A stretch of DNA of 64,000 bases from Streptomyces sp. NBC_01551. Its GTDB lineage: Bacteria > Actinomycetota > Actinomycetes > Streptomycetales > Streptomycetaceae. Under the pieces are notes generated by a model. That model was not told the DNA's origin, searched no databases, and saw nothing but the letters and a program-made list of their open reading frames with translations. Position numbers and translations under genes: made by a program. Location of the stretch: NCBI RefSeq assembly GCF_026339935.1, contig NZ_JAPEPX010000001.1, positions 1,718,501-1,782,500 of the forward strand, given 5' to 3'. This document shows positions 1 to 64,000 of the stretch, one piece after another (position 1 is the first letter of the stretch; each line of letters opens with the position of its first letter).

Positions 1-1025
1 CGGACGGCGGCGTCGCCGATGGCGTGGGTCGCGGTGCGCACCCCGGCGGCGTCGAGGACCCGTACCGCCTCGGAGTAGGCCTGCGGGTCGGGCCAGAAGG
101 CGTCGGTGCCCTGACCGTGGCAGTCGGCGTGCTCCAGCCAGGCGGTGCCGCCCTCGACGGTGCCGTCCATGAAGAACTTCACGCCGCCGACCTGCCAGTG
201 GCGGCCGCCGAGCCGCTGGAGGTCGATCAGGGCGGCGAGCTCGTCGGGGCCGGCGCCGGGCATGCACCAGGGGGCCAGCCGGAGCCGCAGCGGCAGCTCG
301 CCCTCGTACTCGACGGTGGCGAGGAGGGCGGGTACGTCGCCGTCGCCGAGGTCCATGACGTGCGCGCCGGTGAGGCCGGTGGCGGCCATGTCGCGGAGCA
401 GGGCGACCAGTCGCGAGCGCCGTTCGGCGGACGAGGGCTTGGGGGCCAGGGCGCCCACCAGGTCCATGGCGGCGTGCTCGACGAGGTGGCCGGTGGGGGC
501 GCCATCGGGGTCGCAGACGATCTCGGAGCGCTGGGCGAAGGCGCGCGGGCCGGTGATGCCCGCGGCGGTGAGGGCCGCGCCGGAGGCGAGGGCGGAGTGG
601 CCGTCGTAGAGGCGCAGGAAGGCGGGGGCGCCGGCCAGCGCCTCCTCGATCCGGGCCTTGTCGACGGGGCGGCCGCCGAAGGCGTTGTGGTCGAGGCCGT
701 ATCCGAGGACCCAGCCCCGGGAGCGGGGAGCGGCGAGCAGGGCGGCGCGCAGCTGGTCGAGGTCGCGGACGCCGGAGAGGTCGGTTCCGGTGGCCATCTC
801 GACCCCCCAGACGGGGTGGCTGTGGGCGTCGGTGAGACCGGGGGTGAGGGTGGCGCCGCCGAGGTCGAGCACCTCGGTGGCGGGGCCGCGCCAGTCGCGT
901 ACGTCGCGCTCGTCGCCGACGGCCACGATCTCGCCGTCGCGCAGGGCTACCGCGCGGGCCTCGGGGCGGGCGGGGTCGAGGGTACGGACGCGGGCTCCGG
1001 TGAGGACGGTGTCGGCAGCGGGCAC
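1..1025 (-). CDS. Amidohydrolase, YtcJ-like (Amidohydro_3), 3' end outside window
   Basis: This is the N-terminal ~341 residues of a metal-dependent amidohydrolase, with the C-terminus beyond base 1. The opening beta-sandwich strand TVLTGARVRTLDP and the metal-binding TDAHSH motif (about residues 64-69) are typical of YtcJ/Amidohydro_3 proteins, which hydrolyse amides or related bonds in the cytosol; the substrate cannot be read. The GTG start at 1025 is chosen because AAGGAG lies just upstream on the minus strand. That start lies 79 bases inside the 3' end of the upstream transporter gene, so the two are very likely cotranscribed and perhaps functionally linked (uptake then hydrolysis). Confidence 0.85.
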   Translation of the reverse strand, partial: MPAADTVLTGARVRTLDPARPEARAVALRDGEIVAVGDERDVRDWRGPATEVLDLGGATLTPGLTDAHSHPVWGVEMATGTDLSGVRDLDQLRAALLAAPRSRGWVLGYGLDHNAFGGRPVDKARIEEALAGAPAFLRLYDGHSALASGAALTAAGITGPRAFAQRSEIVCDPDGAPTGHLVEHAAMDLVGALAPKPSSAERRSRLVALLRDMAATGLTGAHVMDLGDGDVPALLATVEYEGELPLRLRLAPWCMPGAGPDELAALIDLQRLGGRHWQVGGVKFFMDGTVEGGTAWLEHADCHGQGTDAFWPDPQAYSEAVRVLDAAGVRTATHAIGDAAV

Positions 1026-2566
1026 GGCGTTTCTCCTTCGGCATCGGGTACGTCGGACGCGGGTGCGGGCGCGGGCGCGTGGTCGGGCTCGGGCTCATGG
1101 TCGGGCTCGGGCGCATGGTCGGGCTCGGGCTCGGCGGCGAAGCGGGCGTAGGTCTCGGGGCGGCGGGTCTTCAGGCGCTGGGCGAGTCCGAGGCCGCCCA
1201 GGAAGACGGCGGGGACCAGGGCGACGAGGACGGTGTTGACGGTGGTGGAGGCCATGGTGAACAGGCCGACCTTGGAGACGACGAGGAAGATCGCGACGGC
1301 CAGCAGGGCGGCGGCGGTGACGGGCGCGACCACGGTCCGCCAGCGGCCCTCGTCGTGCGCGACGCGCCGGAAGTAGACGGGTACGGCGATCGCGGCGAGC
1401 AGCATCAGTGCCATCAGGCCGATCATGCCGGGGGTGTTCACCCAGAGCAGCAGCTGCTGGTACGGGTCGGCGCCGGCCAGCGCGAAGGCGAGCACGATGA
1501 CGGCGCCGAGGGCGCTCTGGGCGAGGCCGGCGACGTACGGGGAGCGGTGGCGCGGGTGGACGCGGCCGAGGACGGCGGGCAGCACGCCCTCTTCGGCGAG
1601 GGCGAGGGCGTAGCGGTTGATGGCGTTGTGGAAGGCGAGGAGGGAGGCGATGACGCTGGTGACGATGAACAGGTGCATCAGATCGGCCGCCCAGGGGCCG
1701 ACGTAGGTGGTGATCGCGGCGAAGAAGAGACCGCCGGGGTCCTCGGTGGCGGCCGCGACGACCTCCTCGGCGCCGAAGGCCTGGATGACGGTCCAGACGA
1801 TGAAGGCGTAGAAGAGGCCGAGGAAGGCGACGGCGGTGTAGGTGGCGCGCGGGATGGTGCGGTCCGGGTCGCGGGCCTCGCGGCGGTAGATGACGGTGGA
1901 CTCGAAGCCGGTGAATGCGGCGAAGGCGAAGGCCAGGACGGCGGCGGTGCCGGGGACGAGGACCGCGCCGGGGGCGAAGGAGCCGGCGGAGAGCCCGTGG
2001 GCGCCGCCCTCGATCAGGACTCCGACCGCGAGCAGGACGAGTATCCCGGTCTCGGCGACGAGCAGGACGCCGAGCACCTTGGCGCCGAAGTCGATGGAGC
2101 GGAAGCCGCCGTACCAGACGAGGGCGAGGCCGGCGAGGGAGACGGGCAGCCAGGGGACGTCGAGGCCGCCGAGGGCGTGGGCGGTGTCGGCGGTGGTGGT
2201 GCCGAGGAGGCCGTAGACGCCGATCTCCATGCCGTTGTAGCCGACGAGGGCGAGCAGGGCGGCGCCGATGCCGACGCGCTTGCCGAGGCCGCGGGCGATG
2301 TAGGCGTAGAAGGCGCCGGCGCTGCGGACGTGGCGGCTCATGGTGGTGAAGCCGACGGCGAAGACGGCGAGGGTGAGGCCGGCGAGGAGGTACCCGGCGG
2401 GGGCGCCGATGCCGCCGAGCAGGATCGCGACGGGGGCGACGCCGGCCATGACGGTGAGCGGGGCGGCGGCGGAGATGACGAAGAAGGAGATGTCGGCGGT
2501 GCCGAGCGCTGCGCGGCGGAGCGCGGGTCGCTCCGCGGGGTGGGGCGGCTGCGGCGTTTCGGGCAT
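947..2566 (-). CDS. APC-family amino acid/amine permease
   Basis: A 539-residue polytopic membrane protein of the amino acid-polyamine-organocation superfamily. The first transmembrane helix begins near residue 25 (ADISFFVISAAAPLTVMAGV, a typical APC TM1), followed by about eleven more hydrophobic segments. The cytosolic C-terminal tail is unusual: three copies of a PEPDHA/E hexapeptide and Pro/Ser-rich sequence overlap the start of the amidohydrolase gene. ATG at 2566 is preceded by AAGGG. It is divergent from a TetR-type regulator at 2687, the likely controller. The substrate is not determinable; the amidohydrolase partner suggests an amide- or amine-containing compound. Confidence 0.88.
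   Translation of the reverse strand: MPETPQPPHPAERPALRRAALGTADISFFVISAAAPLTVMAGVAPVAILLGGIGAPAGYLLAGLTLAVFAVGFTTMSRHVRSAGAFYAYIARGLGKRVGIGAALLALVGYNGMEIGVYGLLGTTTADTAHALGGLDVPWLPVSLAGLALVWYGGFRSIDFGAKVLGVLLVAETGILVLLAVGVLIEGGAHGLSAGSFAPGAVLVPGTAAVLAFAFAAFTGFESTVIYRREARDPDRTIPRATYTAVAFLGLFYAFIVWTVIQAFGAEEVVAAATEDPGGLFFAAITTYVGPWAADLMHLFIVTSVIASLLAFHNAINRYALALAEEGVLPAVLGRVHPRHRSPYVAGLAQSALGAVIVLAFALAGADPYQQLLLWVNTPGMIGLMALMLLAAIAVPVYFRRVAHDEGRWRTVVAPVTAAALLAVAIFLVVSKVGLFTMASTTVNTVLVALVPAVFLGGLGLAQRLKTRRPETYARFAAEPEPDHAPEPDHEPEPDHAPAPAPASDVPDAEGETPCPLPTPSSPEPASVPSTPPAPRPAR
1080..1133. repeat. Three 18-bp tandem repeats in the permease tail
   Basis: Units at 1080-1097, 1098-1115 and 1116-1133 are nearly identical (TGGTCGGGCTCGGGCTCA and variants). 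They are in frame and encode the PEPDHA/E repeats of the permease C-terminus. Copy number is expected to vary between strains. Confidence 0.85.
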
Positions 2567-2686
2567 GCGGGAGCACCCTTCTGCGAACGGCGGGCGTCGG
2601 GAGGCCGAAAATCTAAAGGCTTTCGGTTCGCGGCAATGTAGCCTCCGGTTTTGGCGTACGGGAAGACCTGACAGTGGGAGAAATCG
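2567..2686. promoter_or_regulatory. Divergent promoter region, permease / TetR regulator
   Basis: The 120-base region holds the inverted repeat CCGAAA-N10-TTTCGG (2605-2626) in a locally AT-richer stretch. A second pair, GCGAAC (2583-2588) and GTTCGC (2626-2631), brackets it. Both are reasonable candidate operators for the regulator at 2687. No -10/-35 pair is clear enough to assign. Confidence 0.45.
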
Positions 2687-3286
2687 ATGGGACGGCCGCG
2701 GACTCCACTCCTGGACCGGGAGCGGATCGCCGCGACCGCGCTGCAACTGGTCGCGGAGCAGGGTGAGTTCAGCGTTCCGCAGATCGCCCGGGCGCTGGGG
2801 GTGCAGACGGCTTCCGTATATCACCACGTGGACGGCCGGGCGGGCGTGGTGGAGCTGGTACGGGAGCGGGTGAGCGCCGGTATCGCCGACGAGGCGCTGG
2901 CGCTGGAGCCGTGGGACCGGGCGCTGGAGGCGTGGGCGCGGTCCTACCGCGCGGCGTTCGCCGCGTACCCGCGGGCCATCCCGCTGCTGATGACCACACC
3001 GGTGCGGGCACCGAAGGTGCTGGCGCACTACGAGCGGGCGGTCGGGATGCTGCTGGCGGCGGGGTTCCGTACGGAGTCGGTGATGCCGCTGCTGACGGGC
3101 CTGGAGAACCTGGTCCTGGGCTCGGCCCTCGACCTGGCGGCCCCGGAGGCGATGTGGGAGCCGTCGGAGCGAACCCCGCAGCTGGCCCGAGCCCTGGCCA
3201 CGGTCGGCCCGGCCCGCGCGGACGAAGCCTTCGACCTGGGCCTCGCGGCGTTCCTGGCGTACGCGCGGGGGCTGTTGCCGGCCTGA
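2687..3286 (+). CDS. TetR/AcrR-family transcriptional regulator
   Basis: A 199-residue TetR-type repressor. The N-terminal helix-turn-helix spans about residues 9-50 (RERIAATALQLVAEQG ... VPQIARALGVQTASVYHHVDG), where the usual FY of the recognition helix is VYHH. The C-terminal ligand/dimer domain has no specific signature. It starts at ATG 2687 after GGGAGAAATCG. It is divergent from the APC permease and probably represses that operon; the ligand may be the transported compound or its hydrolysis product. Confidence 0.9.
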   Translation: MGRPRTPLLDRERIAATALQLVAEQGEFSVPQIARALGVQTASVYHHVDGRAGVVELVRERVSAGIADEALALEPWDRALEAWARSYRAAFAAYPRAIPLLMTTPVRAPKVLAHYERAVGMLLAAGFRTESVMPLLTGLENLVLGSALDLAAPEAMWEPSERTPQLARALATVGPARADEAFDLGLAAFLAYARGLLPA

Positions 3287-3315
3287 GCGGCGGCGGTCGG
3301 GGCCGCGGCCCAGCC

Positions 3316-3371
3316 GGGGGCGCCCGGCTGGGGGCGCCCGGCTGGGGGCGCCCGGGCGGGGGCGCCCGGGC
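3316..3371. repeat. Four 14-bp GC-only tandem repeats
   Basis: Units begin at 3316, 3330, 3344 and 3358: two copies of GGGGGCGCCCGGCT, then two of GGGGGCGCCCGGGC. They lie between two same-strand TetR-type genes. Each unit contains GGCGCC/GCGCCC self-complementary sequence, so the transcript could form several alternative hairpins and act as a weak terminator after 3286. Confidence 0.8.
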
Positions 3372-3386
3372 GGGGTCCGACGGCCT

Positions 3387-3446
3387 CGGGGAGTGCTCCC
3401 CGCTCGCGGGGATGGCGATAGCATCAGTATCGGGGAATATTCCCCG
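3387..3446 (+). promoter_or_regulatory. Two matched palindromic operators upstream of TetR gene 3474
   Basis: CGGGGAGTGCTCCCCG (3387-3402) and the perfect palindrome CGGGGAATATTCCCCG (3431-3446) share the arms CGGGGA/TCCCCG. Their centres are 44 bp apart, about four helical turns, on the same DNA face. They are probable binding sites of the TetR-type protein starting 28 bases downstream, giving autoregulation. Confidence 0.65.
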
Positions 3447-3473
3447 GTACTTCGCGGGAGTGGGGATCCAGGC

Positions 3474-4145
3474 ATGACGGTCGAGAAGACGCCCGGTGAG
3501 CGGCCCGCCCCGGTACGGCGCGACGCGCGGCGCAACCGCGACCTGCTCGTCGCGGCGGCCCGCGAGGCCTTCGCCGCCCAGGGCCTGGACGCCCCGCTCG
3601 ACGACATCGCCCGCCGGGCCGGCGTCGGCAACGCCACCCTCTACCGGCACTTCCCCGGCCGCGCGGCGCTGGTGAACGCGGTGTTCGAGGGCGCGCTGGC
3701 CGGCACGATGAGCGCCGGGGAACAGGCGCGGGCCGCCGAGGACGCCTGGACCGGCCTGACCGGCTACCTCGGCGCGGTCTTCGCGGTCCTGGCCGCCGAC
3801 CGCGGCACCAACGACCTGATGACCACCGGCCTCGAAGGGGTGCGCGCGCTGGACGACGTCCACGCGCACAACCGGGAGACCATGGAGCTGCTGCTCGCCC
3901 GGGCCCGGGAACAGGGCGCGGTCCGGGCCGACGTCACCACCGAGGACCTGCTGCTCGCCCTGGCCGTGCTCGGCCGCGCCGTCCCCGCCCTGACGACCAC
4001 CGGCCCGGACGGCTGGCGCCGGAGCCTGGCACTGCTGCTCGACGGGCTGCGCGCCGCCGGACCGGCCGCCGCGCTGCCCGGCCCGGCCCCTTCCCCCGAC
4101 GAACTCGGCGAGGTCCTGCGCGCCATGGGTCCGCACGGGCGTTAG
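3474..4145 (+). CDS. TetR/AcrR-family transcriptional regulator
   Basis: A 223-residue regulator. The TetR helix-turn-helix covers about residues 17-60 (RNRDLLVAAAREAFAAQG ... IARRAGVGNATLYRHFPGR), a textbook match. The C-terminal domain resembles the SbtR-like C-terminal class common in actinobacteria. Start ATG 3474 is chosen because it puts two palindromes immediately upstream rather than inside the gene. No obvious target gene adjoins it apart from itself; glnE follows on the opposite strand. Autorepression through the paired CGGGGA/TCCCCG operators is inferred. Confidence 0.9.
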   Translation: MTVEKTPGERPAPVRRDARRNRDLLVAAAREAFAAQGLDAPLDDIARRAGVGNATLYRHFPGRAALVNAVFEGALAGTMSAGEQARAAEDAWTGLTGYLGAVFAVLAADRGTNDLMTTGLEGVRALDDVHAHNRETMELLLARAREQGAVRADVTTEDLLLALAVLGRAVPALTTTGPDGWRRSLALLLDGLRAAGPAAALPGPAPSPDELGEVLRAMGPHGR

Positions 4146-4208
4146 GGCCGCCCGGGCATCGGGGCGCCCGGGCGGGGGCGCGGGGTCGGGGCGGCGGGAG
4201 CGGGGGGC

Positions 4209-7196
4209 CTACGCCCCGTAGAACAGCTCGTCCACGACCGCCCGGGCGCGCCGCGTGATGCGCCGGTAGTCGTCCAGCAGCTCGCCGACCGTGCCCTCCG
4301 CGTAGCCCAGGTACCGTCCGACGGCGGCCAGTTCGCGGGCCTCGGAGGGGAAGGTGTCCCCGGCCCGGCCCCGGACCAGCATCACCGCGTTGCGGACGCG
4401 GGTGGCGAGCACCCACGCCTCGTCCAGGATCTGCGCCTCCTCGGTCGGGATCAGCTCGGCCCGGTGCGCGGCGGCCAGCGCCTCGCGGGTCCGCGTGGTG
4501 CGCAGGCCGGGTTCCGCCCAGGCGTGCCGCATCTGCATCAGCTGGACGGTCCACTCGACGTCGCTGAGCCCGCCCCGGCCGAGCTTGGTGTGCAGGGTCG
4601 GGTCGGCGCCGCGCGGCAGCCGCTCCGCCTCCATCCGGGCCTTGAGCCGGCGGATCTCCCGTACGGCGTCCTCGCCGAGCCCCTCCGCCGGGTAGCGCAG
4701 CGGGTCGATGAGCTCGATGAAGCGGCGGCCCAGCTCCTCGTCCCCGGCGACCGGTTCGGCGCGCAGCAGGGCCTGGCTCTCCCAGGTCAGGGACCAGCGC
4801 CGGTAGTACGCGGCGTACGAGGCGAGGGTCCGCACCAGCGGGCCGGAACGCCCCTCGGGCCGCAGGTCGGCGTCGATGAGCAGCGGCGGGTCGGTGCTGG
4901 GGAGCTGGAGCAGCCGGCGCATCTCGGCGATGACGGCCTGCGCGGCCTTGGCGGCCTCCTGCTCGTCGACGCCCTCGCGGGGTTCGTGGACGAAGAGCAC
5001 GTCGGCGTCGGAGCCGTAGCCGAGTTCGTGCCCGCCGAAGCGGCCGACGCCGATGACCGCGAAGCGGGTGGGCAGGGTCTCGCCCCAGTGGCTGCGGACG
5101 GCGGCGCGCAGCGCTCCGGCGACGGTGGCGGCGGTGAGGTCGGAGACGGCGCTGCCGACCCGGTCGACGAGTGCCCCGGGGTCCTCGACGGCCGGGCTGT
5201 CCTCCGTGCCGTACGAGCCGATGATGTCGGCGGCGGTGGTACGGAACAGCTCGCGGCGGCGCACCCCGCGGGCGACGGCGACGGCGGTCTCGGGGTCCTC
5301 GGCGCGTCCGACGGCGGCCAGCACCTCCTGTTCGAGGGCCTCGTGGGTCCGGGGCAGCAGGCCTTCGGGGTCGCCGAGCAGGGCGACGGCCTCGGGGGCG
5401 CGCAACAGCAGGTCCGGGGCGAGCCGTCCGGCGGACAGGACGCGGGCCAGGTTCTCGGCGGCGGCGCCCTCGTCGCGCAGCAGCCGCAGGTACCAGGGGG
5501 TCTTGCCGAGGGCGTCGGAGACCTTGCGGAAGTTGAGCAGGCCGGCGTCCGGGTCGGCGGAGTCGGCGAACCAGCCGAGCAGCACGGGCAGCAGGGTGCG
5601 CTGGATGGCGGCCTTGCGGCTGACGCCGGAGGTGAGGGCCTCCAGGTGGCGCAGGGCGGCGCCCGGGTCGGCGTACCCGAGGGCTTCGAGGCGCTGGCCG
5701 GCCGCGCGCGGGGAGAGCCGGGTCTCGCCGGGGGTGAGCTGGGCGACCGCGTCGAGGAGCGGGCGGTAGAAGAGCTTCTCGTGCAGGCGCCGGACCACGG
5801 AGGCGTGCCGGCGCCAGGCCTTGTTGAGCTCGGCGACGGGTTCGGTGCGCAGGCCCAGGGAGCGGCCGAGGCGGCGCAGGTCGGCCTCGTCCTCGGGGAC
5901 GAGGTGGGTGCGGCGCAGCCGGTAGAGCTGGATGCGGTGTTCCATGGCGCGCAGGAACCGGTAGGCGTCGTGCAGCTGGGCGGCGTCGGCGCGGCCGACG
6001 TAGCCGCCGGCGGCGAGGGCGTGCAGGGCGTCGAGCGTGCTGCCGGAGTGCAGGGTGGCGTCGCTGCGGCCGTGCACGAGCTGGAGCAGCTGGACGGCGA
6101 ACTCGACGTCGCGCAGGCCGCCGGGGCCGAGTTTGAGTTCGCGGTCGACCTGGGCGGCGGGGATGTTGTCGACGACGCGGCGGCGCATCTTCTGGACGTC
6201 GGGGACGAAGTTCTCGCGTTCGGCGGCCTGCCAGACGAGCGGGCTTATGGCCGCGATGTACTCGGCGCCGAGCGCCTCGTCCCCGGCGACGGCGCGGGCC
6301 TTGAGGAGGGCCTGGAACTCCCAGGTCTTGGCCCAGCGCTGGTAGTAGGCGAGGTGGGAGGCGAGGGTGCGGACCAGGGGGCCGTTGCGGCCCTCGGGGC
6401 GGAGGTTGGCGTCGACGGGCCAGATGGTGCCCTCGACGGTGGTCTCGGAGCAGATCCGCATGAGGTGGGAGGCGAGCCGGGTGGCGGCCTGGACCGCTTT
6501 GGCCTCGTCGGTGCCGTTGGTCGCGTCCCCGACGAAGATGACGTCGACGTCGGAGACGTAGTTCAGCTCGTTGCCGCCGCACTTGCCCATGGCGATGACG
6601 GCGAGCCGGCAGGCGGCGGCGTCCTCGGGGGCGGCCGCGCTCGCGATCCGCAGGGCCGCGCGCAGGGTGGCGGTGGCGAGGTCGGCGAGTTCGGCGGCGG
6701 TCTGGGCGACGTCGATGGTGCCGCAGACGTCGCGGGCGGCGATGGAGAGCAGGCAGCGGCGGTAGTCGACGCGCAGCGAGACGGGGTCGTGGGCGTCGGC
6801 CAGCCCGCGTTCGAACTCGGCGAGTCCGGGGTGCAGGTCGGCGGCCTCGTAGGTGACGAGGGTCTGCCAGTCCCGCGGATGGCGGGCGAGGTGGTCGGCG
6901 AGGGCCTCGGAGGCGCCGAGCACGCCGAGCAGCCGGTCGCGCAGCGGCTTGGCGCTGACGAGGGTGTCGAGGAGCACGGGAAGTTGTTCGGGGGCCTGCG
7001 CCTCGGCGATCCGGACGAGCCCGCGCAGGGCGAGGTCGGGATCGGCGGTCCCGCCGAGGGCGTCGAGGAGCACCGGGTCGGTGCGTACGGCGGCCAGCGC
7101 GTCGGAGTCGAGCAGCCGGGCGGCGGCCGACGGGTCGGTGAAGCCGCTGCGGAGCAGCCGGATGAAGGTGCTGCTCCTGCGTCCCGGGACTGTCAT
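4209..7196 (-). CDS. glnE: Bifunctional glutamine synthetase adenylyltransferase/adenylyl-removing enzyme
   Basis: A 995-residue GlnE, the normal length. In the family it attaches AMP to, or removes it from, a tyrosine of class I glutamine synthetase in response to PII, tuning ammonia assimilation. Two nucleotidyltransferase domains are visible: the adenylyl-removing half with GGNELNYVSDVDVIF near residue 205, and the adenylyltransferase half with GGHELGYGSDADVLF near residue 718, each followed by a helical domain. ATG 7196 (MTVPGRRSS) has GGGAGG at ideal spacing; an in-frame start at 7247 is less likely. A glutamine synthetase-like gene of the GlnA2 type lies 6.8 kb away. Confidence 0.97.
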   Translation of the reverse strand: MTVPGRRSSTFIRLLRSGFTDPSAAARLLDSDALAAVRTDPVLLDALGGTADPDLALRGLVRIAEAQAPEQLPVLLDTLVSAKPLRDRLLGVLGASEALADHLARHPRDWQTLVTYEAADLHPGLAEFERGLADAHDPVSLRVDYRRCLLSIAARDVCGTIDVAQTAAELADLATATLRAALRIASAAAPEDAAACRLAVIAMGKCGGNELNYVSDVDVIFVGDATNGTDEAKAVQAATRLASHLMRICSETTVEGTIWPVDANLRPEGRNGPLVRTLASHLAYYQRWAKTWEFQALLKARAVAGDEALGAEYIAAISPLVWQAAERENFVPDVQKMRRRVVDNIPAAQVDRELKLGPGGLRDVEFAVQLLQLVHGRSDATLHSGSTLDALHALAAGGYVGRADAAQLHDAYRFLRAMEHRIQLYRLRRTHLVPEDEADLRRLGRSLGLRTEPVAELNKAWRRHASVVRRLHEKLFYRPLLDAVAQLTPGETRLSPRAAGQRLEALGYADPGAALRHLEALTSGVSRKAAIQRTLLPVLLGWFADSADPDAGLLNFRKVSDALGKTPWYLRLLRDEGAAAENLARVLSAGRLAPDLLLRAPEAVALLGDPEGLLPRTHEALEQEVLAAVGRAEDPETAVAVARGVRRRELFRTTAADIIGSYGTEDSPAVEDPGALVDRVGSAVSDLTAATVAGALRAAVRSHWGETLPTRFAVIGVGRFGGHELGYGSDADVLFVHEPREGVDEQEAAKAAQAVIAEMRRLLQLPSTDPPLLIDADLRPEGRSGPLVRTLASYAAYYRRWSLTWESQALLRAEPVAGDEELGRRFIELIDPLRYPAEGLGEDAVREIRRLKARMEAERLPRGADPTLHTKLGRGGLSDVEWTVQLMQMRHAWAEPGLRTTRTREALAAAHRAELIPTEEAQILDEAWVLATRVRNAVMLVRGRAGDTFPSEARELAAVGRYLGYAEGTVGELLDDYRRITRRARAVVDELFYGA

Positions 7197-7440
7197 CCCG
7201 CCGCCTCCCGCGTCCGTCGGTGCCAGTGGCGCGGCCTGCCCTGACATGCCCTGGGCCGAGCCTAGGCCATGTGTTTGGCGGAGGCAGGGGACACCGGCGT
7301 GGCGCGGATCTCACCGCTCCGGGCGGGTGTTCGATCACCGAACGCGCTTATCATGGGCCGACTTATTGGACTATCGGAAGATTTGGGGGCCTTTCGATCT
7401 TGTGGGGCACGCTCCCCGTCTGACGGCCCGGAGGAGCCCC
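7197..7440. promoter_or_regulatory. Divergent region between glnE and the first PIG-L gene
   Basis: This 244-base region must hold the promoters for glnE (leftward) and the deacetylase gene (rightward). An inverted repeat GTTCG-N5-CGAAC lies at about 7328-7342, and the AT-rich stretch at about 7361-7385 is the best candidate for the rightward promoter. No GlnR-type repeat was recognised. Confidence 0.35.
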
Positions 7441-9669
7441 ATGCCCGACGCACGCGCCCGCGCGGGCTCCCACGATGCCGACGGGGACCCCCAGCCCCAG
7501 CGGCGCCCCCAGCCCCACGAGCACCGTCACCCCCACTTGAACCGGCGCCACCACCCGCATCGGCACCCCCACCTGCACCGCTACTGGCACCGGCTGGTCA
7601 AGATCGTCGCCTTCTGCGCCGCCACCGCCGCCGGCAGCATGCTCATACTCCGGGGGAACGAGGCCCTGGCCGGGCTCGACTCCCCCGCCTTCCCCGACAC
7701 CGGGCCGCCGGCCGCCGCGGCCGCCCCGCCCGAGGCCCCGGACCCCGGCCGGGTCCTCCAGATCGTCGCCCACCCCGACGACGACCTCTACTTCATGAAC
7801 CCGGACCTGCGGTACTCCATATCCGCCGGCCACCCCGTGACCTCGGTCTACCTGACCTCCGGCGAGGCCGACGGCATCAACGCCGGCGCCGCCGGGAAGT
7901 CCTCCACCGCACCGGACAAGCCCGCCTACGCCGAGGCCCGCCAGAACGGCATCCGCGCCGCCTACGCCAAGATGGCCACCGGCGACCGCACCAGCGCCTG
8001 GAAGCGCACCGTCATCCCGACCGACGGCGGCGGCCTCGCCGAGCTCGACGTCCTCGTCGCCCGGCCCGAGGTCAACCTGGTCTGGCTCCAGATGCGCGAG
8101 GCGGGCAACGTCTACGCCGACCGGCCCGACAGCCTGCACGGCCTGTGGGACGGCCGGGTGGAGCGCCTGGAGTCGATGCTCGCCTCCGGCACCCCGGTCC
8201 GGCGGCCGTACACGTACAGCAAGGAGCAGGTCGTACGGACCCTGCTCGGCGTCCTGGAGCGGTACCGGCCCACGACGGTGCGGATGCAGGACCCGTCCCC
8301 CGGGCGCGATCCCGCCACCAAGCGGTACACCGACCACCAGGACCACTTCTACGGGGCCCGGTTCGCCCAGGCGGCGCTCGCCGCGTACGCGAAGGACGTG
8401 GCCGCCGGGGACCGCCCGCACTTCGCGGTGCAGAACTACCTCGGGTACCTCAACGGCTCGCTGCCCAGCTCCCTGGACCCGGCCGAGGCCGGGGAGAAGC
8501 TGGACATCCTGGACACCTACGCCTGGCTCGACCGGAGCGACCACTGCGGCAGCGAGGCCGGCTGCGGCGACCTCAAGGTGGCCGACCACCCTGCGGGCAA
8601 CAACTGGGCCCAGTCCATCAACTACGCCCGCGGCACCAGCACCTCCTGGCTGACCTCCGACGGGGAGCACGGCCTGTGGGCGTTCAAGGTGCTCGACGGC
8701 CAGGTCGCGCTCTGGCACCGGGCCGGCCTGATCGGCGCCTGGAGCGGACCCCGGCTGCTGCCCGGCACCGGCATGGACCCGGGCATCTCCACCGTGACCC
8801 TGCCGGACGGCAGGATCGCCGCCTTCGGCACCCGCACCTCCTTCGGCGAGCGGCCCGCGGACTACGGGCGCGAGGTCGTGTACGCCGTGCAGCGGGCGCC
8901 CGGCTCCGAGGAGTTCGGGGCGTGGCAGTCGCTGGGCACACCCGAGACCTCCGACGACGAGTGGACCTCCGACATCAGCGCCCCGGCCGTCTCGGTCGAC
9001 GGCACCGGGCAGCCGGCCGTGTACGTCCGCGACGGCGCTCACACCCTGCGCGGGCGGGTCCGGGCGGCCGACGGCGGCTGGGGCCCGTGGCAGCGGCACG
9101 GCGGCGCCGGCCTGGCCGGCAACCCGGTCACGGCCGTGGACGGCGCCGGGCGGCGCATGGTGTTCGCCAGTACGGCCAAGACGGTGGTGGGCTGGGTCCA
9201 GCCGGCGCCGGGCGCCCCGCTGGGCCCGGTCACCGCGACCGGGCTGCCGGACGCCGCGCTCCCGCTCACGGCGCAGGGCCGCGAGGGCGGGGTGCGGCTG
9301 TGGCTGCGCAAGCCGGGCTCGGGCAACGTCCGCACCGCCCTGGTGACGGGCGACGGCGGGCTGAAGGCCGGCGGCCTCACCGACCTCGGCGGGCTCTCCG
9401 GCTTCGGCGCGGTGACGGCCAGCGGGCACCTGCTCGCGGGGCGTGCGGCGGGCGGCCGGCTGGGCGCCGAGGTGGGCCCGGGCCGCCCGTGGGAGCGCTC
9501 GCCGCTGATGTTCGTCGGCTCGCCCTCCAGCACCATGACCGGGCCGAACACGGTGAGCCTGGCGGTGGTCGGGCTCGACGCGCGGCTGTACGTGACCTCG
9601 TCCCAGGAAGCCCCGGACGCGCATCTGGCGCCGTGGCAGCCGGTGGGACCGCCCAACACGGGGTCGTAA
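7441..9669 (+). CDS. Membrane-anchored PIG-L family deacetylase with C-terminal propeller
   Basis: A 742-residue protein of the zinc-dependent PIG-L (LmbE-like) N-deacetylase family. Residues 26-50 are remarkable: 11 of 25 are histidine. A hydrophobic segment at 52-70 follows, probably an uncleaved anchor or signal peptide. The catalytic domain (about 100-330) shows AHPDDD (H111, D113, D114) and the third zinc ligand in HQDH (299-302). The last ~340 residues form repeated beta-rich blades with W-Q/S-x-L-G type repeats, like a PLL/carbohydrate-binding propeller. ATG 7441 follows GGAGGAG. A paralogue lies immediately downstream. Likely extracellular N-acetyl-sugar or glycoconjugate deacetylation; substrate unknown. 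Confidence 0.88.
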   Translation: MPDARARAGSHDADGDPQPQRRPQPHEHRHPHLNRRHHPHRHPHLHRYWHRLVKIVAFCAATAAGSMLILRGNEALAGLDSPAFPDTGPPAAAAAPPEAPDPGRVLQIVAHPDDDLYFMNPDLRYSISAGHPVTSVYLTSGEADGINAGAAGKSSTAPDKPAYAEARQNGIRAAYAKMATGDRTSAWKRTVIPTDGGGLAELDVLVARPEVNLVWLQMREAGNVYADRPDSLHGLWDGRVERLESMLASGTPVRRPYTYSKEQVVRTLLGVLERYRPTTVRMQDPSPGRDPATKRYTDHQDHFYGARFAQAALAAYAKDVAAGDRPHFAVQNYLGYLNGSLPSSLDPAEAGEKLDILDTYAWLDRSDHCGSEAGCGDLKVADHPAGNNWAQSINYARGTSTSWLTSDGEHGLWAFKVLDGQVALWHRAGLIGAWSGPRLLPGTGMDPGISTVTLPDGRIAAFGTRTSFGERPADYGREVVYAVQRAPGSEEFGAWQSLGTPETSDDEWTSDISAPAVSVDGTGQPAVYVRDGAHTLRGRVRAADGGWGPWQRHGGAGLAGNPVTAVDGAGRRMVFASTAKTVVGWVQPAPGAPLGPVTATGLPDAALPLTAQGREGGVRLWLRKPGSGNVRTALVTGDGGLKAGGLTDLGGLSGFGAVTASGHLLAGRAAGGRLGAEVGPGRPWERSPLMFVGSPSSTMTGPNTVSLAVVGLDARLYVTSSQEAPDAHLAPWQPVGPPNTGS

Positions 9670-9928
9670 AAGCCGCTAACTCCGCCGATTCCCTTAGATT
9701 CCGGTCAACCGCCCATTTCGGTACGGCGGTTCGACTGCCTGCGCGTGATCGCCGGCTGTTTCCCGGGCGTACACCTGAAGCCAAACCGCACACGGCACCA
9801 TCACATCCGGTCGCTTTCGGAAGCAGCGGAGTCATCGGACCCATCGGTGAACCAAGTTCCCCGTATTGGCCTCTCTCTGACTGCACGGCGGTCTCGACCG
9901 CCCGGAACGAGCCCCGGAGGCACGACCG
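9670..9928 (+). promoter_or_regulatory. Spacer between the two PIG-L genes
   Basis: These 259 bases are less GC-rich than the flanking genes, with several short A/T runs. There is no plausible coding sequence. The length argues for an independent promoter for the second deacetylase gene rather than a strict operon, but I cannot assign its elements. Confidence 0.35.
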
Positions 9929-11998
9929 ATGCCCGTAGCCCGCCGCCACGTCCTCGCGGCTCTGCTCACCGTGCTGACCGCGGGCGCCACGGGCGTACTC
10001 GCCGTCGCGGGCGGCCGGCAGACGGCGGCCGAAGCCGGGGAGAGGGACCGCCCGGTCACCGTCGGCCCCATCAGCACCACGGCCGGGTCCATCGTCCAGA
10101 TCGTCGCGCACCCGGACGACGACCTGTTCTTCATGAACCCCGACCTCAGCCGCTCCCTGGGAGCCGGCACCACGCTCACCACCACCTACCTCACCTCCGG
10201 CGAGTCCGACGGCCGCAACGAGGCCCGCGGCGCCTCCGCCAAGGACCCGGCGCAGCCAGCCGACCGCTCGCACTACGCGGAGGCCCGGCAGAACGGCATC
10301 CGCGCCGCCTACGCCCAGATGGCCACCGGCGACCGGACGAGCCCGTGGCGGCGCACCGTCATACCCACCGCCGGCGGCGCGTGGGCCGAGCTCGACGTCC
10401 TCATCGCCAAGCCGGAGATCAACCTGGTCTTCTTCCAGCTGCGCGAGGCCCGCAGTCCGGCCGGGGACAACAAGGACAGCCTGCACGGGCTGTGGGACGG
10501 CCGGATACCCGCGCTCGGCGCCCAGCTGACCGCCGGAACCCCGGTCAAGCAGCAGTTCACGTACACCAAGGACCAGCTGACGGCCGCGATAGCCGGGGTC
10601 CTGGAGCGGTACAAGCCGACGACGATACGGATGCAGGACCCCACGCCGGGGCGCTACGAGAACACCGGCAAGTACACCGACCACCAGGACCACATGTACG
10701 GCGCCCGCTTCGTACAGGCCGCCACCGCGCGCTACGCCGCGCAGGTCAAGGACCGGCCGCGGTTCTCCGTACAGAACTACCTCGGCTACCACAACGGCAC
10801 CCTGCCGCACGCGCTCGACCCGCAGACGGCCGAGGCGAAGGTCGGCGTCCTGAAGACGTACGCCTGGCAGGACCACCAGGACTACTGCGGCAGCCCCTCC
10901 GGCTGCGGCGACCGCAAGGTGGCCGGCAGCCCCACCGGGCGCAACTGGGCCCAGTCGCTGCGCTACGCGCGCGCCGACGGCACCTCCTGGCTGGCGGAGG
11001 GCCTCGACGGCCGGCTGTGGGCGTTCGCCGCCCTCGACGGCCGGATGGCCGTGTGGGAGCGCGAGCGGGACCGCTGGACGGGCCCGGCCCTCCTGCCCGG
11101 CACCGGCATCGACCCGGGCGCCACCACCGCCCGCTACCCCGACGGCCGCCTCGCGGTGCTCGCCACCCGCACCGTCCTCGGCGACCGGCCGCAGGACTAC
11201 CGGCGCGAGGTCGTGTACGCGGTGCAGTCCGCGCCCGGCGGCGCGTTCGGGCCGTGGCAGTCGCTCGGCAGCCCCGAGCGGGAGGACGAGCACAGCACCT
11301 CTGCGATCAGCGGGCCCTCGGCCGCCGTCGACCAGGAAGGCCGCCTGACGGTCTACGTCCGCGACGCGCGCCGCACCCTGCGCGCCCGGGTCCAGGAGCC
11401 GTCGGGCCGGTTCACCGACTGGCAGCGGCTCGGCGGCTGGGACCTGCAGAGCGACCCGGTGACGGTGGTCGACGCGGCCGGGCGGCGCCACGTGTACGCC
11501 ACCAACACCCGTTCGGTGCTGGCCTGGATCCAGCCCCGTCCGGGCGCGCCCGTCCAGGGGCCGTTCCCGACGCACCTCCCGGCGACGACGGTCCCGCTCT
11601 CGGCCGCCCGGGACGGCGCGGGCGTCCGGCTCTGGTTCCGCCGCCCCGACTCGGGCGTGGTGCGCACCGCCCTGGTCACGGCGGGTTCCGGCAAGCCGAC
11701 GGTGTCCCGGGTCAACGAGGTGGGCGGCCGGGCCGGCTACGGCGCGGTCGGCGTCGCGGGCCGGCTCGTCGTGGGCCGCGCCGACAGCGGCACGGTCAGC
11801 ACGGCGTCCCTCGCCGGCGCGCCCGCGTGGACCCAGTCCGGGATGCTGTACGCCGGGGCGCCGGCGGCGATCCTCGACCCGGCGGGCGTCACCACGACGG
11901 CGGTCCTCGGCCTGGACGCCGAGCTCCACGTCACCACGACCCCGCCGGCGGGCACCGACCGGCCGGCCTGGCACATGGCGGTCCCGCGGCTGCCCTGA
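9929..11998 (+). CDS. Secreted PIG-L family deacetylase with C-terminal propeller (paralogue)
   Basis: A 689-residue paralogue of the preceding gene with the same architecture. Residues 1-30 look like a Sec or Tat-like signal peptide (VARRHVLAALLTVLTAGATGVLAVAGG). The catalytic motifs are AHPDDD (H61) and HQDH (from H252), with the same surrounding sequence FMNPDL and LHGLWDGR as its neighbour. The propeller-like C-terminus occupies about 355-689. ATG 9929 follows GGAGG. It lacks the histidine-rich tail of the upstream copy, so the pair probably arose by duplication and then diverged in localisation: one anchored, one exported. Confidence 0.88.
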   Translation: MPVARRHVLAALLTVLTAGATGVLAVAGGRQTAAEAGERDRPVTVGPISTTAGSIVQIVAHPDDDLFFMNPDLSRSLGAGTTLTTTYLTSGESDGRNEARGASAKDPAQPADRSHYAEARQNGIRAAYAQMATGDRTSPWRRTVIPTAGGAWAELDVLIAKPEINLVFFQLREARSPAGDNKDSLHGLWDGRIPALGAQLTAGTPVKQQFTYTKDQLTAAIAGVLERYKPTTIRMQDPTPGRYENTGKYTDHQDHMYGARFVQAATARYAAQVKDRPRFSVQNYLGYHNGTLPHALDPQTAEAKVGVLKTYAWQDHQDYCGSPSGCGDRKVAGSPTGRNWAQSLRYARADGTSWLAEGLDGRLWAFAALDGRMAVWERERDRWTGPALLPGTGIDPGATTARYPDGRLAVLATRTVLGDRPQDYRREVVYAVQSAPGGAFGPWQSLGSPEREDEHSTSAISGPSAAVDQEGRLTVYVRDARRTLRARVQEPSGRFTDWQRLGGWDLQSDPVTVVDAAGRRHVYATNTRSVLAWIQPRPGAPVQGPFPTHLPATTVPLSAARDGAGVRLWFRRPDSGVVRTALVTAGSGKPTVSRVNEVGGRAGYGAVGVAGRLVVGRADSGTVSTASLAGAPAWTQSGMLYAGAPAAILDPAGVTTTAVLGLDAELHVTTTPPAGTDRPAWHMAVPRLP

Positions 11999-12100
11999 CC
12001 ACGCCCCTTCCCTTCCCGGCGCGCGCCGCGGCGCCCCCGGGCCGCCGCGGATGGGACGATCCCCCTGACACCGACACCTCCGGGCCTGGCAGGGGGCGCG

Positions 12101-12763
12101 ATGAAGGACGCCGCGGACCTGATCGACGCGCTGACCGCCCTGGCGTGGCCGCTCATCGCGGGGCTGGCGCTGTGGCGGCTCTTCCCGGTCGTCAAAGAGG
12201 TCCTGCGCTCCCGGGGCTTCACGGTGAAGGTCGGCGCCGCGGAGCTGACGGTCCAGGAGATCTCGGACCAGCTGCTGCGGACGACGGCCGACATGCAGGG
12301 CAAGCTGGCGTCGGTCACGCCGTCCCCGCTCGCACTGGAATCCCTGCCGGGGCGCACCCTGCGCAGCGTCCTGTGGGTGGACGACGCCCCGCGCAACAAC
12401 GCCTACGAGGCGGCCCAGCTCCGGGCCCTGGGCGTGAGCGTCGTACAGGTCTCCTCGACCCGGGAGGCGGTCACGGCCCTCTCCTCGGCCACGCCCCCGT
12501 TCGACGCCCTGATCTCGGACCTGGCCCGCACCGAGGACGGCACCCTCCACCCCACGGCGGGCCTGGACCTGACCCGCGAACTGCGCGCCCGGGGGGAGCG
12601 GGTCCCCGTGTTCGTGTACACCTCCCGCCCGGGATCCGCCCGCGAGGGCGACATCCTGGCGGCCGGCGCCAACGGCGTCGCCACCGCGCCGACGGAGCTG
12701 TTCGAGCTGCTCCACGAGGTCGGCGGCTTCCCCCGCGAGCAGGGCGCCGGGACACCGGCGTGA
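12101..12763 (+). CDS. Membrane-anchored degenerate response-regulator receiver protein
   Basis: A 220-residue protein. Residues 7-31 form a hydrophobic N-terminal helix, followed by a charged amphipathic stretch (43-70). Residues 87-205 fold like a receiver domain: acidic pair D94-D95 in VLWVDD, phospho-acceptor equivalent D140 in LISDL, and T174-S175 in VFVYTS. The conserved lysine of the usual T-K-P motif is replaced: the sequence is VATAP, with A196 at the lysine position. Phosphotransfer may therefore be lost or altered. No kinase gene is nearby. The next gene encodes a membrane TPR protein 37 bases downstream, a likely partner. Start follows AGGGGGCGCG. Confidence 0.75.
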   Translation: MKDAADLIDALTALAWPLIAGLALWRLFPVVKEVLRSRGFTVKVGAAELTVQEISDQLLRTTADMQGKLASVTPSPLALESLPGRTLRSVLWVDDAPRNNAYEAAQLRALGVSVVQVSSTREAVTALSSATPPFDALISDLARTEDGTLHPTAGLDLTRELRARGERVPVFVYTSRPGSAREGDILAAGANGVATAPTELFELLHEVGGFPREQGAGTPA

Positions 12764-12787
12764 ACTTGCGGGCCCGGCGAAGGCTCG

Positions 12788-12800
12788 TAGCGTGGGTGTC
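12788..12800 (+). promoter_or_regulatory. -10 element for leaderless transcript of gene 12801
   Basis: TAGCGT (12788-12793) lies 7 nt before ATG 12801, the spacing expected if transcription begins at the start codon. This favours ATG 12801 over the in-frame GTG at 12792. Confidence 0.55.
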
Positions 12801-13928
12801 ATGCCCTCACCCACGGGGAAGGCGCGGCGCCCCTTCGGCGCGGGCCGCGAGATCCTGATCTGGTCCGCGGCGGCGTTCGGGACCTACGCGATCGGAGTCG
12901 CCGCCTACCTCGGCCAGTTCCCCTGGTCCAAGGCCTGGGGCGTGCTGGGCTCCACCGCGGTCATCGGCACGGCCACGCTCGCCGTCGGCCTCCTGCTGGG
13001 CTTCCTGTTCGGCCTTCCGCGCACGGTCGAGGACTCCGGCGCACCCCCCGCGACGGGGGACGCGCGTACCGGCGACCCGTGGCCGGTCTACCGCTCCAAC
13101 ACCAACCTGGAGCAGATATCGGACTGGCTGACCAAGATCCTCGTCGGCGTCGGCCTCATCCAACTGGTCAGGATCCCCGAAGCGGCACGATCGCTCGCCC
13201 ACTGGCTCACCCCGTCCCTCGGGTCCGTCCCGAGCAGCGGCGCCTTCGCGATGGGCATCGTCGTCTACAACCTCGTCGCGGGCTTCCTCATCGGGTACCT
13301 GGTCACCCGGCTGCGGATGGCGCGCGCCCTGAGCTCGGCGGACGCGGAGATCCGCGACGAGAAGATCGCCCTGCAAGACGCCATCTGGTCCCTCGCGCCC
13401 GAACCCGAAGGAACGCGCGGCTTCGGCGTCATGGGCGCACCCGAACGTCGCAAGGTCGTCGAGCTGGACTCACGAGTGCGCCGGCTCGAAGGCGCCGGCG
13501 GCCAACTCGACGCCGACACGTACCGCCTCCTCGCCGAGCACCTCGAACGCGCCGGCCGGTACGAGGACGCGGAGACCACCTACCTGAAGGCCGCCGAAGC
13601 GGAGCCCGACGACCCGGCCCCCCTGAACTCCGCGGGCGCCCTCCGCAGCACCCACCTGAGCGACTACGACGGCGCGGAGGCCCTCTTCCGCAAGGCGGCC
13701 GTCCTGGACCCGGCGTACACCCCGGCCCTCTACAACCTGGCCCGCAACGAACAACGCCGCGGCCGCACGGCGCAGGCCATGACCTACCTGGCCACCGCCA
13801 TCGCGGCGGACCCCGCCACGTACGCCCCGACGGCCCGCTCGGACGAACTCTTCCGCGACCTCCGCACGGACCCGCTGTTCCGCCGCATCACGCGAAGCAC
13901 CGGCGACCAGCCCGGCTCCGACTCCTGA
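12801..13928 (+). CDS. Four-helix membrane protein with cytosolic TPR repeats
   Basis: A 375-residue protein. Hydrophobic segments lie at about 15-38, 46-70, 102-122 and 145-170. The third contains NTNLEQISDWLTKILVG, a block I recognise as strongly conserved in many otherwise uncharacterised bacterial membrane proteins. A short coiled-coil-like stretch follows, then at least three TPR-like units (about 230-340; e.g. LAEHLERAGRYEDAETTYLKA and ALYNLARNEQRRG), presumably cytosolic. Together with the degenerate receiver upstream it looks like a membrane signalling or effector pair. No biochemical function can be assigned. Confidence 0.78.
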   Translation: MPSPTGKARRPFGAGREILIWSAAAFGTYAIGVAAYLGQFPWSKAWGVLGSTAVIGTATLAVGLLLGFLFGLPRTVEDSGAPPATGDARTGDPWPVYRSNTNLEQISDWLTKILVGVGLIQLVRIPEAARSLAHWLTPSLGSVPSSGAFAMGIVVYNLVAGFLIGYLVTRLRMARALSSADAEIRDEKIALQDAIWSLAPEPEGTRGFGVMGAPERRKVVELDSRVRRLEGAGGQLDADTYRLLAEHLERAGRYEDAETTYLKAAEAEPDDPAPLNSAGALRSTHLSDYDGAEALFRKAAVLDPAYTPALYNLARNEQRRGRTAQAMTYLATAIAADPATYAPTARSDELFRDLRTDPLFRRITRSTGDQPGSDS

Positions 13929-13998
13929 CGGCGACGGCTCACTCGACCTGCCGGCACCGGACGACCGGGCGGCCGGCAGGCCGCGTGTCAGCCCGCGG

Positions 13999-15360
13999 TC
14001 AGAGGACCGGAAGGTTCTTGCGGAGTTCGAAGGCCGTGACCTCCGAGCGGTACTCCTCCCACTCCTGCTTCTTGTTGCGCAGGAAGAAGTCGAAGACGTG
14101 CTCGCCGAGGGTTTCGGCGACGAGTTCGCTGCGTTCCATCAGGGAGATGGCCTCGCCGAGGTTCTGCGGGAGGGGTTCGATGCCCATCGCGCGGCGTTCG
14201 GCGTCGGAGAGGGCCCAGACGTCGTCGTCGGCGCCGGCCGGGAGTTCGTAGCCCTCCTCGATGCCCTTGAGGCCCGCCGCGAGGAGGACGGCGTAGGTGA
14301 GGTAGGGGTTGGCGCCCGAGTCGATCGAGCGGACCTCGACGCGCGAGGAGCCCGTCTTGCCCGGCTTGTACATCGGGACGCGGATCAGGGCCGAGCGGTT
14401 GTTGTGGCCCCAGCAGATGTACGAGGGGGCCTCGCCGCCGGAGCCGGCCGTGCGGGAGGAGCCGCCCCAGATGCGCTTGTAGGAGTTGACCCACTGGTTC
14501 GTGACCGCGGCCGTCTCCGCCGCATGGCGCAGAAGGCCCGCGATGAAGGAGCGGCCGACCTTGGAGAGCTGGTACTCGGCGCCCGACTCGTAGAAGGCGT
14601 TGCGGTCGCCCTCGAAGAGGGAGAGGTGCGTGTGCATGCCCGAGCCGGGGTACTCGGAGAACGGCTTCGGCATGAAGGTGGCCTGGACGCCCTGCTCCAG
14701 GGCCACCTGCTTCATGACGAGGCGGAAGGTCATGATGTTGTCCGCCGTCGAGAGGGCGTCGGCGTAGCGGAGGTCGATCTCCTGCTGGCCGGGGGCGCCC
14801 TCGTGGTGGCTGAACTCGACCGAGATGCCCATCGATTCGAGCATGGTGATCGCCTGGCGGCGGAAATCCATGCCGACGTTCTGCGGGGTGTGGTCGAAGT
14901 AGCCGGAGTTGTCCGCCGGCACCGGGCGGGTCCCGTCCAGCGGCTTGTCCTTCAGCAGGAAGAACTCGATCTCGGGGTGGGTGTAGAAGGTGAAGCCCAG
15001 GTCGGAGGTCTTGTTCAGGATGCGCTTGAGCACGTACCGCGGGTCCGCGAAGGAGGGGGAGCCGTCCGGCATCAGGATGTCGCAGAACATCCGGGCGGTC
15101 CCGGGGGCCTCGGCGCGCCACGGCAGTATCTGGAAGGTGCTCGGGTCCGGCTTGGCGATCATGTCGGACTCGTAGACCCGCGCGAAGCCCTCGATGGCCG
15201 AGCCGTCGAAGCCGATGCCCTCGTCGAAGGCCTGCTCCAGCTCCGCCGGGGCGACCGCGACGGACTTCAGGAAGCCCAGTACGTCGGTGAACCACAGGCG
15301 CACGAAGCGGATGTCGCGCTCCTCGAGCGTCCGGAGGACGAATTCCTGCTGCTTGTCCAT
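13999..15360 (-). CDS. glnA2: Glutamine synthetase-like ligase, GlnA2 type
   Basis: A 453-residue type I glutamine synthetase-fold protein with all main catalytic blocks: FDGSAIEGFA, HPEIEFF, HHEGAPGQQEID, GSGMHTHLSLF and NPYLTYAVLLAAG. The loop that in GlnA carries the adenylylated tyrosine (NLYDLP) aligns with DVWALS here, so that tyrosine is replaced by W382; GlnE control is therefore unlikely. Proteins of this subtype in Streptomyces are reported to be gamma-glutamylpolyamine synthetases in polyamine catabolism rather than true glutamine synthetases, and I infer the same here. Start ATG 15360 follows a GAGGATGAAGG-like site. Confidence 0.9.
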   Translation of the reverse strand: MDKQQEFVLRTLEERDIRFVRLWFTDVLGFLKSVAVAPAELEQAFDEGIGFDGSAIEGFARVYESDMIAKPDPSTFQILPWRAEAPGTARMFCDILMPDGSPSFADPRYVLKRILNKTSDLGFTFYTHPEIEFFLLKDKPLDGTRPVPADNSGYFDHTPQNVGMDFRRQAITMLESMGISVEFSHHEGAPGQQEIDLRYADALSTADNIMTFRLVMKQVALEQGVQATFMPKPFSEYPGSGMHTHLSLFEGDRNAFYESGAEYQLSKVGRSFIAGLLRHAAETAAVTNQWVNSYKRIWGGSSRTAGSGGEAPSYICWGHNNRSALIRVPMYKPGKTGSSRVEVRSIDSGANPYLTYAVLLAAGLKGIEEGYELPAGADDDVWALSDAERRAMGIEPLPQNLGEAISLMERSELVAETLGEHVFDFFLRNKKQEWEEYRSEVTAFELRKNLPVL

Positions 15361-15532
15361 GCCTTCATCCTCGCAGTTCAGACGGCCTGTGCACCACCGC
15401 CCCGGGGCTCGGGGGCACCATGGGACGCCCCCAGTATCGCCAGCCGTGGTTTCCGCCACATTACGCACCCGGGAAAGCTCGTGGCACCCCGCACTGACCT
15501 CGGGTCGGTCATGAGCATTACCATCTGCGCCC

Positions 15533-15922
15533 ATGGGGGGCTGGGAGCGTACGAAGAGCGGGGGCCGAGGGCGCCCCGCCGCTCGGGCGTGCCCCCGGCG
15601 CGCCGCGCTGCTGCTGGCCTTCGGGGTGCTCCTCGGCGCGCTGTTCCTGTGCGCGCGGCCCGGTGAGACCCACGCCCCGGTCCGGGCCGCCCCCGCGGCC
15701 CACGCGCCGCACGCCGTCTGCGACTCCCCGTACGACCTGCCGGGCTGCTCGTCGCGTACGCACGTGACCCCGGCGGTGCTGCCCGCCCCGACGCCCGCCG
15801 TGACCGTGGCGGACGCCGGTCCGGCGCGGCCCGCCCGCCCGGCGCGCACCGGGACGGCCCGCCCGCCCGGGACGCTCGCCCGCGCCCCCGACCTGCACGC
15901 CCTGCAAGTCCTGCGGACCTGA
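15533..15922 (+). CDS. Small exported or membrane protein of unknown function
   Basis: A 129-residue protein with an Arg-rich start, one hydrophobic segment (about 24-41) and a Pro/Ala/Thr-rich extracytoplasmic part with two cysteines (C63, C72). Its C-terminus ALQVLRT resembles RLAVLRV at the end of the DUF6153-type protein at 19701, suggesting relatives. A TACCAT -10 (15519-15524) 8 nt before ATG suggests leaderless expression. It heads a run with DUF3105 and DUF305 genes, consistent with a metal-handling role, but function is unknown. Confidence 0.6.
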   Translation: MGGWERTKSGGRGRPAARACPRRAALLLAFGVLLGALFLCARPGETHAPVRAAPAAHAPHAVCDSPYDLPGCSSRTHVTPAVLPAPTPAVTVADAGPARPARPARTGTARPPGTLARAPDLHALQVLRT

Positions 15923-15993
15923 CGGGTCCGGCGCCGTACCGCGCTCCACCGGATCCATCCCTCCACCCCCCTCAGCAGAAGGAACACGGGCAC

Positions 15994-16644
15994 ATGGCCA
16001 GCAGGACTCCCCAGGACACCTCCCGTCAGGCGCGCATAGCCGAGATGCGCCGCGCCGAAAAGGCACGCGACCGGCGTAACAAGATCCTCGCGATCACGGT
16101 CTCGTCGGCCGTCGTCGCCGGTCTGGTCGGCTTCGGCGCGTGGGTGCTGATCGACCAGAAGCAGCAGGAGAAGGACGCCGAGGCGGCCCGCAAGGCGCCG
16201 GTCAACGGCGAGCAGACGTGGGAGGCCAAGAACCTGGGCCGCAACCACGTCGAGACCCCGGTCAAGTACGAGATGAACCCGCCGGTCGGCGGGGACCACC
16301 ACCCCCGCTGGATGAACTGCGACGGCGACGTCTACAAGAACCCGATCCCCGAGGTGAACGCCGTGCACTCGCTGGAGCACGGCGCGGTCTGGGTGACGTA
16401 CAACGAGAAGGCCGCCAAGGGCGACCTGGACAAGCTCGCCGAGACGGTCGGCAAGACCCCGTACACGCTGATGAGCCCGGTCAAGGAGCAGACCGGCGCG
16501 ATCATGCTCAGCGCCTGGGGCAAGCAGCTGACGGTGGACAACGCCTCCGACCCGCGCGTGGCGCAGTTCTTCACCAAGTACGTGCAGGGCCCGCAGACCC
16601 CGGAGCCGGGCGCCGCCTGCACGAACGGGCTGGCCGACAAGTGA
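15994..16644 (+). CDS. DUF3105 membrane-anchored protein
   Basis: A 216-residue protein with a charged cytosolic N-terminus, one transmembrane helix (about 31-52) and an extracytoplasmic DUF3105 domain. The hallmark is PVGGDHHPRWMNCDG followed by SLEHGAVWVTY, rich in His, Cys and Trp; H and C residues could bind metal. In actinobacteria DUF3105 genes often sit beside DUF305 genes, as here. The stop overlaps the GTG start of the DUF305 gene (GTGA), so translation is coupled. The start follows AGAAGGAACACGGGCAC. Probable role: periplasmic-side copper/metal handling (inferred from context). Confidence 0.88.
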   Translation: MASRTPQDTSRQARIAEMRRAEKARDRRNKILAITVSSAVVAGLVGFGAWVLIDQKQQEKDAEAARKAPVNGEQTWEAKNLGRNHVETPVKYEMNPPVGGDHHPRWMNCDGDVYKNPIPEVNAVHSLEHGAVWVTYNEKAAKGDLDKLAETVGKTPYTLMSPVKEQTGAIMLSAWGKQLTVDNASDPRVAQFFTKYVQGPQTPEPGAACTNGLADK

Positions 16645-17408
16645 CCGGGGAGCAGGACCGGCCCGACGAGCCGGACCGCCCCGAGCGTCCCGGCCGGTCC
16701 ACCCGTACGTACTGGGTCGCGGGCTCCGCCGTCGCGCTCGCGCTGCTGTTCGCGGTGGGGGCCACGGTCGCCGCCGCGAGCGACAGCGGTGCGGGCGCCG
16801 GCTCCGGTACGTCGTCGCGCGCGCCGGGGCGCTACTCCCCGGACGCCGGCTTCGCCCGGGACATGTCGGTGCACCACCAGCAGGCGGTGGAGATGTCCTT
16901 CATCGTCCGGGACCGCACCAAGGACGAGGCGGTACGGAGCCTGGCGTACGACATCGCCAACACCCAGGCCAACCAGCGGGGCATGATGCTCGGCTGGCTG
17001 GACCTGTGGGGGCTGCCGAAGGTGATCGCGGACGAGCCCCCGATGTCCTGGATGGCGTCCTCGGGCGGCGGAACCGGCGAGGGTCATCAGGGGCACGACA
17101 TGGGCGAGCACGGGATGGGCGGGCACGACATGGGCGCGGCCAAGCCCGGCGCGCTGATGCCCGGCATGGCCACCAAGGAGGAGCTCGCCCGGCTCGGCGC
17201 CGCCGAGGGCCGGGACGCGGAGGTGCTCTACCTCCAGCTGATGACCGACCACCACAAGGGCGGGGTCGCGATGGCCCAGGGCTGCGCGCGCCAGTGCGTG
17301 ACCCCGGCCGAGCGGGCGCTGGCCCAGGGCATGGTCGAGGCGCAGCAGTCGGAGCTCACCCTGATGGCGGACATGCTGAAGCAGCGCGGAGCCGCACCGC
17401 GCGGCTGA
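16641..17408 (+). CDS. DUF305 protein, membrane-anchored, probable copper-associated
   Basis: A 255-residue protein starting at GTG 16641, overlapping the upstream stop by four bases. A transmembrane segment (about 25-45) is followed by a ferritin-like DUF305 four-helix domain. Typical signatures are FARDMSVHHQQAVEMS and LMTDHHKGGVAMAQ, each with a paired histidine. Between them is an insertion rich in His, Met and Gly (GHQGHDMGEHGMGGHDMG), a classic copper-binding composition. DUF305 proteins cluster with copper-resistance genes; extracytoplasmic copper buffering is the likely role. Confidence 0.9.
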   Translation: MTGEQDRPDEPDRPERPGRSTRTYWVAGSAVALALLFAVGATVAAASDSGAGAGSGTSSRAPGRYSPDAGFARDMSVHHQQAVEMSFIVRDRTKDEAVRSLAYDIANTQANQRGMMLGWLDLWGLPKVIADEPPMSWMASSGGGTGEGHQGHDMGEHGMGGHDMGAAKPGALMPGMATKEELARLGAAEGRDAEVLYLQLMTDHHKGGVAMAQGCARQCVTPAERALAQGMVEAQQSELTLMADMLKQRGAAPRG

Positions 17409-17536
17409 CGGGACACGCTCGTACGGTGGGGGGAGGCGCCCTCTCACCCGTACGGGCGTGTGCTCCGCCGTGTGGGGACCGCCGCGCCGGGCGCGTCCGC
17501 GTCCGGCGGTGAACGGCCTGCTCAGGAGGTTCAACG

Positions 17537-17956
17537 ATGACGACCGCCGCAGACATCATGCACCCCGGGGCCCAGTGGATCCCCGCTACCGAGACCCTCG
17601 ACCGGGCCGCGCAGCTGATGGCGCAGCTGGGCGTGGGGGCCCTGCCCATCAGCGACGCCGCGGAGCGGCTGTGCGGCATCATCACCGACCGCGACATCGT
17701 CGTGAACTGTGTGGCCAAGGGACACGACCCTGCGAAGATCACGTGCGGTGACATGGCCCAGGGCACCCCGCGCTGGATCGACGCGGGCGCGGACGTCACC
17801 GACGTGCTGGAGGAGATGCAGAGCCACCAGATCCGCCGGCTGCCCGTGATCCGGAACAAGAAGCTGGTGGGCATGATCAGCGAGGCCGACCTCGCCCACC
17901 ACCTCTCCGAGGACCAGATGGCGACCTTCGTGGAGAAGATCTACGCCCGGGCCTGA
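17537..17956 (+). CDS. CBS-pair domain protein
   Basis: A 139-residue protein made of two CBS motifs and nothing else: the first about residues 6-62 (VGALPISD ... GIITDRDIV), the second about 72-132 (RRLPVIRNKKLVGMISEADLA). Stand-alone CBS pairs bind adenine nucleotides and act as energy or redox sensors, often induced under stress or dormancy. The partner is not visible. A strong AGGAGG site precedes ATG 17537. Its 3' end overlaps that of the convergent hydrolase gene by 16 bases. Confidence 0.92.
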   Translation: MTTAADIMHPGAQWIPATETLDRAAQLMAQLGVGALPISDAAERLCGIITDRDIVVNCVAKGHDPAKITCGDMAQGTPRWIDAGADVTDVLEEMQSHQIRRLPVIRNKKLVGMISEADLAHHLSEDQMATFVEKIYARA

Positions 17957-18894
17957 CCGGCCCCGGCCGCTGCCAGGACCGCCCGCGCCACCTGGTCCGG
18001 GCGGTCCAGCATGACCAGGTGTCCCGCCGGTTCGGCGACCTCGAAGCGGGCCCCGATCCGGTCGGCCAGGTCCGCCTGGCGGGCGAGCCAGCGCAGGGCG
18101 CGGGGCCGCGCGGAGCCGTCGTAGGCGGCCAGGACGGTGGCGGGCGCGCTCAGCCGGTGCCGGTGTCCGCGGCGCAGCGCGACCACCTCGGCGGCCATGT
18201 CGAGGTAGCGGGAGTTCTCCAGCAGGGCGCCCCGCCAGACGCGGCCGGTGCGGTAGCAGCGGCGTACGAGGTCGGGCGCGGCCGGGTCCCCCGCCCCGCC
18301 GGTCCGGGAGGCCCGTACGGCGGCCCGCCGGGCCGAGGGCCCGAGCGCGGCGGGGAGGCCCGCGGCGCTCACGGCGCGGCCGAGGGCGCGGGCGGCGCCG
18401 GTGCGCAGCGCGGCGGGCAGGACCGTACGGGGTGCCTCCTCCACGCTGGAGTCGACCAGCACCAGGGCCGCGGTGCGCGCCGGGTACAGGCGGGCGAAGG
18501 CCTCGGCGTGGAACCCGGCGATGGAGTGCCCGACGACGGTGACGGGGCCGGGCAGGCCCAGCGCGTCCAGCAGCCCGGCGATCGCGCGGGCCTCCCCGGC
18601 GGCGCTCGGCGGGCCCGGCGCGGGGCCGCTCAGGCCGTGCCCGGGGCGGTCGAAGCGGACGACGGTGCGGCCCCGGGCCGCGAGCAGCGCGGCGACGGGG
18701 TCCCAGTCGAACCAGGCCATGGCAAGCCCGGCGCTGAGCACGACGGGCGGCCCGGCGCCCTCCACCACCACGTGCACCGGGACCCCGCCGACGCGGACGA
18801 ACCGGCCGGGACGGGTTCCGTCGGGACGGGCCTCGCCGGGACGGACCTCGCCGGGACGGGTTCCGCCGGGACGGCTTCCGCCGCGCCCGCTCAT
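17941..18894 (-). CDS. Alpha/beta hydrolase
   Basis: A 317-residue alpha/beta-hydrolase fold protein. The oxyanion region, FDRPGHGLS, nucleophile elbow VVGHSIAG (Ser), and a late AGHLVMLDRPDQV (His) complete the catalytic triad pattern. The N-terminal ~30 residues are an odd tandem repeat, (S/T/V/A)RPGE/G, coded by five 15-bp repeats. ATG 18894 overlaps the stop of the upstream DUF998 gene (ATGA), so the two are translated together. Substrate not identifiable (esterase, lipase or similar). Confidence 0.88.
   Translation of the reverse strand: MSGRGGSRPGGTRPGEVRPGEARPDGTRPGRFVRVGGVPVHVVVEGAGPPVVLSAGLAMAWFDWDPVAALLAARGRTVVRFDRPGHGLSGPAPGPPSAAGEARAIAGLLDALGLPGPVTVVGHSIAGFHAEAFARLYPARTAALVLVDSSVEEAPRTVLPAALRTGAARALGRAVSAAGLPAALGPSARRAAVRASRTGGAGDPAAPDLVRRCYRTGRVWRGALLENSRYLDMAAEVVALRRGHRHRLSAPATVLAAYDGSARPRALRWLARQADLADRIGARFEVAEPAGHLVMLDRPDQVARAVLAAAGAGQARA
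18807..18881. repeat. Five 15-bp tandem repeats at hydrolase N-terminus
   Basis: Contiguous units start at 18807, 18822, 18837, 18852 and 18867, with consensus CGGGACGGGTTCCGC. They are in frame on the minus strand and encode a pentapeptide repeat. There are no spacers, so this is not a CRISPR array; repeat number probably varies. Confidence 0.88.
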
Positions 18895-19628
18895 GTGCGG
18901 CGTTCCTTGTGCACGGAGTACGCCAGCAGCCCCAGCCAGACCGCGACGAGCAGTACCTGGAGCCGCTGCCCGGCGCCCAGCGCCCAGGTCCCGCGCCCGG
19001 CGGTGAACAGGGCGATGGCGGTCAGGGTCCAGACGGTGGCGAGCAGTTCCAGCGCGACGAGCGCGGGCCCGTAGCGGGCGAGCGGGGCGAACCAGCCGTA
19101 GCGGCGGGCGGCGACGGTGAGGGCCACGATCCCGGTGAGGGCGCCGGTCATGGCGAGGCTGCTGCTGACGGCGTGGGCCTGATGGGTGGCCGGGACCAGT
19201 CCGGCGGTCTCCAGCGCGGCGCATTCGGGGTCCTGGGTGGGGGTGCAGCTGAGCGGCAGCCAGGCGTCGGCGGCGGTGGCCGCGCCGAACAGGGTGATCC
19301 CGGCCCAGCCGGCGACGGCCCACGGGCGCCGGCAGGCGGCGTAGCGGGCGAGCCGGACGAGGGCCAGCAGGCCGCCGGCGAGGACGAGCAGGCCGGCGGT
19401 GAAGTCGGTGGCCCGGAAGAGGCCGCCGAGCGGCTGGTCCTGGGCGGCGAGCTCGCTGACGTAGGTCTCGATGGGGTTGAGGCCCGTGGAGAGGACGACT
19501 TCGAGCACCCACGCGGTGTACGCGGCGGCGCCGAGCCCGATCAGGGCGGCGACACGCCACGCGTGGCGCGCGGACGGAGTAGGCCCCGCGGAGGGTTCAC
19601 TCCGGGCAGACAAGCCTTTTATGGGCAT
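18891..19628 (-). CDS. DUF998 membrane protein
   Basis: A 245-residue integral membrane protein with about six hydrophobic segments and the DUF998 signatures ETYVSELAAQDQPLG near the first extracellular loop and THQAHAVSSSLAMTGAL later. The family is uncharacterised; members resemble 6-TM membrane hydrolase-like or signalling proteins. ATG 19628 has no good ribosome site, so the start is uncertain. It is the first gene of a two-gene unit with the hydrolase and is divergent from the DUF6153/copper oxidase genes, sharing a control region with a CsoR-like site. Confidence 0.85.
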   Translation of the reverse strand: MPIKGLSARSEPSAGPTPSARHAWRVAALIGLGAAAYTAWVLEVVLSTGLNPIETYVSELAAQDQPLGGLFRATDFTAGLLVLAGGLLALVRLARYAACRRPWAVAGWAGITLFGAATAADAWLPLSCTPTQDPECAALETAGLVPATHQAHAVSSSLAMTGALTGIVALTVAARRYGWFAPLARYGPALVALELLATVWTLTAIALFTAGRGTWALGAGQRLQVLLVAVWLGLLAYSVHKERRT

Positions 19629-19674
19629 AGTGCAACTAATCCTAAGCAACTCCGGGGTCGGTCCTTCGATCGGA

Positions 19675-19693
19675 TACCCACCCCGGGTAGGGT
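19675..19693 (+). promoter_or_regulatory. CsoR-like operator over leaderless promoter of gene 19701
   Basis: TACCC-N5-GGGTA (19675-19689) is an inverted repeat with a C/G-rich centre, like copper-sensing CsoR operators in actinobacteria. It overlaps the -10 TAGGGT (19688-19693), which is 7 nt before ATG 19701. A repressor here would block transcription; copper would release it. This fits the copper-type genes that follow. Confidence 0.55.
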
Positions 19694-19700
19694 TCCGCCC

Positions 19701-20177
19701 ATGACGCGCAGTGCCCAGCGAGCCGCCCGGTGGAGCCGGTTGCTGCTGCTCGGCGCGCTGCTGCTGGGGATCGTCACGATGCACACGCTGGGCCATCCGA
19801 GCGAGTCCCACGCCATGGAAGACGTGCCGGCGGCCCACAGCGTTGCCCGCGAACACACGATTGCGGCGCAGCGGCCGGCTCCGGTGCACGCGCTCCCCCA
19901 CGCGGCGCAGCCCGCGCACGCCGCGCACGTCACGGCCGGCGCGCCCGTCACGGCCGTCGCCCCGGCGGTCCACGCGCCCGTCGGCCCCGCCATGGACCCC
20001 ATGTCCGTGTGCCTGGCCGTGCTCGCCGGGCTGGTGCTGCTCGCCCTCGGCCGGGCGCTCGTCCGGTACGACGGCGACCGGGCCACCGGCGGCCGCGTCC
20101 CCGGCGCCGTCCCCGGCGGCCCCGATCCGCCCGGGCCCCGGGAACTCCTCACCCGGCTGGCGGTCCTGCGCGTATAG
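19701..20177 (+). CDS. DUF6153-type small membrane protein
   Basis: A 158-residue protein with a hydrophobic N-terminal segment (about 13-32, GALLLGIVTMHTLGH), a His/Ala/Pro-rich extracytoplasmic stretch, and a second hydrophobic segment (about 100-118, MSVCLAVLAGLVLLALGRAL) before a short charged tail ending LAVLRV. This pattern matches DUF6153, which has no known function but commonly accompanies DUF305 and multicopper oxidase genes. More than ten histidines lie between the helices, consistent with metal binding. Start is supported by the leaderless promoter. Confidence 0.75.
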   Translation: MTRSAQRAARWSRLLLLGALLLGIVTMHTLGHPSESHAMEDVPAAHSVAREHTIAAQRPAPVHALPHAAQPAHAAHVTAGAPVTAVAPAVHAPVGPAMDPMSVCLAVLAGLVLLALGRALVRYDGDRATGGRVPGAVPGGPDPPGPRELLTRLAVLRV

Positions 20178-20220
20178 GCGGACTCCGCCGTCGCCCCGCG
20201 TGCCCGCACGCGCTGTTCCG

Positions 20221-20250
20221 CATGCGCTCACTCCGGCATGCGCTCACTCC
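20221..20250. repeat. 14-bp direct repeat upstream of multicopper oxidase
   Basis: CATGCGCTCACTCC occurs at 20221-20234 and again at 20237-20250, a 16-bp period, in the 148-base gap between the DUF6153 gene and the oxidase gene. It may be a regulator site or simple duplication. Confidence 0.6.
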
Positions 20251-20325
20251 CGCGTGCCCCCGGGCCCGCTCGGCGACGGCAGACGGCGTCCCTCCACCCG
20301 TACCGCCCCACCCAGAGGTGCACCC

Positions 20326-21951
20326 ATGCGCTCCCTTCCCACCCGTCGCGCCGTACTCGGCGCCTCCGCCGCCCTCGCCGGCTCCGGGCTGCTCGCCGCC
20401 TGCTCCGGCGGCAGCGGCAACAGCGGCCCCGCCGCCGGCCACGGCTCCGCGGGCCACGGCTCCATGCGGCACGGCGGTTCGGCCGCCGACACCCCGCCCG
20501 GCTACGTCGACCCGGCCGGGCCGGAGGTCAAGGCCGCCGAGGCCGCCCGCAAGGCCACCGGCCCGCTCAGCGAGGTCAAGCTCACCGCCACCGCCACCCC
20601 CCTCGACCTGGGCGGCGGGGTCTCCGTCCGCTCCTGGGCGTACGGGGACACGCTGCCCGGCAAGGAGGTACGGGCCACCGCGGGCGGCACCCTCGCCCTG
20701 ACCCTGGCCAACAACCTCCCCGAGGCCACGTCCCTGCACTGGCACGGGCTGGCCCTGCGCAACGACATGGACGGCGTCCCCGGGCTCACCCAGCGGGACA
20801 TCGTCCCGGGCGGCTCCTTCTCGTACAAGTTCGCCGTCCCGACCCCGGGGACGTACTGGTTCCACCCGCACACCGGGGTCCAGCAGGACCGCGGCCTGTA
20901 CGCCCCGCTGATCATCGAGGACCCCAAGGAGCCCCTCTCCTACGACAAGGAGTGGGTGGTCGTCCTGGACGACTGGCTCGACGGGGTGGACGGCTCCACC
21001 CCGGACGCCGTGCTCGCCTCGCTCCGCAAGGGCATGGCAGCGAACCACGCCGCGCACGGCGCCCCCGCCGGCCAGGCGACGCCCAGTGCGCGCGCGAGCG
21101 CGAGCGCCGGCGGCCCCGACCGGCTGCTGGTGGGCAGCGAGAGCGACATCCTCGGCAAGGAGGCCGGCGATGTGGCGTACCCGTACTACCTGATCAACGG
21201 CCGCGTGGCGGACGACCCGTCGGTGTTCACGGCCCGCCCCGGCGACCGGATCCGGCTGCGCATCATCAACGCGGGCGGGGACACCGCCTTCCGCATCGCC
21301 CTCGGCGGCCACGAGCTGACGGTCACGCACACGGACGGCTTCCCCGTCGAGCCCGCCACGACCGACTGCCTGCTGCTGGGCATGGGCGAGCGGTACGACG
21401 TGCTGGTCACCGCCGGGGACGGGGTGTTCCCGCTCACCGCGCTGGCCGAGGGCAAGGGGCAGGCGGCCCTCGCCGTGCTGCGCACCGGGACGGGGACGGC
21501 GCCGACCGCCGCGACCCGGCCCGCCGAGCTGGAGTCGCGGCCGCTGCCGGCGGACGAGCTCAAGGCCGCCGAGTCGGTGGCGCTCGACGGCCGCGAGCCG
21601 GACCGCACGCTCCAGATGCGGCTGACCGGGAGCATGGAGCGGTACAACTGGGCGTTCGACAACGCGCCCTACACCCCGGACCAGCGGCGGCCGGTGAAGG
21701 CGGGCGAGCGGGTCCGGATCGAGTTCGCCAACGCGACGCCGATGTGGCACCCGTTGCACCTGCACGGGCACACCTTCGCGCTGGGCACCGGCGGGCAGGG
21801 CGGCGCCCGCAAGGACACCACGATCATCCTGCCGGGGCAGCGGCTGACGGTGGAGTTCAACGCGGACAACCCCGGGCTGTGGATGGCGCATTGCCACAAC
21901 GTCTACCACTCGGAGTCGGGGATGATGACGGTCCTCGGCTACCAGCTCTAG
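20326..21951 (+). CDS. Multicopper oxidase (CueO/laccase-like), Tat lipoprotein
   Basis: A 541-residue oxidase with all four copper-binding blocks: HWHG (138-141), HPHTG (180-184), HPLHLHGHTF (from 475) and HCHNVYHSESGM (from 522), the last containing the type-1 copper Cys523. The N-terminus has twin arginines (TRRAVLG) and a lipobox ending LLAAC, so it is exported folded by Tat and lipid-anchored. Residues 34-50 are His/Met/Ser-rich. In the family it oxidises Cu(I) or phenolics, protecting the envelope. ATG 20326 follows AGAGGTG. It sits downstream of the DUF6153 gene under the CsoR-like operator. Confidence 0.95.
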   Translation: MRSLPTRRAVLGASAALAGSGLLAACSGGSGNSGPAAGHGSAGHGSMRHGGSAADTPPGYVDPAGPEVKAAEAARKATGPLSEVKLTATATPLDLGGGVSVRSWAYGDTLPGKEVRATAGGTLALTLANNLPEATSLHWHGLALRNDMDGVPGLTQRDIVPGGSFSYKFAVPTPGTYWFHPHTGVQQDRGLYAPLIIEDPKEPLSYDKEWVVVLDDWLDGVDGSTPDAVLASLRKGMAANHAAHGAPAGQATPSARASASAGGPDRLLVGSESDILGKEAGDVAYPYYLINGRVADDPSVFTARPGDRIRLRIINAGGDTAFRIALGGHELTVTHTDGFPVEPATTDCLLLGMGERYDVLVTAGDGVFPLTALAEGKGQAALAVLRTGTGTAPTAATRPAELESRPLPADELKAAESVALDGREPDRTLQMRLTGSMERYNWAFDNAPYTPDQRRPVKAGERVRIEFANATPMWHPLHLHGHTFALGTGGQGGARKDTTIILPGQRLTVEFNADNPGLWMAHCHNVYHSESGMMTVLGYQL

Positions 21952-22097
21952 CGGTGGGTTACGGGTCCGGCGCGCACCCCGCGCCGGACCCGGGCGAAAG
22001 GGCGGGCACGATGTCCGGCGGGCATGGCAATCTGGTGATCTCCGCGCGCCGGTCACCGCAGGTCGGCCGTGCCACGACATAAGGATTCGCCGCCGGC

Positions 22098-23339
22098 ATG
22101 AGTACCCCCGCCACCCCGCCCAGCAACCCGACCGACCCGCCGGCGGAGCCCGCGGACACGGACACCCCCATACCCGAGGCGGCGGCCGAAACGCCGCTTC
22201 CGCTGTCGCTGCGGAAGACCCCGTCCGCCGAGCCGGCCCCGGAACCGGAACCGGAAGCCGCCCCGGCGCCGGCCCAGGAGGCGGCCCCGGCCCCCGCCCC
22301 GGAGCCCACGCCGGTTCCCGCCCCGGCCCCGGAGCCCACGCCGACCCCCGCCCCCGCCCCGGAGCCCACGCCGGTTCCCGCGGCTCCCGCCGCGGACGCG
22401 GCCCCGGAACCGACCCCGGAGCCCGCCCCGGCCCCGCAGGCGGCCTCCGCGTTCGCCGCGCCCGGGCCGACGCCGCCGACCGCCCCGCCCGGCGCACCCG
22501 CCCCCAACCCCTGGGGCGCGCCCGGCGGCTACGGAGCCACCCCCGGCAACCCGTGGGCCGTCCCCGCCGAGCCGACCAACGGCCTGGCCATCGCCGCCCT
22601 CGTCATCGGCATCGTCGGCATCGCGATCGGCCTGGTCCCGTTCTTCTTCTGGGCCGGCGGCATCATGGCCATCGTCGCCCTCGGCCTGGGCATCGGCGGC
22701 ATCGTCCGCGCCGCCGAGGGCGCCCCGCGCAGGGTGATGGCGATCGTCGGCACCGTCCTCGGCCTGCTCGGCCTCGGCGCCTCCGTCGGCGGCTACGTCC
22801 TGACCGGCGTCGTCTCGGACAAGTTCACCGACCGCATCGAGCACGAGATCGAGGCCGACGAGGACTGGGAGGACTGGGAGGGACCGGACGGCCTCGGCCC
22901 CGTCATGCCGCCGCCGCCGAAGCCCTCGCCGTCGCCCACCGACATCCCCGGCATCACCACCCCGCTCGCGTTCGGCGAGACGTACACGTACCCGAACGGC
23001 GTCAAGGTGAGCCTCTCGAAGCCGAAGAAGTACGTGACGAAGAACAAGTACTCCGACCTCGGCAACGCGGTGGTGCTGACCCTCACCATCACCAACGGCT
23101 CGACCGAGCCCCACAACGTCATCTACGCGATGCCCAACGTCCGCGACGAGAACGGCATGACCGCCAAGCTCGCCTTCGACGGCGACGTCCCCAAGATGAT
23201 CCGGGGCGACATCCTGCCGGGCCAGTCCGCCAGCGGGGTCGCGGCCTTCGAGGTTCCCGAGGGCACCGAGCGGATCACCGCCGACATCTCCCCCGGAATC
23301 AAGCTGCCCAACGCCCAGTTCAGCGGCCGGATCGGCTGA
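22098..23339 (+). CDS. DUF4190/DUF4352 membrane protein with Pro-Ala repeat
   Basis: A 413-residue protein in three parts. Residues ~25-155 are cytosolic and dominated by APAPEPTP-like repeats with a YGxxPGNPW segment. Two transmembrane helices follow (about 160-195 and 215-240), the DUF4190 module. After a D/E/P-rich linker, residues ~285-413 form an extracytoplasmic DUF4352-type immunoglobulin-like domain (YTYPNGVKVSLSKP ... NVIYAMPNVRDENG). The DNA behind the repeat is itself repetitive (about 22240-22400). Function unknown; probably surface-associated. Confidence 0.85.
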   Translation: MSTPATPPSNPTDPPAEPADTDTPIPEAAAETPLPLSLRKTPSAEPAPEPEPEAAPAPAQEAAPAPAPEPTPVPAPAPEPTPTPAPAPEPTPVPAAPAADAAPEPTPEPAPAPQAASAFAAPGPTPPTAPPGAPAPNPWGAPGGYGATPGNPWAVPAEPTNGLAIAALVIGIVGIAIGLVPFFFWAGGIMAIVALGLGIGGIVRAAEGAPRRVMAIVGTVLGLLGLGASVGGYVLTGVVSDKFTDRIEHEIEADEDWEDWEGPDGLGPVMPPPPKPSPSPTDIPGITTPLAFGETYTYPNGVKVSLSKPKKYVTKNKYSDLGNAVVLTLTITNGSTEPHNVIYAMPNVRDENGMTAKLAFDGDVPKMIRGDILPGQSASGVAAFEVPEGTERITADISPGIKLPNAQFSGRIG

Positions 23340-23402
23340 CCGGAGGCCGTTTCCCGGCACATCCGAGGGGCGGGGCCCAGGACATCGCGTCAGAAAGACG
23401 AT

Positions 23403-23415
23403 TAGACTGGGCCCC
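23403..23415 (+). promoter_or_regulatory. -10 element for leaderless nadE
   Basis: TAGACT (23403-23408) lies 7 nt before the GTG start at 23416, and there is no ribosome-binding sequence in the gap. Transcription probably starts at the GTG. Confidence 0.6.
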
Positions 23416-25170
23416 GTGCCTCAACTACGCCTCGCTCTGAATCAGATCGACTCGCAGGTCGGCAACATCGCCGCCAACGCCGACTCGGTCGTCCACTGGA
23501 CCCGGCACTCCGCCGAGCAGGGCGCCCACCTGGTGGCGTTCCCGGAGATGATGCTGACCGGGTACCCCGTCGAGGACCTCGCCCTGCGCGGCTCCTTCGT
23601 CGAGGCCTCCCGCACCGCGCTGCGCGCACTCGCGGAGCGGCTGGCGGCCGAGGGCTTCGGCGGGCTGCCGGTCATCGTCGGCTACCTCGACCGTACGGAG
23701 AAGGCCGCGCCCCGGCTCGGCCGTCCGGCCGGCTCCCCGGAGAACGCGGCCGCCGTGCTGTACGGCGGGAAGGTCGCCCTCCGGTTCGCCAAGCACCACC
23801 TCCCCAACTACGGCGTGTTCGACGAGTTCCGGTACTTCGTGCCGGGCGACACGCAGCCGGTGATCCGGGTGCGCGGGGTGGACGTGGCCCTGGCCATCTG
23901 CGAGGACCTCTGGCAGGAGGGCGGCCGGGTCCCGGCCACCCGCTCCGCCGGGGCCGGGCTGCTGATCTCCGTCAACGCCTCCCCGTACGAGCGCAACAAG
24001 GACGACCTGCGCCTCGAACTCGTGCGCAAGCGGGCCGAGGAGGCCGGCTGCACCCTCGCCTACCTGGCGATGATCGGCGGCCAGGACGAGCTCGTCTTCG
24101 ACGGGGACTCGATCGTCGTGGACGGCGCCGGCGAGGTCATCGCCCGCGCCCCGCAGTTCTCCGAGGGCTGCGTGCTGGTCGACCTGGACCTGCCGGCCGC
24201 CCGCGCCGACGCCCCCGAGGGCGTGGTCGACGACGGCCTGCGCATCGACCGCGTGATCCTGTCCGAGGAGCCGGTCGAGCCGTACGAGCCGGTCGTGCCC
24301 GGCGGTTACGCCGACCGCCTGGAGGACGACGAGGAGATCTACGACGCCCTGGTCGTGGGCCTGCGCGCGTACGTCCGGAAGAACGGTTTCCGCTCGGTCC
24401 TGGTCGGGCTCTCCGGCGGTATCGACTCCGCGCTCGTCGCCGCCGTCGCCTGCGACGCGATCGGCGCGCAGAACGTGTACGGCATCTCGATGCCCTCGAA
24501 GTACTCCTCGGCCCACTCGAAGGGCGACGCGGCCGACCTGGCCGCGCGGACCGGGCTGAACTTCCGGACCGTGTCGATCGAGCCGATGTTCGACGCGTAC
24601 ATGGGCTCGCTGGGCCTGACCGGCCTGGCGGAGGAGAACCTCCAGTCCCGGCTGCGCGGCACGACGCTGATGGCGGTGTCCAACCAGGAGGGCCACCTCG
24701 TGCTGGCCCCGGGCAACAAGTCGGAGCTGGCGGTCGGCTACTCCACCCTGTACGGGGACTCGGTGGGCGCGTACGGCCCGATCAAGGACGTCTACAAGAC
24801 GGACGTCTTCCGCCTCGCCGAGTACCGCAACCGGGCGGCGGCCGAGCGCGGCGAGACCCCGCCGATCCCGGAGAACTCCATCGTGAAGCCGCCGAGCGCC
24901 GAGCTGCGGCCGGGCCAGGTGGACACGGACTCGCTGCCGGACTACCCGGTGCTCGACGCGATCCTGGCGATGTACGTGGACCGGGACCAGGGCCTGGAGG
25001 AGATCGTCGCGGCCGGCTTCGACGGCGAGCTCGTCGCGAAGACCCTGCGGATGGTGGACACGGCGGAGTACAAGCGCCGCCAGTACCCGCCGGGCACCAA
25101 GATCTCCGCGAAGGGCTTCGGCAAGGACCGCCGGCTGCCCATCACGAACGGCTGGCGCGAGCAGGCGTAG
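23416..25170 (+). CDS. nadE: Glutamine-dependent NAD+ synthetase
   Basis: A 584-residue two-domain enzyme. Residues 1-~265 form a nitrilase-type glutaminase (E43 region AFPEMMLTGYP, catalytic Cys in ALAICEDLW) that supplies ammonia. Residues ~300-584 are the synthetase with the PP-loop SGGIDSALVAAV (from ~335), making NAD+ from nicotinic acid adenine dinucleotide and ATP. The length matches the bacterial glutamine-dependent form. It stands alone, ending at a strong hairpin shared with the convergent gene. Confidence 0.97.
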   Translation: MPQLRLALNQIDSQVGNIAANADSVVHWTRHSAEQGAHLVAFPEMMLTGYPVEDLALRGSFVEASRTALRALAERLAAEGFGGLPVIVGYLDRTEKAAPRLGRPAGSPENAAAVLYGGKVALRFAKHHLPNYGVFDEFRYFVPGDTQPVIRVRGVDVALAICEDLWQEGGRVPATRSAGAGLLISVNASPYERNKDDLRLELVRKRAEEAGCTLAYLAMIGGQDELVFDGDSIVVDGAGEVIARAPQFSEGCVLVDLDLPAARADAPEGVVDDGLRIDRVILSEEPVEPYEPVVPGGYADRLEDDEEIYDALVVGLRAYVRKNGFRSVLVGLSGGIDSALVAAVACDAIGAQNVYGISMPSKYSSAHSKGDAADLAARTGLNFRTVSIEPMFDAYMGSLGLTGLAEENLQSRLRGTTLMAVSNQEGHLVLAPGNKSELAVGYSTLYGDSVGAYGPIKDVYKTDVFRLAEYRNRAAAERGETPPIPENSIVKPPSAELRPGQVDTDSLPDYPVLDAILAMYVDRDQGLEEIVAAGFDGELVAKTLRMVDTAEYKRRQYPPGTKISAKGFGKDRRLPITNGWREQA

Positions 25171-25183
25171 GAGCAGACCCCGC

Positions 25184-25236
25184 ACGGACGCGAGGGCCCC
25201 GGCCGCCCGACGGCGGGCCGGGGCCCTCGCGTCCGT
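25184..25236. terminator. Bidirectional hairpin between nadE and EEP-family gene
   Basis: A perfect 21-bp stem (25184-25204 pairs with 25216-25236) encloses an 11-nt loop. It has no U-tract, as is usual in Streptomyces. It lies between two converging genes and can serve both. Confidence 0.85.
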
Positions 25237-25245
25237 GGACCCCTC

Positions 25246-26274
25246 TTACGGCTTGACGGTGACCCGGGCCGCGACCGGGAGGTGGTCGCTGCTGGTGCGC
25301 GGCAGGGTCCAGGAGGCCTCCGGCTGGATGCCGCGCACCATGATCTGGTCGATCCGGGCCATCGGGAACTGGGCGGGCCAGGTGAAGCCGAAGCCGTCGC
25401 CGGCGGCGCCCTGCGTGGAACGCATCTGCGAGGTGACCTCGGACAGGGCCCGGTCGTTCATGGTGCCGTTGAGGTCGCCGAGCAGGATGACCCTCTTCAG
25501 CGGCTCGGCGGCGAGCGCGGCGCCCAGCGCGTCGGCGCTGTTGTCGCGCTGGTTGGCGGTGAAACCGGCGTTCAGCTTCACCCGGACCGAGGGCAGGTGG
25601 GCCACGAAGACCGCGAGGGGGCCCTGCGGGCCGGTCACGGTGGCGCGCATGGCGCGGGTCCAGCCCAGCCTGATGTCCACGGCCTGACTGGCGGTGATCG
25701 GGTACTTGCTCCACACCCCGACCGTGCCCTCGACGGAGTGGTACTTGTAGGCGCCCGCGAGGTACTTCTCGTAGGTCGGGACGGCCCCGGCCTTCAGCTC
25801 GGTGAGGGCCAGCACGTCGGAGCCGGACTTCGCCAGCGATTCGGCGGTGCCCTTCGGGTCGGCGTTGTCGGCGTCGACGTTGTGCGTGGCGACCACCAGG
25901 TTGCCGCCGGATCCCGACTTGTCGGTGACGAGGCCACCGAACAGGTTCACCCAGACCACGGCGGTCAGCAGTATCGCGATCAGCGCGGTCGCGGACTTGC
26001 GGACCACCGCTGCGACCAGGAGCAGCGGCACCGCCACGCCCAGCCAGGGCAGGAAGGTCTCCGTGAGGCTGCCGAGGTTGCCCACGTCGTTGGGCAGGCT
26101 GGCGTGGAAGAGCATCACGAGGGAGATCAGCGCCGCCAGCGCGGCGGTCACGATCCCGCGCCGCCAGATGCCCGGGTCTCTGCGCAGCTCGGCCAGTCGG
26201 CGTCGGAGGCCGGATCCGGAGGGCTCGGGCTCCGAGCCGCCGTTTCCCGTCTCCGTCATGTACGCCTGTGCCAT
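25246..26274 (-). CDS. Membrane-anchored endonuclease/exonuclease/phosphatase-family protein
   Basis: A 342-residue protein. The N-terminal third has three hydrophobic segments (about 40-60, 70-90, 95-115). The rest is an EEP (DNase I-like) domain placed outside the membrane: THNVDADN, TELKAG (Glu ligand), GDLNGTMND (Asp/Asn) and SSDHLPVAARV (terminal Asp-His pair). The family hydrolyses phosphoester bonds of nucleic acids, inositol phosphates or sphingomyelin; which one applies here is unknown. It converges on nadE. Confidence 0.9.
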   Translation of the reverse strand: MAQAYMTETGNGGSEPEPSGSGLRRRLAELRRDPGIWRRGIVTAALAALISLVMLFHASLPNDVGNLGSLTETFLPWLGVAVPLLLVAAVVRKSATALIAILLTAVVWVNLFGGLVTDKSGSGGNLVVATHNVDADNADPKGTAESLAKSGSDVLALTELKAGAVPTYEKYLAGAYKYHSVEGTVGVWSKYPITASQAVDIRLGWTRAMRATVTGPQGPLAVFVAHLPSVRVKLNAGFTANQRDNSADALGAALAAEPLKRVILLGDLNGTMNDRALSEVTSQMRSTQGAAGDGFGFTWPAQFPMARIDQIMVRGIQPEASWTLPRTSSDHLPVAARVTVKP

Positions 26275-26570
26275 GCCGCTGCCCTCACTGCCGTGCTCGC
26301 GCTCCGTCCCCGCCCCTTGACCCTAGGCGATGAACGGAGCCATCCGTGCCGTTTGTCCGGCCGTACGTCCGGGAGGACGAACGGCCATGCGGAACAGGTT
26401 CCGGTTGTCACGAAACGCGCACATTGGGTCCCGTACGCGGGAATCGCGGCCCGGGGTGTGACGGACCGGGCATTGTGGCACTACCGCCTCGGGCCCGGCT
26501 GGTGCCACCATGGTGGGTGAGTCCGGGGACACCGTAAGGGTGCCTCGAGATGACACAAGGAGCAGTTGCA
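26275..26570. promoter_or_regulatory. Divergent region between EEP gene and panB
   Basis: These 296 bases show no convincing coding sequence. A perfect 12-bp palindrome CCACCATGGTGG lies at 26505-26516, about 55 bases before panB, within what is probably its leader. Promoter elements could not be assigned. Confidence 0.4.
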
Positions 26571-27431
26571 ATGACGCATGCCGTTTCGCCTGCCCGCGAG
26601 AGTGCCGGCCCCACCCTGTACGGGGGCACGCGCACCCGGCGCACCACGGTCCGCGACCTCACGCTCGCCAAGGAGCGCGGCGAGAAGTGGCCCATGCTCA
26701 CCGCCTACGACGCGATGACCGCCTCCGTGTTCGACGAGGCCGGCATCCCGGTCATCCTCGTCGGTGACTCGATGGGCAACTGTCACCTGGGGTACGAGAC
26801 CACCGTCCCCGTGACGATGGACGAGATGACCCTGCTGTCGGCGGCCGTGGTGCGGGGCACCAGCCGGGCGCTGGTCGTCGGCGACCTGCCGTTCGGCTCG
26901 TACCAGGAAGGCGCCGTGCAGGCGCTGCGCAGTGCCACCCGCCTGGTCAAGGAGGCCGGGGTCGGGGCGGTCAAGCTGGAGGGCGGCGAGCGGTCGCTGG
27001 CCCAGACCGAGCTGATCGTGCAGTCCGGCATCCCGGTCATGTCGCACCTGGGCCTGACCCCGCAGTCCGTGAACGCCATGGGCTACCGGGTGCAGGGCCG
27101 CGGCGACGAGGCGGCGCACCGGCTGCTGCGCGACGCGAAGGCGGCGCAGGACGCGGGCGCGTTCGCGGTGGTCCTGGAGCTGGTCCCGGCCGAGCTGGCC
27201 GCCGAGGTCACCAAGTCCCTGCACATCCCGACCGTCGGCATCGGCGCCGGATCGGAGTGCGACGCCCAGGTGCTGGTGTGGACGGACATGATGGGCCTGA
27301 CCGGCGGGAAGATGCCGAAGTTCGTCAAGCAGTACGCGAACCTCCGCCAGACCATGGGCGACGCGGCGAAGGCCTTCGCCGAGGACGTGGTCGGCGGATC
27401 GTTCCCCCTGGAAGAGCACGCCTTCCACTGA
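26571..27431 (+). CDS. panB: 3-methyl-2-oxobutanoate hydroxymethyltransferase (ketopantoate hydroxymethyltransferase)
   Basis: A 286-residue PanB, normal length, catalysing the first step of pantothenate/CoA synthesis: transfer of a hydroxymethyl group from methylenetetrahydrofolate to ketoisovalerate. Family blocks are clear: MLTAYDAMTASVFDEAG, VGDSMGN (metal-binding Asp), DLPFGSY, VKLEGG, HLGLTPQSV and VGIGAG. ATG 26571 is chosen because AAGGAG sits 9 nt upstream; an in-frame ATG at 26550 is less likely. Single gene, ending in a strong terminator. Confidence 0.97.
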   Translation: MTHAVSPARESAGPTLYGGTRTRRTTVRDLTLAKERGEKWPMLTAYDAMTASVFDEAGIPVILVGDSMGNCHLGYETTVPVTMDEMTLLSAAVVRGTSRALVVGDLPFGSYQEGAVQALRSATRLVKEAGVGAVKLEGGERSLAQTELIVQSGIPVMSHLGLTPQSVNAMGYRVQGRGDEAAHRLLRDAKAAQDAGAFAVVLELVPAELAAEVTKSLHIPTVGIGAGSECDAQVLVWTDMMGLTGGKMPKFVKQYANLRQTMGDAAKAFAEDVVGGSFPLEEHAFH

Positions 27432-27446
27432 GCGGCGTAGCGCGAA

Positions 27447-27484
27447 CCGACGGCCCGCCGGCACCGATGCCGGCGGGCCGTCGG
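27447..27484 (+). terminator. panB terminator hairpin
   Basis: A perfect 17-bp stem (27447-27463 with 27468-27484) and CCGA tetraloop lie 16 bases after the panB stop. Confidence 0.85.
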
Positions 27485-27604
27485 CCGTCCTCCGGCTGCC
27501 GCTGCCGGTGGGCGGTGGGCGGTGGGCGGTCCGTCGGCGGGATGTCAGCCGGCTGTCGGCGGCTTGTCGGTGCGTTGTCGGTGGCGGGTGATCCCATGGT
27601 GGAC

Positions 27605-28605
<1,001 letters not shown>

Positions 28606-28609
<4 letters not shown>

Positions 28610-29460
28610 GCACCGCCACCACGACGAAGCAGTCGGCCGAGAGCGCGCCCGCCCGGGCCGCCGCGACTGCTCTCCCCGGCGAGGGCCGGATCAGCCTGCG
28701 GGCCAACCTGCGGCACATCGGGGCCCTGGTGCGCCGCAACGCCCTGCAGATCAAGCAGGACCCCGAGTCGATGTTCGACGTCCTGTTCATGCCGATCATC
28801 TTCACGCTGCTGTTCGTGTACGTCTTCGGCGGCGCGATCGCGGGCAAGGGCAACCAGGGCGACTACGTCAACTACCTGGTGCCCGGCCTGATGGCGATGA
28901 TGGGCATGAACATCGCCATGGCCGTCGGCACGGGGGTCAACGACGACTTCAAGAAGGGCGTGATGGACCGCTTCCGGTCCATGCCCATCGCCCGCTCCTC
29001 GGTGCTCATCGCGAAGATCGTGGTGGAGCTCGGCCGGATGATGATCGCCATCGGCATCCTGCTGATCATGGGCTTCATCCTGGGCATGTCGATCAAGACC
29101 TCGGTGCTGGACCTGTTCCTCGCCATCGGGCTGTCGGCGGTGTTCGGCGCCTCGCTGATGTGGATCTTCATCCTGCTCGGCCTCACCCTGAGCTCGGCGC
29201 AGGCCGTCCAGGGCATGGCGATGGTGGTGCTGATGCCGCTGCAGTTCGGCAGCTCGATCTTCGCCATGCCGACGACCATGCCGGGCTGGCTGCAGACCTT
29301 CACCGACTACAACCCGCTGTCCAACCTGGCCGACGCGGCACGCGGCCTGATGAACGGCGGCCCGGTCGGCCACTCGGTGACGATGACCCTGATCTGGTCG
29401 GTCGCCATCACCGCGGTCACCATGCCGCTCGCGGTCCGCAAGTTCCGCCAGAAGACCTGA
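28606..29460 (+). CDS. ABC-2 type permease, DrrB-like
   Basis: A 284-residue integral membrane protein with six hydrophobic segments and the ABC-2 pattern MPIIFTLLFVYVFG (first helix), the MDRFRSMPIARSSV loop that contacts the ATPase, and PLSNLADAARGLMNG near the C-terminus. It forms the transmembrane pathway with the upstream DrrA-like ATPase, translated by a four-base overlap. Probable export of a hydrophobic compound or antibiotic. It converges on the AfsR-like gene. Confidence 0.93.
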
Positions 29461-29520
29461 TCCGAGCCGGCCGGTCCGTTCCGGATCGCGTCCCGGACGG
29501 ACCCCGGACGGGGGACCGGG

Positions 29521-32500
29521 TCAGATGAGGGCGGTGGCCTCCTCCAGGGTGAGGCCACCGCCTTCGGCGTACGCCGCCTCGTACCCGGCGTCACCCAGCG
29601 CCGCCCTCGCCAGCTCCTCGGCGCGGGCGGCGTCCGCGCGTTCGGTGGTGACCGGGAAATGGCCGGGCGGCAGGTGGGTCCGGTACGCGCCGACCAGCCG
29701 GGCGGCGTCCCGCGGCCGCTGGGGGCCGCCGGGCGAGGCGAGGGCGACGGCCGCCGTCAGCAGGAACACGGCGGACAGGTAGGGGGCGACCATCACCGCG
29801 AGCGGGTCGCGGGCGCCGTCCGCGGCGCCGCGGACCACCGCCAGCGCGTCCTCGTACTTGCCTTCCGCGTTGTCCAGCCAGGCCACGGTGGCGACCAGGA
29901 ACACGTCGAAGACGGCGTACGCGCCGAACGTGAACTCCTCGCGCAGCGCCTTGATCTGGGCGCGGGCCTCGGTGAACCGCCCGCTGCGGCCGAGGATGCC
30001 CGCGAGGAACATCCGGGCGGCGGGCATGGCCTCGTTGCCGAAGCTCTGCAACTTGCCGATGATCTCGGTGAGGATCTCCTCGGCCGCCTCCACCTCACCG
30101 ATCTCGGTGAGGGTGCCGGCCATCCGCACGCGGAGCACCGCCACCTGCGCCTTGGCGCCGAGGTGCTCGGCATGCTCGATCGCCTCGCGGAAGTCCTGGG
30201 CGGCCAAGGCGTACTCGCCGCGCTTCTCGCGGGACTCGGCGCGGGCGGAGAGGGCCTCGGCGCAGCCCCAGTCGTCGCCGAGCTCGCGGAAGAGGGCCAG
30301 GCTCTCCTCGGCATCACGGGACGCGTCGCCGGCCCAGTCGGCGCGGTTGGCCAGGATGTTGGCGCGCAGTTGGAGGGCCGAGGCGAGCTCCCAGCGGTAG
30401 CCGAGGGCCCGGGCGGTCTCGACGCTCTCGTGCACGACCCGCTGGAGCAGCCCGGTGTCGCCGGAGATCATCACGGCGTAGACCCACAGGCCGGCCGGGG
30501 GCCGGCAGGTCTGCGGGAGCCCGGGCCGGTACACGCCGGTCATGGCCGCGATCTGGTCGCGGACCTCCGGGGTGCTCCAGTCGGCGCTGTTCTGGTCGCG
30601 GGCGGCCAGCCGGATCAGCTGGATGCCGCGCCAGCCCTCGGTGAGCAGTTCGCCGGCGTACGGCGGCGGCACGTCGACGATCCGCTCCAGGACGGGCACG
30701 GCGGGGGCGGCGGGCGGTGCGAAGGGGTCGGGGCCGAGGGCGGCGGCGGCCTCGGCCCAGTGCCGTGACTCGGTGCGCAGGTCCTGCATGATCCAGTACC
30801 AGACCAGGGAGTGGACCAGGCACAGCACCTCGTCGGCGTCGCGGAGCGCGACGGCCCGGCGCAGGGCGGTACGCAGGTTCTCGTACTCGGTGGTGAGCCG
30901 TTCGACGGCGGCGCGCTGGCCGTGGCCGCGCAGCAGCGGCTCGGTGGTGCGGGCGAGTTCGCGGTAGTACGAGAGGTGGCGCCGCTCGGTGTCCTCGCGG
31001 TCCCCGGCGGCCGCGGCCAGCCGGTCGGCGGCGTACTCGGCGACGGTCTCCAGGAGCCGGTAGCGCATCTCACCGCCGCCCTGGCCGGGGGCGGCGACGA
31101 CGAGGGACTTGTCGACGAGGGAGCCGAGGGTGTCGGCGACGTCCAGGGCGCGGTTGCCGTCGGCGTTGGCGTTGGCGTCGGCGTTGGCGTTGGCGTCGGC
31201 GCAGACGGCTTCGGCGGCGGCCAGGTCGCAGCCGCCCGCGAAGACCGAGAGGCGGCGCAGGACGGCGCGTTCGGGCTCGTCCAGCAGGTCCCAGGACCAG
31301 TCGACGACCGCGCGCAGGGTCTGCTGGCGGGGCAGGACGGTGCGCGAGCCGCTGGTCAGGAGCCGGAACCGGTCGTCGAGGCGGTCGGCGATCTGGCGCG
31401 GGGTGAGCAGCCGCAGCCGGGCGGCGGCCAGCTCGATGGCGAGCGGGAGCCCGTCGAGGCGCCGGCAGATCTCCGCGGCGGAGCCGGGATCGTCCGCGAC
31501 GCTGAACCCGGGCCGGGCGGCGGCGCCGCGGTCGGCGAGCAGCCGCAGCGCGACGGGGTCGGGGAGCGGCTCGACGGGGCGGAGGTTCTCGCCCGGGACG
31601 CCGAGGGGTTCGCGGCTGGTGGCGAGGACCCGGACGCCGGGGCAGTGGGTCAGGAGGCGCTCGGCGAGTTCGGCGGCGGCGCCGATGACGTGCTCGCAGT
31701 TGTCCAGGAGCAGCAGGAGCCGGCGCCGGGCGCAGTGGTCGACGAGCCGGTCGAGCGGGGTGTCGCCGCCGCGGCCCGTGAGCGCCCGCAGTTCCTCGGC
31801 GGCGGCGCCGCGCAGCTTGGTCTCCCGCGCCCCGAGCGCGGCGAGTACGGCCTCGGCGACGTCCTCCGGGTCGTCCACGGGCGCCAGTTCGGCGATCCAC
31901 ACCCCGTCGGGCCAGCTGCCGGGATCCTGCGCCTCGGCGGCCTCCTGCGAGAGCCGGGTCTTCCCGGCCCCACCGGGCCCGAGCAGCGTCACGAGCCGGG
32001 CCCGCACCAGATCCTCCCCGATGACCCGGATGTCCTCCTCCCGCCCGACGAAGGTGGTGAGCCGCGCCCGCAGATTCCCCTGACCGCTGCCCTGGCCGGG
32101 CGGTACGGCCCCATCGCCCCCACTGCCCTGGCCGGTGTCGCCCTCCTCGGCCGCCGCACCGCCGGGCTGCCGCACCCCGGCCGACCGCGCGGGCCGGTCC
32201 CCGTCGCCCGCGTGGCCGGGGGCGCCGTAGGGCCGGGGAGCCGGGGGCGGGGTCAGGAGGTGGGCGTGGAGGGTGCGCAGGGCGGGGCCCGGGGTGGTGC
32301 CCAGGCGGGTGGAGAGGTCGCGGCGGAGGGCTTCGTAGGCGGCCAGGGCTTCCGCCGGGCGGCCGGTGTCGCGCAGGGCGCGGATGCGCAGGGCGTGGAG
32401 CGGCTCGTCCAGCGGGTGTGCGGCGCACAGCGCGGTCAGTTCCGGGAGCGCGGATTCCGCCTGCCCGAGGTCGAGGGCGACGGCGACCCGGCCCCGGCGC

Positions 32501-32955
32501 GCCTGGAGCCGTACCGCCTCCCAGCGCGCGGACTCGGCCGCCGGGTCCGGGAGGGAGGCCAGCGCGGGCCCGCGCCACAGGGCGAGGGCCTCGTCGTACA
32601 GGGCGGCGGTCTCCGCCGGGTCGGCGGCCGCGGCGGCCTCCCGGGCGAGGCGCTCGAAGCGGAACAGGTCAACGTCGTCCCGGGCGGCGGCCAGGACGTA
32701 CCCGCCCTCCGCGGAGCGCACGGCCGCGTGCCCCAGCGCCCGCCGCAGCCGGGCCACCAGCGCCTGCAGCGCGGCCACGGCGTCGGTCGGCGGATCCCCG
32801 TCCCACACCTCGGCGACCAGCGCGTGCACCGGGACCGCCCGCCCCGGCCGCAGCGCGAGCGCGGTCAGCAGCGCCCGCAGGCGCGCTCCGCCGACGGCGA
32901 CGGGGGTCCCGTCGTCGCGGATGGCCTGGGTGGTGCCGAGAATCGCGTAGCGCAC
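29521..32955 (-). CDS. AfsR/SARP-family regulator with NB-ARC-like ATPase and TPRs
   Basis: A 1144-residue regulator. Residues ~1-90 are an OmpR-type winged helix, ~95-240 a bacterial transcriptional activation domain (BTAD), ~300-640 an AP-ATPase/NB-ARC domain (Walker A GPGGAGKTRLS; LLLLDNCEHV as Walker B), and the rest helical TPR-like repeats. This is the layout of AfsR-type activators of secondary metabolism. GTG 32955 is preferred since the open frame further upstream runs into the divergent gene; GGAGAG lies before it. An ANANAD hexapeptide repeat (coded near 31160-31200) interrupts the ATPase C-terminal part. The DrrAB-like exporter next door is a possible target. Confidence 0.92.
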   Translation of the reverse strand: MRYAILGTTQAIRDDGTPVAVGGARLRALLTALALRPGRAVPVHALVAEVWDGDPPTDAVAALQALVARLRRALGHAAVRSAEGGYVLAAARDDVDLFRFERLAREAAAAADPAETAALYDEALALWRGPALASLPDPAAESARWEAVRLQARRGRVAVALDLGQAESALPELTALCAAHPLDEPLHALRIRALRDTGRPAEALAAYEALRRDLSTRLGTTPGPALRTLHAHLLTPPPAPRPYGAPGHAGDGDRPARSAGVRQPGGAAAEEGDTGQGSGGDGAVPPGQGSGQGNLRARLTTFVGREEDIRVIGEDLVRARLVTLLGPGGAGKTRLSQEAAEAQDPGSWPDGVWIAELAPVDDPEDVAEAVLAALGARETKLRGAAAEELRALTGRGGDTPLDRLVDHCARRRLLLLLDNCEHVIGAAAELAERLLTHCPGVRVLATSREPLGVPGENLRPVEPLPDPVALRLLADRGAAARPGFSVADDPGSAAEICRRLDGLPLAIELAAARLRLLTPRQIADRLDDRFRLLTSGSRTVLPRQQTLRAVVDWSWDLLDEPERAVLRRLSVFAGGCDLAAAEAVCADANANADANANADGNRALDVADTLGSLVDKSLVVAAPGQGGGEMRYRLLETVAEYAADRLAAAAGDREDTERRHLSYYRELARTTEPLLRGHGQRAAVERLTTEYENLRTALRRAVALRDADEVLCLVHSLVWYWIMQDLRTESRHWAEAAAALGPDPFAPPAAPAVPVLERIVDVPPPYAGELLTEGWRGIQLIRLAARDQNSADWSTPEVRDQIAAMTGVYRPGLPQTCRPPAGLWVYAVMISGDTGLLQRVVHESVETARALGYRWELASALQLRANILANRADWAGDASRDAEESLALFRELGDDWGCAEALSARAESREKRGEYALAAQDFREAIEHAEHLGAKAQVAVLRVRMAGTLTEIGEVEAAEEILTEIIGKLQSFGNEAMPAARMFLAGILGRSGRFTEARAQIKALREEFTFGAYAVFDVFLVATVAWLDNAEGKYEDALAVVRGAADGARDPLAVMVAPYLSAVFLLTAAVALASPGGPQRPRDAARLVGAYRTHLPPGHFPVTTERADAARAEELARAALGDAGYEAAYAEGGGLTLEEATALI

Positions 32956-33003
32956 CGGCCCATTCTCTCCGGACCCGGCCCCCTGCCCGCGCCGCGCCCG
33001 GGA

Positions 33004-33016
33004 TAGGTTTCGCCGC
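33004..33016 (+). promoter_or_regulatory. -10 element for leaderless M50 peptidase gene
   Basis: TAGGTT (33004-33009) is 7 nt from ATG 33017 with no ribosome-binding site between, implying a leaderless message. Confidence 0.55.
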
Positions 33017-33820
33017 ATGGGTCATCAGGGCAGCCGCGGCGAGCGGCGCATCAGTTCGGTATTCCTCGGCATCGTCGCGGTGATGGCGGTCACCGGCTGG
33101 GCCGTGTGGACGGGCTACGCGGCCAGCCCGGGCCTCGCGGTGTTCCTGTTCGTGACGTCCGCCTGGGTCGTCTCGCTCTGCCTGCACGAGTACGCGCACG
33201 CCCGCACCGCCCTGCACGGCGGCGACCTCACCGTCGGCGCCAAGGGCTACCTGACGCTCAATCCGCTCAAGTACACGCACGCGCTGCTCAGCATCGTGCT
33301 GCCGGTGCTCTTTGTGATCATGGGCGGGATCGGCCTGCCCGGTGGCGCCGTGTACATCGAGCGCGACCGGATCGCGGGCCGCTGGAAGCACAGCCTCATC
33401 TCGGCGGCGGGCCCGCTGGCCAACGTCGCGTTCGCGGTCGTGTGCACGGCCCCGTTCTGGCTGGACGCGCTGGACGGGGTGCCGGTGACGTTCCGCTTCG
33501 CGCTGGCGTTCCTGGCCCTGCTCCAGGTCTCGGCGGCGATCTTGAACTTCCTGCCGGTGCCGGGTCTGGACGGCTACGGGGTCATCGAGCCCTGGCTCTC
33601 GCACCGGGTGCGCCGCGAGCTGGCGCCGATCGCGCCGTTCGGTCTGATCGCCCTGTTCGCGCTGCTGTGGATCCCGGAGGTCAACCAGTTCTTCTTCGGC
33701 GTGGTGGACGGCGTGCTGTCCGCGCTGGGCGTGAACGAGCAGGAGACCTACTGCGGCCACAACCTCTACCGGTTCTGGCAGGAGACCGACGGGTACTTCT
33801 GCGCCGCCCCGGCGGACTAG
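33017..33820 (+). CDS. M50 (site-2 protease-like) membrane metalloprotease
   Basis: A 267-residue intramembrane zinc protease. HEYAH (about residues 59-63) gives the HExxH-type zinc site, and NFLPVPGLDG (about 177-186) supplies the third ligand Asp in the LDG motif. Around six transmembrane segments are visible. The family cleaves single-pass membrane proteins such as anti-sigma factors, but no anti-sigma gene is adjacent. Divergent from the AfsR-like gene. Confidence 0.93.
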   Translation: MGHQGSRGERRISSVFLGIVAVMAVTGWAVWTGYAASPGLAVFLFVTSAWVVSLCLHEYAHARTALHGGDLTVGAKGYLTLNPLKYTHALLSIVLPVLFVIMGGIGLPGGAVYIERDRIAGRWKHSLISAAGPLANVAFAVVCTAPFWLDALDGVPVTFRFALAFLALLQVSAAILNFLPVPGLDGYGVIEPWLSHRVRRELAPIAPFGLIALFALLWIPEVNQFFFGVVDGVLSALGVNEQETYCGHNLYRFWQETDGYFCAAPAD

Positions 33821-33896
33821 GCGGGACGCCGCGCCCCGAAGGCTTGATTACCCTGGTGTCGCAGGTGAACACCGACGCGAACAGGGGGACTTGAGG

Positions 33897-34718
33897 GTGA
33901 CGGCACCACAGGGACAGGCGGATCGGACGCCTCCGCCACCGCCACCGTCGTATCCGCCCTCGCCCCCGGGGCCGCCGTCGCAGCCGGGTGCCACGCCGCC
34001 GCGGTGGGCCTGGTGGGTCGGGGGGATCGCGATCCCGCTGCTGGGCATCGTGGTCAGCGTGATCGTGAGCGGCGGCCGTGACGCCTCACCCGCCTCCACA
34101 CCCGCTCCGGCCGCCTCCACACCCGCTCCGGCCGCCGCCGGCCCGCAGACGGCCGCCGCCACGCCGCCGCGTACGGACGCCACCTCCCCCGCTCCCGGCC
34201 GCAGCGCGTCCGCCGCCCCGCCGGCGGAGATCGACCTCACTCCCCCGGCCGGGCACGGCCCGGTGCGCAAGGCGACCTGGGGTCTGGCGCCCGCGCCGTG
34301 CACGCAGCACGAACAGCAGCTGGTGGACCTCGACACCGGCGAGAGCCGCGTCGAGCGGGAGCGCGACGGGGCGGTGGAGAACCCCGGCGGGGCCGAGCTG
34401 CTGTACTGGCCGGACACCTGCACGGGCATCGGGGACTACGTGCTGCGGGGCCTGCCGAACACCCGCGTGGGCCTGCTGCGGGCCGACGCTCCCCGCACCG
34501 CCGAGGCGTGCCGGGCGGCCGCGGGCACCGGCTTCGGGCCGCTGCCCCTGTTCGACACGACGCGGACCAAGCAGCGCGGCTTCGCCGTCGGCGCCGCCGT
34601 CTGCGCGGTGACCGCCGAGGGCGCCGTGTCCATGGCCACGATCGAGCACCTGAGCGGCGGATCGACGACGGACGTGTCCGTCAGCGGCAGCCTCTACGTG
34701 TGGCCGAAGGCCGGTTAG
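33897..34718 (+). CDS. Membrane-anchored extracytoplasmic protein of unknown function
   Basis: A 273-residue protein with a Pro-rich cytosolic N-terminus, one transmembrane helix (about 41-61), a Pro/Ala/Thr linker and a ~170-residue extracytoplasmic domain with four cysteines (PAPCTQHEQQLVDLDT, WPDTCTGIG, AEACRAA, AAVCAVT), likely two disulfides. GTG 33897 is used since GGGGGA lies 6-8 bases upstream. A possible promoter has TACCCT at about 33849-33854. I do not recognise the domain. Its 3' end overlaps the convergent small gene by four bases. Confidence 0.75.
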   Translation: MTAPQGQADRTPPPPPPSYPPSPPGPPSQPGATPPRWAWWVGGIAIPLLGIVVSVIVSGGRDASPASTPAPAASTPAPAAAGPQTAAATPPRTDATSPAPGRSASAAPPAEIDLTPPAGHGPVRKATWGLAPAPCTQHEQQLVDLDTGESRVERERDGAVENPGGAELLYWPDTCTGIGDYVLRGLPNTRVGLLRADAPRTAEACRAAAGTGFGPLPLFDTTRTKQRGFAVGAAVCAVTAEGAVSMATIEHLSGGSTTDVSVSGSLYVWPKAG

Positions 34719-34909
34719 CTCGCGGGGCGGGCGGCCTCGGCCGCCTTGGCCGCCTTCGCCTTGCGCACGTAGAACCAGGCCATGTTGGACGTGACGCCGG
34801 CCAGCAGCACCCACACGATGCCGAGGAAGCTGCCCTCCACGAAGGCGACGACGGCCGCGGCCACGGACAGGGCGCAGACGACTACGGCGAACACGGCAAG
34901 GCGGGGCAT
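34715..34909 (-). CDS. Small two-helix membrane protein
   Basis: A 64-residue protein, MPRLAVFAVVVCAL at the start, two hydrophobic segments (about 4-24 and 27-48) and a basic Ala-rich tail (VRKAKAAKAAEAARP). GAGGAG is 9 bases before ATG 34909. Conserved in appearance, no known function; possibly a small membrane-complex subunit. Confidence 0.65.
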   Translation of the reverse strand: MPRLAVFAVVVCALSVAAAVVAFVEGSFLGIVWVLLAGVTSNMAWFYVRKAKAAKAAEAARPAS

Positions 34910-35114
34910 GGGGAACAGCTCCTCGGCGACACGGGACGGGGTCGAGCCCCTCCAGTGTCCCCCATGCCCTGCCGTGCTCCCGTAAAGGCTCCCCCGACAC
35001 CGTCCGACCCGTCCGCCCGCGTTTTTCGCCATTTGCCTGATCTTCCACCCGGGGCGCCGCTACGGTCGCCGGGTGCGGCGGTGGTGTGCGCGCACGGGCA
35101 TCGGGGGGAAAGAC

Positions 35115-37265
35115 ATGCGGGAGATCTCCAAAGGCGCGAACGTGAGCCTGACCGCCCTCAGCGAGGACGCCGGTTCGGTCGTGGTGAGCCTGGGCTGGAG
35201 CAGCGCGTCGGGGGCCGGAGACGCCGACGTCTCCGTCCTCCTCGTCGGCGAGGACGGCAAGGTCCGCAGCGAGAACGACTTCTACTTCTACAACAACCCC
35301 GCCGCCGCGGACGGCAGCGTGCAGCTGCTGGGCAAGACGCCCACGGACAGCGGCGACGAGGACCGGATCGGGGTGGACCTGACCGCGGTCCCCGAGGGGG
35401 TCGCCCGGATCGTGGTGGCGGCCAGCCAGTACGGCGGCACGTGCTTCGGCGACCTGGACGGCCTGCGGATGACGGTCGCGGACCGGTCGGGCGAACCGCT
35501 GGTCGGGTTCTCCATCGAGGACGCGAGCGTGGAGACGGCGTTCATCTTCGGCGAGCTGTACCGGCGCGGGGAGGAGTGGAAGTTCCGCGCCGTCGGGCAG
35601 GGCTACGAGACCGGCCTGGCGGGCCTCGCCACGGACTTCGGCATCACCGTCGAGGAGTCGGAGGAGGCCGGGGAGGCCGGCGACGCCGGGGAGGAGGGAG
35701 AGCCGGCGCAGGCCGCGCCGCCCGCCGAGGCTCCGGCCGCGCCGGCGTCCGTACCCGATGCCGATGCCGGGACCGGGACCGCCCAGGCTCCGGCCGCGCC
35801 GGCCATCGCGCCCGGTGCCGGGGCCGCCGAGGGCGCGGTCGCGGCGATCGCCGGGCCCGCGGTCGTGACCGCCGCGCCGCCGGACCCGGCAGCCGGCCCG
35901 GCCGCCCCGGAGGCCGGCGCCGCCGTGCCCGCCCAGACCCGGGGGCGAGCGGCCACGCGGACGACCCGGAAGAAGGTGACGCTGCCCAAGGCCCCCGGCA
36001 AGTCGCTCGCCGAGAACGACTCCTGGCGCCCGGCCCGGCTGTTCCCCGTACCGACGCTGAAGAGCGACAAGGAGCGGGAAGTACGCGCGACCTCGGTCCT
36101 GCTGTCCGTCATGGCGCAGGTCCCGGAGTTCGGCCGCCGTCTCACCGCGGCCTTCGGCGCCCCCGCCGGACGGATGCAGACCTTCACCGAGGTGTCCCTC
36201 CCGCACGGCGACACCCCGCGCCGCCCGGACGGGGTGATCCGGGTCGAGCGCGCCGGGAAGCTGTGGACGGCGCTGGTCGAGACGAAGACCAACGGCAACC
36301 CGCTCAAGCCCGAGCAGGTGCAGCAGTACATGGACATCGCGGCCCGCCGGGGCTACGAGTCCGTGATCACGCTCTCCAACGACGTGGCCCTCGAAGGCAC
36401 CGCCATGGTGGACGTCAAGATCGACGGGCGGCGCAAGCACAAGGTCGGGCTCTGGCACCTGTCCTGGGCCGAAGTCGCCCACCAGGCCCAGCTGCTGATC
36501 CGGCACGAGGGCGTGGGCAACGCCGCGCACGCCTGGCTGCTGCAGGAGCTGCTGGCGTACCTCCAGCACGAGCAGTCGGGCTGCCACGGGTTCCAGAACA
36601 TGGGCCCCGCCTGGGTCCCCGTGCGCAACGGCATCGAGGACGAGACCCTCGGTCTCGGCGACCCCCGCGCCACCGAGGTCGTCGAGAGCTGGGAGCGGCT
36701 GATCCGCCAGGTCTGCCTGCGGCTCGGCGGGGAACTCGGCCAGAAGGCGCTCCCGGTGCAGCGGGTGCGGCGCGGCAGCGATCCGGGCACCCGGCGGGCG
36801 GCCGCCGCGGAGCGGCTGTGCCTGGACGGCCGGCTCTCGGCCGAGCTGCGCGTCGAGGGGACGAGCAGTGTCATCGCGGTGACCGCCGATCTGCGGACGG
36901 GGAAGGTCCGCACCTCCGTGGAGGTACCGGCGCCGGAGGGCTCGTACCCGCTGGTTTCGGTGAAGCGGCTGGTGCGGCTGCTGGCCGAGGCCCCGGCGGA
37001 CCTGCACGTGGAGAGCCTCGTCGAGGGCGAGAACGGGCCGCGCGGCACGCTGGAGCGGCTGCGGCCGGAGCCCGGTGACCTGCTGCCCAGGAGCGGCGCT
37101 CCCGTCACCGGGTTCCGGCTGACGCTGATCAAGGGCATGGGCAACACCCGCGGCAACACCGAGTCCGGTTTCATCCGCAGCGTCGACGAGGCCGTGGACC
37201 GTTTCCACCAGGCGGTGGTGGCCCGCCTCGGGCCCCTGGAGGCGCGTACGGGCCGCCGCGGCTGA
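35115..37265 (+). CDS. TerD-domain protein fused to a PD-(D/E)XK nuclease-like domain
   Basis: A 716-residue protein. Residues 1-~180 are a TerD domain (ISKGANVSLT, DFYFYNNPAAADGSV, GELYRRGEEWKFRAVGQGY); the calcium-binding acidic loop is only partly kept (SGDEDRIGVDL). A ~115-residue Ala/Pro/Glu linker follows. The C-terminal ~410 residues contain the sequence RRPDGVI (D372), 16 residues, then ETK (E389, K391), followed by PEQVQQYMD: the pattern of a PD-(D/E)XK nuclease core. TerD proteins belong to tellurite/stress and phage-resistance systems. A nuclease effector coupled to a TerD sensor is my inference. ATG 35115 follows GGGGGAAAGAC. Other ter genes are absent nearby. Confidence 0.78.
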   Translation: MREISKGANVSLTALSEDAGSVVVSLGWSSASGAGDADVSVLLVGEDGKVRSENDFYFYNNPAAADGSVQLLGKTPTDSGDEDRIGVDLTAVPEGVARIVVAASQYGGTCFGDLDGLRMTVADRSGEPLVGFSIEDASVETAFIFGELYRRGEEWKFRAVGQGYETGLAGLATDFGITVEESEEAGEAGDAGEEGEPAQAAPPAEAPAAPASVPDADAGTGTAQAPAAPAIAPGAGAAEGAVAAIAGPAVVTAAPPDPAAGPAAPEAGAAVPAQTRGRAATRTTRKKVTLPKAPGKSLAENDSWRPARLFPVPTLKSDKEREVRATSVLLSVMAQVPEFGRRLTAAFGAPAGRMQTFTEVSLPHGDTPRRPDGVIRVERAGKLWTALVETKTNGNPLKPEQVQQYMDIAARRGYESVITLSNDVALEGTAMVDVKIDGRRKHKVGLWHLSWAEVAHQAQLLIRHEGVGNAAHAWLLQELLAYLQHEQSGCHGFQNMGPAWVPVRNGIEDETLGLGDPRATEVVESWERLIRQVCLRLGGELGQKALPVQRVRRGSDPGTRRAAAAERLCLDGRLSAELRVEGTSSVIAVTADLRTGKVRTSVEVPAPEGSYPLVSVKRLVRLLAEAPADLHVESLVEGENGPRGTLERLRPEPGDLLPRSGAPVTGFRLTLIKGMGNTRGNTESGFIRSVDEAVDRFHQAVVARLGPLEARTGRRG

Positions 37266-37299
37266 CCCCGCCGGCGGCCCGGCCGACGGCCCGCGGTGC

Positions 37300-38019
37300 T
37301 CAGACGTCCGTGACGCGCAGGCCCGCGTGGGCCTTGTAGCGGCGGTTGGTGGAGATCAGGTTGGCGACGAGCGCCTCGACCTGGTGCGCGCCCCGCAGCC
37401 GCCCCGCGAAGACGCCGCGCATGCCCGGGATGCGGGCGGTGAGGGCCTGGACGATGTCGGTGTCGGCGCGGGATTCGCCGAGGACCATCACGTCGGTGTC
37501 GATCTCCTCGACCGTCTCGTCCTGGAGCAGGACCGCCGAGAGGTGGTGGAAGGCCGCCGTCACCCGGGAGTCGGGGAGCAGGGCCGCGGCCTGCTGCGCC
37601 GCGCTGCCCTCCTCGACCTGGAGGGCGTACGCGCCCTGCTTGTCGAAGCCGAGCGGGTTGACGCAGTCCACCACGAGCTTGCCGGCGAGGTCCTCGCGCA
37701 GCGCTTCGAGGGTCCTGGCGTGGCCCTCCCACGGCACCGCGATGATGACGACGTCGCTGCGGCGCGCGCACTCCGCGTTGTCCGCGCCCTCGACGCCGAG
37801 GCCGAGTTCCTCGGCGGCGGTCCGCGCGCGGTCGGCGGCGCGCGAGCCGATGATCACCTTCTGGCCGGCCCGGGCGAACCGGTAGGCGAGGCCCCGGCCC
37901 TGGTCGCCGGTGCCGCCGAGGACGCCGACGACGAGGCCGGACACGTCCGGGAGGTCCCACGGGTCCTTGGCCGGCGGCTTCTGCGGCTGCGGTGCCTGCG
38001 TGCTGTCTGTGGAAGTCAT
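37300..38019 (-). CDS. npdG: NADPH-dependent F420 reductase
   Basis: A 239-residue F420H2:NADP+ oxidoreductase. The N-terminal Rossmann motif VVGVLGGTGDQGRGLA (about 30-45) binds F420/NADP, and GSRAADRA follows as the 2'-phosphate-recognising stretch. VNPLGFDKQG and the C-terminal AHQVEALVANLISTNRRYKAHAGLRVTD complete the family pattern. It exchanges hydride between F420 and NADP in the cytosol, feeding F420-dependent reductases. The start is ATG 38019, supported by a leaderless-type promoter. Single gene, converging on 35115-37265. Confidence 0.94.
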   Translation of the reverse strand: MTSTDSTQAPQPQKPPAKDPWDLPDVSGLVVGVLGGTGDQGRGLAYRFARAGQKVIIGSRAADRARTAAEELGLGVEGADNAECARRSDVVIIAVPWEGHARTLEALREDLAGKLVVDCVNPLGFDKQGAYALQVEEGSAAQQAAALLPDSRVTAAFHHLSAVLLQDETVEEIDTDVMVLGESRADTDIVQALTARIPGMRGVFAGRLRGAHQVEALVANLISTNRRYKAHAGLRVTDV

Positions 38020-38032
38020 GGGGGCGAGCGTA
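38020..38032 (-). promoter_or_regulatory. -10 element for leaderless npdG
   Basis: On the minus strand TACGCT (38032-38027) lies 7 nt before ATG 38019; the gap CGCCCCC has no ribosome-binding site. Confidence 0.6.
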
Positions 38033-38115
38033 CTGCCGAGTATGCGAAAGCCGAACGGGTGGGAGCCTGCGGACAACCCCCTCCCGAGGCCCTTCGGATG
38101 GTGCAGGATGCCGCC

Positions 38116-38724
38116 ATGGACACCGTGAGGGTCGCGCTGCTTCGCGAGGTGCTCGCCGGTACGCGGTGGCCGGGCGCCGCCCGGCAGTTCGCCGGGGCGC
38201 TGCGGCGCTCGCTCGTCCCGGCCGGCGGCCCGCTGCTGCTGGTGGGGACCGAGCGGTACGAGCCCTGGCATCTGGCCGCGCACCTGGTGGACGAGGCGGC
38301 CTGGTCGGGCCGGCCGGAGCTGGCGCCCACGCTGGTGCGCCATCACGTGCGGCCGAATGAGCCGCCGCACCTCTCGGTGGGGCTGGGCCGGCTGGCGGTG
38401 GCGCGGCGCGGGCACACCTTGCTGGTGGTGGCCCCGGAGCGGCCCGGCGGCGGGTTGCTGGAGCGGGTGCACGACGCCCGGCGGGCGGGGGCGACCGTAC
38501 TGTCCCTGGACGGCGGGGATCCGGATCTGGCCGCGCTCGCGCACGAGGGGCTGTCGGTGCCGCGGGACGGTACGGCCGGGCTGGACCTGGACACCGTGCA
38601 GCACCTGGTCAGCGCGGCGGCCGGGGAGAACGGCCTGCCGGCGCGGCGCGGGCCGGGCCGGTTTCGGGACCGGCTCGCCCGGCTGGCCGAGCAGCTGACC
38701 GCGCCGCCGCCGAGCCGCTGGTAG
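38116..38724 (+). CDS. Conserved actinobacterial protein of unknown function
   Basis: A 202-residue soluble protein, MDTVRVALLREVLAG at the start, rich in Arg/Leu/Ala with alternating hydrophobic strands (PLLLVGTERYEPWHLAAHL, HTLLVVAPERP, GATVLSLDGGDPDLAALAHEGLSVP), suggestive of a Rossmann-like alpha/beta fold. No catalytic motif stands out. It is divergent from npdG and converges on the small gene at 38782. Confidence 0.75.
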   Translation: MDTVRVALLREVLAGTRWPGAARQFAGALRRSLVPAGGPLLLVGTERYEPWHLAAHLVDEAAWSGRPELAPTLVRHHVRPNEPPHLSVGLGRLAVARRGHTLLVVAPERPGGGLLERVHDARRAGATVLSLDGGDPDLAALAHEGLSVPRDGTAGLDLDTVQHLVSAAAGENGLPARRGPGRFRDRLARLAEQLTAPPPSRW

Positions 38725-38781
38725 CGCCCAAGTCGTCCGGCGGCGTCAGGGAGAGGCAGGGGCGTCAGGGGGCAGGGGGCG

Positions 38782-39033
38782 TCAGGGGGTCGCCGTGCCC
38801 TCGCCGTCGCCTTCGGCGCCCTCGCGGGTCTTGTCGTTCCACTTCGGGTCGTTCTGCCATTCGAGGTTCCGCTCCTGGGCGGTCTCCATGGCGTGGCTCG
38901 CCTCCTCGGGCGTGTCGTACGGCCCGAACCGGTCCTTGGCCGGGCATTCCGGGCCTTCCTCGACCTTCTGGTGGACCAGGCAGTAATACCACTCACCGGG
39001 TTTGCCCACCTGACGCTTCTTGAACAGGGCCAT
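38782..39033 (-). CDS. Small conserved cytosolic protein upstream of map
   Basis: An 83-residue charged protein. It holds two cysteines in [16 protein letters not shown] (about 16-31), then [21 protein letters not shown], a helix-forming block, and an acidic tail. GAGGA-type ribosome sites precede ATG 39033. It resembles SPOR-like or zinc-ribbon-like small proteins but I cannot name a family. Divergent from map. Confidence 0.75.
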
Positions 39034-39093
39034 CGTCCTCGGGCTCCTCTCGTCACCGTTCCTCTGCCGCCATGCTGCCCCATCCCTGCTGGA

Positions 39094-39106
39094 TACACTC
39101 GCTTGC
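39094..39106 (+). promoter_or_regulatory. -10 element for leaderless map
   Basis: TACACT (39094-39099) lies 7 nt before ATG 39107, and there is no ribosome-binding site in the gap. Confidence 0.6.
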
Positions 39107-39964
39107 ATGTCTGGCCAGTCGCTGCTCGTACCCGGCGAGCTCTCCCCCGCCCGTTCCGTCCCCGGCAACATCCGCCGGCCCGAGTACGTGGGCAAGCCCG
39201 CGCCCACTCCGTACACCGGACCGGAGGTGCAGTCGGCCGAGACCATCGAGGCCATGCGCATCGCCGGCCGGATCGCCGCCCAGGCGATGGAAGAGGCCGC
39301 CAAGCTCGTCGCCCCGGGGGTGACCACCGATGAGCTGGACCGGGTCGCCCACGAGTACATGTGCGACCACGGCGCCTACCCCTCGACGCTGGGCTACCGG
39401 GGCTTCCCCAAGTCCCTTTGCTCCTCGGTCAACGAGGTCATCTGCCACGGGATCCCCGACTCGACCGTCCTGCGGGACGGCGACATCGTGAACCTCGACG
39501 TGACCGCGTACATCGGCGGCGTGCACGGCGACAACAACGCCACCTACCTGTGCGGCGAGGTGGACGAGGAGTCGCGGCTGCTGGTGGAGCGCACCCGCGA
39601 GTCGCTGAACCGGGCCGTCAAGGCCGTGAAGCCGGGCCGCCAGATCAACATCATCGGCCGGGTCATCGAGTCGTACGCGAAGCGCTTCGGCTACGGCGTG
39701 GTCCGGGACTTCACCGGCCACGGCATCAACTCGTCGTTCCACTCCGGCCTGATCATCCCGCACTACGACAGCCCGCACGCCACGACCACGATCGTGCCCG
39801 GCATGACCTTCACGATCGAGCCGATGCTGACGCTGGGCACGCACGAGTACGACATGTGGGACGACGGCTGGACGGTCGTCACGAAGGACCGCAAGCGCAC
39901 CGCGCAGTTCGAGCACACCCTCGTGGTGACCGAGTCGGGGGCGGAGATCCTGACGCTGCCGTAG
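39107..39964 (+). CDS. map: Methionine aminopeptidase, type I
   Basis: A 285-residue type I enzyme with an N-terminal extension (PEYVGKP, typical of actinobacterial MetAP1c) before the pita-bread fold. Metal ligands are visible: [19 protein letters not shown] (two Asp), [13 protein letters not shown] (His), IEPML (Glu) and [11 protein letters not shown] (Glu). It removes initiator methionine from nascent proteins. Expressed from a probable leaderless promoter; monocistronic. Confidence 0.96.
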
Positions 39965-40022
39965 GGCGGAGCGCGCGGTTCGGCGCGGCGGATGTTTTTA
40001 CCGACAAGGCGTCGGGAACACA

Positions 40023-40051
40023 TTGACTTAGGTAAACCTAAGTAGGAGGAT
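40023..40051 (+). promoter_or_regulatory. Iron-repressor-like palindrome inside heme oxygenase promoter
   Basis: TTGACT (40023-40028) and GAGGAT (40046-40051) are separated by exactly 17 bp and form a good vegetative promoter. Between them lies ACTTAGGTAAACCTAAGT (40026-40043), with 8-bp inverted arms around AA. TTAGG/CCTAA arms match DtxR/IdeR/DmdR iron boxes, but the centre is shorter than in the 19-bp consensus. Iron-dependent repression is inferred. Confidence 0.7.
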
Positions 40052-40056
40052 CGGGT

Positions 40057-40075
40057 GTGGCGGCGGTGCCGCCAC
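40057..40075 (+). promoter_or_regulatory. Hairpin at 5' end of heme oxygenase leader
   Basis: GTGGCGGC-GGT-GCCGCCAC forms an 8-bp stem starting about where transcription should begin. Flanking AGGAG (40044-40048 region) and CTCCT (40080s) could extend it in longer transcripts. It may stabilise the mRNA or act as an attenuator. Confidence 0.5.
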
Positions 40076-40113
40076 GCCTGCTCCTCGCTTTCTGGACTCC
40101 CCGGAGGTACGCC

Positions 40114-40761
40114 TTGGACGCCTTCTCGACGGTCATCCGCGTCGCGTCGCACGAGCAGCACACCGAGGCGGAGACCTCGACGTTCATGAGCGACCTGCTG
40201 GGCGGCCGGCTCGGCGTGGACGCCTACACGCGCTACACCGAGCAGCTGTGGTTCGTCTACCGGGCCCTGGAGGACGCGGCCGAGTCCCTCAAGGACGACG
40301 TGGTCGCCGGGCCCTTCATCCGGCCCGAGCTGATGCGCGTCGCCGAGATCGAGCGGGACCTAGCGCACCTGCGCGGACCGGGGTGGCGCGAGTCGCTGGT
40401 GGCGCTGCCCGCCACCGAGGCGTACGCGGCCCGGGTCGCCGAGTGCGCGGCCGGCTGGCCGGGCGGGTACGTCGCCCACCACTACACCCGGTACCTGGGC
40501 GACCTCTCCGGCGGCCAGATCATCCGGGACAAGGCCGAGCGCACCTGGGGCTTCGAGCGCAAGGGCGACGGCGTGCGGTTCTACGTCTTCGCGGACATCT
40601 CCAACCCGGCGGCCTTCAAGCGGACCTACCGCGAGCTGCTGGACGCGATCGCCGCCGACGACCTGGAGAAGCAGCGCATCATCGACGAGTGCAAGCGCGC
40701 CTTCGACTTCAACGGGGCGGTCTTCAACCAGCTGGGCGAGCAGTTCCGCCTGAGCGCGTAG
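40114..40761 (+). CDS. hmuO: Heme oxygenase (biliverdin-producing)
   Basis: A 215-residue heme oxygenase of the HmuO/HO-1 class. The proximal histidine lies in SHEQHTEAETS near the N-terminus, and the distal helix glycine motif is YLGDLSGGQIIRD. Length is standard. It opens heme to release iron, biliverdin and CO. TTG 40114 is the chosen start because GGAGG precedes it by 7 bases; longer forms starting at 40057 lack a site. It is headed by an iron-responsive type promoter, fitting the heme-uptake genes downstream. Confidence 0.93.
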   Translation: MDAFSTVIRVASHEQHTEAETSTFMSDLLGGRLGVDAYTRYTEQLWFVYRALEDAAESLKDDVVAGPFIRPELMRVAEIERDLAHLRGPGWRESLVALPATEAYAARVAECAAGWPGGYVAHHYTRYLGDLSGGQIIRDKAERTWGFERKGDGVRFYVFADISNPAAFKRTYRELLDAIAADDLEKQRIIDECKRAFDFNGAVFNQLGEQFRLSA

Positions 40762-40781
40762 CCGCCGCGGCGGACCGGGGA

Positions 40782-40807
40782 GGGCGCGGGCCTGCGGGCC
40801 CGCGCCC
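40782..40807. terminator. Terminator hairpin between hmuO and PhzF-like gene
   Basis: An 11-bp perfect stem (40782-40792 with 40797-40807) with a TGCG loop follows both converging genes. Confidence 0.8.
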
Positions 40808-40834
40808 TTGTGCCGTCGGGCCCCGCGGCCCGGC

Positions 40835-41485
40835 TCAGTTCGCGAAGCGGACGCGGCCGCCTATCTCGACCGTGCCGTCCGGGCCGGGGGCGGTGAGGAT
40901 CTGGGATCCGGCGCCCTGGGTGATGTTGAGGGCGCGGTTCAGCTCGGCGGTCAGCAAGATCGCCGCCGAACCGGTGGCCTCGTCCTCGACGATGGCCCCG
41001 TCGGGCCGGCGCGGGAAGCCCCGGGCCCGCACGCGCCCCGCCGTCTCGTCCTCCCAGGCCCAGGCGTACAGCCAGCCCTCTCCCGGTGGCGGGGCCGGCA
41101 GCGCCTCGACCTCGGCGGCGCTCGCGTACTGCTCGGTGCGCTTGCCCTCGACCCACTCCGGGCGGGCGGTGATCCAGGTGAACTCGCCGTCGTCGCGCGC
41201 CCATACGGATCCGGCGGGCGGTTGGAGCTCCTCGATGTCCAGCAGCCAGGCGACCCCGACCAGCGGGTGGCCCGCGAAGGTCATCCGGGTGCCGGGCGTG
41301 CGGATGTCGACGACCCCGCGTTCGGGGTCGTCGACGAACACCGTCTCGCTGTAGCCGAGTTCGGCGGCCAGCGCCTGCCGGGACGCGTCGTCCGGGCAGG
41401 TCCGGCCGTCGCGTACGACTCCGAGCAGGTTGCCGAACCGGCCGTCACCCGCGCAGAAGACCTTGATCACGTCCAGATCGTTCAC
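40835..41485 (-). CDS. PhzF-family isomerase-like protein, divergent
   Basis: A 216-residue short PhzF-fold protein. It keeps AAELGYSETVFVD, with the glutamate that is catalytic in PhzF, GHPLVGVAWLL and EATGSAAIL. It lacks the normal N-terminal GGNPAGVV: the sequence is RFGNLLGVV. At 216 residues it is well short of the usual ~280, so activity is uncertain. It starts 19 bases after the HtaA gene stop at 41505, so it is the last gene of the heme-protein operon. GTG 41485 is preferred; a TTG at 41497 is possible. Confidence 0.8.
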   Translation of the reverse strand: MNDLDVIKVFCAGDGRFGNLLGVVRDGRTCPDDASRQALAAELGYSETVFVDDPERGVVDIRTPGTRMTFAGHPLVGVAWLLDIEELQPPAGSVWARDDGEFTWITARPEWVEGKRTEQYASAAEVEALPAPPPGEGWLYAWAWEDETAGRVRARGFPRRPDGAIVEDEATGSAAILLTAELNRALNITQGAGSQILTAPGPDGTVEIGGRVRFAN

Positions 41486-41504
41486 GCGGGAATTCAAGCA
41501 CGGC

Positions 41505-42974
41505 TCAGTTTCCGGCCGTACGCCGCCTGCGCGCGAGGTACACCGCGCCGGCGCCGGCGGCGATCACCGTGCCGGACGCGCCGAGCAGGGCCCCGGCGGG
41601 GATCTCGGCGCCGGTGGCGGCCAGGTTCCCGCCGACGCTGCCGCCACCGCCGACCGTGCCGCCGCCGCCCACGGTGCCACCCGTGGAGCCGGTGGAGCCG
41701 GTGGAGCCGGTCGTGGTGCCCGACGTCGGCGTGCCCGTCGACGTCGTCTTGGTGGGCGTGGCGGTCGGCAGGACGACGTCCTTCTCCACGGCCACGGCGA
41801 GGTTGACGTCGTCGATCCGGTCGCCCGCCTTGTACATGGAGCCGTTGGTGTCGTTGGTGAAGGCGGCCGCGCCCTCGGCCGTCAGGGCGGTCGGGACCCC
41901 GCCCAGGGAGAGCAGGCCTCCCTTCGTCTTGTAGTCGGCTTTCGTGAGGTCGAGGGTGGCGAAGGGGACGGCCGTCTTGGTGCCGGAGGCGTTCTTCACG
42001 TCCAGGAGCAGCGTGCCCTTGGCGCCCTCGGCGTTCACCTTGATGTTGCCGAAGGTCATGTCGATGCCGTGGGCCGCGAACTGGAAGCGCAGGTTGCCCT
42101 CGAACGCGGCGTTCAGCTTCCGCTTCTTGACGTCGAGTTCGCCCTTGCCGGCCACGAAGGAGAACGTGTCGCCGCTCTTGGCCGCGCCGCCCGCCGGGGT
42201 GATGGTGCCGCCCGCGCCCTGCACGTACGTGCGGAAGGACTCCTTGATGCCCCAGGTCAGCTTGCCGCTCAGGACGGGCTGCGGGCCGTCGGCCGGCGGG
42301 GCCGAGGCGGTCGTCGTCGGGGACTTCGTGGGCGCCGGGGAGGACGAGGCGGAGGTCGAGCCGGACGGGCCGGGCTCGGGCGCCGCGAACTCCAGCGCCG
42401 ACGTCAGCGGGTCGCCCTTCAGGCCCGCGTACTGCGGGGCGCCGAGCTGGTCGGCGGCGTCCTTGGTGAGGGTGGTCTCCAGCTTGGTCATCACCGGGCC
42501 GGCGAAGGCCGCGTCCGCGAGCGGCACGTTCGGGGTGAGCACCCCGTTCTTGGTGATGTCGCCGGTGACCTTCTTCGTCCCGGTGTCGAAACGGAGGTTG
42601 CCGAGCTTCACGACGAACCCGTGGGCGGAGGCGTCGAAGACGACGGTGCCCTTGAAGGCGGCGGTCACGACGCGGGTGCCCTCGTCGTACTGGCCGGTGG
42701 CCGAGGCGAAGCGGAAGGTTCCGTCCGCGTTCCTCGTGGCGCCGTCCGTGGTGGTGATCGTGCCCTTGGCGGTCTTCTCTATGTACGTGCGGTACCGCTC
42801 CAGCAGGCCCCAGTCGAGGGTGCCGCCGACGATCGGCCTCGGCGCGGCGGCAGCGGCAGCGGCGGCCGGGGCCCCGCCGTTCGCCGTCGCGGGCAGGATG
42901 AAGGCGGTGGCGCCGAGGGCGGCCAGGGTGGCGATGGCGGCCGCGAGGGCGACGGAGCGGCGCTGGGACGACAT
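41505..42974 (-). CDS. Sortase-anchored HtaA-domain heme-binding protein
   Basis: A 489-residue surface protein with a signal peptide (about 1-32) and two HtaA domains (about 48-190 and 232-385; each begins with G-x-L-x-W-G-x-K/L-E-x-x-R-x-Y). HtaA domains bind heme and pass it to HmuT in Corynebacterium. The C-terminus has the tripartite cell-wall sorting signal NLAATG, a hydrophobic stretch and RRRR, matching the LAxTG type used by class E sortases. AGGAG precedes ATG 42974. It lies 58 bases downstream of a second HtaA gene, likely in one operon. Confidence 0.9.
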   Translation of the reverse strand: MSSQRRSVALAAAIATLAALGATAFILPATANGGAPAAAAAAAAPRPIVGGTLDWGLLERYRTYIEKTAKGTITTTDGATRNADGTFRFASATGQYDEGTRVVTAAFKGTVVFDASAHGFVVKLGNLRFDTGTKKVTGDITKNGVLTPNVPLADAAFAGPVMTKLETTLTKDAADQLGAPQYAGLKGDPLTSALEFAAPEPGPSGSTSASSSPAPTKSPTTTASAPPADGPQPVLSGKLTWGIKESFRTYVQGAGGTITPAGGAAKSGDTFSFVAGKGELDVKKRKLNAAFEGNLRFQFAAHGIDMTFGNIKVNAEGAKGTLLLDVKNASGTKTAVPFATLDLTKADYKTKGGLLSLGGVPTALTAEGAAAFTNDTNGSMYKAGDRIDDVNLAVAVEKDVVLPTATPTKTTSTGTPTSGTTTGSTGSTGSTGGTVGGGGTVGGGGSVGGNLAATGAEIPAGALLGASGTVIAAGAGAVYLARRRRTAGN

Positions 42975-43032
42975 GGCTGAGTACTCCTGGGGGCGGGGGA
43001 CGGAGGGAGGGGGGTGGGGTGAGCGCCGGCCG

Positions 43033-44586
43033 TCAGGACCGGGGGGTGTCCGTGGGCCCCGGCTCGGGCGAGGAAGAGGAGGTCGAGGAGCCGTCCGCCG
43101 AGGCGGCGTCCGGGGACTCGGCTTCCGGGGCGGCGGAAGACGAACCCTCGGAGGCGGAGTCCTCCGGAGCCGGGGCAGAGGCCGGCGCCGGTTCGCGGCG
43201 CTTGCGGAGCGTCAGGAAGGCGACGCCGCCGGCCAGGACCAGGACGGCCACGCCGACGGCGATGTACGTCCCGGTGTCCGAGGACCCGTCGGCCGCATTC
43301 CGCGCCGGGGCCGGCGCGGCGGCGGACGCCGAGGAGGAGGAGGCCGTGGAGCCGAGGTCGGGAAGGGCCGGCAGGCGCGCGCCGGCGTCCAGCGCGACGG
43401 CGAGCGAGACGGGGTCCATCTCGGTGCCCGCCTTGTACATGGAGTTGAAGGCCCGGGAGCCGTCCTCGGTGAGGGTGGCGGGGGCCTCGGTGAGGGTGGC
43501 GAGGCCGCCCTCGGTCTTGAGGCCCTTGGCGTCGAACTCGACCAGCGGGACGGCGCTCTTCGTCGCGCCCGCGGTGGTGACGTCCGCGCTCAGGACGCCC
43601 CTGCCGCCTTGGACCTTGGCGGTCACCGCGCCGAGCTTCAGGTCGAGGTGGGCGCCGGTGAAGTGGACGGTGCCGGCGAACGCGGCGTCCAGGGCGCCCT
43701 TCTCGCCGTCGAACGAGCCCTTGCCCTGCCCGAAGCGGAACAGAGCGCCGCCGTCCCGGGCGCCGTCGGCGAGGGTCCACTTGCCCTGGCCGATGGAGCC
43801 GGTGACGTACTCGCGGAAGGTGCGCCGCACGCCCCAGTCGACGGCTGCGTCGACGAAGGCCCCCGGCGCCCGGCTGCCCTGCGGGGACGCGCTCCCGCTC
43901 GGCTGCGCGCTCGGCGACGACCCGGCGGGCGCCGAGGACTGCCCGCCCTCCGGCGCGGCCTTGACGTCGGCGGAGAGCGAGATCGGGTCGAGCTGCGCGC
44001 CGGCCGTGTAGTAGCCGGCGAAGGACTTGGCGCCCTGGGCGGTGAGGGTGACCGGGATGTTGGTCAGGGCGATCGGGCTGCCGCCGCCCGCCATGTTGAC
44101 GCCGCCCAGGCCGAGCGAGGCGAAGGGCACCTGGGACTCGGTGGTGACCACGCCGGTGTCCTTGGCCTTGCTGGAGACATCCGCGTAGAGGGTGCCGCTG
44201 CCGCCGTTGATCTTGATGGTGGGGCGGCTGACGCTGAGGTCCAGTTCGTACGCGCCGTCCGGCTTCTGGTGGCCCTGGAATTGGACTCCGCCGCTGAACG
44301 AGGCCTCGAAGGCGCCGGTGTCGGGGTCGTAGGAGCCGGTGGCCGAGTGGAAGCGGAAGAGGCTGCCGCCGACCGTGGCGGCTCCGTTCTTCAGCTTGAA
44401 ACCGCCTTTCGCGACAGGACCGGTGACGTAACTCTGGAATGACGATTTGATGCCCCAGTCGAGCCGACCCCCCTGAACGGTACGGCTCGCGGCGTGCGCG
44501 GCGGTGGCCGGAACCAGGGCCGTCAGCAAGGCCGCCAGGGTCGCCAGCAGGGCGACGGCGATAGCACGGGCGGGTCTTGCGGACAT
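43033..44586 (-). CDS. HtaA-domain heme-binding protein, transmembrane-anchored
   Basis: A 517-residue surface protein: signal peptide (about 1-33), HtaA domain 1 (about 38-185, GGRLDWGIKSSFQSYV), Ser/Pro-rich linker, HtaA domain 2 (about 245-400, AAVDWGVRRTFREYV), then TGTYIAVGVAVLVLAGGVAF as an anchor and a long acidic Ser/Glu tail. It has no sorting motif, so the two HtaA proteins differ in attachment. GGAGGGGGC precedes ATG 44586. Its upstream region holds a consensus iron box, so it should be induced on iron starvation. Confidence 0.92.
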   Translation of the reverse strand: MSARPARAIAVALLATLAALLTALVPATAAHAASRTVQGGRLDWGIKSSFQSYVTGPVAKGGFKLKNGAATVGGSLFRFHSATGSYDPDTGAFEASFSGGVQFQGHQKPDGAYELDLSVSRPTIKINGGSGTLYADVSSKAKDTGVVTTESQVPFASLGLGGVNMAGGGSPIALTNIPVTLTAQGAKSFAGYYTAGAQLDPISLSADVKAAPEGGQSSAPAGSSPSAQPSGSASPQGSRAPGAFVDAAVDWGVRRTFREYVTGSIGQGKWTLADGARDGGALFRFGQGKGSFDGEKGALDAAFAGTVHFTGAHLDLKLGAVTAKVQGGRGVLSADVTTAGATKSAVPLVEFDAKGLKTEGGLATLTEAPATLTEDGSRAFNSMYKAGTEMDPVSLAVALDAGARLPALPDLGSTASSSSASAAAPAPARNAADGSSDTGTYIAVGVAVLVLAGGVAFLTLRKRREPAPASAPAPEDSASEGSSSAAPEAESPDAASADGSSTSSSSPEPGPTDTPRS

Positions 44587-44612
44587 GAATGCCCCCTCCA
44601 GGGTCTGGCTAA

Positions 44613-44631
44613 TAAGGTTAGGCTAACCTAA
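44613..44631. promoter_or_regulatory. Consensus iron box between htaA and hmuT
   Basis: TAAGGTTAGGCTAACCTAA is a perfect match to the IdeR/DmdR 19-bp consensus TWAGGTTAGSCTWACCTWA. It lies between the divergent HtaA (ATG 44586) and HmuT (GTG 44764) genes, 27 bases before the HtaA start, and probably controls both directions. Confidence 0.85.
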
Positions 44632-44763
44632 GCTAAACCAGTTGAGTGAGGAACCCCCGGGACCCCGAAACCTCGGCCGGAACCGGAGCCCGCTCCACCA
44701 CCCCCGCAGCCCAGCCGGCCCACCCAGCCCAGCCCTCAGCCGGACGATCAGGACGGTGCCCTC

Positions 44764-45786
44764 GTGCCTACGCCCGCCGCGTCACCCCGCTTCCCCCGTC
44801 TCGCCGCCGCCCTCGCGGGCCTGGCGCTGGCACTGGCCGTGACCGGCTGCGGAGGTGCGGCCACCCAGGCGAACTCCCCCGCCCCCACCGCCTCGTCGAT
44901 CCCGGACCGGGTCGAGCCGCTCACCCCGGCCCCCGCACCCGCCCTGCCGGTGACGGTGGCCTCGGCGGACGGCACCCGGGTGAGCGTCACCTCGGCGGAC
45001 CGGGTGATCCCGCTGACCGGCAGCCTGAACGAGATCGTCCACACCCTGGGGCTCGGCGAGCGGGTCGTGGCCCGCGACATCACCGCCACCTTCGAACAGG
45101 CGGCGGGGCTCCCGGTCGTGACCCGGGGCCACGACGTCTCGGCGGAGAGCGTGCTCTCGCTGCGCCCGACCCTGGTCCTCGCCGAGACCACCTCCGGCCC
45201 CGCCGAGGCGATCCGGCAGATCCGCGACGCGGGCATCCCGCTGCTCGTGGTCTCCCCGGCCAAGTCCCTGGACGACGTACCGAAGCGCATCGAGACCGTG
45301 GCCGGCGCACTGGGCGTCAAGGACGCGGGGGCGCGGCTGAACGAGCGCACCGCCGAGCGGATCGCCGCCGCCCGCAAGGACATTCCGGCCGCCGCCTCCG
45401 GCAAGAAGCCCCGCGTCGCCTTCCTCTACCTGCGCGGCACCGCCTCCGTCTACCTGCTGGGCGGCTCCGACTCGGGCGCGGCCTCACTGCTGGAGGCCGC
45501 GGGCGCGGTCGACACCGGCAAGGCATCGGGGCTCGGCAAGGACTTCACGCCGATCACCAGCGAGGCCCTGGCGGCCGCCGCGCCCGACGCGATCCTCGTC
45601 ATGACCAAGGGCCTGGAGTCCGTGGGCGGCCTGGACGGCCTCGTGAGGATCCCGGGCGTCGCGCAGACCCCGGCGGGCATGGACCGCCGCGTGGTCGCGG
45701 TGGACGACGGCGTCCTCCTCAACTACGGCCCGCGCACCGACCAGGTGCTGACCTCGCTGATCGACCAGCTCTACGGCAAGGCCTGA
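44764..45786 (+). CDS. hmuT: Heme ABC transporter substrate-binding lipoprotein
   Basis: A 340-residue lipoprotein; the lipobox ends LAVTGC at about residue 29. The mature part is a periplasmic-binding fold with the helical-backbone pattern of siderophore/heme binding proteins (TGSLNEIVHTLGLGERVV, LSLRPTLVLAETTSG, LRGTASVYLLGG, GVLLNYGPRTDQV). It receives heme from the HtaA proteins and delivers it to HmuU. GTG 44764 has GGACGGTG upstream. Start of the hmuTUV operon; only one base separates its stop from the permease start. Confidence 0.93.
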   Translation: MPTPAASPRFPRLAAALAGLALALAVTGCGGAATQANSPAPTASSIPDRVEPLTPAPAPALPVTVASADGTRVSVTSADRVIPLTGSLNEIVHTLGLGERVVARDITATFEQAAGLPVVTRGHDVSAESVLSLRPTLVLAETTSGPAEAIRQIRDAGIPLLVVSPAKSLDDVPKRIETVAGALGVKDAGARLNERTAERIAAARKDIPAAASGKKPRVAFLYLRGTASVYLLGGSDSGAASLLEAAGAVDTGKASGLGKDFTPITSEALAAAAPDAILVMTKGLESVGGLDGLVRIPGVAQTPAGMDRRVVAVDDGVLLNYGPRTDQVLTSLIDQLYGKA

Positions 45787-45787
45787 C

Positions 45788-46888
45788 GTGACCCTCCCCA
45801 ACACCGTCGGCCTGGCCGGCCGGAACACGGAGCTGCCGCCCGCGCGGCCGCCCGTCCGCAAGCGGCGCGGCGCCGCGCTGCTCACCGCCGCCCTCGCGGG
45901 CACCCTGCTCGTCGTCGCGCTGCTGTCCGCGGGCATCGGCGCGTACGAGATCCCCACCGGGGACGTACTCGCCTCCGTGCAGCACCGGTTGGGCCTCGGC
46001 GGGGCCGCCCTCGACCGGGTCGGGGAGAGCGTGCTGTGGAACGTACGGCTGCCGCGCGTGGTGCTCGCGCTGCTCGTCGGGTCGAGCCTCGGCTGCGCGG
46101 GCGCCCTGATGCAGGGGGTGTTCGGCAATCCGCTCGCCGAGCCGGGTGTCATCGGCATCTCGGCCGGCGCGGCCGTCGGCGCGGTCGCCGCGATCGGTCT
46201 CGGCCTCAGCTTCCTCGGCAACTGGACCATCACCGCGTGCGCGTTCGTCTCCGGCCTGGTGACGGTGGGCTCGGTGTACGTGCTGTCGCGCAACGGCGGC
46301 AAGACCGAGGTCGTCACGCTGATCCTCACGGGCATCGCGGTGAACGCCTTCGCCGGCGCCCTGATCGGCCTGTTCGTGTTCTTCGCGGACAGCGGTCAGG
46401 TCAACCAGATCACCTTCTGGCAGCTCGGCTCCCTCGCCCAGGCCACCTGGCCCAAGGTGCTCGCCGTGCTGCCCTGCGCCCTCGCCGGCCTGCTGATCGC
46501 CCCTCTCTACGCGCGCAAGCTGGACCTGCTCGCCCTCGGCGAGCGCCCCGCCCGCCATCTCGGCATCGACGTCGAGCGGCTGCGGCTCGCCCTGATCCTG
46601 GTGGTCGCGCTGCTCACGGCGGCCGCCGTCGCCGTCGCCGGAGTGATCACCTTCGTCGGGCTGCTGGTGCCGCACCTGCTGCGGATGGCCAACGGCCCCG
46701 GGCACCGCTTCCTGGTGCCGGGCAGCGCCCTGGCCGGCGCCGTGGTCCTGCTCGCGGGCGATCTGGCCGCGCGGACGATCGCCGCGCCGGCCGAGCTGCC
46801 GCTCGGTGTGCTGACCGCGCTGATCGGCAGCCCCTTCTTCTTCTGGCTGCTGCGTCGGACCCGCCGCAAGCAAGGGGGCTGGGCGTGA
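45788..46888 (+). CDS. hmuU: Heme ABC transporter permease
   Basis: A 366-residue FecCD/BtuC-family permease with about ten hydrophobic segments. Typical blocks are VRLPRVVLALLVGSSLGCAGALMQ, NPLAEPGVIGISAGAAVGA, GWLF-like W-Q-L-GS (TFWQLGSLAQ) and VPHLLRMANGPGHR. GTG 45788 follows HmuT by one base. Its stop overlaps the ATPase start (GTGA). Transports heme across the membrane with HmuT and HmuV. Confidence 0.94.
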   Translation: MTLPNTVGLAGRNTELPPARPPVRKRRGAALLTAALAGTLLVVALLSAGIGAYEIPTGDVLASVQHRLGLGGAALDRVGESVLWNVRLPRVVLALLVGSSLGCAGALMQGVFGNPLAEPGVIGISAGAAVGAVAAIGLGLSFLGNWTITACAFVSGLVTVGSVYVLSRNGGKTEVVTLILTGIAVNAFAGALIGLFVFFADSGQVNQITFWQLGSLAQATWPKVLAVLPCALAGLLIAPLYARKLDLLALGERPARHLGIDVERLRLALILVVALLTAAAVAVAGVITFVGLLVPHLLRMANGPGHRFLVPGSALAGAVVLLAGDLAARTIAAPAELPLGVLTALIGSPFFFWLLRRTRRKQGGWA

Positions 46889-47712
46889 ACGTCCTGTTCA
46901 GGAGGAACAAGCGGACGGTCCCGGCCCGGCCCGCGCCCGGCGCGCCGCTCGCGCAGGCCGCGGACCTCCACGTACGGCTCGGGCAGCGCGAGGTGCTGGC
47001 CGGCATCGAACTGACGGCCCGGGCCGGCGAGGTGCTGGCCCTGGTCGGGCCGAACGGCGCGGGCAAGTCCACGCTGCTGGCCGCGCTCGCCGCGGACCTT
47101 CCGGCGGCTTCCGGGGTGGTACGGATCGACGGGCGCCCGGTGGGCGACTGGTCGGCCCCGGACCTCGCGCTGCGCCGATCGGTGCTCCCCCAGTCGGCCG
47201 CGCTGTCGTTCCCCTTCCCCGTGGCGGACGTCGTGCGGATGGGCCGCGCCCCGTGGGCGGGCACCCCGTACGCCGACGCCGACGAGGAGGCGATCGCCGC
47301 CGCGATGGCCGCGACCGAGGTGACCGGCTTCGCCGAGCGCCCCTTCTCGGCGCTCTCCGGAGGCGAACGCGCCCGGGTCGCGCTGGCCCGTGTGCTCGCC
47401 CAGGGGGCCCCGCTGCTGCTGCTCGACGAACCCACCGCCGCCCTCGACCTGCGCCACCAGGAGCTGGTCCTGCGGATCTGCCGGGAGCGGGCCGCGGCCG
47501 GGGACGCGGTGATCGTCGTCCTGCACGACCTGGGCCTGGCTGCCGCGTACGCGGACCGGGCCGCCGTCCTGCACGACGGCCGGATCGCGGCGGACGGCCC
47601 GCCGGCCGAGGTGTTCGAGGACGCGCTGCTGAGCCGCGTGTACCGGCAGCCGGTGGAAGTCCTTCCGCACCCCCGGACGGGCGCCCCGCTGGTGGTCCCG
47701 GTCCGGGCTTGA
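46885..47712 (+). CDS. hmuV: Heme ABC transporter ATP-binding protein
   Basis: A 275-residue ATPase of the HmuV/FepC type: Walker A GPNGAGKST, Q-loop LPQSAAL, signature LSGGERARVALA, Walker B LLLDEPTAALD and H-loop VVLHDLGLAA. GTG 46885 overlaps the HmuU stop by four bases. Completes HmuTUV; the heme imported would be handled by HmuO encoded at 40114. Confidence 0.95.
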   Translation: MNVLFRRNKRTVPARPAPGAPLAQAADLHVRLGQREVLAGIELTARAGEVLALVGPNGAGKSTLLAALAADLPAASGVVRIDGRPVGDWSAPDLALRRSVLPQSAALSFPFPVADVVRMGRAPWAGTPYADADEEAIAAAMAATEVTGFAERPFSALSGGERARVALARVLAQGAPLLLLDEPTAALDLRHQELVLRICRERAAAGDAVIVVLHDLGLAAAYADRAAVLHDGRIAADGPPAEVFEDALLSRVYRQPVEVLPHPRTGAPLVVPVRA

Positions 47713-47816
47713 CCTCCGCTTGACCCTGCCATGGGGTCGTCATGAGGGCTCCGTGACGGCCCCGTGTCCGCCCTTCGACTGTGTGCGCTGAATCACTGGA
47801 CGCGGCGGTATGGGTC

Positions 47817-47848
47817 AGGTAAGCCTCGGTTAAGTTAGGTCCGCCTCA
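47817..47848 (+). promoter_or_regulatory. Degenerate iron-box cluster upstream of efeO
   Basis: AGGTAAGCCT (47817-47826) resembles the core of the hmuO palindrome (AGGTAAACCT). TTAAGTTAGGTCCGCCTCA (47830-47848) matches the iron-box consensus at 13 of 19 positions. The pair lies 51-83 bases before ATG 47900 and probably gives iron-dependent control. Confidence 0.55.
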
Positions 47849-47899
47849 CTGGCCACTCCCCTCCGGGAAGGCCCCACGTCCGAAGCCCAGGAGCTCCCT

Positions 47900-49054
47900 A
47901 TGCGCCCCGCCCGCCTCTCCGTTCTCACCGCGGCCGCCGTCGCGGCCGCGCTCACCGCCGTCACCGGCTGCGCCGAGAAGAGCGACTCCGCCGGCGGCGA
48001 CGGCGCGATCCACGTGAGCGCCACCGACTCCGCGTGCGAGGTCTCCAAGAAGGAGTTCCCGGCGGGCAAGGCGACCATCGAGGTCGAGAACAAGGGCTCC
48101 AAGGTCACCGAGGTGTACGTCCTCTTCCCTGACGGCCGCATCGTCACCGAGCGCGAGAACATCGGCCCGGGCACCAAGGCCTCCATCACCGCCGAGATCA
48201 AGGCCGGCGACTACGAGATCGCCTGCAAGCCCGGCATGACGGGCGACGGCATCAAGCAGCAGGTCAAGGCCACCGGCAAGGGCTCCACCGAGAAGCGCGA
48301 CCCCGCACTGGACGCCGCGGTCGCCGCGTACCGCACGTACGTCCAGCAGCAGGCCGACGAGACCCTCCCCAAGGCGCAGGCCTTCGTGGACGCCGTCAAG
48401 GCCGGTGACGTCGAGGCCGCCAAGAAGGCGTACGCGCCGTCCCGCATCGGCTGGGAGCGCACCGAGCCGGTCGCCGAGTCCTTCGGTGACATCGACCCGA
48501 AGATCGACGTCCGCGAGGACGGCCTGGAGGCGGGCCAGGACCCGGCGAAGGACTGGACCGGCTGGCACCGCCTGGAGAAGTCCCTGTGGGCCGACAACAA
48601 GATCGGTGACACCGAGAAGAAGCTCGCCGACACCCTGATGGCCGACCTCACCGACTGGACGAAGAAGATCGGCACGGCGGAGATCACCCCGACCTCGATG
48701 GCCAACGGCGCCAAGGAGCTCCTCGACGAGGTCGCCAGCGGCAAGGTCACCGGTGAGGAAGAGCGCTACAGCCGCACCGACCTGGTCGACTTCAAGGCCA
48801 ACATCGAGGGCGCGCAGAAGGCGTACGAGCTGCTCAAGCCGGTCGCCGCGAAGAACGACCCGGCCCTGGCCGGCGAGCTCGACAAGCAGTTCGCCGCGAT
48901 GACCACGCTGCTCGACAAGTACCGGGCCGACAAGTCGGGCTACGACTTCCAGTCGTACGACACGGTCAAGGACGACCAGCGCAAGGAGCTGTCGGACGCC
49001 GTCAGCGCCCTCGGGGAGCCGCTGTCCAAGCTGGCCGCCGCCGTCGTCAAGTAG
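47900..49054 (+). CDS. efeO: EfeO, iron-uptake lipoprotein with cupredoxin and M75 domains
   Basis: A 384-residue lipoprotein (lipobox ALTAVTGC). After it comes a cupredoxin-like domain (about 35-130, IHVSATDSACEVSKKEFPAG ... YEIACKPGM) and an imelysin-like M75 domain (about 140-384) with the metal site GWHRLE (HxxE). Family members deliver or bind iron outside the membrane for EfeU. First gene of the efeO-efeB-efeU unit; 30 bases from the next gene. Confidence 0.95.
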   Translation: MRPARLSVLTAAAVAAALTAVTGCAEKSDSAGGDGAIHVSATDSACEVSKKEFPAGKATIEVENKGSKVTEVYVLFPDGRIVTERENIGPGTKASITAEIKAGDYEIACKPGMTGDGIKQQVKATGKGSTEKRDPALDAAVAAYRTYVQQQADETLPKAQAFVDAVKAGDVEAAKKAYAPSRIGWERTEPVAESFGDIDPKIDVREDGLEAGQDPAKDWTGWHRLEKSLWADNKIGDTEKKLADTLMADLTDWTKKIGTAEITPTSMANGAKELLDEVASGKVTGEEERYSRTDLVDFKANIEGAQKAYELLKPVAAKNDPALAGELDKQFAAMTTLLDKYRADKSGYDFQSYDTVKDDQRKELSDAVSALGEPLSKLAAAVVK

Positions 49055-49084
49055 CCCGCACCACCGGCATCAGAGGTGTCCGTC

Positions 49085-50380
49085 ATGTCAGACGAAACCA
49101 ACAGCAGCACCAGCCCCGGCCCCGAGGGCGACGGGAACACCACCGGCGCGCCCTCCCGTCGGGCCGTGCTCGGCTGGGGCGGCGCCGGGCTCGCGCTCGG
49201 CGCCGCCGCGGCGGGCGGCACCGTGGCCGCGCTCACCAGCGGCACCGGCACCGTCCCGGCCGGGATGACCGGCGAGGCGGTGCCGTTCCACGGCGCGCAC
49301 CAGGCCGGTATCGCCAGCGCCGTCCAGGACCGGCTGCACTTCGCGGCGTTCGACGTGAAGACGAAGGACCGCGCCGAACTCGTCCGGCTCCTCCAGGACT
49401 GGACCCGGGCGGCCGAGCGGATGACCGCCGGCCTCCCGGTCGGGGAGGGCGCCGTCGGCGGCCTCCCCGAGGCCCCGCCGGACGACACCGGCGAGGCCCT
49501 CGGCCTCAAGCCGAACCGGCTGACGCTGACCGTCGGCTTCGGCCCCTCGCTGTTCGCCAAGGGCCGGTTCGGTCTGGAGGACAGGCGCCCCGAGGCCCTG
49601 ATCGACCTGGAGCTGTTCCCCGGCGACAACCTGGACCCGGTGCGCAGCGGCGGCGACCTCTGCGTGCAGGCCTGCGCGGACGACCCGCAGGTCGCGGTGC
49701 ACGCGATCCGCCAGCTCGCCCGGATCGGCTTCGGCAAGACCGTGATGCGCTGGTCGCAGCTCGGCTTCGGCAAGACCTCCTCGACCACCCCCGAGGAGCA
49801 GACGCCGCGCAACATGATGGGCTTCAAGGACGGCACCCGGAACATCTCGGGCACCGACACCGCGGCCCTGGACAAGCACGTGTGGGTGTCCGCCACGGAC
49901 GCCCCGGGCGCCTCGTCCTGGATGGTCGGCGGCTCGTACCTGGTCGCCCGCCGGATCCGGATGAACATCGAGATCTGGGACCGCACCCCGCTCCAGGAGC
50001 AGGAGGACATCTTCGGCCGCGACAAGGCCGAGGGTGCCCCGGTCGGCAAGTCCAAGGAGCGCGACGAGCCGTTCCTGAAGGCGATGAAGCCGGAGGCGCA
50101 CGTGCGCCTCGCCCACCCGGACACCAACGACGGCGCGACGATCCTGCGCCGCGGCTACTCCTTCACGGACGGCACGGACGGGCTGGGCCGCCTCGACGCG
50201 GGCCTGTTCTTCCTGGCCTACCAGCGGGACGTCCGCAAGGGCTTCGTGCCGATCCAGCGCAACCTGGCGAAGTCCGACGTACTCAACGAATACATCCAGC
50301 ACGTGGGTTCGGCCGTCTTCGCCGTCCCGCCGGGCGTCCGCGACGCGGACGACTGGTGGGGCCGGGCGCTGTTGTCGTAG
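49085..50380 (+). CDS. efeB: EfeB, Tat-exported dye-decolorizing (DyP) peroxidase
   Basis: A 431-residue heme peroxidase of the DyP family. The N-terminus has twin arginines (PSRRAVLGWGGAGLALG) for Tat export. The distal GFKDGTRN motif with catalytic Asp, an Arg in VARRIRMNIEIWDR, and the proximal heme His in VRLAHPDTND are present. It is thought to help oxidise Fe(II), or extract iron from heme, for EfeU. ATG 49085 has AGAGG before it; the in-frame GTG at 49076 is less well placed. Placed between efeO and efeU. Confidence 0.95.
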   Translation: MSDETNSSTSPGPEGDGNTTGAPSRRAVLGWGGAGLALGAAAAGGTVAALTSGTGTVPAGMTGEAVPFHGAHQAGIASAVQDRLHFAAFDVKTKDRAELVRLLQDWTRAAERMTAGLPVGEGAVGGLPEAPPDDTGEALGLKPNRLTLTVGFGPSLFAKGRFGLEDRRPEALIDLELFPGDNLDPVRSGGDLCVQACADDPQVAVHAIRQLARIGFGKTVMRWSQLGFGKTSSTTPEEQTPRNMMGFKDGTRNISGTDTAALDKHVWVSATDAPGASSWMVGGSYLVARRIRMNIEIWDRTPLQEQEDIFGRDKAEGAPVGKSKERDEPFLKAMKPEAHVRLAHPDTNDGATILRRGYSFTDGTDGLGRLDAGLFFLAYQRDVRKGFVPIQRNLAKSDVLNEYIQHVGSAVFAVPPGVRDADDWWGRALLS

Positions 50381-50401
50381 TCGCGGACAAGGGGAAACCA
50401 C

Positions 50402-51262
50402 GTGTTCAGCAATTATCTGATCGGTCTGCGCGAGGGGCTGGAGGCCAGCCTGGTCGTCTGCATCCTCGTCGCCTACCTGGTCAAGACCGGGCACAAGGAC
50501 AAGCTGGCCCCGCTGTGGGCCGGTGTGGGCCTGGCGGCGGCGCTGAGCCTGGCGTTCGGCGCGGCGCTGGAATTCGGCACGCAGGAGCTCACGTTCCAGG
50601 CGCAGGAGGCGATCGGCGGCTCGCTGTCGATCATCGCCGTGGGTCTGGTGACCTGGATGGTCTTCTGGATGAAGCGCACCGCGCGGCACCTGAAGGCCGA
50701 ACTGCACGGGAAGCTGGACGCGGCCCTCGCGATGGGCACCGGCGCGCTGGTCACCACCGCGTTCCTGGCCGTCGGCCGGGAGGGCCTGGAGACCTCGCTG
50801 TTCGTGTGGCGCTCGGTGAAGGCGGCCGGTGACGGCGCGGGCCCGCTGACGGGCGTGCTGCTGGGCATCGCGTCGGCGATCGTGCTGGGCTGGCTGTTCT
50901 ACCGGGGCGCCCTGAAGATCAACCTGGCCAAGTTCTTCAAGTGGACCGGCGGGATGCTCGTCGTGGTCGCGGCGGGCGTGCTCGCGTACGGGGTCCACGA
51001 CCTCCAGGAGGCGGACTTCGTGCCCGGCCTGACGAACAAGGCCTTCGACATCAGCGCCACGATCCCGCCGGACAGCTGGTACGGGACGCTGCTGAAGGGC
51101 ACGTTCAACTTCCAGCCGGATCCGACCTGGCTCCAGGTCGCGGTGTGGGTGGCCTACCTGGTCCCGACGCTGTTCCTGTTCCTCGCGCCGGGTCTGACCC
51201 GGCGTCCGGCCGCGCCCGCGCCGGCCGCCCCGCAGGACACCGGGGCCGGGCGCGAGGCGTAA
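50402..51262 (+). CDS. efeU: EfeU, FTR1-family iron permease
   Basis: A 286-residue iron permease with about seven transmembrane segments and both iron-transport motifs REGLE: REGLEASL (about residue 10) and GREGLETSL (about 124). GTG 50402 follows AAGGGGAAACC. It imports iron supplied by EfeO/EfeB. The C-terminal tail is Ala/Pro-rich. Confidence 0.96.
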   Translation: MFSNYLIGLREGLEASLVVCILVAYLVKTGHKDKLAPLWAGVGLAAALSLAFGAALEFGTQELTFQAQEAIGGSLSIIAVGLVTWMVFWMKRTARHLKAELHGKLDAALAMGTGALVTTAFLAVGREGLETSLFVWRSVKAAGDGAGPLTGVLLGIASAIVLGWLFYRGALKINLAKFFKWTGGMLVVVAAGVLAYGVHDLQEADFVPGLTNKAFDISATIPPDSWYGTLLKGTFNFQPDPTWLQVAVWVAYLVPTLFLFLAPGLTRRPAAPAPAAPQDTGAGREA

Positions 51263-51288
51263 GTCTCGCCGCCGGTCGTGGCGGATGC

Positions 51289-51327
51289 CCGACGGGGCCC
51301 GGACCAGCTCGGTCCGGGCCCCGTCGG
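51289..51327. terminator. Terminator between efeU and GNAT gene
   Basis: A perfect 17-bp stem (51289-51305 with 51311-51327) with a 5-nt loop follows efeU and precedes the end of the convergent GNAT gene. Confidence 0.85.
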
Positions 51328-51344
51328 CGTGTGCGGGCCCGCCG

Positions 51345-51968
51345 TCACCACAAACGGTCGACGGGCCCCGGGTACAGGGCGATGCGGGTCCCCTCGAACG
51401 CGGCGGCCCCGGCGTCCGGGGCGAGGAACTCCGCCAGGACCTCCTTGTCGAAGCCGGGCTCGTCCGTGGCCAGGGGGTCCGCGGGCGTTCCGCCCACCAG
51501 GACGGCCCCCGGCAGCCGGGTGAACCCGGCGGCCTCGTAGAACGGCGCCAGCGGCCGGTCGCAGCTGAACAGCACCAGGTCCAGCCCCGGTACGGCGGCC
51601 AGTTCGCGGCGCGCGGCCGCGACGAGCAGGGCGCCGTGGCCCCGGCCGCGCAGCGCCTTCCGGGTGACCACGGCGCTCAGCCCGGCCGCGCGGTACGTCC
51701 GTCCCGCGTGCCGGACCTCCTTGAACAGCAGCGCCAGCGAGGCGGCCACGGTGCCGTCGGCCGCGACGAGCAGCAGCGCGCGCGGGGCGAGGGCCGGGTC
51801 GTGCCCGGGTGTGGCGCCGGGCCAGGCCTCGCCCTCCAGGGCCGCGACCTGCCCGGCGAGCCCGGCGGGCACCTCGGCCTCGGCGAAGACGAGGACCTCC
51901 ATGGCGGGGCCCTGCGCCGGAGCGGGGCCCGGCGGTCCGGGAGGCGGCGGCTCGGGAGGCGGCGTCAT
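51345..51968 (-). CDS. GNAT-family N-acetyltransferase
   Basis: A 207-residue acetyltransferase. GLSAVVTRKALRGRGHGALLVAAA contains the acetyl-CoA-binding R-x-x-G-x-G/A loop. FYEAAGFTRLPG is the usual C-terminal GNAT strand-helix. A Pro-rich 20-residue N-terminal tail precedes it. ATG 51968 overlaps the upstream PhzF gene stop (ATGA). Substrate unknown; possibly aminoglycoside-2'-N-acetyltransferase-like in the aminoacyl-binding half, but not decisive. Confidence 0.87.
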   Translation of the reverse strand: MTPPPEPPPPGPPGPAPAQGPAMEVLVFAEAEVPAGLAGQVAALEGEAWPGATPGHDPALAPRALLLVAADGTVAASLALLFKEVRHAGRTYRAAGLSAVVTRKALRGRGHGALLVAAARRELAAVPGLDLVLFSCDRPLAPFYEAAGFTRLPGAVLVGGTPADPLATDEPGFDKEVLAEFLAPDAGAAAFEGTRIALYPGPVDRLW

Positions 51969-52825
51969 GCGATCCTCGTGCCCGCGCCGCCGACGCGGAC
52001 GCGCGGGTCCCCGGACCGCAGCTCCACCGTCAGCACCCCGGGGCGGCCCATGTCCTCGCCCTGGTGGAGGGTGAGCACCGCGTCGGCCGGGACCAGGCCC
52101 CGATCGCGGGCGTACGCCCCGAACGCGGCCGCCGCGGCCCCGGTGGCGGGGTCCTCGACGACGCCGCCGACGGGGAACGGGTTCCGTACGTGGAACAGCG
52201 CCGGGCCCTCGCGGTACACCAGCTGGACCGTGGTCAGGTCCAGGCGCCGCATCAGCGCCTCCAGCCGGGTGAAGTCGTAGGCGAGGTCCGCGAGCCGGGC
52301 CCGGGTGCCGGCGCCGAGCACCAGGTGCCGGGCCCCCGCGTAGGCGATCCGGGGCTGGATCGCCGGGTCCAGGTCGGCGGCCGGCCAGTCCAGCGCGGCC
52401 AGTGCCTCGGCGAGGTCCGCCGGGGAGATCTCCTCGACGTGCGGCGCCACGCTGGTCAGCACCGCGCGCGGCGCGCCGCCGGCCGTCTCGACCGACACCG
52501 GCACCGTCCCGGCGCGGGTCGCGAACACCAGCTCGCCGGGGCCGATCCGCTCGGCCAGCGCCACGGCGGTGGCCACGGTGGCGTGCCCGCAGAAGGGGAC
52601 CTCCGCCTTCGGGCTGAAGTAGCGCACGGTGAAGGCCCGCCCGGGCGCCGCGGCCAACCCGTCCGGGGGCGCGGTCAGGAAGGCGGTCTCGCTGTAGCCC
52701 AGCTCGGCGGCGATCCCCAGCATCGCGGCGTCGTCGAGCCCGGACGCGTCGAGGACGACCCCGGCGGGGTTGCCGCCGGCCGGGTCGTCGGAGAAGGCGG
52801 TGTAGCGCAGTACCTCGGTCGTCAT
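51965..52825 (-). CDS. PhzF-family isomerase/epimerase
   Basis: A 286-residue PhzF protein of normal length with GGNPAGVVLDASG, AAELGYSETAFL (catalytic Glu), FSPKAEVPFCGHATVATA and PATGAAAAAFG. Family members isomerise trans-2,3-dihydro-3-hydroxyanthranilate or related substrates without cofactor; most actinobacterial copies have unknown substrates and no phenazine genes are present here. Translationally coupled to the GNAT gene. Confidence 0.92.
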   Translation of the reverse strand: MTTEVLRYTAFSDDPAGGNPAGVVLDASGLDDAAMLGIAAELGYSETAFLTAPPDGLAAAPGRAFTVRYFSPKAEVPFCGHATVATAVALAERIGPGELVFATRAGTVPVSVETAGGAPRAVLTSVAPHVEEISPADLAEALAALDWPAADLDPAIQPRIAYAGARHLVLGAGTRARLADLAYDFTRLEALMRRLDLTTVQLVYREGPALFHVRNPFPVGGVVEDPATGAAAAAFGAYARDRGLVPADAVLTLHQGEDMGRPGVLTVELRSGDPRVRVGGAGTRIA

Positions 52826-52901
52826 GATCGGCTCAACCGCCCCACCGGGGCAGGCATTCCCGCCGCCGCGCGAACCCGCGCGGCGGCCCCGCGGACACCC
52901 G

Positions 52902-53663
52902 CTAGCCCCGCCCGATGTACGGCATCGCCGTCGCCATCACCGTCGCGAACTGCACGTTCGCCTCCAGCGGCAGCTCCGCCATGTGCAGCACCGTCCGCGC
53001 CACGTCGGCCGCGTCCATCACCGGCTCCACCGCCAGCTGCCCGTTGGCCTGGAGGATCCCGCTCTGCATCCGCTCGGTCATCTCGGTCGCCGCGTTGCCG
53101 ATGTCGATCTGCCCGCACGCGATCCGGTACGGCCGCCCGTCCAGCGACAGCGACTTCGTCAGCCCGGTCATCGCGTGCTTGGTCGCCGTGTAGGCGATCG
53201 AGTTCGGCCGGGGCACGTGCGCCGAGATCGAGCCGTTGTTGATGATGCGGCCGCCCTGCGGATCCTGCGCCTTCATCACCCGGAAGGCCGCCTGCGCGCA
53301 GAGGAAAGCCCCCGTCAGGTTGACGTCCACGACCGAGCGCCAGTCCTCGTAGGCGATGTCCTCCAGCGCGACCCCGGCCGGGCCGAAGGTGCCCGCGTTG
53401 TTGAAGAGCAGGTCGAGGCGCCCGTACCGGTCCCGTACCGCCGAGAAGAGCGCGGCCACGTCACCCGGATCGCTCACGTCCGCCCGTACGCACAGCACGT
53501 CCGCGCCGTCCCCGGCCGCCGCGGCGGTCGCCTCCAGCGGCTCGGTCCGGCGGCCGGCCACGGCCACCGACCAGCCCGCGGCGGCCAGGGTGAGCGCCAC
53601 GGAGCGCCCGATTCCGGAGCCGGCCCCGGTGACTACAGCGATCTTCTTCCCAGCTTCGTCCAT
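52902..53663 (-). CDS. Short-chain dehydrogenase/reductase
   Basis: A 253-residue classical SDR. The TGAGSGIG cofactor motif (about 15-22), NNAG, catalytic Ser (NNGSIS) and YTATK (Tyr-x-x-x-Lys) are intact. AGRR after the second strand favours NADP(H). Substrate unknown. ATG 53663 lacks a strong ribosome site. Divergent from the exporter at 53769. Confidence 0.93.
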
Positions 53664-53768
53664 GGGGCCGCAGGCTACGTCACACCGGGCATCCGGCCCT
53701 GGACGTTCCGATAGCTGAGAACATGGGTCGGTCAGGGGTGCGAAAAACACGATGAGAGTGGAGTCCGC

Positions 53769-55073
53769 ATGTCGGAGAGAGCCCCCGCGACGGCGTCACA
53801 GCAGCCGTCGCCCGAGACGCCCTCTGCCCCCGTTCCCACCCCCCTGGCGAAGGCACGCCGTACCGGGCTGCTCGTCACCTTCGTGCTCGGCGGGCTCACC
53901 GCGCTGCCGCCGCTGTCCATGGACATGTACCTGCCGGCACTGCCGGAGGTCGCCAACGCCCTGCACAGCCCGGCCGCGACCATCCAGCTCACCCTGACGG
54001 CCTGCCTGGCCGGCATGGCGCTGGGCCAGTTGGTCATCGGCCCGATGAGCGACAAGTGGGGCCGCCGCCGGCCGCTGCTCACCGGCATGGTGGTCTACGT
54101 CCTGGCCACCGCGCTCTGCGCCCTCGCCCCGACCGCCGAGGTGCTGATCGCCTTCCGGCTGCTCCAGGGCCTGTCCGGCGCCGCCGCGATCGTCATCGCC
54201 CGGGCCGTCGTCCGCGACCTGTACGACGGTGACGAGATGGCCCGGTTCTTCTCCACCCTGATGCTCATATCCGGGACGGCCCCGATCATCGCCCCGCTCA
54301 TCGGCGGCCAGGTGATGCGCTTCTCCGACTGGCGGGGGGTCTTCGCCGTCCTCACCGCCGTCGGCCTCGGGCTCACCGTGCTGGTGTGGCGCGGGCTCGG
54401 CGAGACCCTGCCGGCCGAACGCCGCCAGACCGGCGGCGTGGGCGCCGCGCTGCGGACCATGCGCGGGCTCCTCGCCGACCGGGTGTTCGCCGGGTACATG
54501 CTGGCCGGCGGGTTCGCGTTCGCGGTCCTCTTCTCGTACATCTCCGCCTCCCCCTTCGTGGTGCAGGAGATCTACGGTGCTTCCCCGCAGGCGTTCAGCC
54601 TGCTGTTCGGCCTCAACTCGGTCGGCCTGATCACCGCCGGCCAGATCAACGGCAAGCTGCTCGTCGGCCGGGTCAGCCTGGACAAGGTGCTGGCCTGCGG
54701 GCTCAGCGTCATCACCGCCGCGTCGGTGGCGCTGCTGCTGATGTCCACCGGGGTGTTCGGCGAGGTCGGGCTGGTCCCGATCGCGGCCGCGCTGTTCGTG
54801 CTGATGTCGGCGATGGGCCTGGTGCTGCCGAACACCAACGCGCAGGCGCTGATGCGCACCCCGCACGCCGCCGGAACGGCCTCGGCCCTGCTGGGCACCT
54901 CGTCGTTCCTGGTCGGGGCGATCGCCACCCCGCTGGTCGGGATCGCCGGCGAGGGCACGGCGGTGCCGATGGCGGTGGTCCAGGTGGTCTGCGCCCTGGT
55001 GTCGGCGGGCTGCTTCCTCGGGATGTGCCGGCCCTGGCGGGCCCGGGAGAGCGCGGCGGTCCCCACGGCGTGA
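53769..55073 (+). CDS. Bcr/CflA-type MFS drug exporter
   Basis: A 434-residue major facilitator of the Bcr/CflA family with twelve predicted transmembrane helices. Signatures: [16 protein letters not shown] in TM1, [14 protein letters not shown] between TM2 and TM3, and [25 protein letters not shown] in TM4-TM5. Proton-driven export of drugs such as bicyclomycin or chloramphenicol is typical. GAGTGGAG is upstream of ATG 53769. The Rsm22-type gene follows with its own promoter. Confidence 0.93.
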
Positions 55074-55093
55074 TGCGGCTGCCCGGCGCGCCG

Positions 55094-55105
55094 TAAACTT
55101 CGCAG
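55094..55105 (+). promoter_or_regulatory. -10 element for leaderless Rsm22-type gene
   Basis: TAAACT (55094-55099) is 6 nt before GTG 55106, with no ribosome-binding site between. Confidence 0.6.
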
Positions 55106-56131
55106 GTGAACGCCTCCGCCTCCGCCCCCGCCACCACCGCCGAAACCCTCCGTTCCGCGCTGGGCGGGCTGCTCGACGGGTTGCCGCCCAAGCAGGCCTC
55201 GGCCGCCGTCGAGCGGCTGATCGCGAACTACCGGGGCACCACCCCGACCGACACCCCCGTCCTGCGCGACCGCTCCGACGTCGCCGCGTACGCGGCGTAC
55301 CGGATGCCGGCCACCTTCGAGGCCGTCCGGTCCGCGCTGGACGGGCTGGCCGAGGCGGCCCCGCGGTGGGCGCCGGGCTCGCACGTGGACGTGGGCGGCG
55401 GCACCGGCGCCGCGACCTGGGCGGTGGACGCCACCTGGGACGGCCCGCGCGGAACCACCGTGCTCGACTGGGCCGAGCCGGCGCTGACCCTGGGCAAGGA
55501 GCTGGCGGCGGCCTCCGGATCCCCGGTGCTGCGCGGCGCCGACTGGCGGCGGGCCGTCATCGGCGCCGGTCTGGTGCTGCCCGAGGCGGACCTGGTGACG
55601 GTGTCGTACGTACTCGGCGAGCTGACGCCGGAGGCCCGCCGGGCCGTGGTCGCCGAAGCGGCGCGCGCCGGGCAGGCGGTGGTGCTGATCGAGCCGGGCA
55701 CGCCGGACGGGTACCTGCGGATCCGCGAGGCGCGCGACCAGCTGATCGGGGCCGGGCTGCGGGTCGCCGCGCCCTGCCCGCACGACGGGACCTGCCCGAT
55801 CGAGGTCGGTCAGGACTGGTGCCACTTCTCGGCCCGGGTCAGCCGGTCCTCCCTGCACCGGAAGGTCAAGGGCGGCTCCCTCCCGTACGAGGACGAGAAG
55901 TTCAGCTACGTGGCCGCGACCCGCTTCCCGGTGACGCCCGCCGCCGCCCGGATCACGCGGAAGCCGCAGATCCGCAAGGGGCTCGTCCTGCTGGACCTGT
56001 GCGGTCCCGAGGGCGGTGACGCGCCGGGGCTGACCCGGGCCACCGTGACCAAGCGCCACGGTGACCTCTACAAGGCGGCGCGGGACGCCGACTGGGGCCA
56101 GGAGTGGCCGCCGCCGGCGCCCGCTCCGTAG
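55106..56131 (+). CDS. Rsm22-type small-subunit rRNA methyltransferase-like protein
   Basis: A 341-residue protein of the Rsm22 family (mitochondrial METTL17 relatives). The SAM-binding core has DVGGGTGAATWA (about 95-105). Cysteines C224 and C230 in CPHDGTCP, C239 in WCHF and C299 in DLCGPEGG are spaced like the four cluster ligands of the mitochondrial homologue. A [4Fe-4S] or zinc site is thus likely. It probably acts on, or helps assemble, the small ribosomal subunit. GTG 55106. Confidence 0.88.
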   Translation: MNASASAPATTAETLRSALGGLLDGLPPKQASAAVERLIANYRGTTPTDTPVLRDRSDVAAYAAYRMPATFEAVRSALDGLAEAAPRWAPGSHVDVGGGTGAATWAVDATWDGPRGTTVLDWAEPALTLGKELAAASGSPVLRGADWRRAVIGAGLVLPEADLVTVSYVLGELTPEARRAVVAEAARAGQAVVLIEPGTPDGYLRIREARDQLIGAGLRVAAPCPHDGTCPIEVGQDWCHFSARVSRSSLHRKVKGGSLPYEDEKFSYVAATRFPVTPAAARITRKPQIRKGLVLLDLCGPEGGDAPGLTRATVTKRHGDLYKAARDADWGQEWPPPAPAP

Positions 56132-56134
56132 CGG

Positions 56135-56944
56135 CTACATCCGCAGCTCCTGGGTGCAGCACTTCACGCTGCCGCCGCCCTTGAGGAGTTCCCCGAGGTC
56201 CATGGGGATCGGCTCGAAGCCGCGGTCGCGCAGCGGCGCCAGCAGCCCGGTCGCCGCCTGCGGGAGCAGGACGTGCCGCCCGTCCGAAACGGCGTTGAGC
56301 CCGAGGGCCGCCGCGTCCTCGCCGTCGGCGATCAGGGCGTCCGGGAACAGCCGCCGCAGCACGGCCCGGCTGCCGGGCGAGAAGGCGGGCGGGTAGTACA
56401 TGACCTCGTCGCCGTCGAGGACGCTGAGCGCCGTGTCCAGGTGGTAGTAGCGCGGGTCCACCAGGTCGAGGCCGATGACCGGCCGCCCGAAGAACTCCTG
56501 GGCCTCGTCGTGCGAGAGCGGGCTGGAGCGGAAGCCCCGCCCGGCCAGGATGTAGCTGGCGGTGACGGCGAAGTCGCCCTCGCCCTCGTTGACGTGGGAC
56601 GGCTCGTGAACGTCCTGGAAGCCGTGGGTGCGGAACCAGTCGAGGTGGATCTCCGCCTCGGCGGCGCGCTCCGGGTAGGCGAACCGGGCTCCGAGCACCC
56701 GGCCGTCGACGACGAGGGCGCCGTTCGCCGCGAAGACCATGTCCGGCAGGGCGGGATCCGGGGTGAGGGTCTCCACGGTGTGGCCGAGGGCGCGGTAGCG
56801 GTCCCTCAGGTCCTCCCACTGGGCGTTCGCGATGGGCAGGTCCACCGGTTTCGTGGGATCCATCCAGGGGTTGATGGAGTAGGTCACCTTGAAATGTGCG
56901 GGTGCGCACATCAGGTAGCGCCGGGGTGTGGCGTCTCTGCGCAA
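56135..56944 (-). CDS. ddaH: Dimethylarginine dimethylaminohydrolase / arginine-deiminase-like enzyme
   Basis: A 269-residue guanidino-modifying enzyme of the DDAH class, hydrolysing N-methylated arginine to citrulline and methylamines. INPWMDP and PDMVFAANGAL bind the substrate; YYHLDTALS supplies the catalytic His and VKCCTQELRM near the C-terminus the nucleophilic Cys. Start TTG 56944 is chosen because GAGGAG sits 6 bases upstream; GTG 56965 and TTG 56995 are in frame but poorly sited. It is divergent from a TetR-type gene, its likely regulator. Confidence 0.93.
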   Translation of the reverse strand: MRRDATPRRYLMCAPAHFKVTYSINPWMDPTKPVDLPIANAQWEDLRDRYRALGHTVETLTPDPALPDMVFAANGALVVDGRVLGARFAYPERAAEAEIHLDWFRTHGFQDVHEPSHVNEGEGDFAVTASYILAGRGFRSSPLSHDEAQEFFGRPVIGLDLVDPRYYHLDTALSVLDGDEVMYYPPAFSPGSRAVLRRLFPDALIADGEDAAALGLNAVSDGRHVLLPQAATGLLAPLRDRGFEPIPMDLGELLKGGGSVKCCTQELRM

Positions 56945-56973
56945 AGAAGGCTCCTCACGACTCACGAAGCTGT

Positions 56974-57069
56974 GGAGAGAATCGTCTCTCCTCAAAGGGG
57001 ACCGCGCAGTGAACTGACCGGGTGGTTTAAGGAATGACTCGAAGACGAGACGTCTCGGGTTGGTAGCGT
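56974..57069. promoter_or_regulatory. Divergent ddaH/TetR control region with two inverted repeats
   Basis: GGAGAGA-ATCG-TCTCTCC (56974-56991) and the perfect palindrome CGAGACGTCTCG (57046-57057) share GAGA/TCTC arms. The second ends 6 bp before the -10 TAGCGT (57064-57069), itself 6 nt from ATG 57076 and thus leaderless. Likely binding sites of the TetR-type protein. Confidence 0.6.
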
Positions 57070-57075
57070 GGCCGA

Positions 57076-57726
57076 ATGAGCACCAAACCCCCGGCCACCA
57101 AGGCCACGAAGGCGCCGGACGCCGGACGCCGCAGCGACCGTTCCCGCCGCGCGATCCTCGACGCGGCGCTCGCGCTGCTCGGGGAGGTCGGATACAACAA
57201 GCTGACCATCGAGGCCATCGCGTCCCGGGCGGGGGTCGGGAAGCAGACCATCTACCGGTGGTGGCCGTCGAAGGCGGCGGTGCTGCTGGAGGCCTCGCTG
57301 ACGCTGTTCGGGGACGCGGAGACCGAGGCCGAGTGGGCCGGCTTCCCCGACACCGGTGATCTCGCGGCCGACCTGAAGTCCGTCCTGCGGGCGACGGTGG
57401 ACCAGTTCAACGACGAGAAGTACGCGGCCCCCACGCGCGCCCTGACGGCGGCCGGGGCCACGGATCCCGAACTCGGGGCCAGCTTCACCGAGCAGCTGCT
57501 GGAACCCCAGCTCGCCCTGTACGAGGCCCGGTTGCGCGCGGCGCGGGAGGCCGGGCAGCTCGCGCAGGAGACGGATCTGCGGCTGACGGTGGAGATGCTG
57601 CTCGGCCCGCTGACGTACCGCTGGCTGCTGCGGACGGGGCCGCTCACGCACGCGTTCACGGACGCGCTGGTGGACCGGGTGCTGGGCGGCGTCGCGGCCG
57701 GCGGCGTGGGGAAAGTCACCGGCTGA
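57076..57726 (+). CDS. TetR/AcrR-family regulator divergent from ddaH
   Basis: A 216-residue regulator. A basic N-terminal tail (about 1-23) is followed by the TetR helix-turn-helix RRAILDAALALLGEVG ... IASRAGVGKQTIYRWWPSK and a TetR_C-like domain with a PLTYRWLL helix. Arms of the nearby palindromes match a TetR-sized operator. Probably autoregulates and represses ddaH. Leaderless from -10 TAGCGT. Confidence 0.93.
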   Translation: MSTKPPATKATKAPDAGRRSDRSRRAILDAALALLGEVGYNKLTIEAIASRAGVGKQTIYRWWPSKAAVLLEASLTLFGDAETEAEWAGFPDTGDLAADLKSVLRATVDQFNDEKYAAPTRALTAAGATDPELGASFTEQLLEPQLALYEARLRAAREAGQLAQETDLRLTVEMLLGPLTYRWLLRTGPLTHAFTDALVDRVLGGVAAGGVGKVTG

Positions 57727-57921
57727 CAGTTGACGGCTCATGCCGCCATTGGGGGCTCGTCGCGGCTTCCGGCCGGGAACTTATGGCCGATTTCTTATGA
57801 TTTGTTGTGATGTCAGAGCGGCTGTCCGTGGGGCCCCGGTTGAGGAGTGCGGTCATCCGGGGCGCAGGATGGTGGGAGCATGTGAAGGTCTGCCGGGGCC
57901 AACGTTCAGGTGAGGGGATAG

Positions 57922-58665
57922 ATGGGGTCTGAGTCCGGCCGCGTCAAACGCGGCGAGCAGAGCAGGATTTCGCAGTGGCTTCGCCTGCGGTCCAAACCCT
58001 CGGCCGAAGACCCCGGACGAGAACGCGAGGCCCTCCTCCTGGCCGTCGCCGCGGCGGGACTGCCGCTCGCCCCCGCCGCCCATCCGGCCGGCTACCGGTG
58101 TTCGTGCGACCGCATCGGCTGCCCCACTCCCGCGCGACACCCCGTCTCCTTCGCCTGGCAGACCCAGTCGACCACCGACCGCGCGCAGGTCGAACGCTGG
58201 GCGCGCAACGAGCCCCAGGCCAACTTCATCACCGCGACGGGCATGGTCCACGACGTCCTCGACGTCCCGCTCGAAGCCGGCCGCAGCGCGCTTGAGCGGC
58301 TGCTGGCCGCCGGCGTGGAGGTCGGCCCCGTCGCCGAGTCCGCCGGTACGGGCGACCAGGCCCGGATGCTCTTCTTCACCGCGACGCGCGGGACCCCCGA
58401 GGACGAGGACGAGTGGTGGCCGTGCGCGCTGGACTGCCACCCCGAGACGATGGACGAGCACCCGGGCCTGCGGTGGCACTGCCGCGGCAGCTACGTGCTG
58501 GTGCCGCCGGCGGCGTTGCCGGGCGACCACGCGGTGGCCTGGGTCCGCGGCATCGAACACCCCCTCCCGGACCCGCTCACCCTCCTGGAAACCCTGACGG
58601 ACGCCTGCGCCACCTACGCCGACTCCAACACCCCGGCCACGGTCGCCTGGCCCTTGGGCCGCTGA
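57922..58665 (+). CDS. Prim-Pol (bifunctional DNA primase/polymerase)-like protein
   Basis: A 247-residue protein matching the N-terminal Prim-Pol domain alone; no helicase domain follows. Seen are the entry motif ALLLAVAAAGLPLAPAA, the Cys cluster RCSCDRIGCPTPARHP (zinc-binding-like), and DVLDVPLEAG at the metal-binding position. The later strand reads CRGSYVLVPP, lacking the His of the usual S-G-x-H motif. Catalysis is therefore doubtful. It is common as a solitary gene in actinobacteria. Confidence 0.75.
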   Translation: MGSESGRVKRGEQSRISQWLRLRSKPSAEDPGREREALLLAVAAAGLPLAPAAHPAGYRCSCDRIGCPTPARHPVSFAWQTQSTTDRAQVERWARNEPQANFITATGMVHDVLDVPLEAGRSALERLLAAGVEVGPVAESAGTGDQARMLFFTATRGTPEDEDEWWPCALDCHPETMDEHPGLRWHCRGSYVLVPPAALPGDHAVAWVRGIEHPLPDPLTLLETLTDACATYADSNTPATVAWPLGR

Positions 58666-58732
58666 ACCCGCCACCCGACCCGGCCCCGCCGCCACGATCC
58701 AGCCTCGCCGGCGGGTCCGGGTTCTGCCCACG

Positions 58733-59533
58733 TCAGTGGATCTGGGTCACGACCACGTCGAGGGACCATGCCTTGGCCGCCTTCGCGGGCGGTTCGGCCT
58801 CGACCGCGTAGCCCAGGTCCCGCAGCGCCGCCACCAGCTCCGCCGGCGTCGCCGGAACGGCGCCCGCCACCAGCAGGTCCCGTACCAGCCGCCCCTTCGT
58901 CGCCTTGTTGAAGTGGCTGACCACCGACCGCTTCTCCACGCCGTCCACGATCTGCGAGTGCAGCACCCGCACCGTCGCCGCCCGCGCCGCCACCTCGCCC
59001 TTCGGCTTCCAGGCGGCCGCGTACGCCGAGGACCGCAGGTCCAGCACCAGCCCCTCCCCCGCCGCCTCCGGCATGACCTGCGCCATCGGCGCCCGCCAGT
59101 ACGCGCCCAGCGCGCCCAGCCCCGGCAGCTTCACCCCCATCGAGCACCGGTACGAGGGGATCCGGTCCGTCACCCGTACCGCGCCCCACAGCCCGGAGAA
59201 CACCATCAGGGAGTCGTCCGCCAGCGCCCGCGCGGCCTGCGGCAGGGAGGACAGCCCGAGCGCGTCGTACAGCACACCGGTGTAGATCTCCCCCGCCGGC
59301 CGCGCCACCGCGTCCCGCAGGCCGGCGTTCTTCGCGACCTCGCCCCGCAGCCCCTCGCTCAGGCCCAGCACCTCACGCGCCTTGAGCTCGTCGCCCGCGC
59401 ACAGCTCGACCAGTTCCTCCAGCACCGCCGCCCGCGCCCCGGCCAGCCCCGGCAACGACAGCGACCCCGGCTCCAGCGGTGCGCCGGACCCGCCGGCGGC
59501 CTTTCCCTCGGAAGGCGGCAGCAGCACGAGCAC
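58733..59533 (-). CDS. yaaA: Peroxide stress protein YaaA/DUF328
   Basis: A 266-residue YaaA-family protein beginning MLVLLPPSEGKA, the invariant start of the family, with SGLWGAVRVTDRIPSYRCSMG and VVSHFNKATKGRLVR. In E. coli YaaA lowers free iron during H2O2 stress and binds DNA. GTG 59533 follows AAGGAGAA. Divergent from the RNB ribonuclease gene. Confidence 0.95.
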   Translation of the reverse strand: MLVLLPPSEGKAAGGSGAPLEPGSLSLPGLAGARAAVLEELVELCAGDELKAREVLGLSEGLRGEVAKNAGLRDAVARPAGEIYTGVLYDALGLSSLPQAARALADDSLMVFSGLWGAVRVTDRIPSYRCSMGVKLPGLGALGAYWRAPMAQVMPEAAGEGLVLDLRSSAYAAAWKPKGEVAARAATVRVLHSQIVDGVEKRSVVSHFNKATKGRLVRDLLVAGAVPATPAELVAALRDLGYAVEAEPPAKAAKAWSLDVVVTQIH

Positions 59534-59624
59534 GGTGGTTCTCCTTCACTACAAACACGGCGCAGGGGGTGCGGCCCCCGAGCCAGGGTAGACCGCTCGC
59601 CGCGCCGCCACCGCCGTCCCGCCC

Positions 59625-59636
59625 TACGCTCGACCC
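59625..59636 (+). promoter_or_regulatory. -10 element for leaderless RNB gene
   Basis: TACGCT (59625-59630) is 6 nt before ATG 59637; no ribosome-binding site intervenes. Confidence 0.6.
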
Positions 59637-61079
59637 ATGCCACGCCGTCATATGCACATGACCGGCGCAGACGGGGCTGCCCTGCGGGCCGCGCTGCGCG
59701 AACTGCGGACGACACTGCACGTGCCCGGCGAATTCCCGGCCCCCGTGCTCGCCGAGGCCGAGCGGGCCGCCCGCGAGCCCCGGCTCCCGGACCTCGACGC
59801 CACCGACATCCCGCTCTTCACCATCGACCCGCCGGAATCCCGCGACCTGGACCAGGCCATGCACCTGGCGAAGCGCCCGGCCGGCGGCTACCGGGTGCAC
59901 TACGCCATCGCCGACGTCGCCGCGTTCGTCACCCCGGGCGGGGCCCTCGACGCCGAGGCGCACCGGCGCGTCAACACCCTCTACTTCCCCGACACCAAGG
60001 TCCCCCTGCACCCGGCGGTGCTCTCCGAGGGCGCGGCCAGCCTGCTGCCCGGCCAGACCTGCCCGGCGCTGCTGTGGACGTTCGACCTGGACGGCGCCGG
60101 GCGCGTGGAGAGCACCGAGGTCCGCCGGGCGCTGGTGCGCAGCCGGGCCAAGCTGGACTACGACGGCGTCCAGCAGGCCATCGACTCCGGGACCGCCGAC
60201 GAGTCCCTCGCGCTCCTCAAGGACGTCGGCCGGCTGCGCGAGGCCCTGGAGCGGGAGCGGGGCGGCGTCTCCCTCAACGTCCCCCAGCAGGAGATCGTCG
60301 CGCGGGACGGCTCGTTCAGCCTGGTCTACCGGGCCCCGCTCCCGGCGGACGGCTGGAACGCCCAGATCTCCCTGATGGCGGGCATGGCCGCCGCCCAGCT
60401 GATGCTGGACACGGGCGCGGGCATCCTGCGTACCCTCCCCAACGCCCCCGACGGGGCGGTCGCCCGGCTCCGGCTGACGGCGAAGGCCCTGCGGATCGAC
60501 TGGCCGCACCACGTGTCGTACGCGGAACTCGTGCGCTCCCTCGACCCGCACCTCCCGGCGCACGCCGCGTTCCTCCAGGAGGCCACGACCCTGCTGCGCG
60601 GCGCCGGGTACACGGTGTTCACCGACGACCGGATCCCCGATCCCGTGGTCCACGCCGCCGTGGCGGCCCCGTACGCGCACTGCACCGCGCCGCTGCGCAG
60701 GCTCGTCGACCGGTACGGCGGTGAGCTGTGCGTGGCGGCGGTGGCGGGGGCCGAGCCCCCGCAGTGGGCGGTGTCGGCGCTGGAGGCGCTGCCGGGGCGG
60801 ATGGCGGAGGGCGGCAAGCTGGCCGCCAAGGCGGAGCGGGAGTGCGTGGACCTCGTCGAGGCGGCCGTGCTCAAGGACCGCGTCGGGGAGACCTTCGACG
60901 CGACGGTGATCGACATCGAGGACGGCGAACCGCTCGTCGGCACCGTGCACCTGGAGGAGCCGGCGGTGGTCGGCCGCGTGAAGTCGCCGTCCGCGAAGCT
61001 GCCGCTGGGCGAGCTCATCCGGGTCCGGCTGACGCAGGCGAACCCCGGTACCGCGAAGATCCTCTTCGCCCCGGCCTGA
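59637..61079 (+). CDS. RNB-domain ribonuclease (RNase II-like, short form)
   Basis: A 480-residue 3'-5' exoribonuclease-like protein. The catalytic Asp motif is IDPPESRDLDQAMHL (about 64-79). VHYAIADVAAFVTPG, LYFPDTKVPLHP and CTAPLRRLVDRYG complete the RNB fold. It has no N-terminal cold-shock domains and only a short C-terminal beta segment instead of a full S1 domain, so substrate range may differ from classical RNase R/II. Divergent from yaaA. Confidence 0.92.
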   Translation: MPRRHMHMTGADGAALRAALRELRTTLHVPGEFPAPVLAEAERAAREPRLPDLDATDIPLFTIDPPESRDLDQAMHLAKRPAGGYRVHYAIADVAAFVTPGGALDAEAHRRVNTLYFPDTKVPLHPAVLSEGAASLLPGQTCPALLWTFDLDGAGRVESTEVRRALVRSRAKLDYDGVQQAIDSGTADESLALLKDVGRLREALERERGGVSLNVPQQEIVARDGSFSLVYRAPLPADGWNAQISLMAGMAAAQLMLDTGAGILRTLPNAPDGAVARLRLTAKALRIDWPHHVSYAELVRSLDPHLPAHAAFLQEATTLLRGAGYTVFTDDRIPDPVVHAAVAAPYAHCTAPLRRLVDRYGGELCVAAVAGAEPPQWAVSALEALPGRMAEGGKLAAKAERECVDLVEAAVLKDRVGETFDATVIDIEDGEPLVGTVHLEEPAVVGRVKSPSAKLPLGELIRVRLTQANPGTAKILFAPA

Positions 61080-61253
61080 CGCGCGTCGGCCGGGGTCCCG
61101 CGCCCCGGCCGTCCCGGTCCCCGGCCGTCCCGGTCCCGCGGGCCCGCCGGCTCTGGTCCCGGGCCGCGCCGCCTGTCATCATCTGCGCACCGCGCGCGGT
61201 GGGGACCGGCCGCGCAACAGCCGGCCGCGCAACAGCCCGGGGAGGGAGCCGAG

Positions 61254-62177
61254 ATGGGTGCCACCGGCCCGCCCGCGAGCCCGGCCGCCGTACGAAGGCC
61301 CGCGCACCCGGTGTCGCCCGCGACCTCCGCCGCGGGCGCCCGGCGCCGGCCCGCCGCCGCGCTGCGGCCGCACATCGTCAACTACACCGGGTTCCGCACG
61401 CGGTTCCCCGCGCCGCGGCACCGGCTGGAGCTGCCCACCGGGTACGTGACGCTCGTCTTCAGCTTCGGTGAGGGCCTGTGGGTCACCCGCACCGGCGGCC
61501 CGGCCGCCACCCGGCTGCGGCCCGCCTCGGGCGCCATGCTCAGCGGCCCGCGCACGGGCGCGGCGCTCGGGGTGCACGCGGGCGCCGTCCACGGGCTGGA
61601 GGTGAACATGAGCCCGCTCGGCGCGTACCGGCTGTTCGGGATCCCGGTGGCGCAGTTCGAGGACGCCCACGTGGACCTGGCCGAGGTGCTCGGCCCGGCC
61701 GGCCGTCATCTCACCGAGCGGCTGCACTCCCTCGGCTCCTGGGAGGCCCGCTTCCGGCTGCTCGACGACCTGTTCACCGCGCGCCTGGAGCGGGGCCCAA
61801 CCGCCTCCCCCGAGGTGCGCGCGGCGCTGACCCGGCTGTGGGAGGACAGCGGCTCGCTGGCCCGGGCGACCGCCGAGACCGGATGGAGCGCCCGGCACCT
61901 GCGCGCCCGGTTCCGCGAGCAGGTCGGCCTGTCGCCCAAGGGTGTCGCCCGGGTGTTCCGGCTCCAGCACGCGCTGCGGCTGCTGGCCGCCGGGACGGCC
62001 CCGGCCCGGGTCGCGGCGGCCTGCGGCTACCACGACCAGGCGCATCTGGGCCGAGAGGTGAAGGCGCTGACCGGGCTGGCGCCGTCCCGGTTCACCGCCC
62101 TGCGCGCGGGCCTGCCGCCGGGCTCGGTCCTGGACCGGGTGCCGGGCCGGATCACGAGCGTCCTGCTGTCGGGCTGA
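61254..62177 (+). CDS. AraC-family transcriptional regulator
   Basis: A 307-residue regulator. The C-terminal ~100 residues hold two helix-turn-helix motifs (LARATAETGWSARHLRARFREQVGLSPKG and ARVAAACGYHDQAHLGREVKALTGLAPSRF). The N-terminal domain is an AraC-binding-like beta fold (PHIVNYTGFRTRF ... LVFSFGEG). GGGAGGGAG precedes ATG 61254. No obvious target adjoins it. Confidence 0.92.
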   Translation: MGATGPPASPAAVRRPAHPVSPATSAAGARRRPAAALRPHIVNYTGFRTRFPAPRHRLELPTGYVTLVFSFGEGLWVTRTGGPAATRLRPASGAMLSGPRTGAALGVHAGAVHGLEVNMSPLGAYRLFGIPVAQFEDAHVDLAEVLGPAGRHLTERLHSLGSWEARFRLLDDLFTARLERGPTASPEVRAALTRLWEDSGSLARATAETGWSARHLRARFREQVGLSPKGVARVFRLQHALRLLAAGTAPARVAAACGYHDQAHLGREVKALTGLAPSRFTALRAGLPPGSVLDRVPGRITSVLLSG

Positions 62178-62263
62178 CACCCCGGCGCATCGCGGGTCAG
62201 CGCCGTTTTTGACAAGACAGGGCCGCCGGGACTTGCCACCCTCTGCGTAGCTGCGGCAGCCCG

Positions 62264-62905
62264 TCACGGGGGTGCGGGTTGCCGCAGTGCGGTGACCAGG
62301 GCGCGCGGGTCGTCGGCGTGGAAGCGGATGGTGCGGGCGGCCGCGCGGGCGCCGAGGGGCCGGGTGAAGGGGAGCGGGCGGGTCAGCTCCAGCGTCACCG
62401 TGGTCTGGCTGCCGACGATCAGGTCGAGCACCCCGTCCTCGGACAGGGACACCGGCCGGCCCTGCGGGTAGCGGCGGTCGACGCGGACCGAGGCCACCGC
62501 GTCGGGCGGGACGGTGAGGTCGAAGAGCGCCCCGTACCGGATGCGCAGCGAGCCGTCCGGCCGGACCACGTGCGGCCGGGTGACGCAGGCGGCGTGCATC
62601 GCGAGCACGAACACGATCCCGTACACGTCGAGGACCAGCAGCACCCTGTGCACGGCGGGCCAGGGGATCAGCAGGGCCAGCGCGACGGTCTCGATCACCG
62701 ACACGAAGAGCAGCCCGTACATCATGGCGGTCTGCGGTCCGGTGTACCGGGCGGCGAGGTCGCCCGGGCCGACCCCGTGCGGGGGCCTGCGCAGGGCCCA
62801 CCGCCCCAGCGCGCCGGTGGCCCGCAGCTCGTGCAGCAGCAGCCGGCGCACCGGCGCGGGCACGGCCCGCCGGACCGCCGCCCGCGCTGCCCGTATCGCG
62901 GTCAT
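62264..62905 (-). CDS. Two-helix membrane protein, PH-like domain, unknown function
   Basis: A 213-residue protein. After a basic N-terminus, two hydrophobic helices (about 60-83 and 88-110) are followed by a ~100-residue beta-rich cytosolic domain (LRIRYGALFDLTVPPDAVASVRVDRR ... TVTLELTRPLPF). ATG 62905 overlaps the MerR gene stop (ATGA). Probably controlled and functionally linked with that regulator. Confidence 0.75.
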   Translation of the reverse strand: MTAIRAARAAVRRAVPAPVRRLLLHELRATGALGRWALRRPPHGVGPGDLAARYTGPQTAMMYGLLFVSVIETVALALLIPWPAVHRVLLVLDVYGIVFVLAMHAACVTRPHVVRPDGSLRIRYGALFDLTVPPDAVASVRVDRRYPQGRPVSLSEDGVLDLIVGSQTTVTLELTRPLPFTRPLGARAAARTIRFHADDPRALVTALRQPAPP

Positions 62906-63642
62906 TTCCCTCCCCTTTCCGTGAACGCCTCCATGACCCGGCGTACGACCTCCGCCTGCGCGGGGGCGTACTCGGCGAGCAGGGCCCGCGCGAACCCCTC
63001 GCCGACGGCGGGCCGGCCGTCGGCCGGGATCGCCGCGAACACCTCGTCGGGGACGGCCGCCACCAGGGCGGCGGCGAGCGCCGGGATGCGCGGGTCGTCG
63101 ACCGGGGCGTCGGCCAGCTCGTCCAGCCGCTCGTACAGCGCGAGGACGGCCGGGTCGGCCGCCAGCGGGGCGAGGGCGGCGTAGAACTCCTCGCCCGCGG
63201 TGCCGGACGCGTCGAGCAGCGTCAGGTGCTCCCGGTCCATCGCGGCGCTCGGCGAGGCCGTGTCCGGCGCCCTGGCGAGCAGCACGGCGAGCGCGGGCGA
63301 GACCGGTTCGCCCTCCCCGGGCGGCGCGGCCAGCAGCACGGCGAGCCGGCGCCGGCGCTCGGCGAGTTCGGCCTGCTGACGGGCCAGGTCGGCGTCGAGT
63401 TCCGCCAGTACGTCGGCCAGCTCGCGCCCCGCGTCGTCCGCGAGCACGTCGCGCACCTCGTCCAGGCTGAGGCCGAGCTCGGTCAGCCGCCGCACCCGGG
63501 CCAGCAGCACGGCGTCGCGCACGGTGTAGGCCCGGTATCCGTTGGGGCGCCGCTCCGGTTCCGGGAGCAGCCCGACATGGTGGTAGTGCCGGATGGCCCG
63601 GGTGGTGAGCCCGACCAGCGCGGCGATCTCTCCGATCCGCAT
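62902..63642 (-). CDS. MerR-family transcriptional regulator
   Basis: A 246-residue MerR-type activator. The N-terminal winged helix MRIGEIAALVGLTTRAIRHY and LTELGLSLDEVRDVLADD are standard, followed by a coiled coil (about 75-105, RQQAELAERRRRLAVLL) and a ~130-residue C-terminal effector domain with no cysteine pair, so it is not a metal sensor. The promoter has the 19-bp spacer typical of MerR control. Translationally coupled to the membrane protein gene. Confidence 0.92.
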   Translation of the reverse strand: MRIGEIAALVGLTTRAIRHYHHVGLLPEPERRPNGYRAYTVRDAVLLARVRRLTELGLSLDEVRDVLADDAGRELADVLAELDADLARQQAELAERRRRLAVLLAAPPGEGEPVSPALAVLLARAPDTASPSAAMDREHLTLLDASGTAGEEFYAALAPLAADPAVLALYERLDELADAPVDDPRIPALAAALVAAVPDEVFAAIPADGRPAVGEGFARALLAEYAPAQAEVVRRVMEAFTERGGK

Positions 63643-63648
63643 GCGCCC

Positions 63649-63679
63649 AGTAGAAACCCTGCCGCCGCGTCAAGGTCAA
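63649..63679 (-). promoter_or_regulatory. MerR-type promoter with 19-bp spacer
   Basis: On the minus strand TTGACC (63679-63674) and TCTACT (63654-63649) are 19 bp apart, the overlong spacing diagnostic of MerR-regulated promoters. Imperfect arms ACCTTG and CAGGGT lie between them (63676-63656). The -10 ends 6 nt before ATG 63642, so the transcript is probably leaderless. Confidence 0.65.
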
Positions 63680-63711
63680 GCGGCGACGGCACAGCCGGTA
63701 GCATGGTCGCC

Positions 63712-64000
63712 ACGACAGACGAGTCGGCCGGGCGGCCGCGTCGGGGCCGCGAGGTCCCGCCGAGGAACGTCCGGGCTCCACAGGGCAGGGTGGTGGGTAA
63801 CGCCCACCCGGGGTGACCCGCGGGACAGTGCCACAGAAAACAGACCGCCGGGGGCTTCGGCCCTCGGTAAGGGTGAAACGGTGGTGTAAGAGACCACCAG
63901 CGCCTGAGGTGACTCAGGCGGCTAGGTAAACCCCACCCGGAGCAAGGTCAAGAGGGGCCGTCTTCGGACGGCCCTGCGCGAACGCTTGAGGGCTGCCCGC
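63712..64000 (+). ncRNA. rnpB: RNase P RNA, class A, 3' part outside window
   Basis: The catalytic RNA subunit of RNase P, which matures tRNA 5' ends. Conserved elements are clear: GAGGAACGTCCGGGCTCC (63762-63779), ACAGAAAACAGACC (from 63833), and GTAAGGGTGAAACGG followed by TAAGAGACCACCAGC (to 63901). A UUCG-capped 8-bp stem lies at 63955-63974. The start is estimated from a TAGCAT -10 at 63699-63704. The sequence is truncated by the window end. Confidence 0.95.

Follow-up and report, generated by a model that had tools for sequence, protein, structure and literature searches.

A TerD protein of Streptomyces with a predicted PD-(D/E)XK nuclease and a chaperone-like domain: a candidate one-gene defence or stress effector

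A single gene of Streptomyces sp. NBC_01551, annotated in the database as a stress protein only, encodes a chain in which a TerD domain is followed by a predicted PD-(D/E)XK nuclease with an invariant active site and by a domain with a chaperone-like predicted fold. The gene lies in a stretch of 64,000 nucleotides (the window), whose own numbering is used throughout. We propose that the protein is a three-domain conditional nuclease serving as a defence or stress effector, a reading to which we would give an even chance.

Domain architecture of the protein

The open reading frame was recovered where the initial annotation had placed it. A longer version starting from a GTG at 35073 is possible; in the alignment of copies, the block common to copies at other sites starts at the codon of 35115, and the 26-copy alignment of flanks and gene ends places the 3' part roughly. 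The features are as follows.

35115..37265, + strand: gene for the TerD / PD-(D/E)XK / TY-Chap-like protein, 716 aa (ORF)
35121..35639, + strand: TerD domain, residues 3-175 (Pfam PF02342, E 2.8e-50; PDB 3ibz, E 1.8e-36 by sequence)
35649..36011, + strand: linker, residues 179-299, low-complexity and poorly conserved (conservation in 121 rows)
36066..36569, + strand: predicted PD-(D/E)XK (restriction-endonuclease-like) domain, residues ~318-485
36228..36230, + strand: codon of D372 (PD motif), invariant
36279..36287, + strand: codons of E389-T-K391 (ExK motif), E and K invariant
36315..36329, + strand: codons of Q401-xxx-Y405, helix after ExK, Q and Y invariant
36633..37262, + strand: predicted YbjN / class I type III chaperone-like (TY-Chap) domain, residues 507-716

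The N-terminal TerD domain recognised by the initial annotation was borne out, with PF02342 matching across the entire domain at 170.8 bits against a gathering score of 25.3, and TerD was the sole Pfam family above cut-off in the whole protein. A search of PDB sequences returned two TerD chains and no other chains. When the genome itself was searched with the whole protein, 10 matches were obtained, the protein included, and the other nine were confined to the TerD and linker part, none extending to the C-terminal module. An acidic loop of the GDN-TG-G-GDDE type, presumably the calcium site of canonical TerDs, was seen in a pair of canonical TerDs from this genome (L004/L006, which are one gene, and L005). 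In contrast to these, the nuclease-fused TerDs compared (window, L189, L195, L197, L199, L201 and L032) lacked the loop, as did paralogues L002, L003, L007 and L008; the DxDxS region was mostly retained in the TerDs compared. Since the canonical acidic loop is absent, the usual metal sensing by fused TerDs is doubtful.

With respect to the nuclease, the RRPDGVI...ETK stretch (D372, E389, K391) had been read as a PD-(D/E)XK pattern, and this is well supported by the predicted fold and by the invariance of the residues. In the AF2 model the region adopts a restriction-endonuclease-like core of the alpha-beta-beta-beta-alpha-beta type, whose strands 2 and 3 bear the motif, D372 opening strand 2 and E389-x-K391 closing strand 3. 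A helix does lie downstream of the motif, although what had been called Q-rich is really the QxxxY helix after ExK. Residues P371, D372, E389, K391, Q401 and Y405 were identical in 121/121 rows of fusions (the window being counted twice) and in 120/120 matches to the stand-alone query, both sets being the best 120 matches per search and therefore mostly close relatives. The six positions were likewise identical in 63/63 rows of alignment A2 and in 13/13 more diverse rows of alignment A1, so that no aligned homologue lacked the D...ExK residues, and the motif was present in 15 of 16 further loci, the exception (L204) being a piece that starts after PD. Such identity of positions across fusions and stand-alones shows that the motif is not a chance one. 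Mean majority identity in the 121 rows was 0.96 for residues 300-485 and 0.93 for TerD versus 0.47 for the linker; judged by sequence, the nuclease domain is strongly constrained and the linker is drifting.

No Pfam nuclease family reached its cut-off in the window protein. The best, VRR_NUC, covered residues 369-415 at 13.7 bits against 23.8 (E 0.15, whole protein), and was found at E <= 1 in 27 of 63 module members, with a best E of 0.0009. A profile of the module gave no match to PDB sequences, NCBIfam gave scattered weak matches only, and at E <= 0.001 Foldseek matched nothing in PDB or among viral models, so the fold claims stand on VIA-align and motif geometry. The predicted core and the PD...ExK...Q motif are common to the module and to 1y88/AF1548, the BspD6I small subunit, the FokI cleavage domain, McrC and XisH. 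We regard the fold assignment as almost certain, and consider it very probable that the predicted nuclease is catalytic.

Residues ~507-716 appear as a separate domain, which the initial annotation overlooked; its description of a direct sensor-nuclease fusion is right in that TerD and nuclease share one chain, and incomplete in that a third domain is present. The model shows a helix-flanked beta-sheet chaperone fold with moderate Z, and no Pfam match to any TY-Chap / YbjN-type family was obtained. A similar fold is found in the TY-Chap superfamily (YbjN, AmyR, DR1245 and class I T3SS chaperones), as described in PMC9503650 and PMC3575483. The present domain differs in sitting behind a nuclease and in giving no Pfam match to that superfamily.

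Family relationships and patchy distribution

Outside Streptomycetaceae, the nuclease-chaperone module was found alone (~450 aa) or in TerD fusions (L032, L189-L199, L201); no TerD match turned up within the fetched stretches at any of the 80 loci retained after the genome scan. All 80 listed loci bear Actinomycetota names, and 476 further stretches match, so that the module may also occur in other phyla. Two protein searches yielded 2748 and 5265 matches among ~8000 scored candidates each, to all of which the architecture is not necessarily common, and relatives among the best 120 matches per search are named 'TerD family protein', 'stress response protein' or 'hypothetical protein'. A tree was built from 52 rows hand-chosen from the fetched loci (including 19 of the 80 genome-scan loci; fusion L192 and the partial L204 were left out). 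In it a single branch (99/96) separated 21 fusions from 31 stand-alones, a branch that is no proof of a single origin, the long branches of Streptomyces and f3 meeting. By this tree, nuclease and chaperone-like domain seem to have been joined first, TerD having been added later and, most simply, once. L140 and L141 carry TerD and nuclease in one frame, and their interpretation as broken copies was ruled out by this continuity.

The module matched 52 of 200 family genomes and was without a match in the other 148. At least 390 of 417 positions were present in one piece in 40 of the 52, and 12 held fragments or split copies (e.g. G018, G027, G041, G102, G105, G183), which may reflect decay after acquisition or assembly breaks. 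Class-wide, 56 of 394 genomes matched (51 of 360 if the less complete ones are set aside). Nineteen near-complete family copies (that of the window and 18 of the others) occupied 14 contexts, one context being defined by two common neighbours within six genes; the wider table of 20 loci and 15 contexts includes L144, from another family, and omits L141, which the gene caller missed.

For the window's own site, we compared 10 of the 11 genomes with the most similar copy of the neighbour gene at 33017-33820 (G628 was left out), a near-core gene of the genus (113 of 121 genomes). The gene was present at the site in five (L145, L147, L150, L151, L153), the site was without it and its flanks lay close together in four (L146, L148, L152, L154), and for L149 no right flank could be located. 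In three of the empty sites, similarity to the window runs up to 34969-35015 on one flank and resumes from 37278-37300 on the other, giving a further feature:

35010..37290, no strand: single-gene insertion, approximate and without sharp ends, absent in L146, L148 and L152

Four genomes (G052, G024, G040, G048) had the site without the gene and the gene elsewhere, and G044 had ~3.4 kb of other DNA at the site, again with the gene elsewhere. Gain and loss are indistinguishable at a single site; taken over genomes, the gene is accessory and is gained or lost by itself. No target duplication, terminal repeats or common flanking DNA were seen by eye in the alignments made, and homing or transposition was rejected for want of common flanking DNA, repeats or an integrase. 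Linkage to tRNA islands was also dropped, as 10 of 80 stand-alone loci lay within 2 kb of a tRNA versus ~9 expected from density. A partial stand-alone relative with 51% identity (L124:3-962) is carried by a 7-kb contig that was classified as viral but may be host DNA; a viral origin was rejected, this being the single such match, with 0 matches in 50,697 phage records.

Genomic neighbourhood and plasmid copies

No conserved operon partner was found. The largest neighbour clusters, built on a crude gene caller, covered 22, 10 and 8 of 81 loci and, by eye among the matches listed, looked like broad paralogous families or genus synteny. The chromosomal copies have no evidently conserved partner, and no integrase, transposase or antitoxin is conserved alongside them. 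The window copy sits among ordinary chromosomal genes with no evident defence island, which counts against a defence role. Further along the window, a haem/iron uptake region was recognised by eye at 41505-44586 (-) and 44764-51262 (+), with secreted HtaA-like proteins, a transporter and EfeUOB-like genes. Near the stand-alone nucleases, a large ATPase, DUF2075-like by eye, was seen within 10 kb at 6 of 80 loci (L044, L055, L063, L084, L088, L094; within ~1.2 kb in L044, L055, L084 and L088), four of the six also having a MazG-like gene (by eye).

The gene was carried by 11 plasmid records, six from Streptomyces and five from Rhodococcus, whose context was surveyed over 9-12 kb either side in all 11, one of them unannotated. 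On L214 it follows genes for SIR2 (as annotated), a CBASS cyclase (E 7.5e-135), E1-E2 (E 3.3e-157), JAB and NucC (E 5.1e-84), with two further preceding genes weakly matching LeoA/BnzB, and on L208 and its near-copy L213 CBASS genes lie ~1 kb downstream. CBASS genes thus adjoin three of the five Rhodococcus copies, two being near-copies, which leaves two independent arrangements; the same queries gave no CBASS match in the fetched stretches of L209 and L215 (Rhodococcus) or of the six Streptomyces plasmids. RES-family genes (as annotated) also occur near the gene on Rhodococcus plasmids. Among Streptomyces plasmids, L212 has a vWA-TerF gene ~170 bp downstream and L211 a trypsin-nSTAND-WD40 protein ~1.5 kb away. 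The stretch L211:11467-16100 near the fusion holds a CU044_2847-family gene and the trypsin-nSTAND1-WD40 protein, genes that we take to resemble conflict systems of multicellular bacteria. PADLOC 2023 assigned the window's C-terminal module to 0 defence families and gave one weak match (E 0.055) on 63 module members.

The initial annotation had suggested a self-contained defence or stress effector. Indirect support for this comes from a distribution that is patchy, single-gene, site-variable and plasmid-borne, and from the CBASS genes nearby on some Rhodococcus plasmids; the high conservation of the protein counts against defence, since many defence genes diversify fast, and so do the want of a PADLOC model or phage record that matches and the small number (two) of independent CBASS arrangements.

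Proposed function and alternatives

In the mechanism we propose, the N-terminal TerD domain would sense or localise, the central domain would act as a metal-dependent DNase, and the C-terminal domain would dock onto a protein or peptide. At rest, the TerD and/or chaperone-like domain may keep the nuclease inactive or bind its target, until a stress- or invader-derived signal frees it to cut DNA. Rather than doing housekeeping work, the gene would be an accessory trait, complete in itself, that is retained for protection against invaders (phage, plasmid) or severe stress. In favour of this proposal we count the predicted fold and catalytic geometry, the invariant residues, the constraint on the nuclease, the grouping of the fusions, the distribution and plasmid carriage described above, the want of any obligate partner among the neighbours, the CBASS genes on three Rhodococcus plasmids and the vWA-TerF gene next to one Streptomyces plasmid copy.

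TerD genes are stress genes, and the protein could instead be a nuclease for DNA repair or processing at times of stress, in which a partner of SSB or repair type is brought in through the YbjN-like domain, TerD provides the link to the general Ter stress response, and damaged DNA is trimmed by the nuclease. The strong constraint on the nuclease domain is consistent with this, as is the binding of the SSB-like DdrB by the YbjN-like DR1245 in Deinococcus, reported in PMC3575483. Physiological regulation is suggested by a CRP-box-like palindrome, TGTG-N8-CACA, found upstream in 8 of 26 Streptomyces-family copies (L128, L131, L133, L134, L135, L136, L137, L138) versus 0.04 expected from single-base shuffling; as L135, L137 and L138 have a common site, the eight are not all independent, and the window copy has no such palindrome upstream. 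The palindrome agrees with the consensus sites of Crp, GTG(N)6GNCAC, and of GlxR, GTG(N)8CAC, given in PMC10033298. Weighed against the 148 family genomes without a match, the one-gene gain or loss and the plasmid carriage, a repair role seems rather unlikely.

A more specific form of the conditional-nuclease reading draws on ligand-gated REase effectors of CBASS and CRISPR such as Cap4, which we take to be a REase-SAVED protein, and Card1 (6xl1), where by analogy a putative ligand domain and PD-(D/E)XK share one chain. TerD would then be the receptor for a nucleotide-like Ter-system signal and would switch on the DNase of the same chain as SAVED/CARF do in Cap4/Card1. Here TerD stands in place of SAVED/CARF, a cyclase partner is not conserved, no SAVED domain was matched in the protein (Pfam) or the module (PADLOC), and the CBASS genes adjoining Rhodococcus plasmid copies include their own NucC. 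The idea stems from the suggestion, in PMC7159879, that TerD may recognise specialised nucleotide derivatives, which makes a TerD-gated nuclease plausible. We hold this form to be unlikely; if true, actinomycetes would widely carry a ligand-gated immune effector that is encoded by one gene and moves on its own.

That the gene is a toxin-like or selfish nuclease, persisting by addiction or lone-gene spread, is improbable: it does occur singly, with an upstream region of its own, in numerous unrelated settings, as fragments or split pieces only in 12 of the 52 matching family genomes, and near RES-family genes on Rhodococcus plasmids, whereas the repeats, duplications and shared flanks of a mobile element were not seen in the alignments made and no integrase, transposase or antitoxin gene is conserved next to it. 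Some PD-(D/E)XK folds are inactive, and the fold could act as a DNA- or protein-binding regulator and not as an enzyme, which the invariant catalytic positions of both fusions and stand-alones render very improbable.

Returning to the conditional nuclease, a Ter-system survey by Anantharaman et al. in 2012 is said to have had a DNA-processing theme. Among the literature matches listed, no paper on a TerD-PD-(D/E)XK fusion was found, though that survey may mention one; PMC3710099 mentions an anti-phage system that depends on TerD and includes a McrBC-like part. TerD proteins are common. One that shares its chain with a nuclease whose active site is intact would offer a direct read-out of what TerD senses and acts upon, in that ligands switching on cutting could be screened for. 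The analysis would also give a predicted enzyme function to proteins hitherto named for TerD or stress response or left as hypothetical, and makes this gene a candidate for a defence or stress nuclease acting alone, one that can be put to experimental test.
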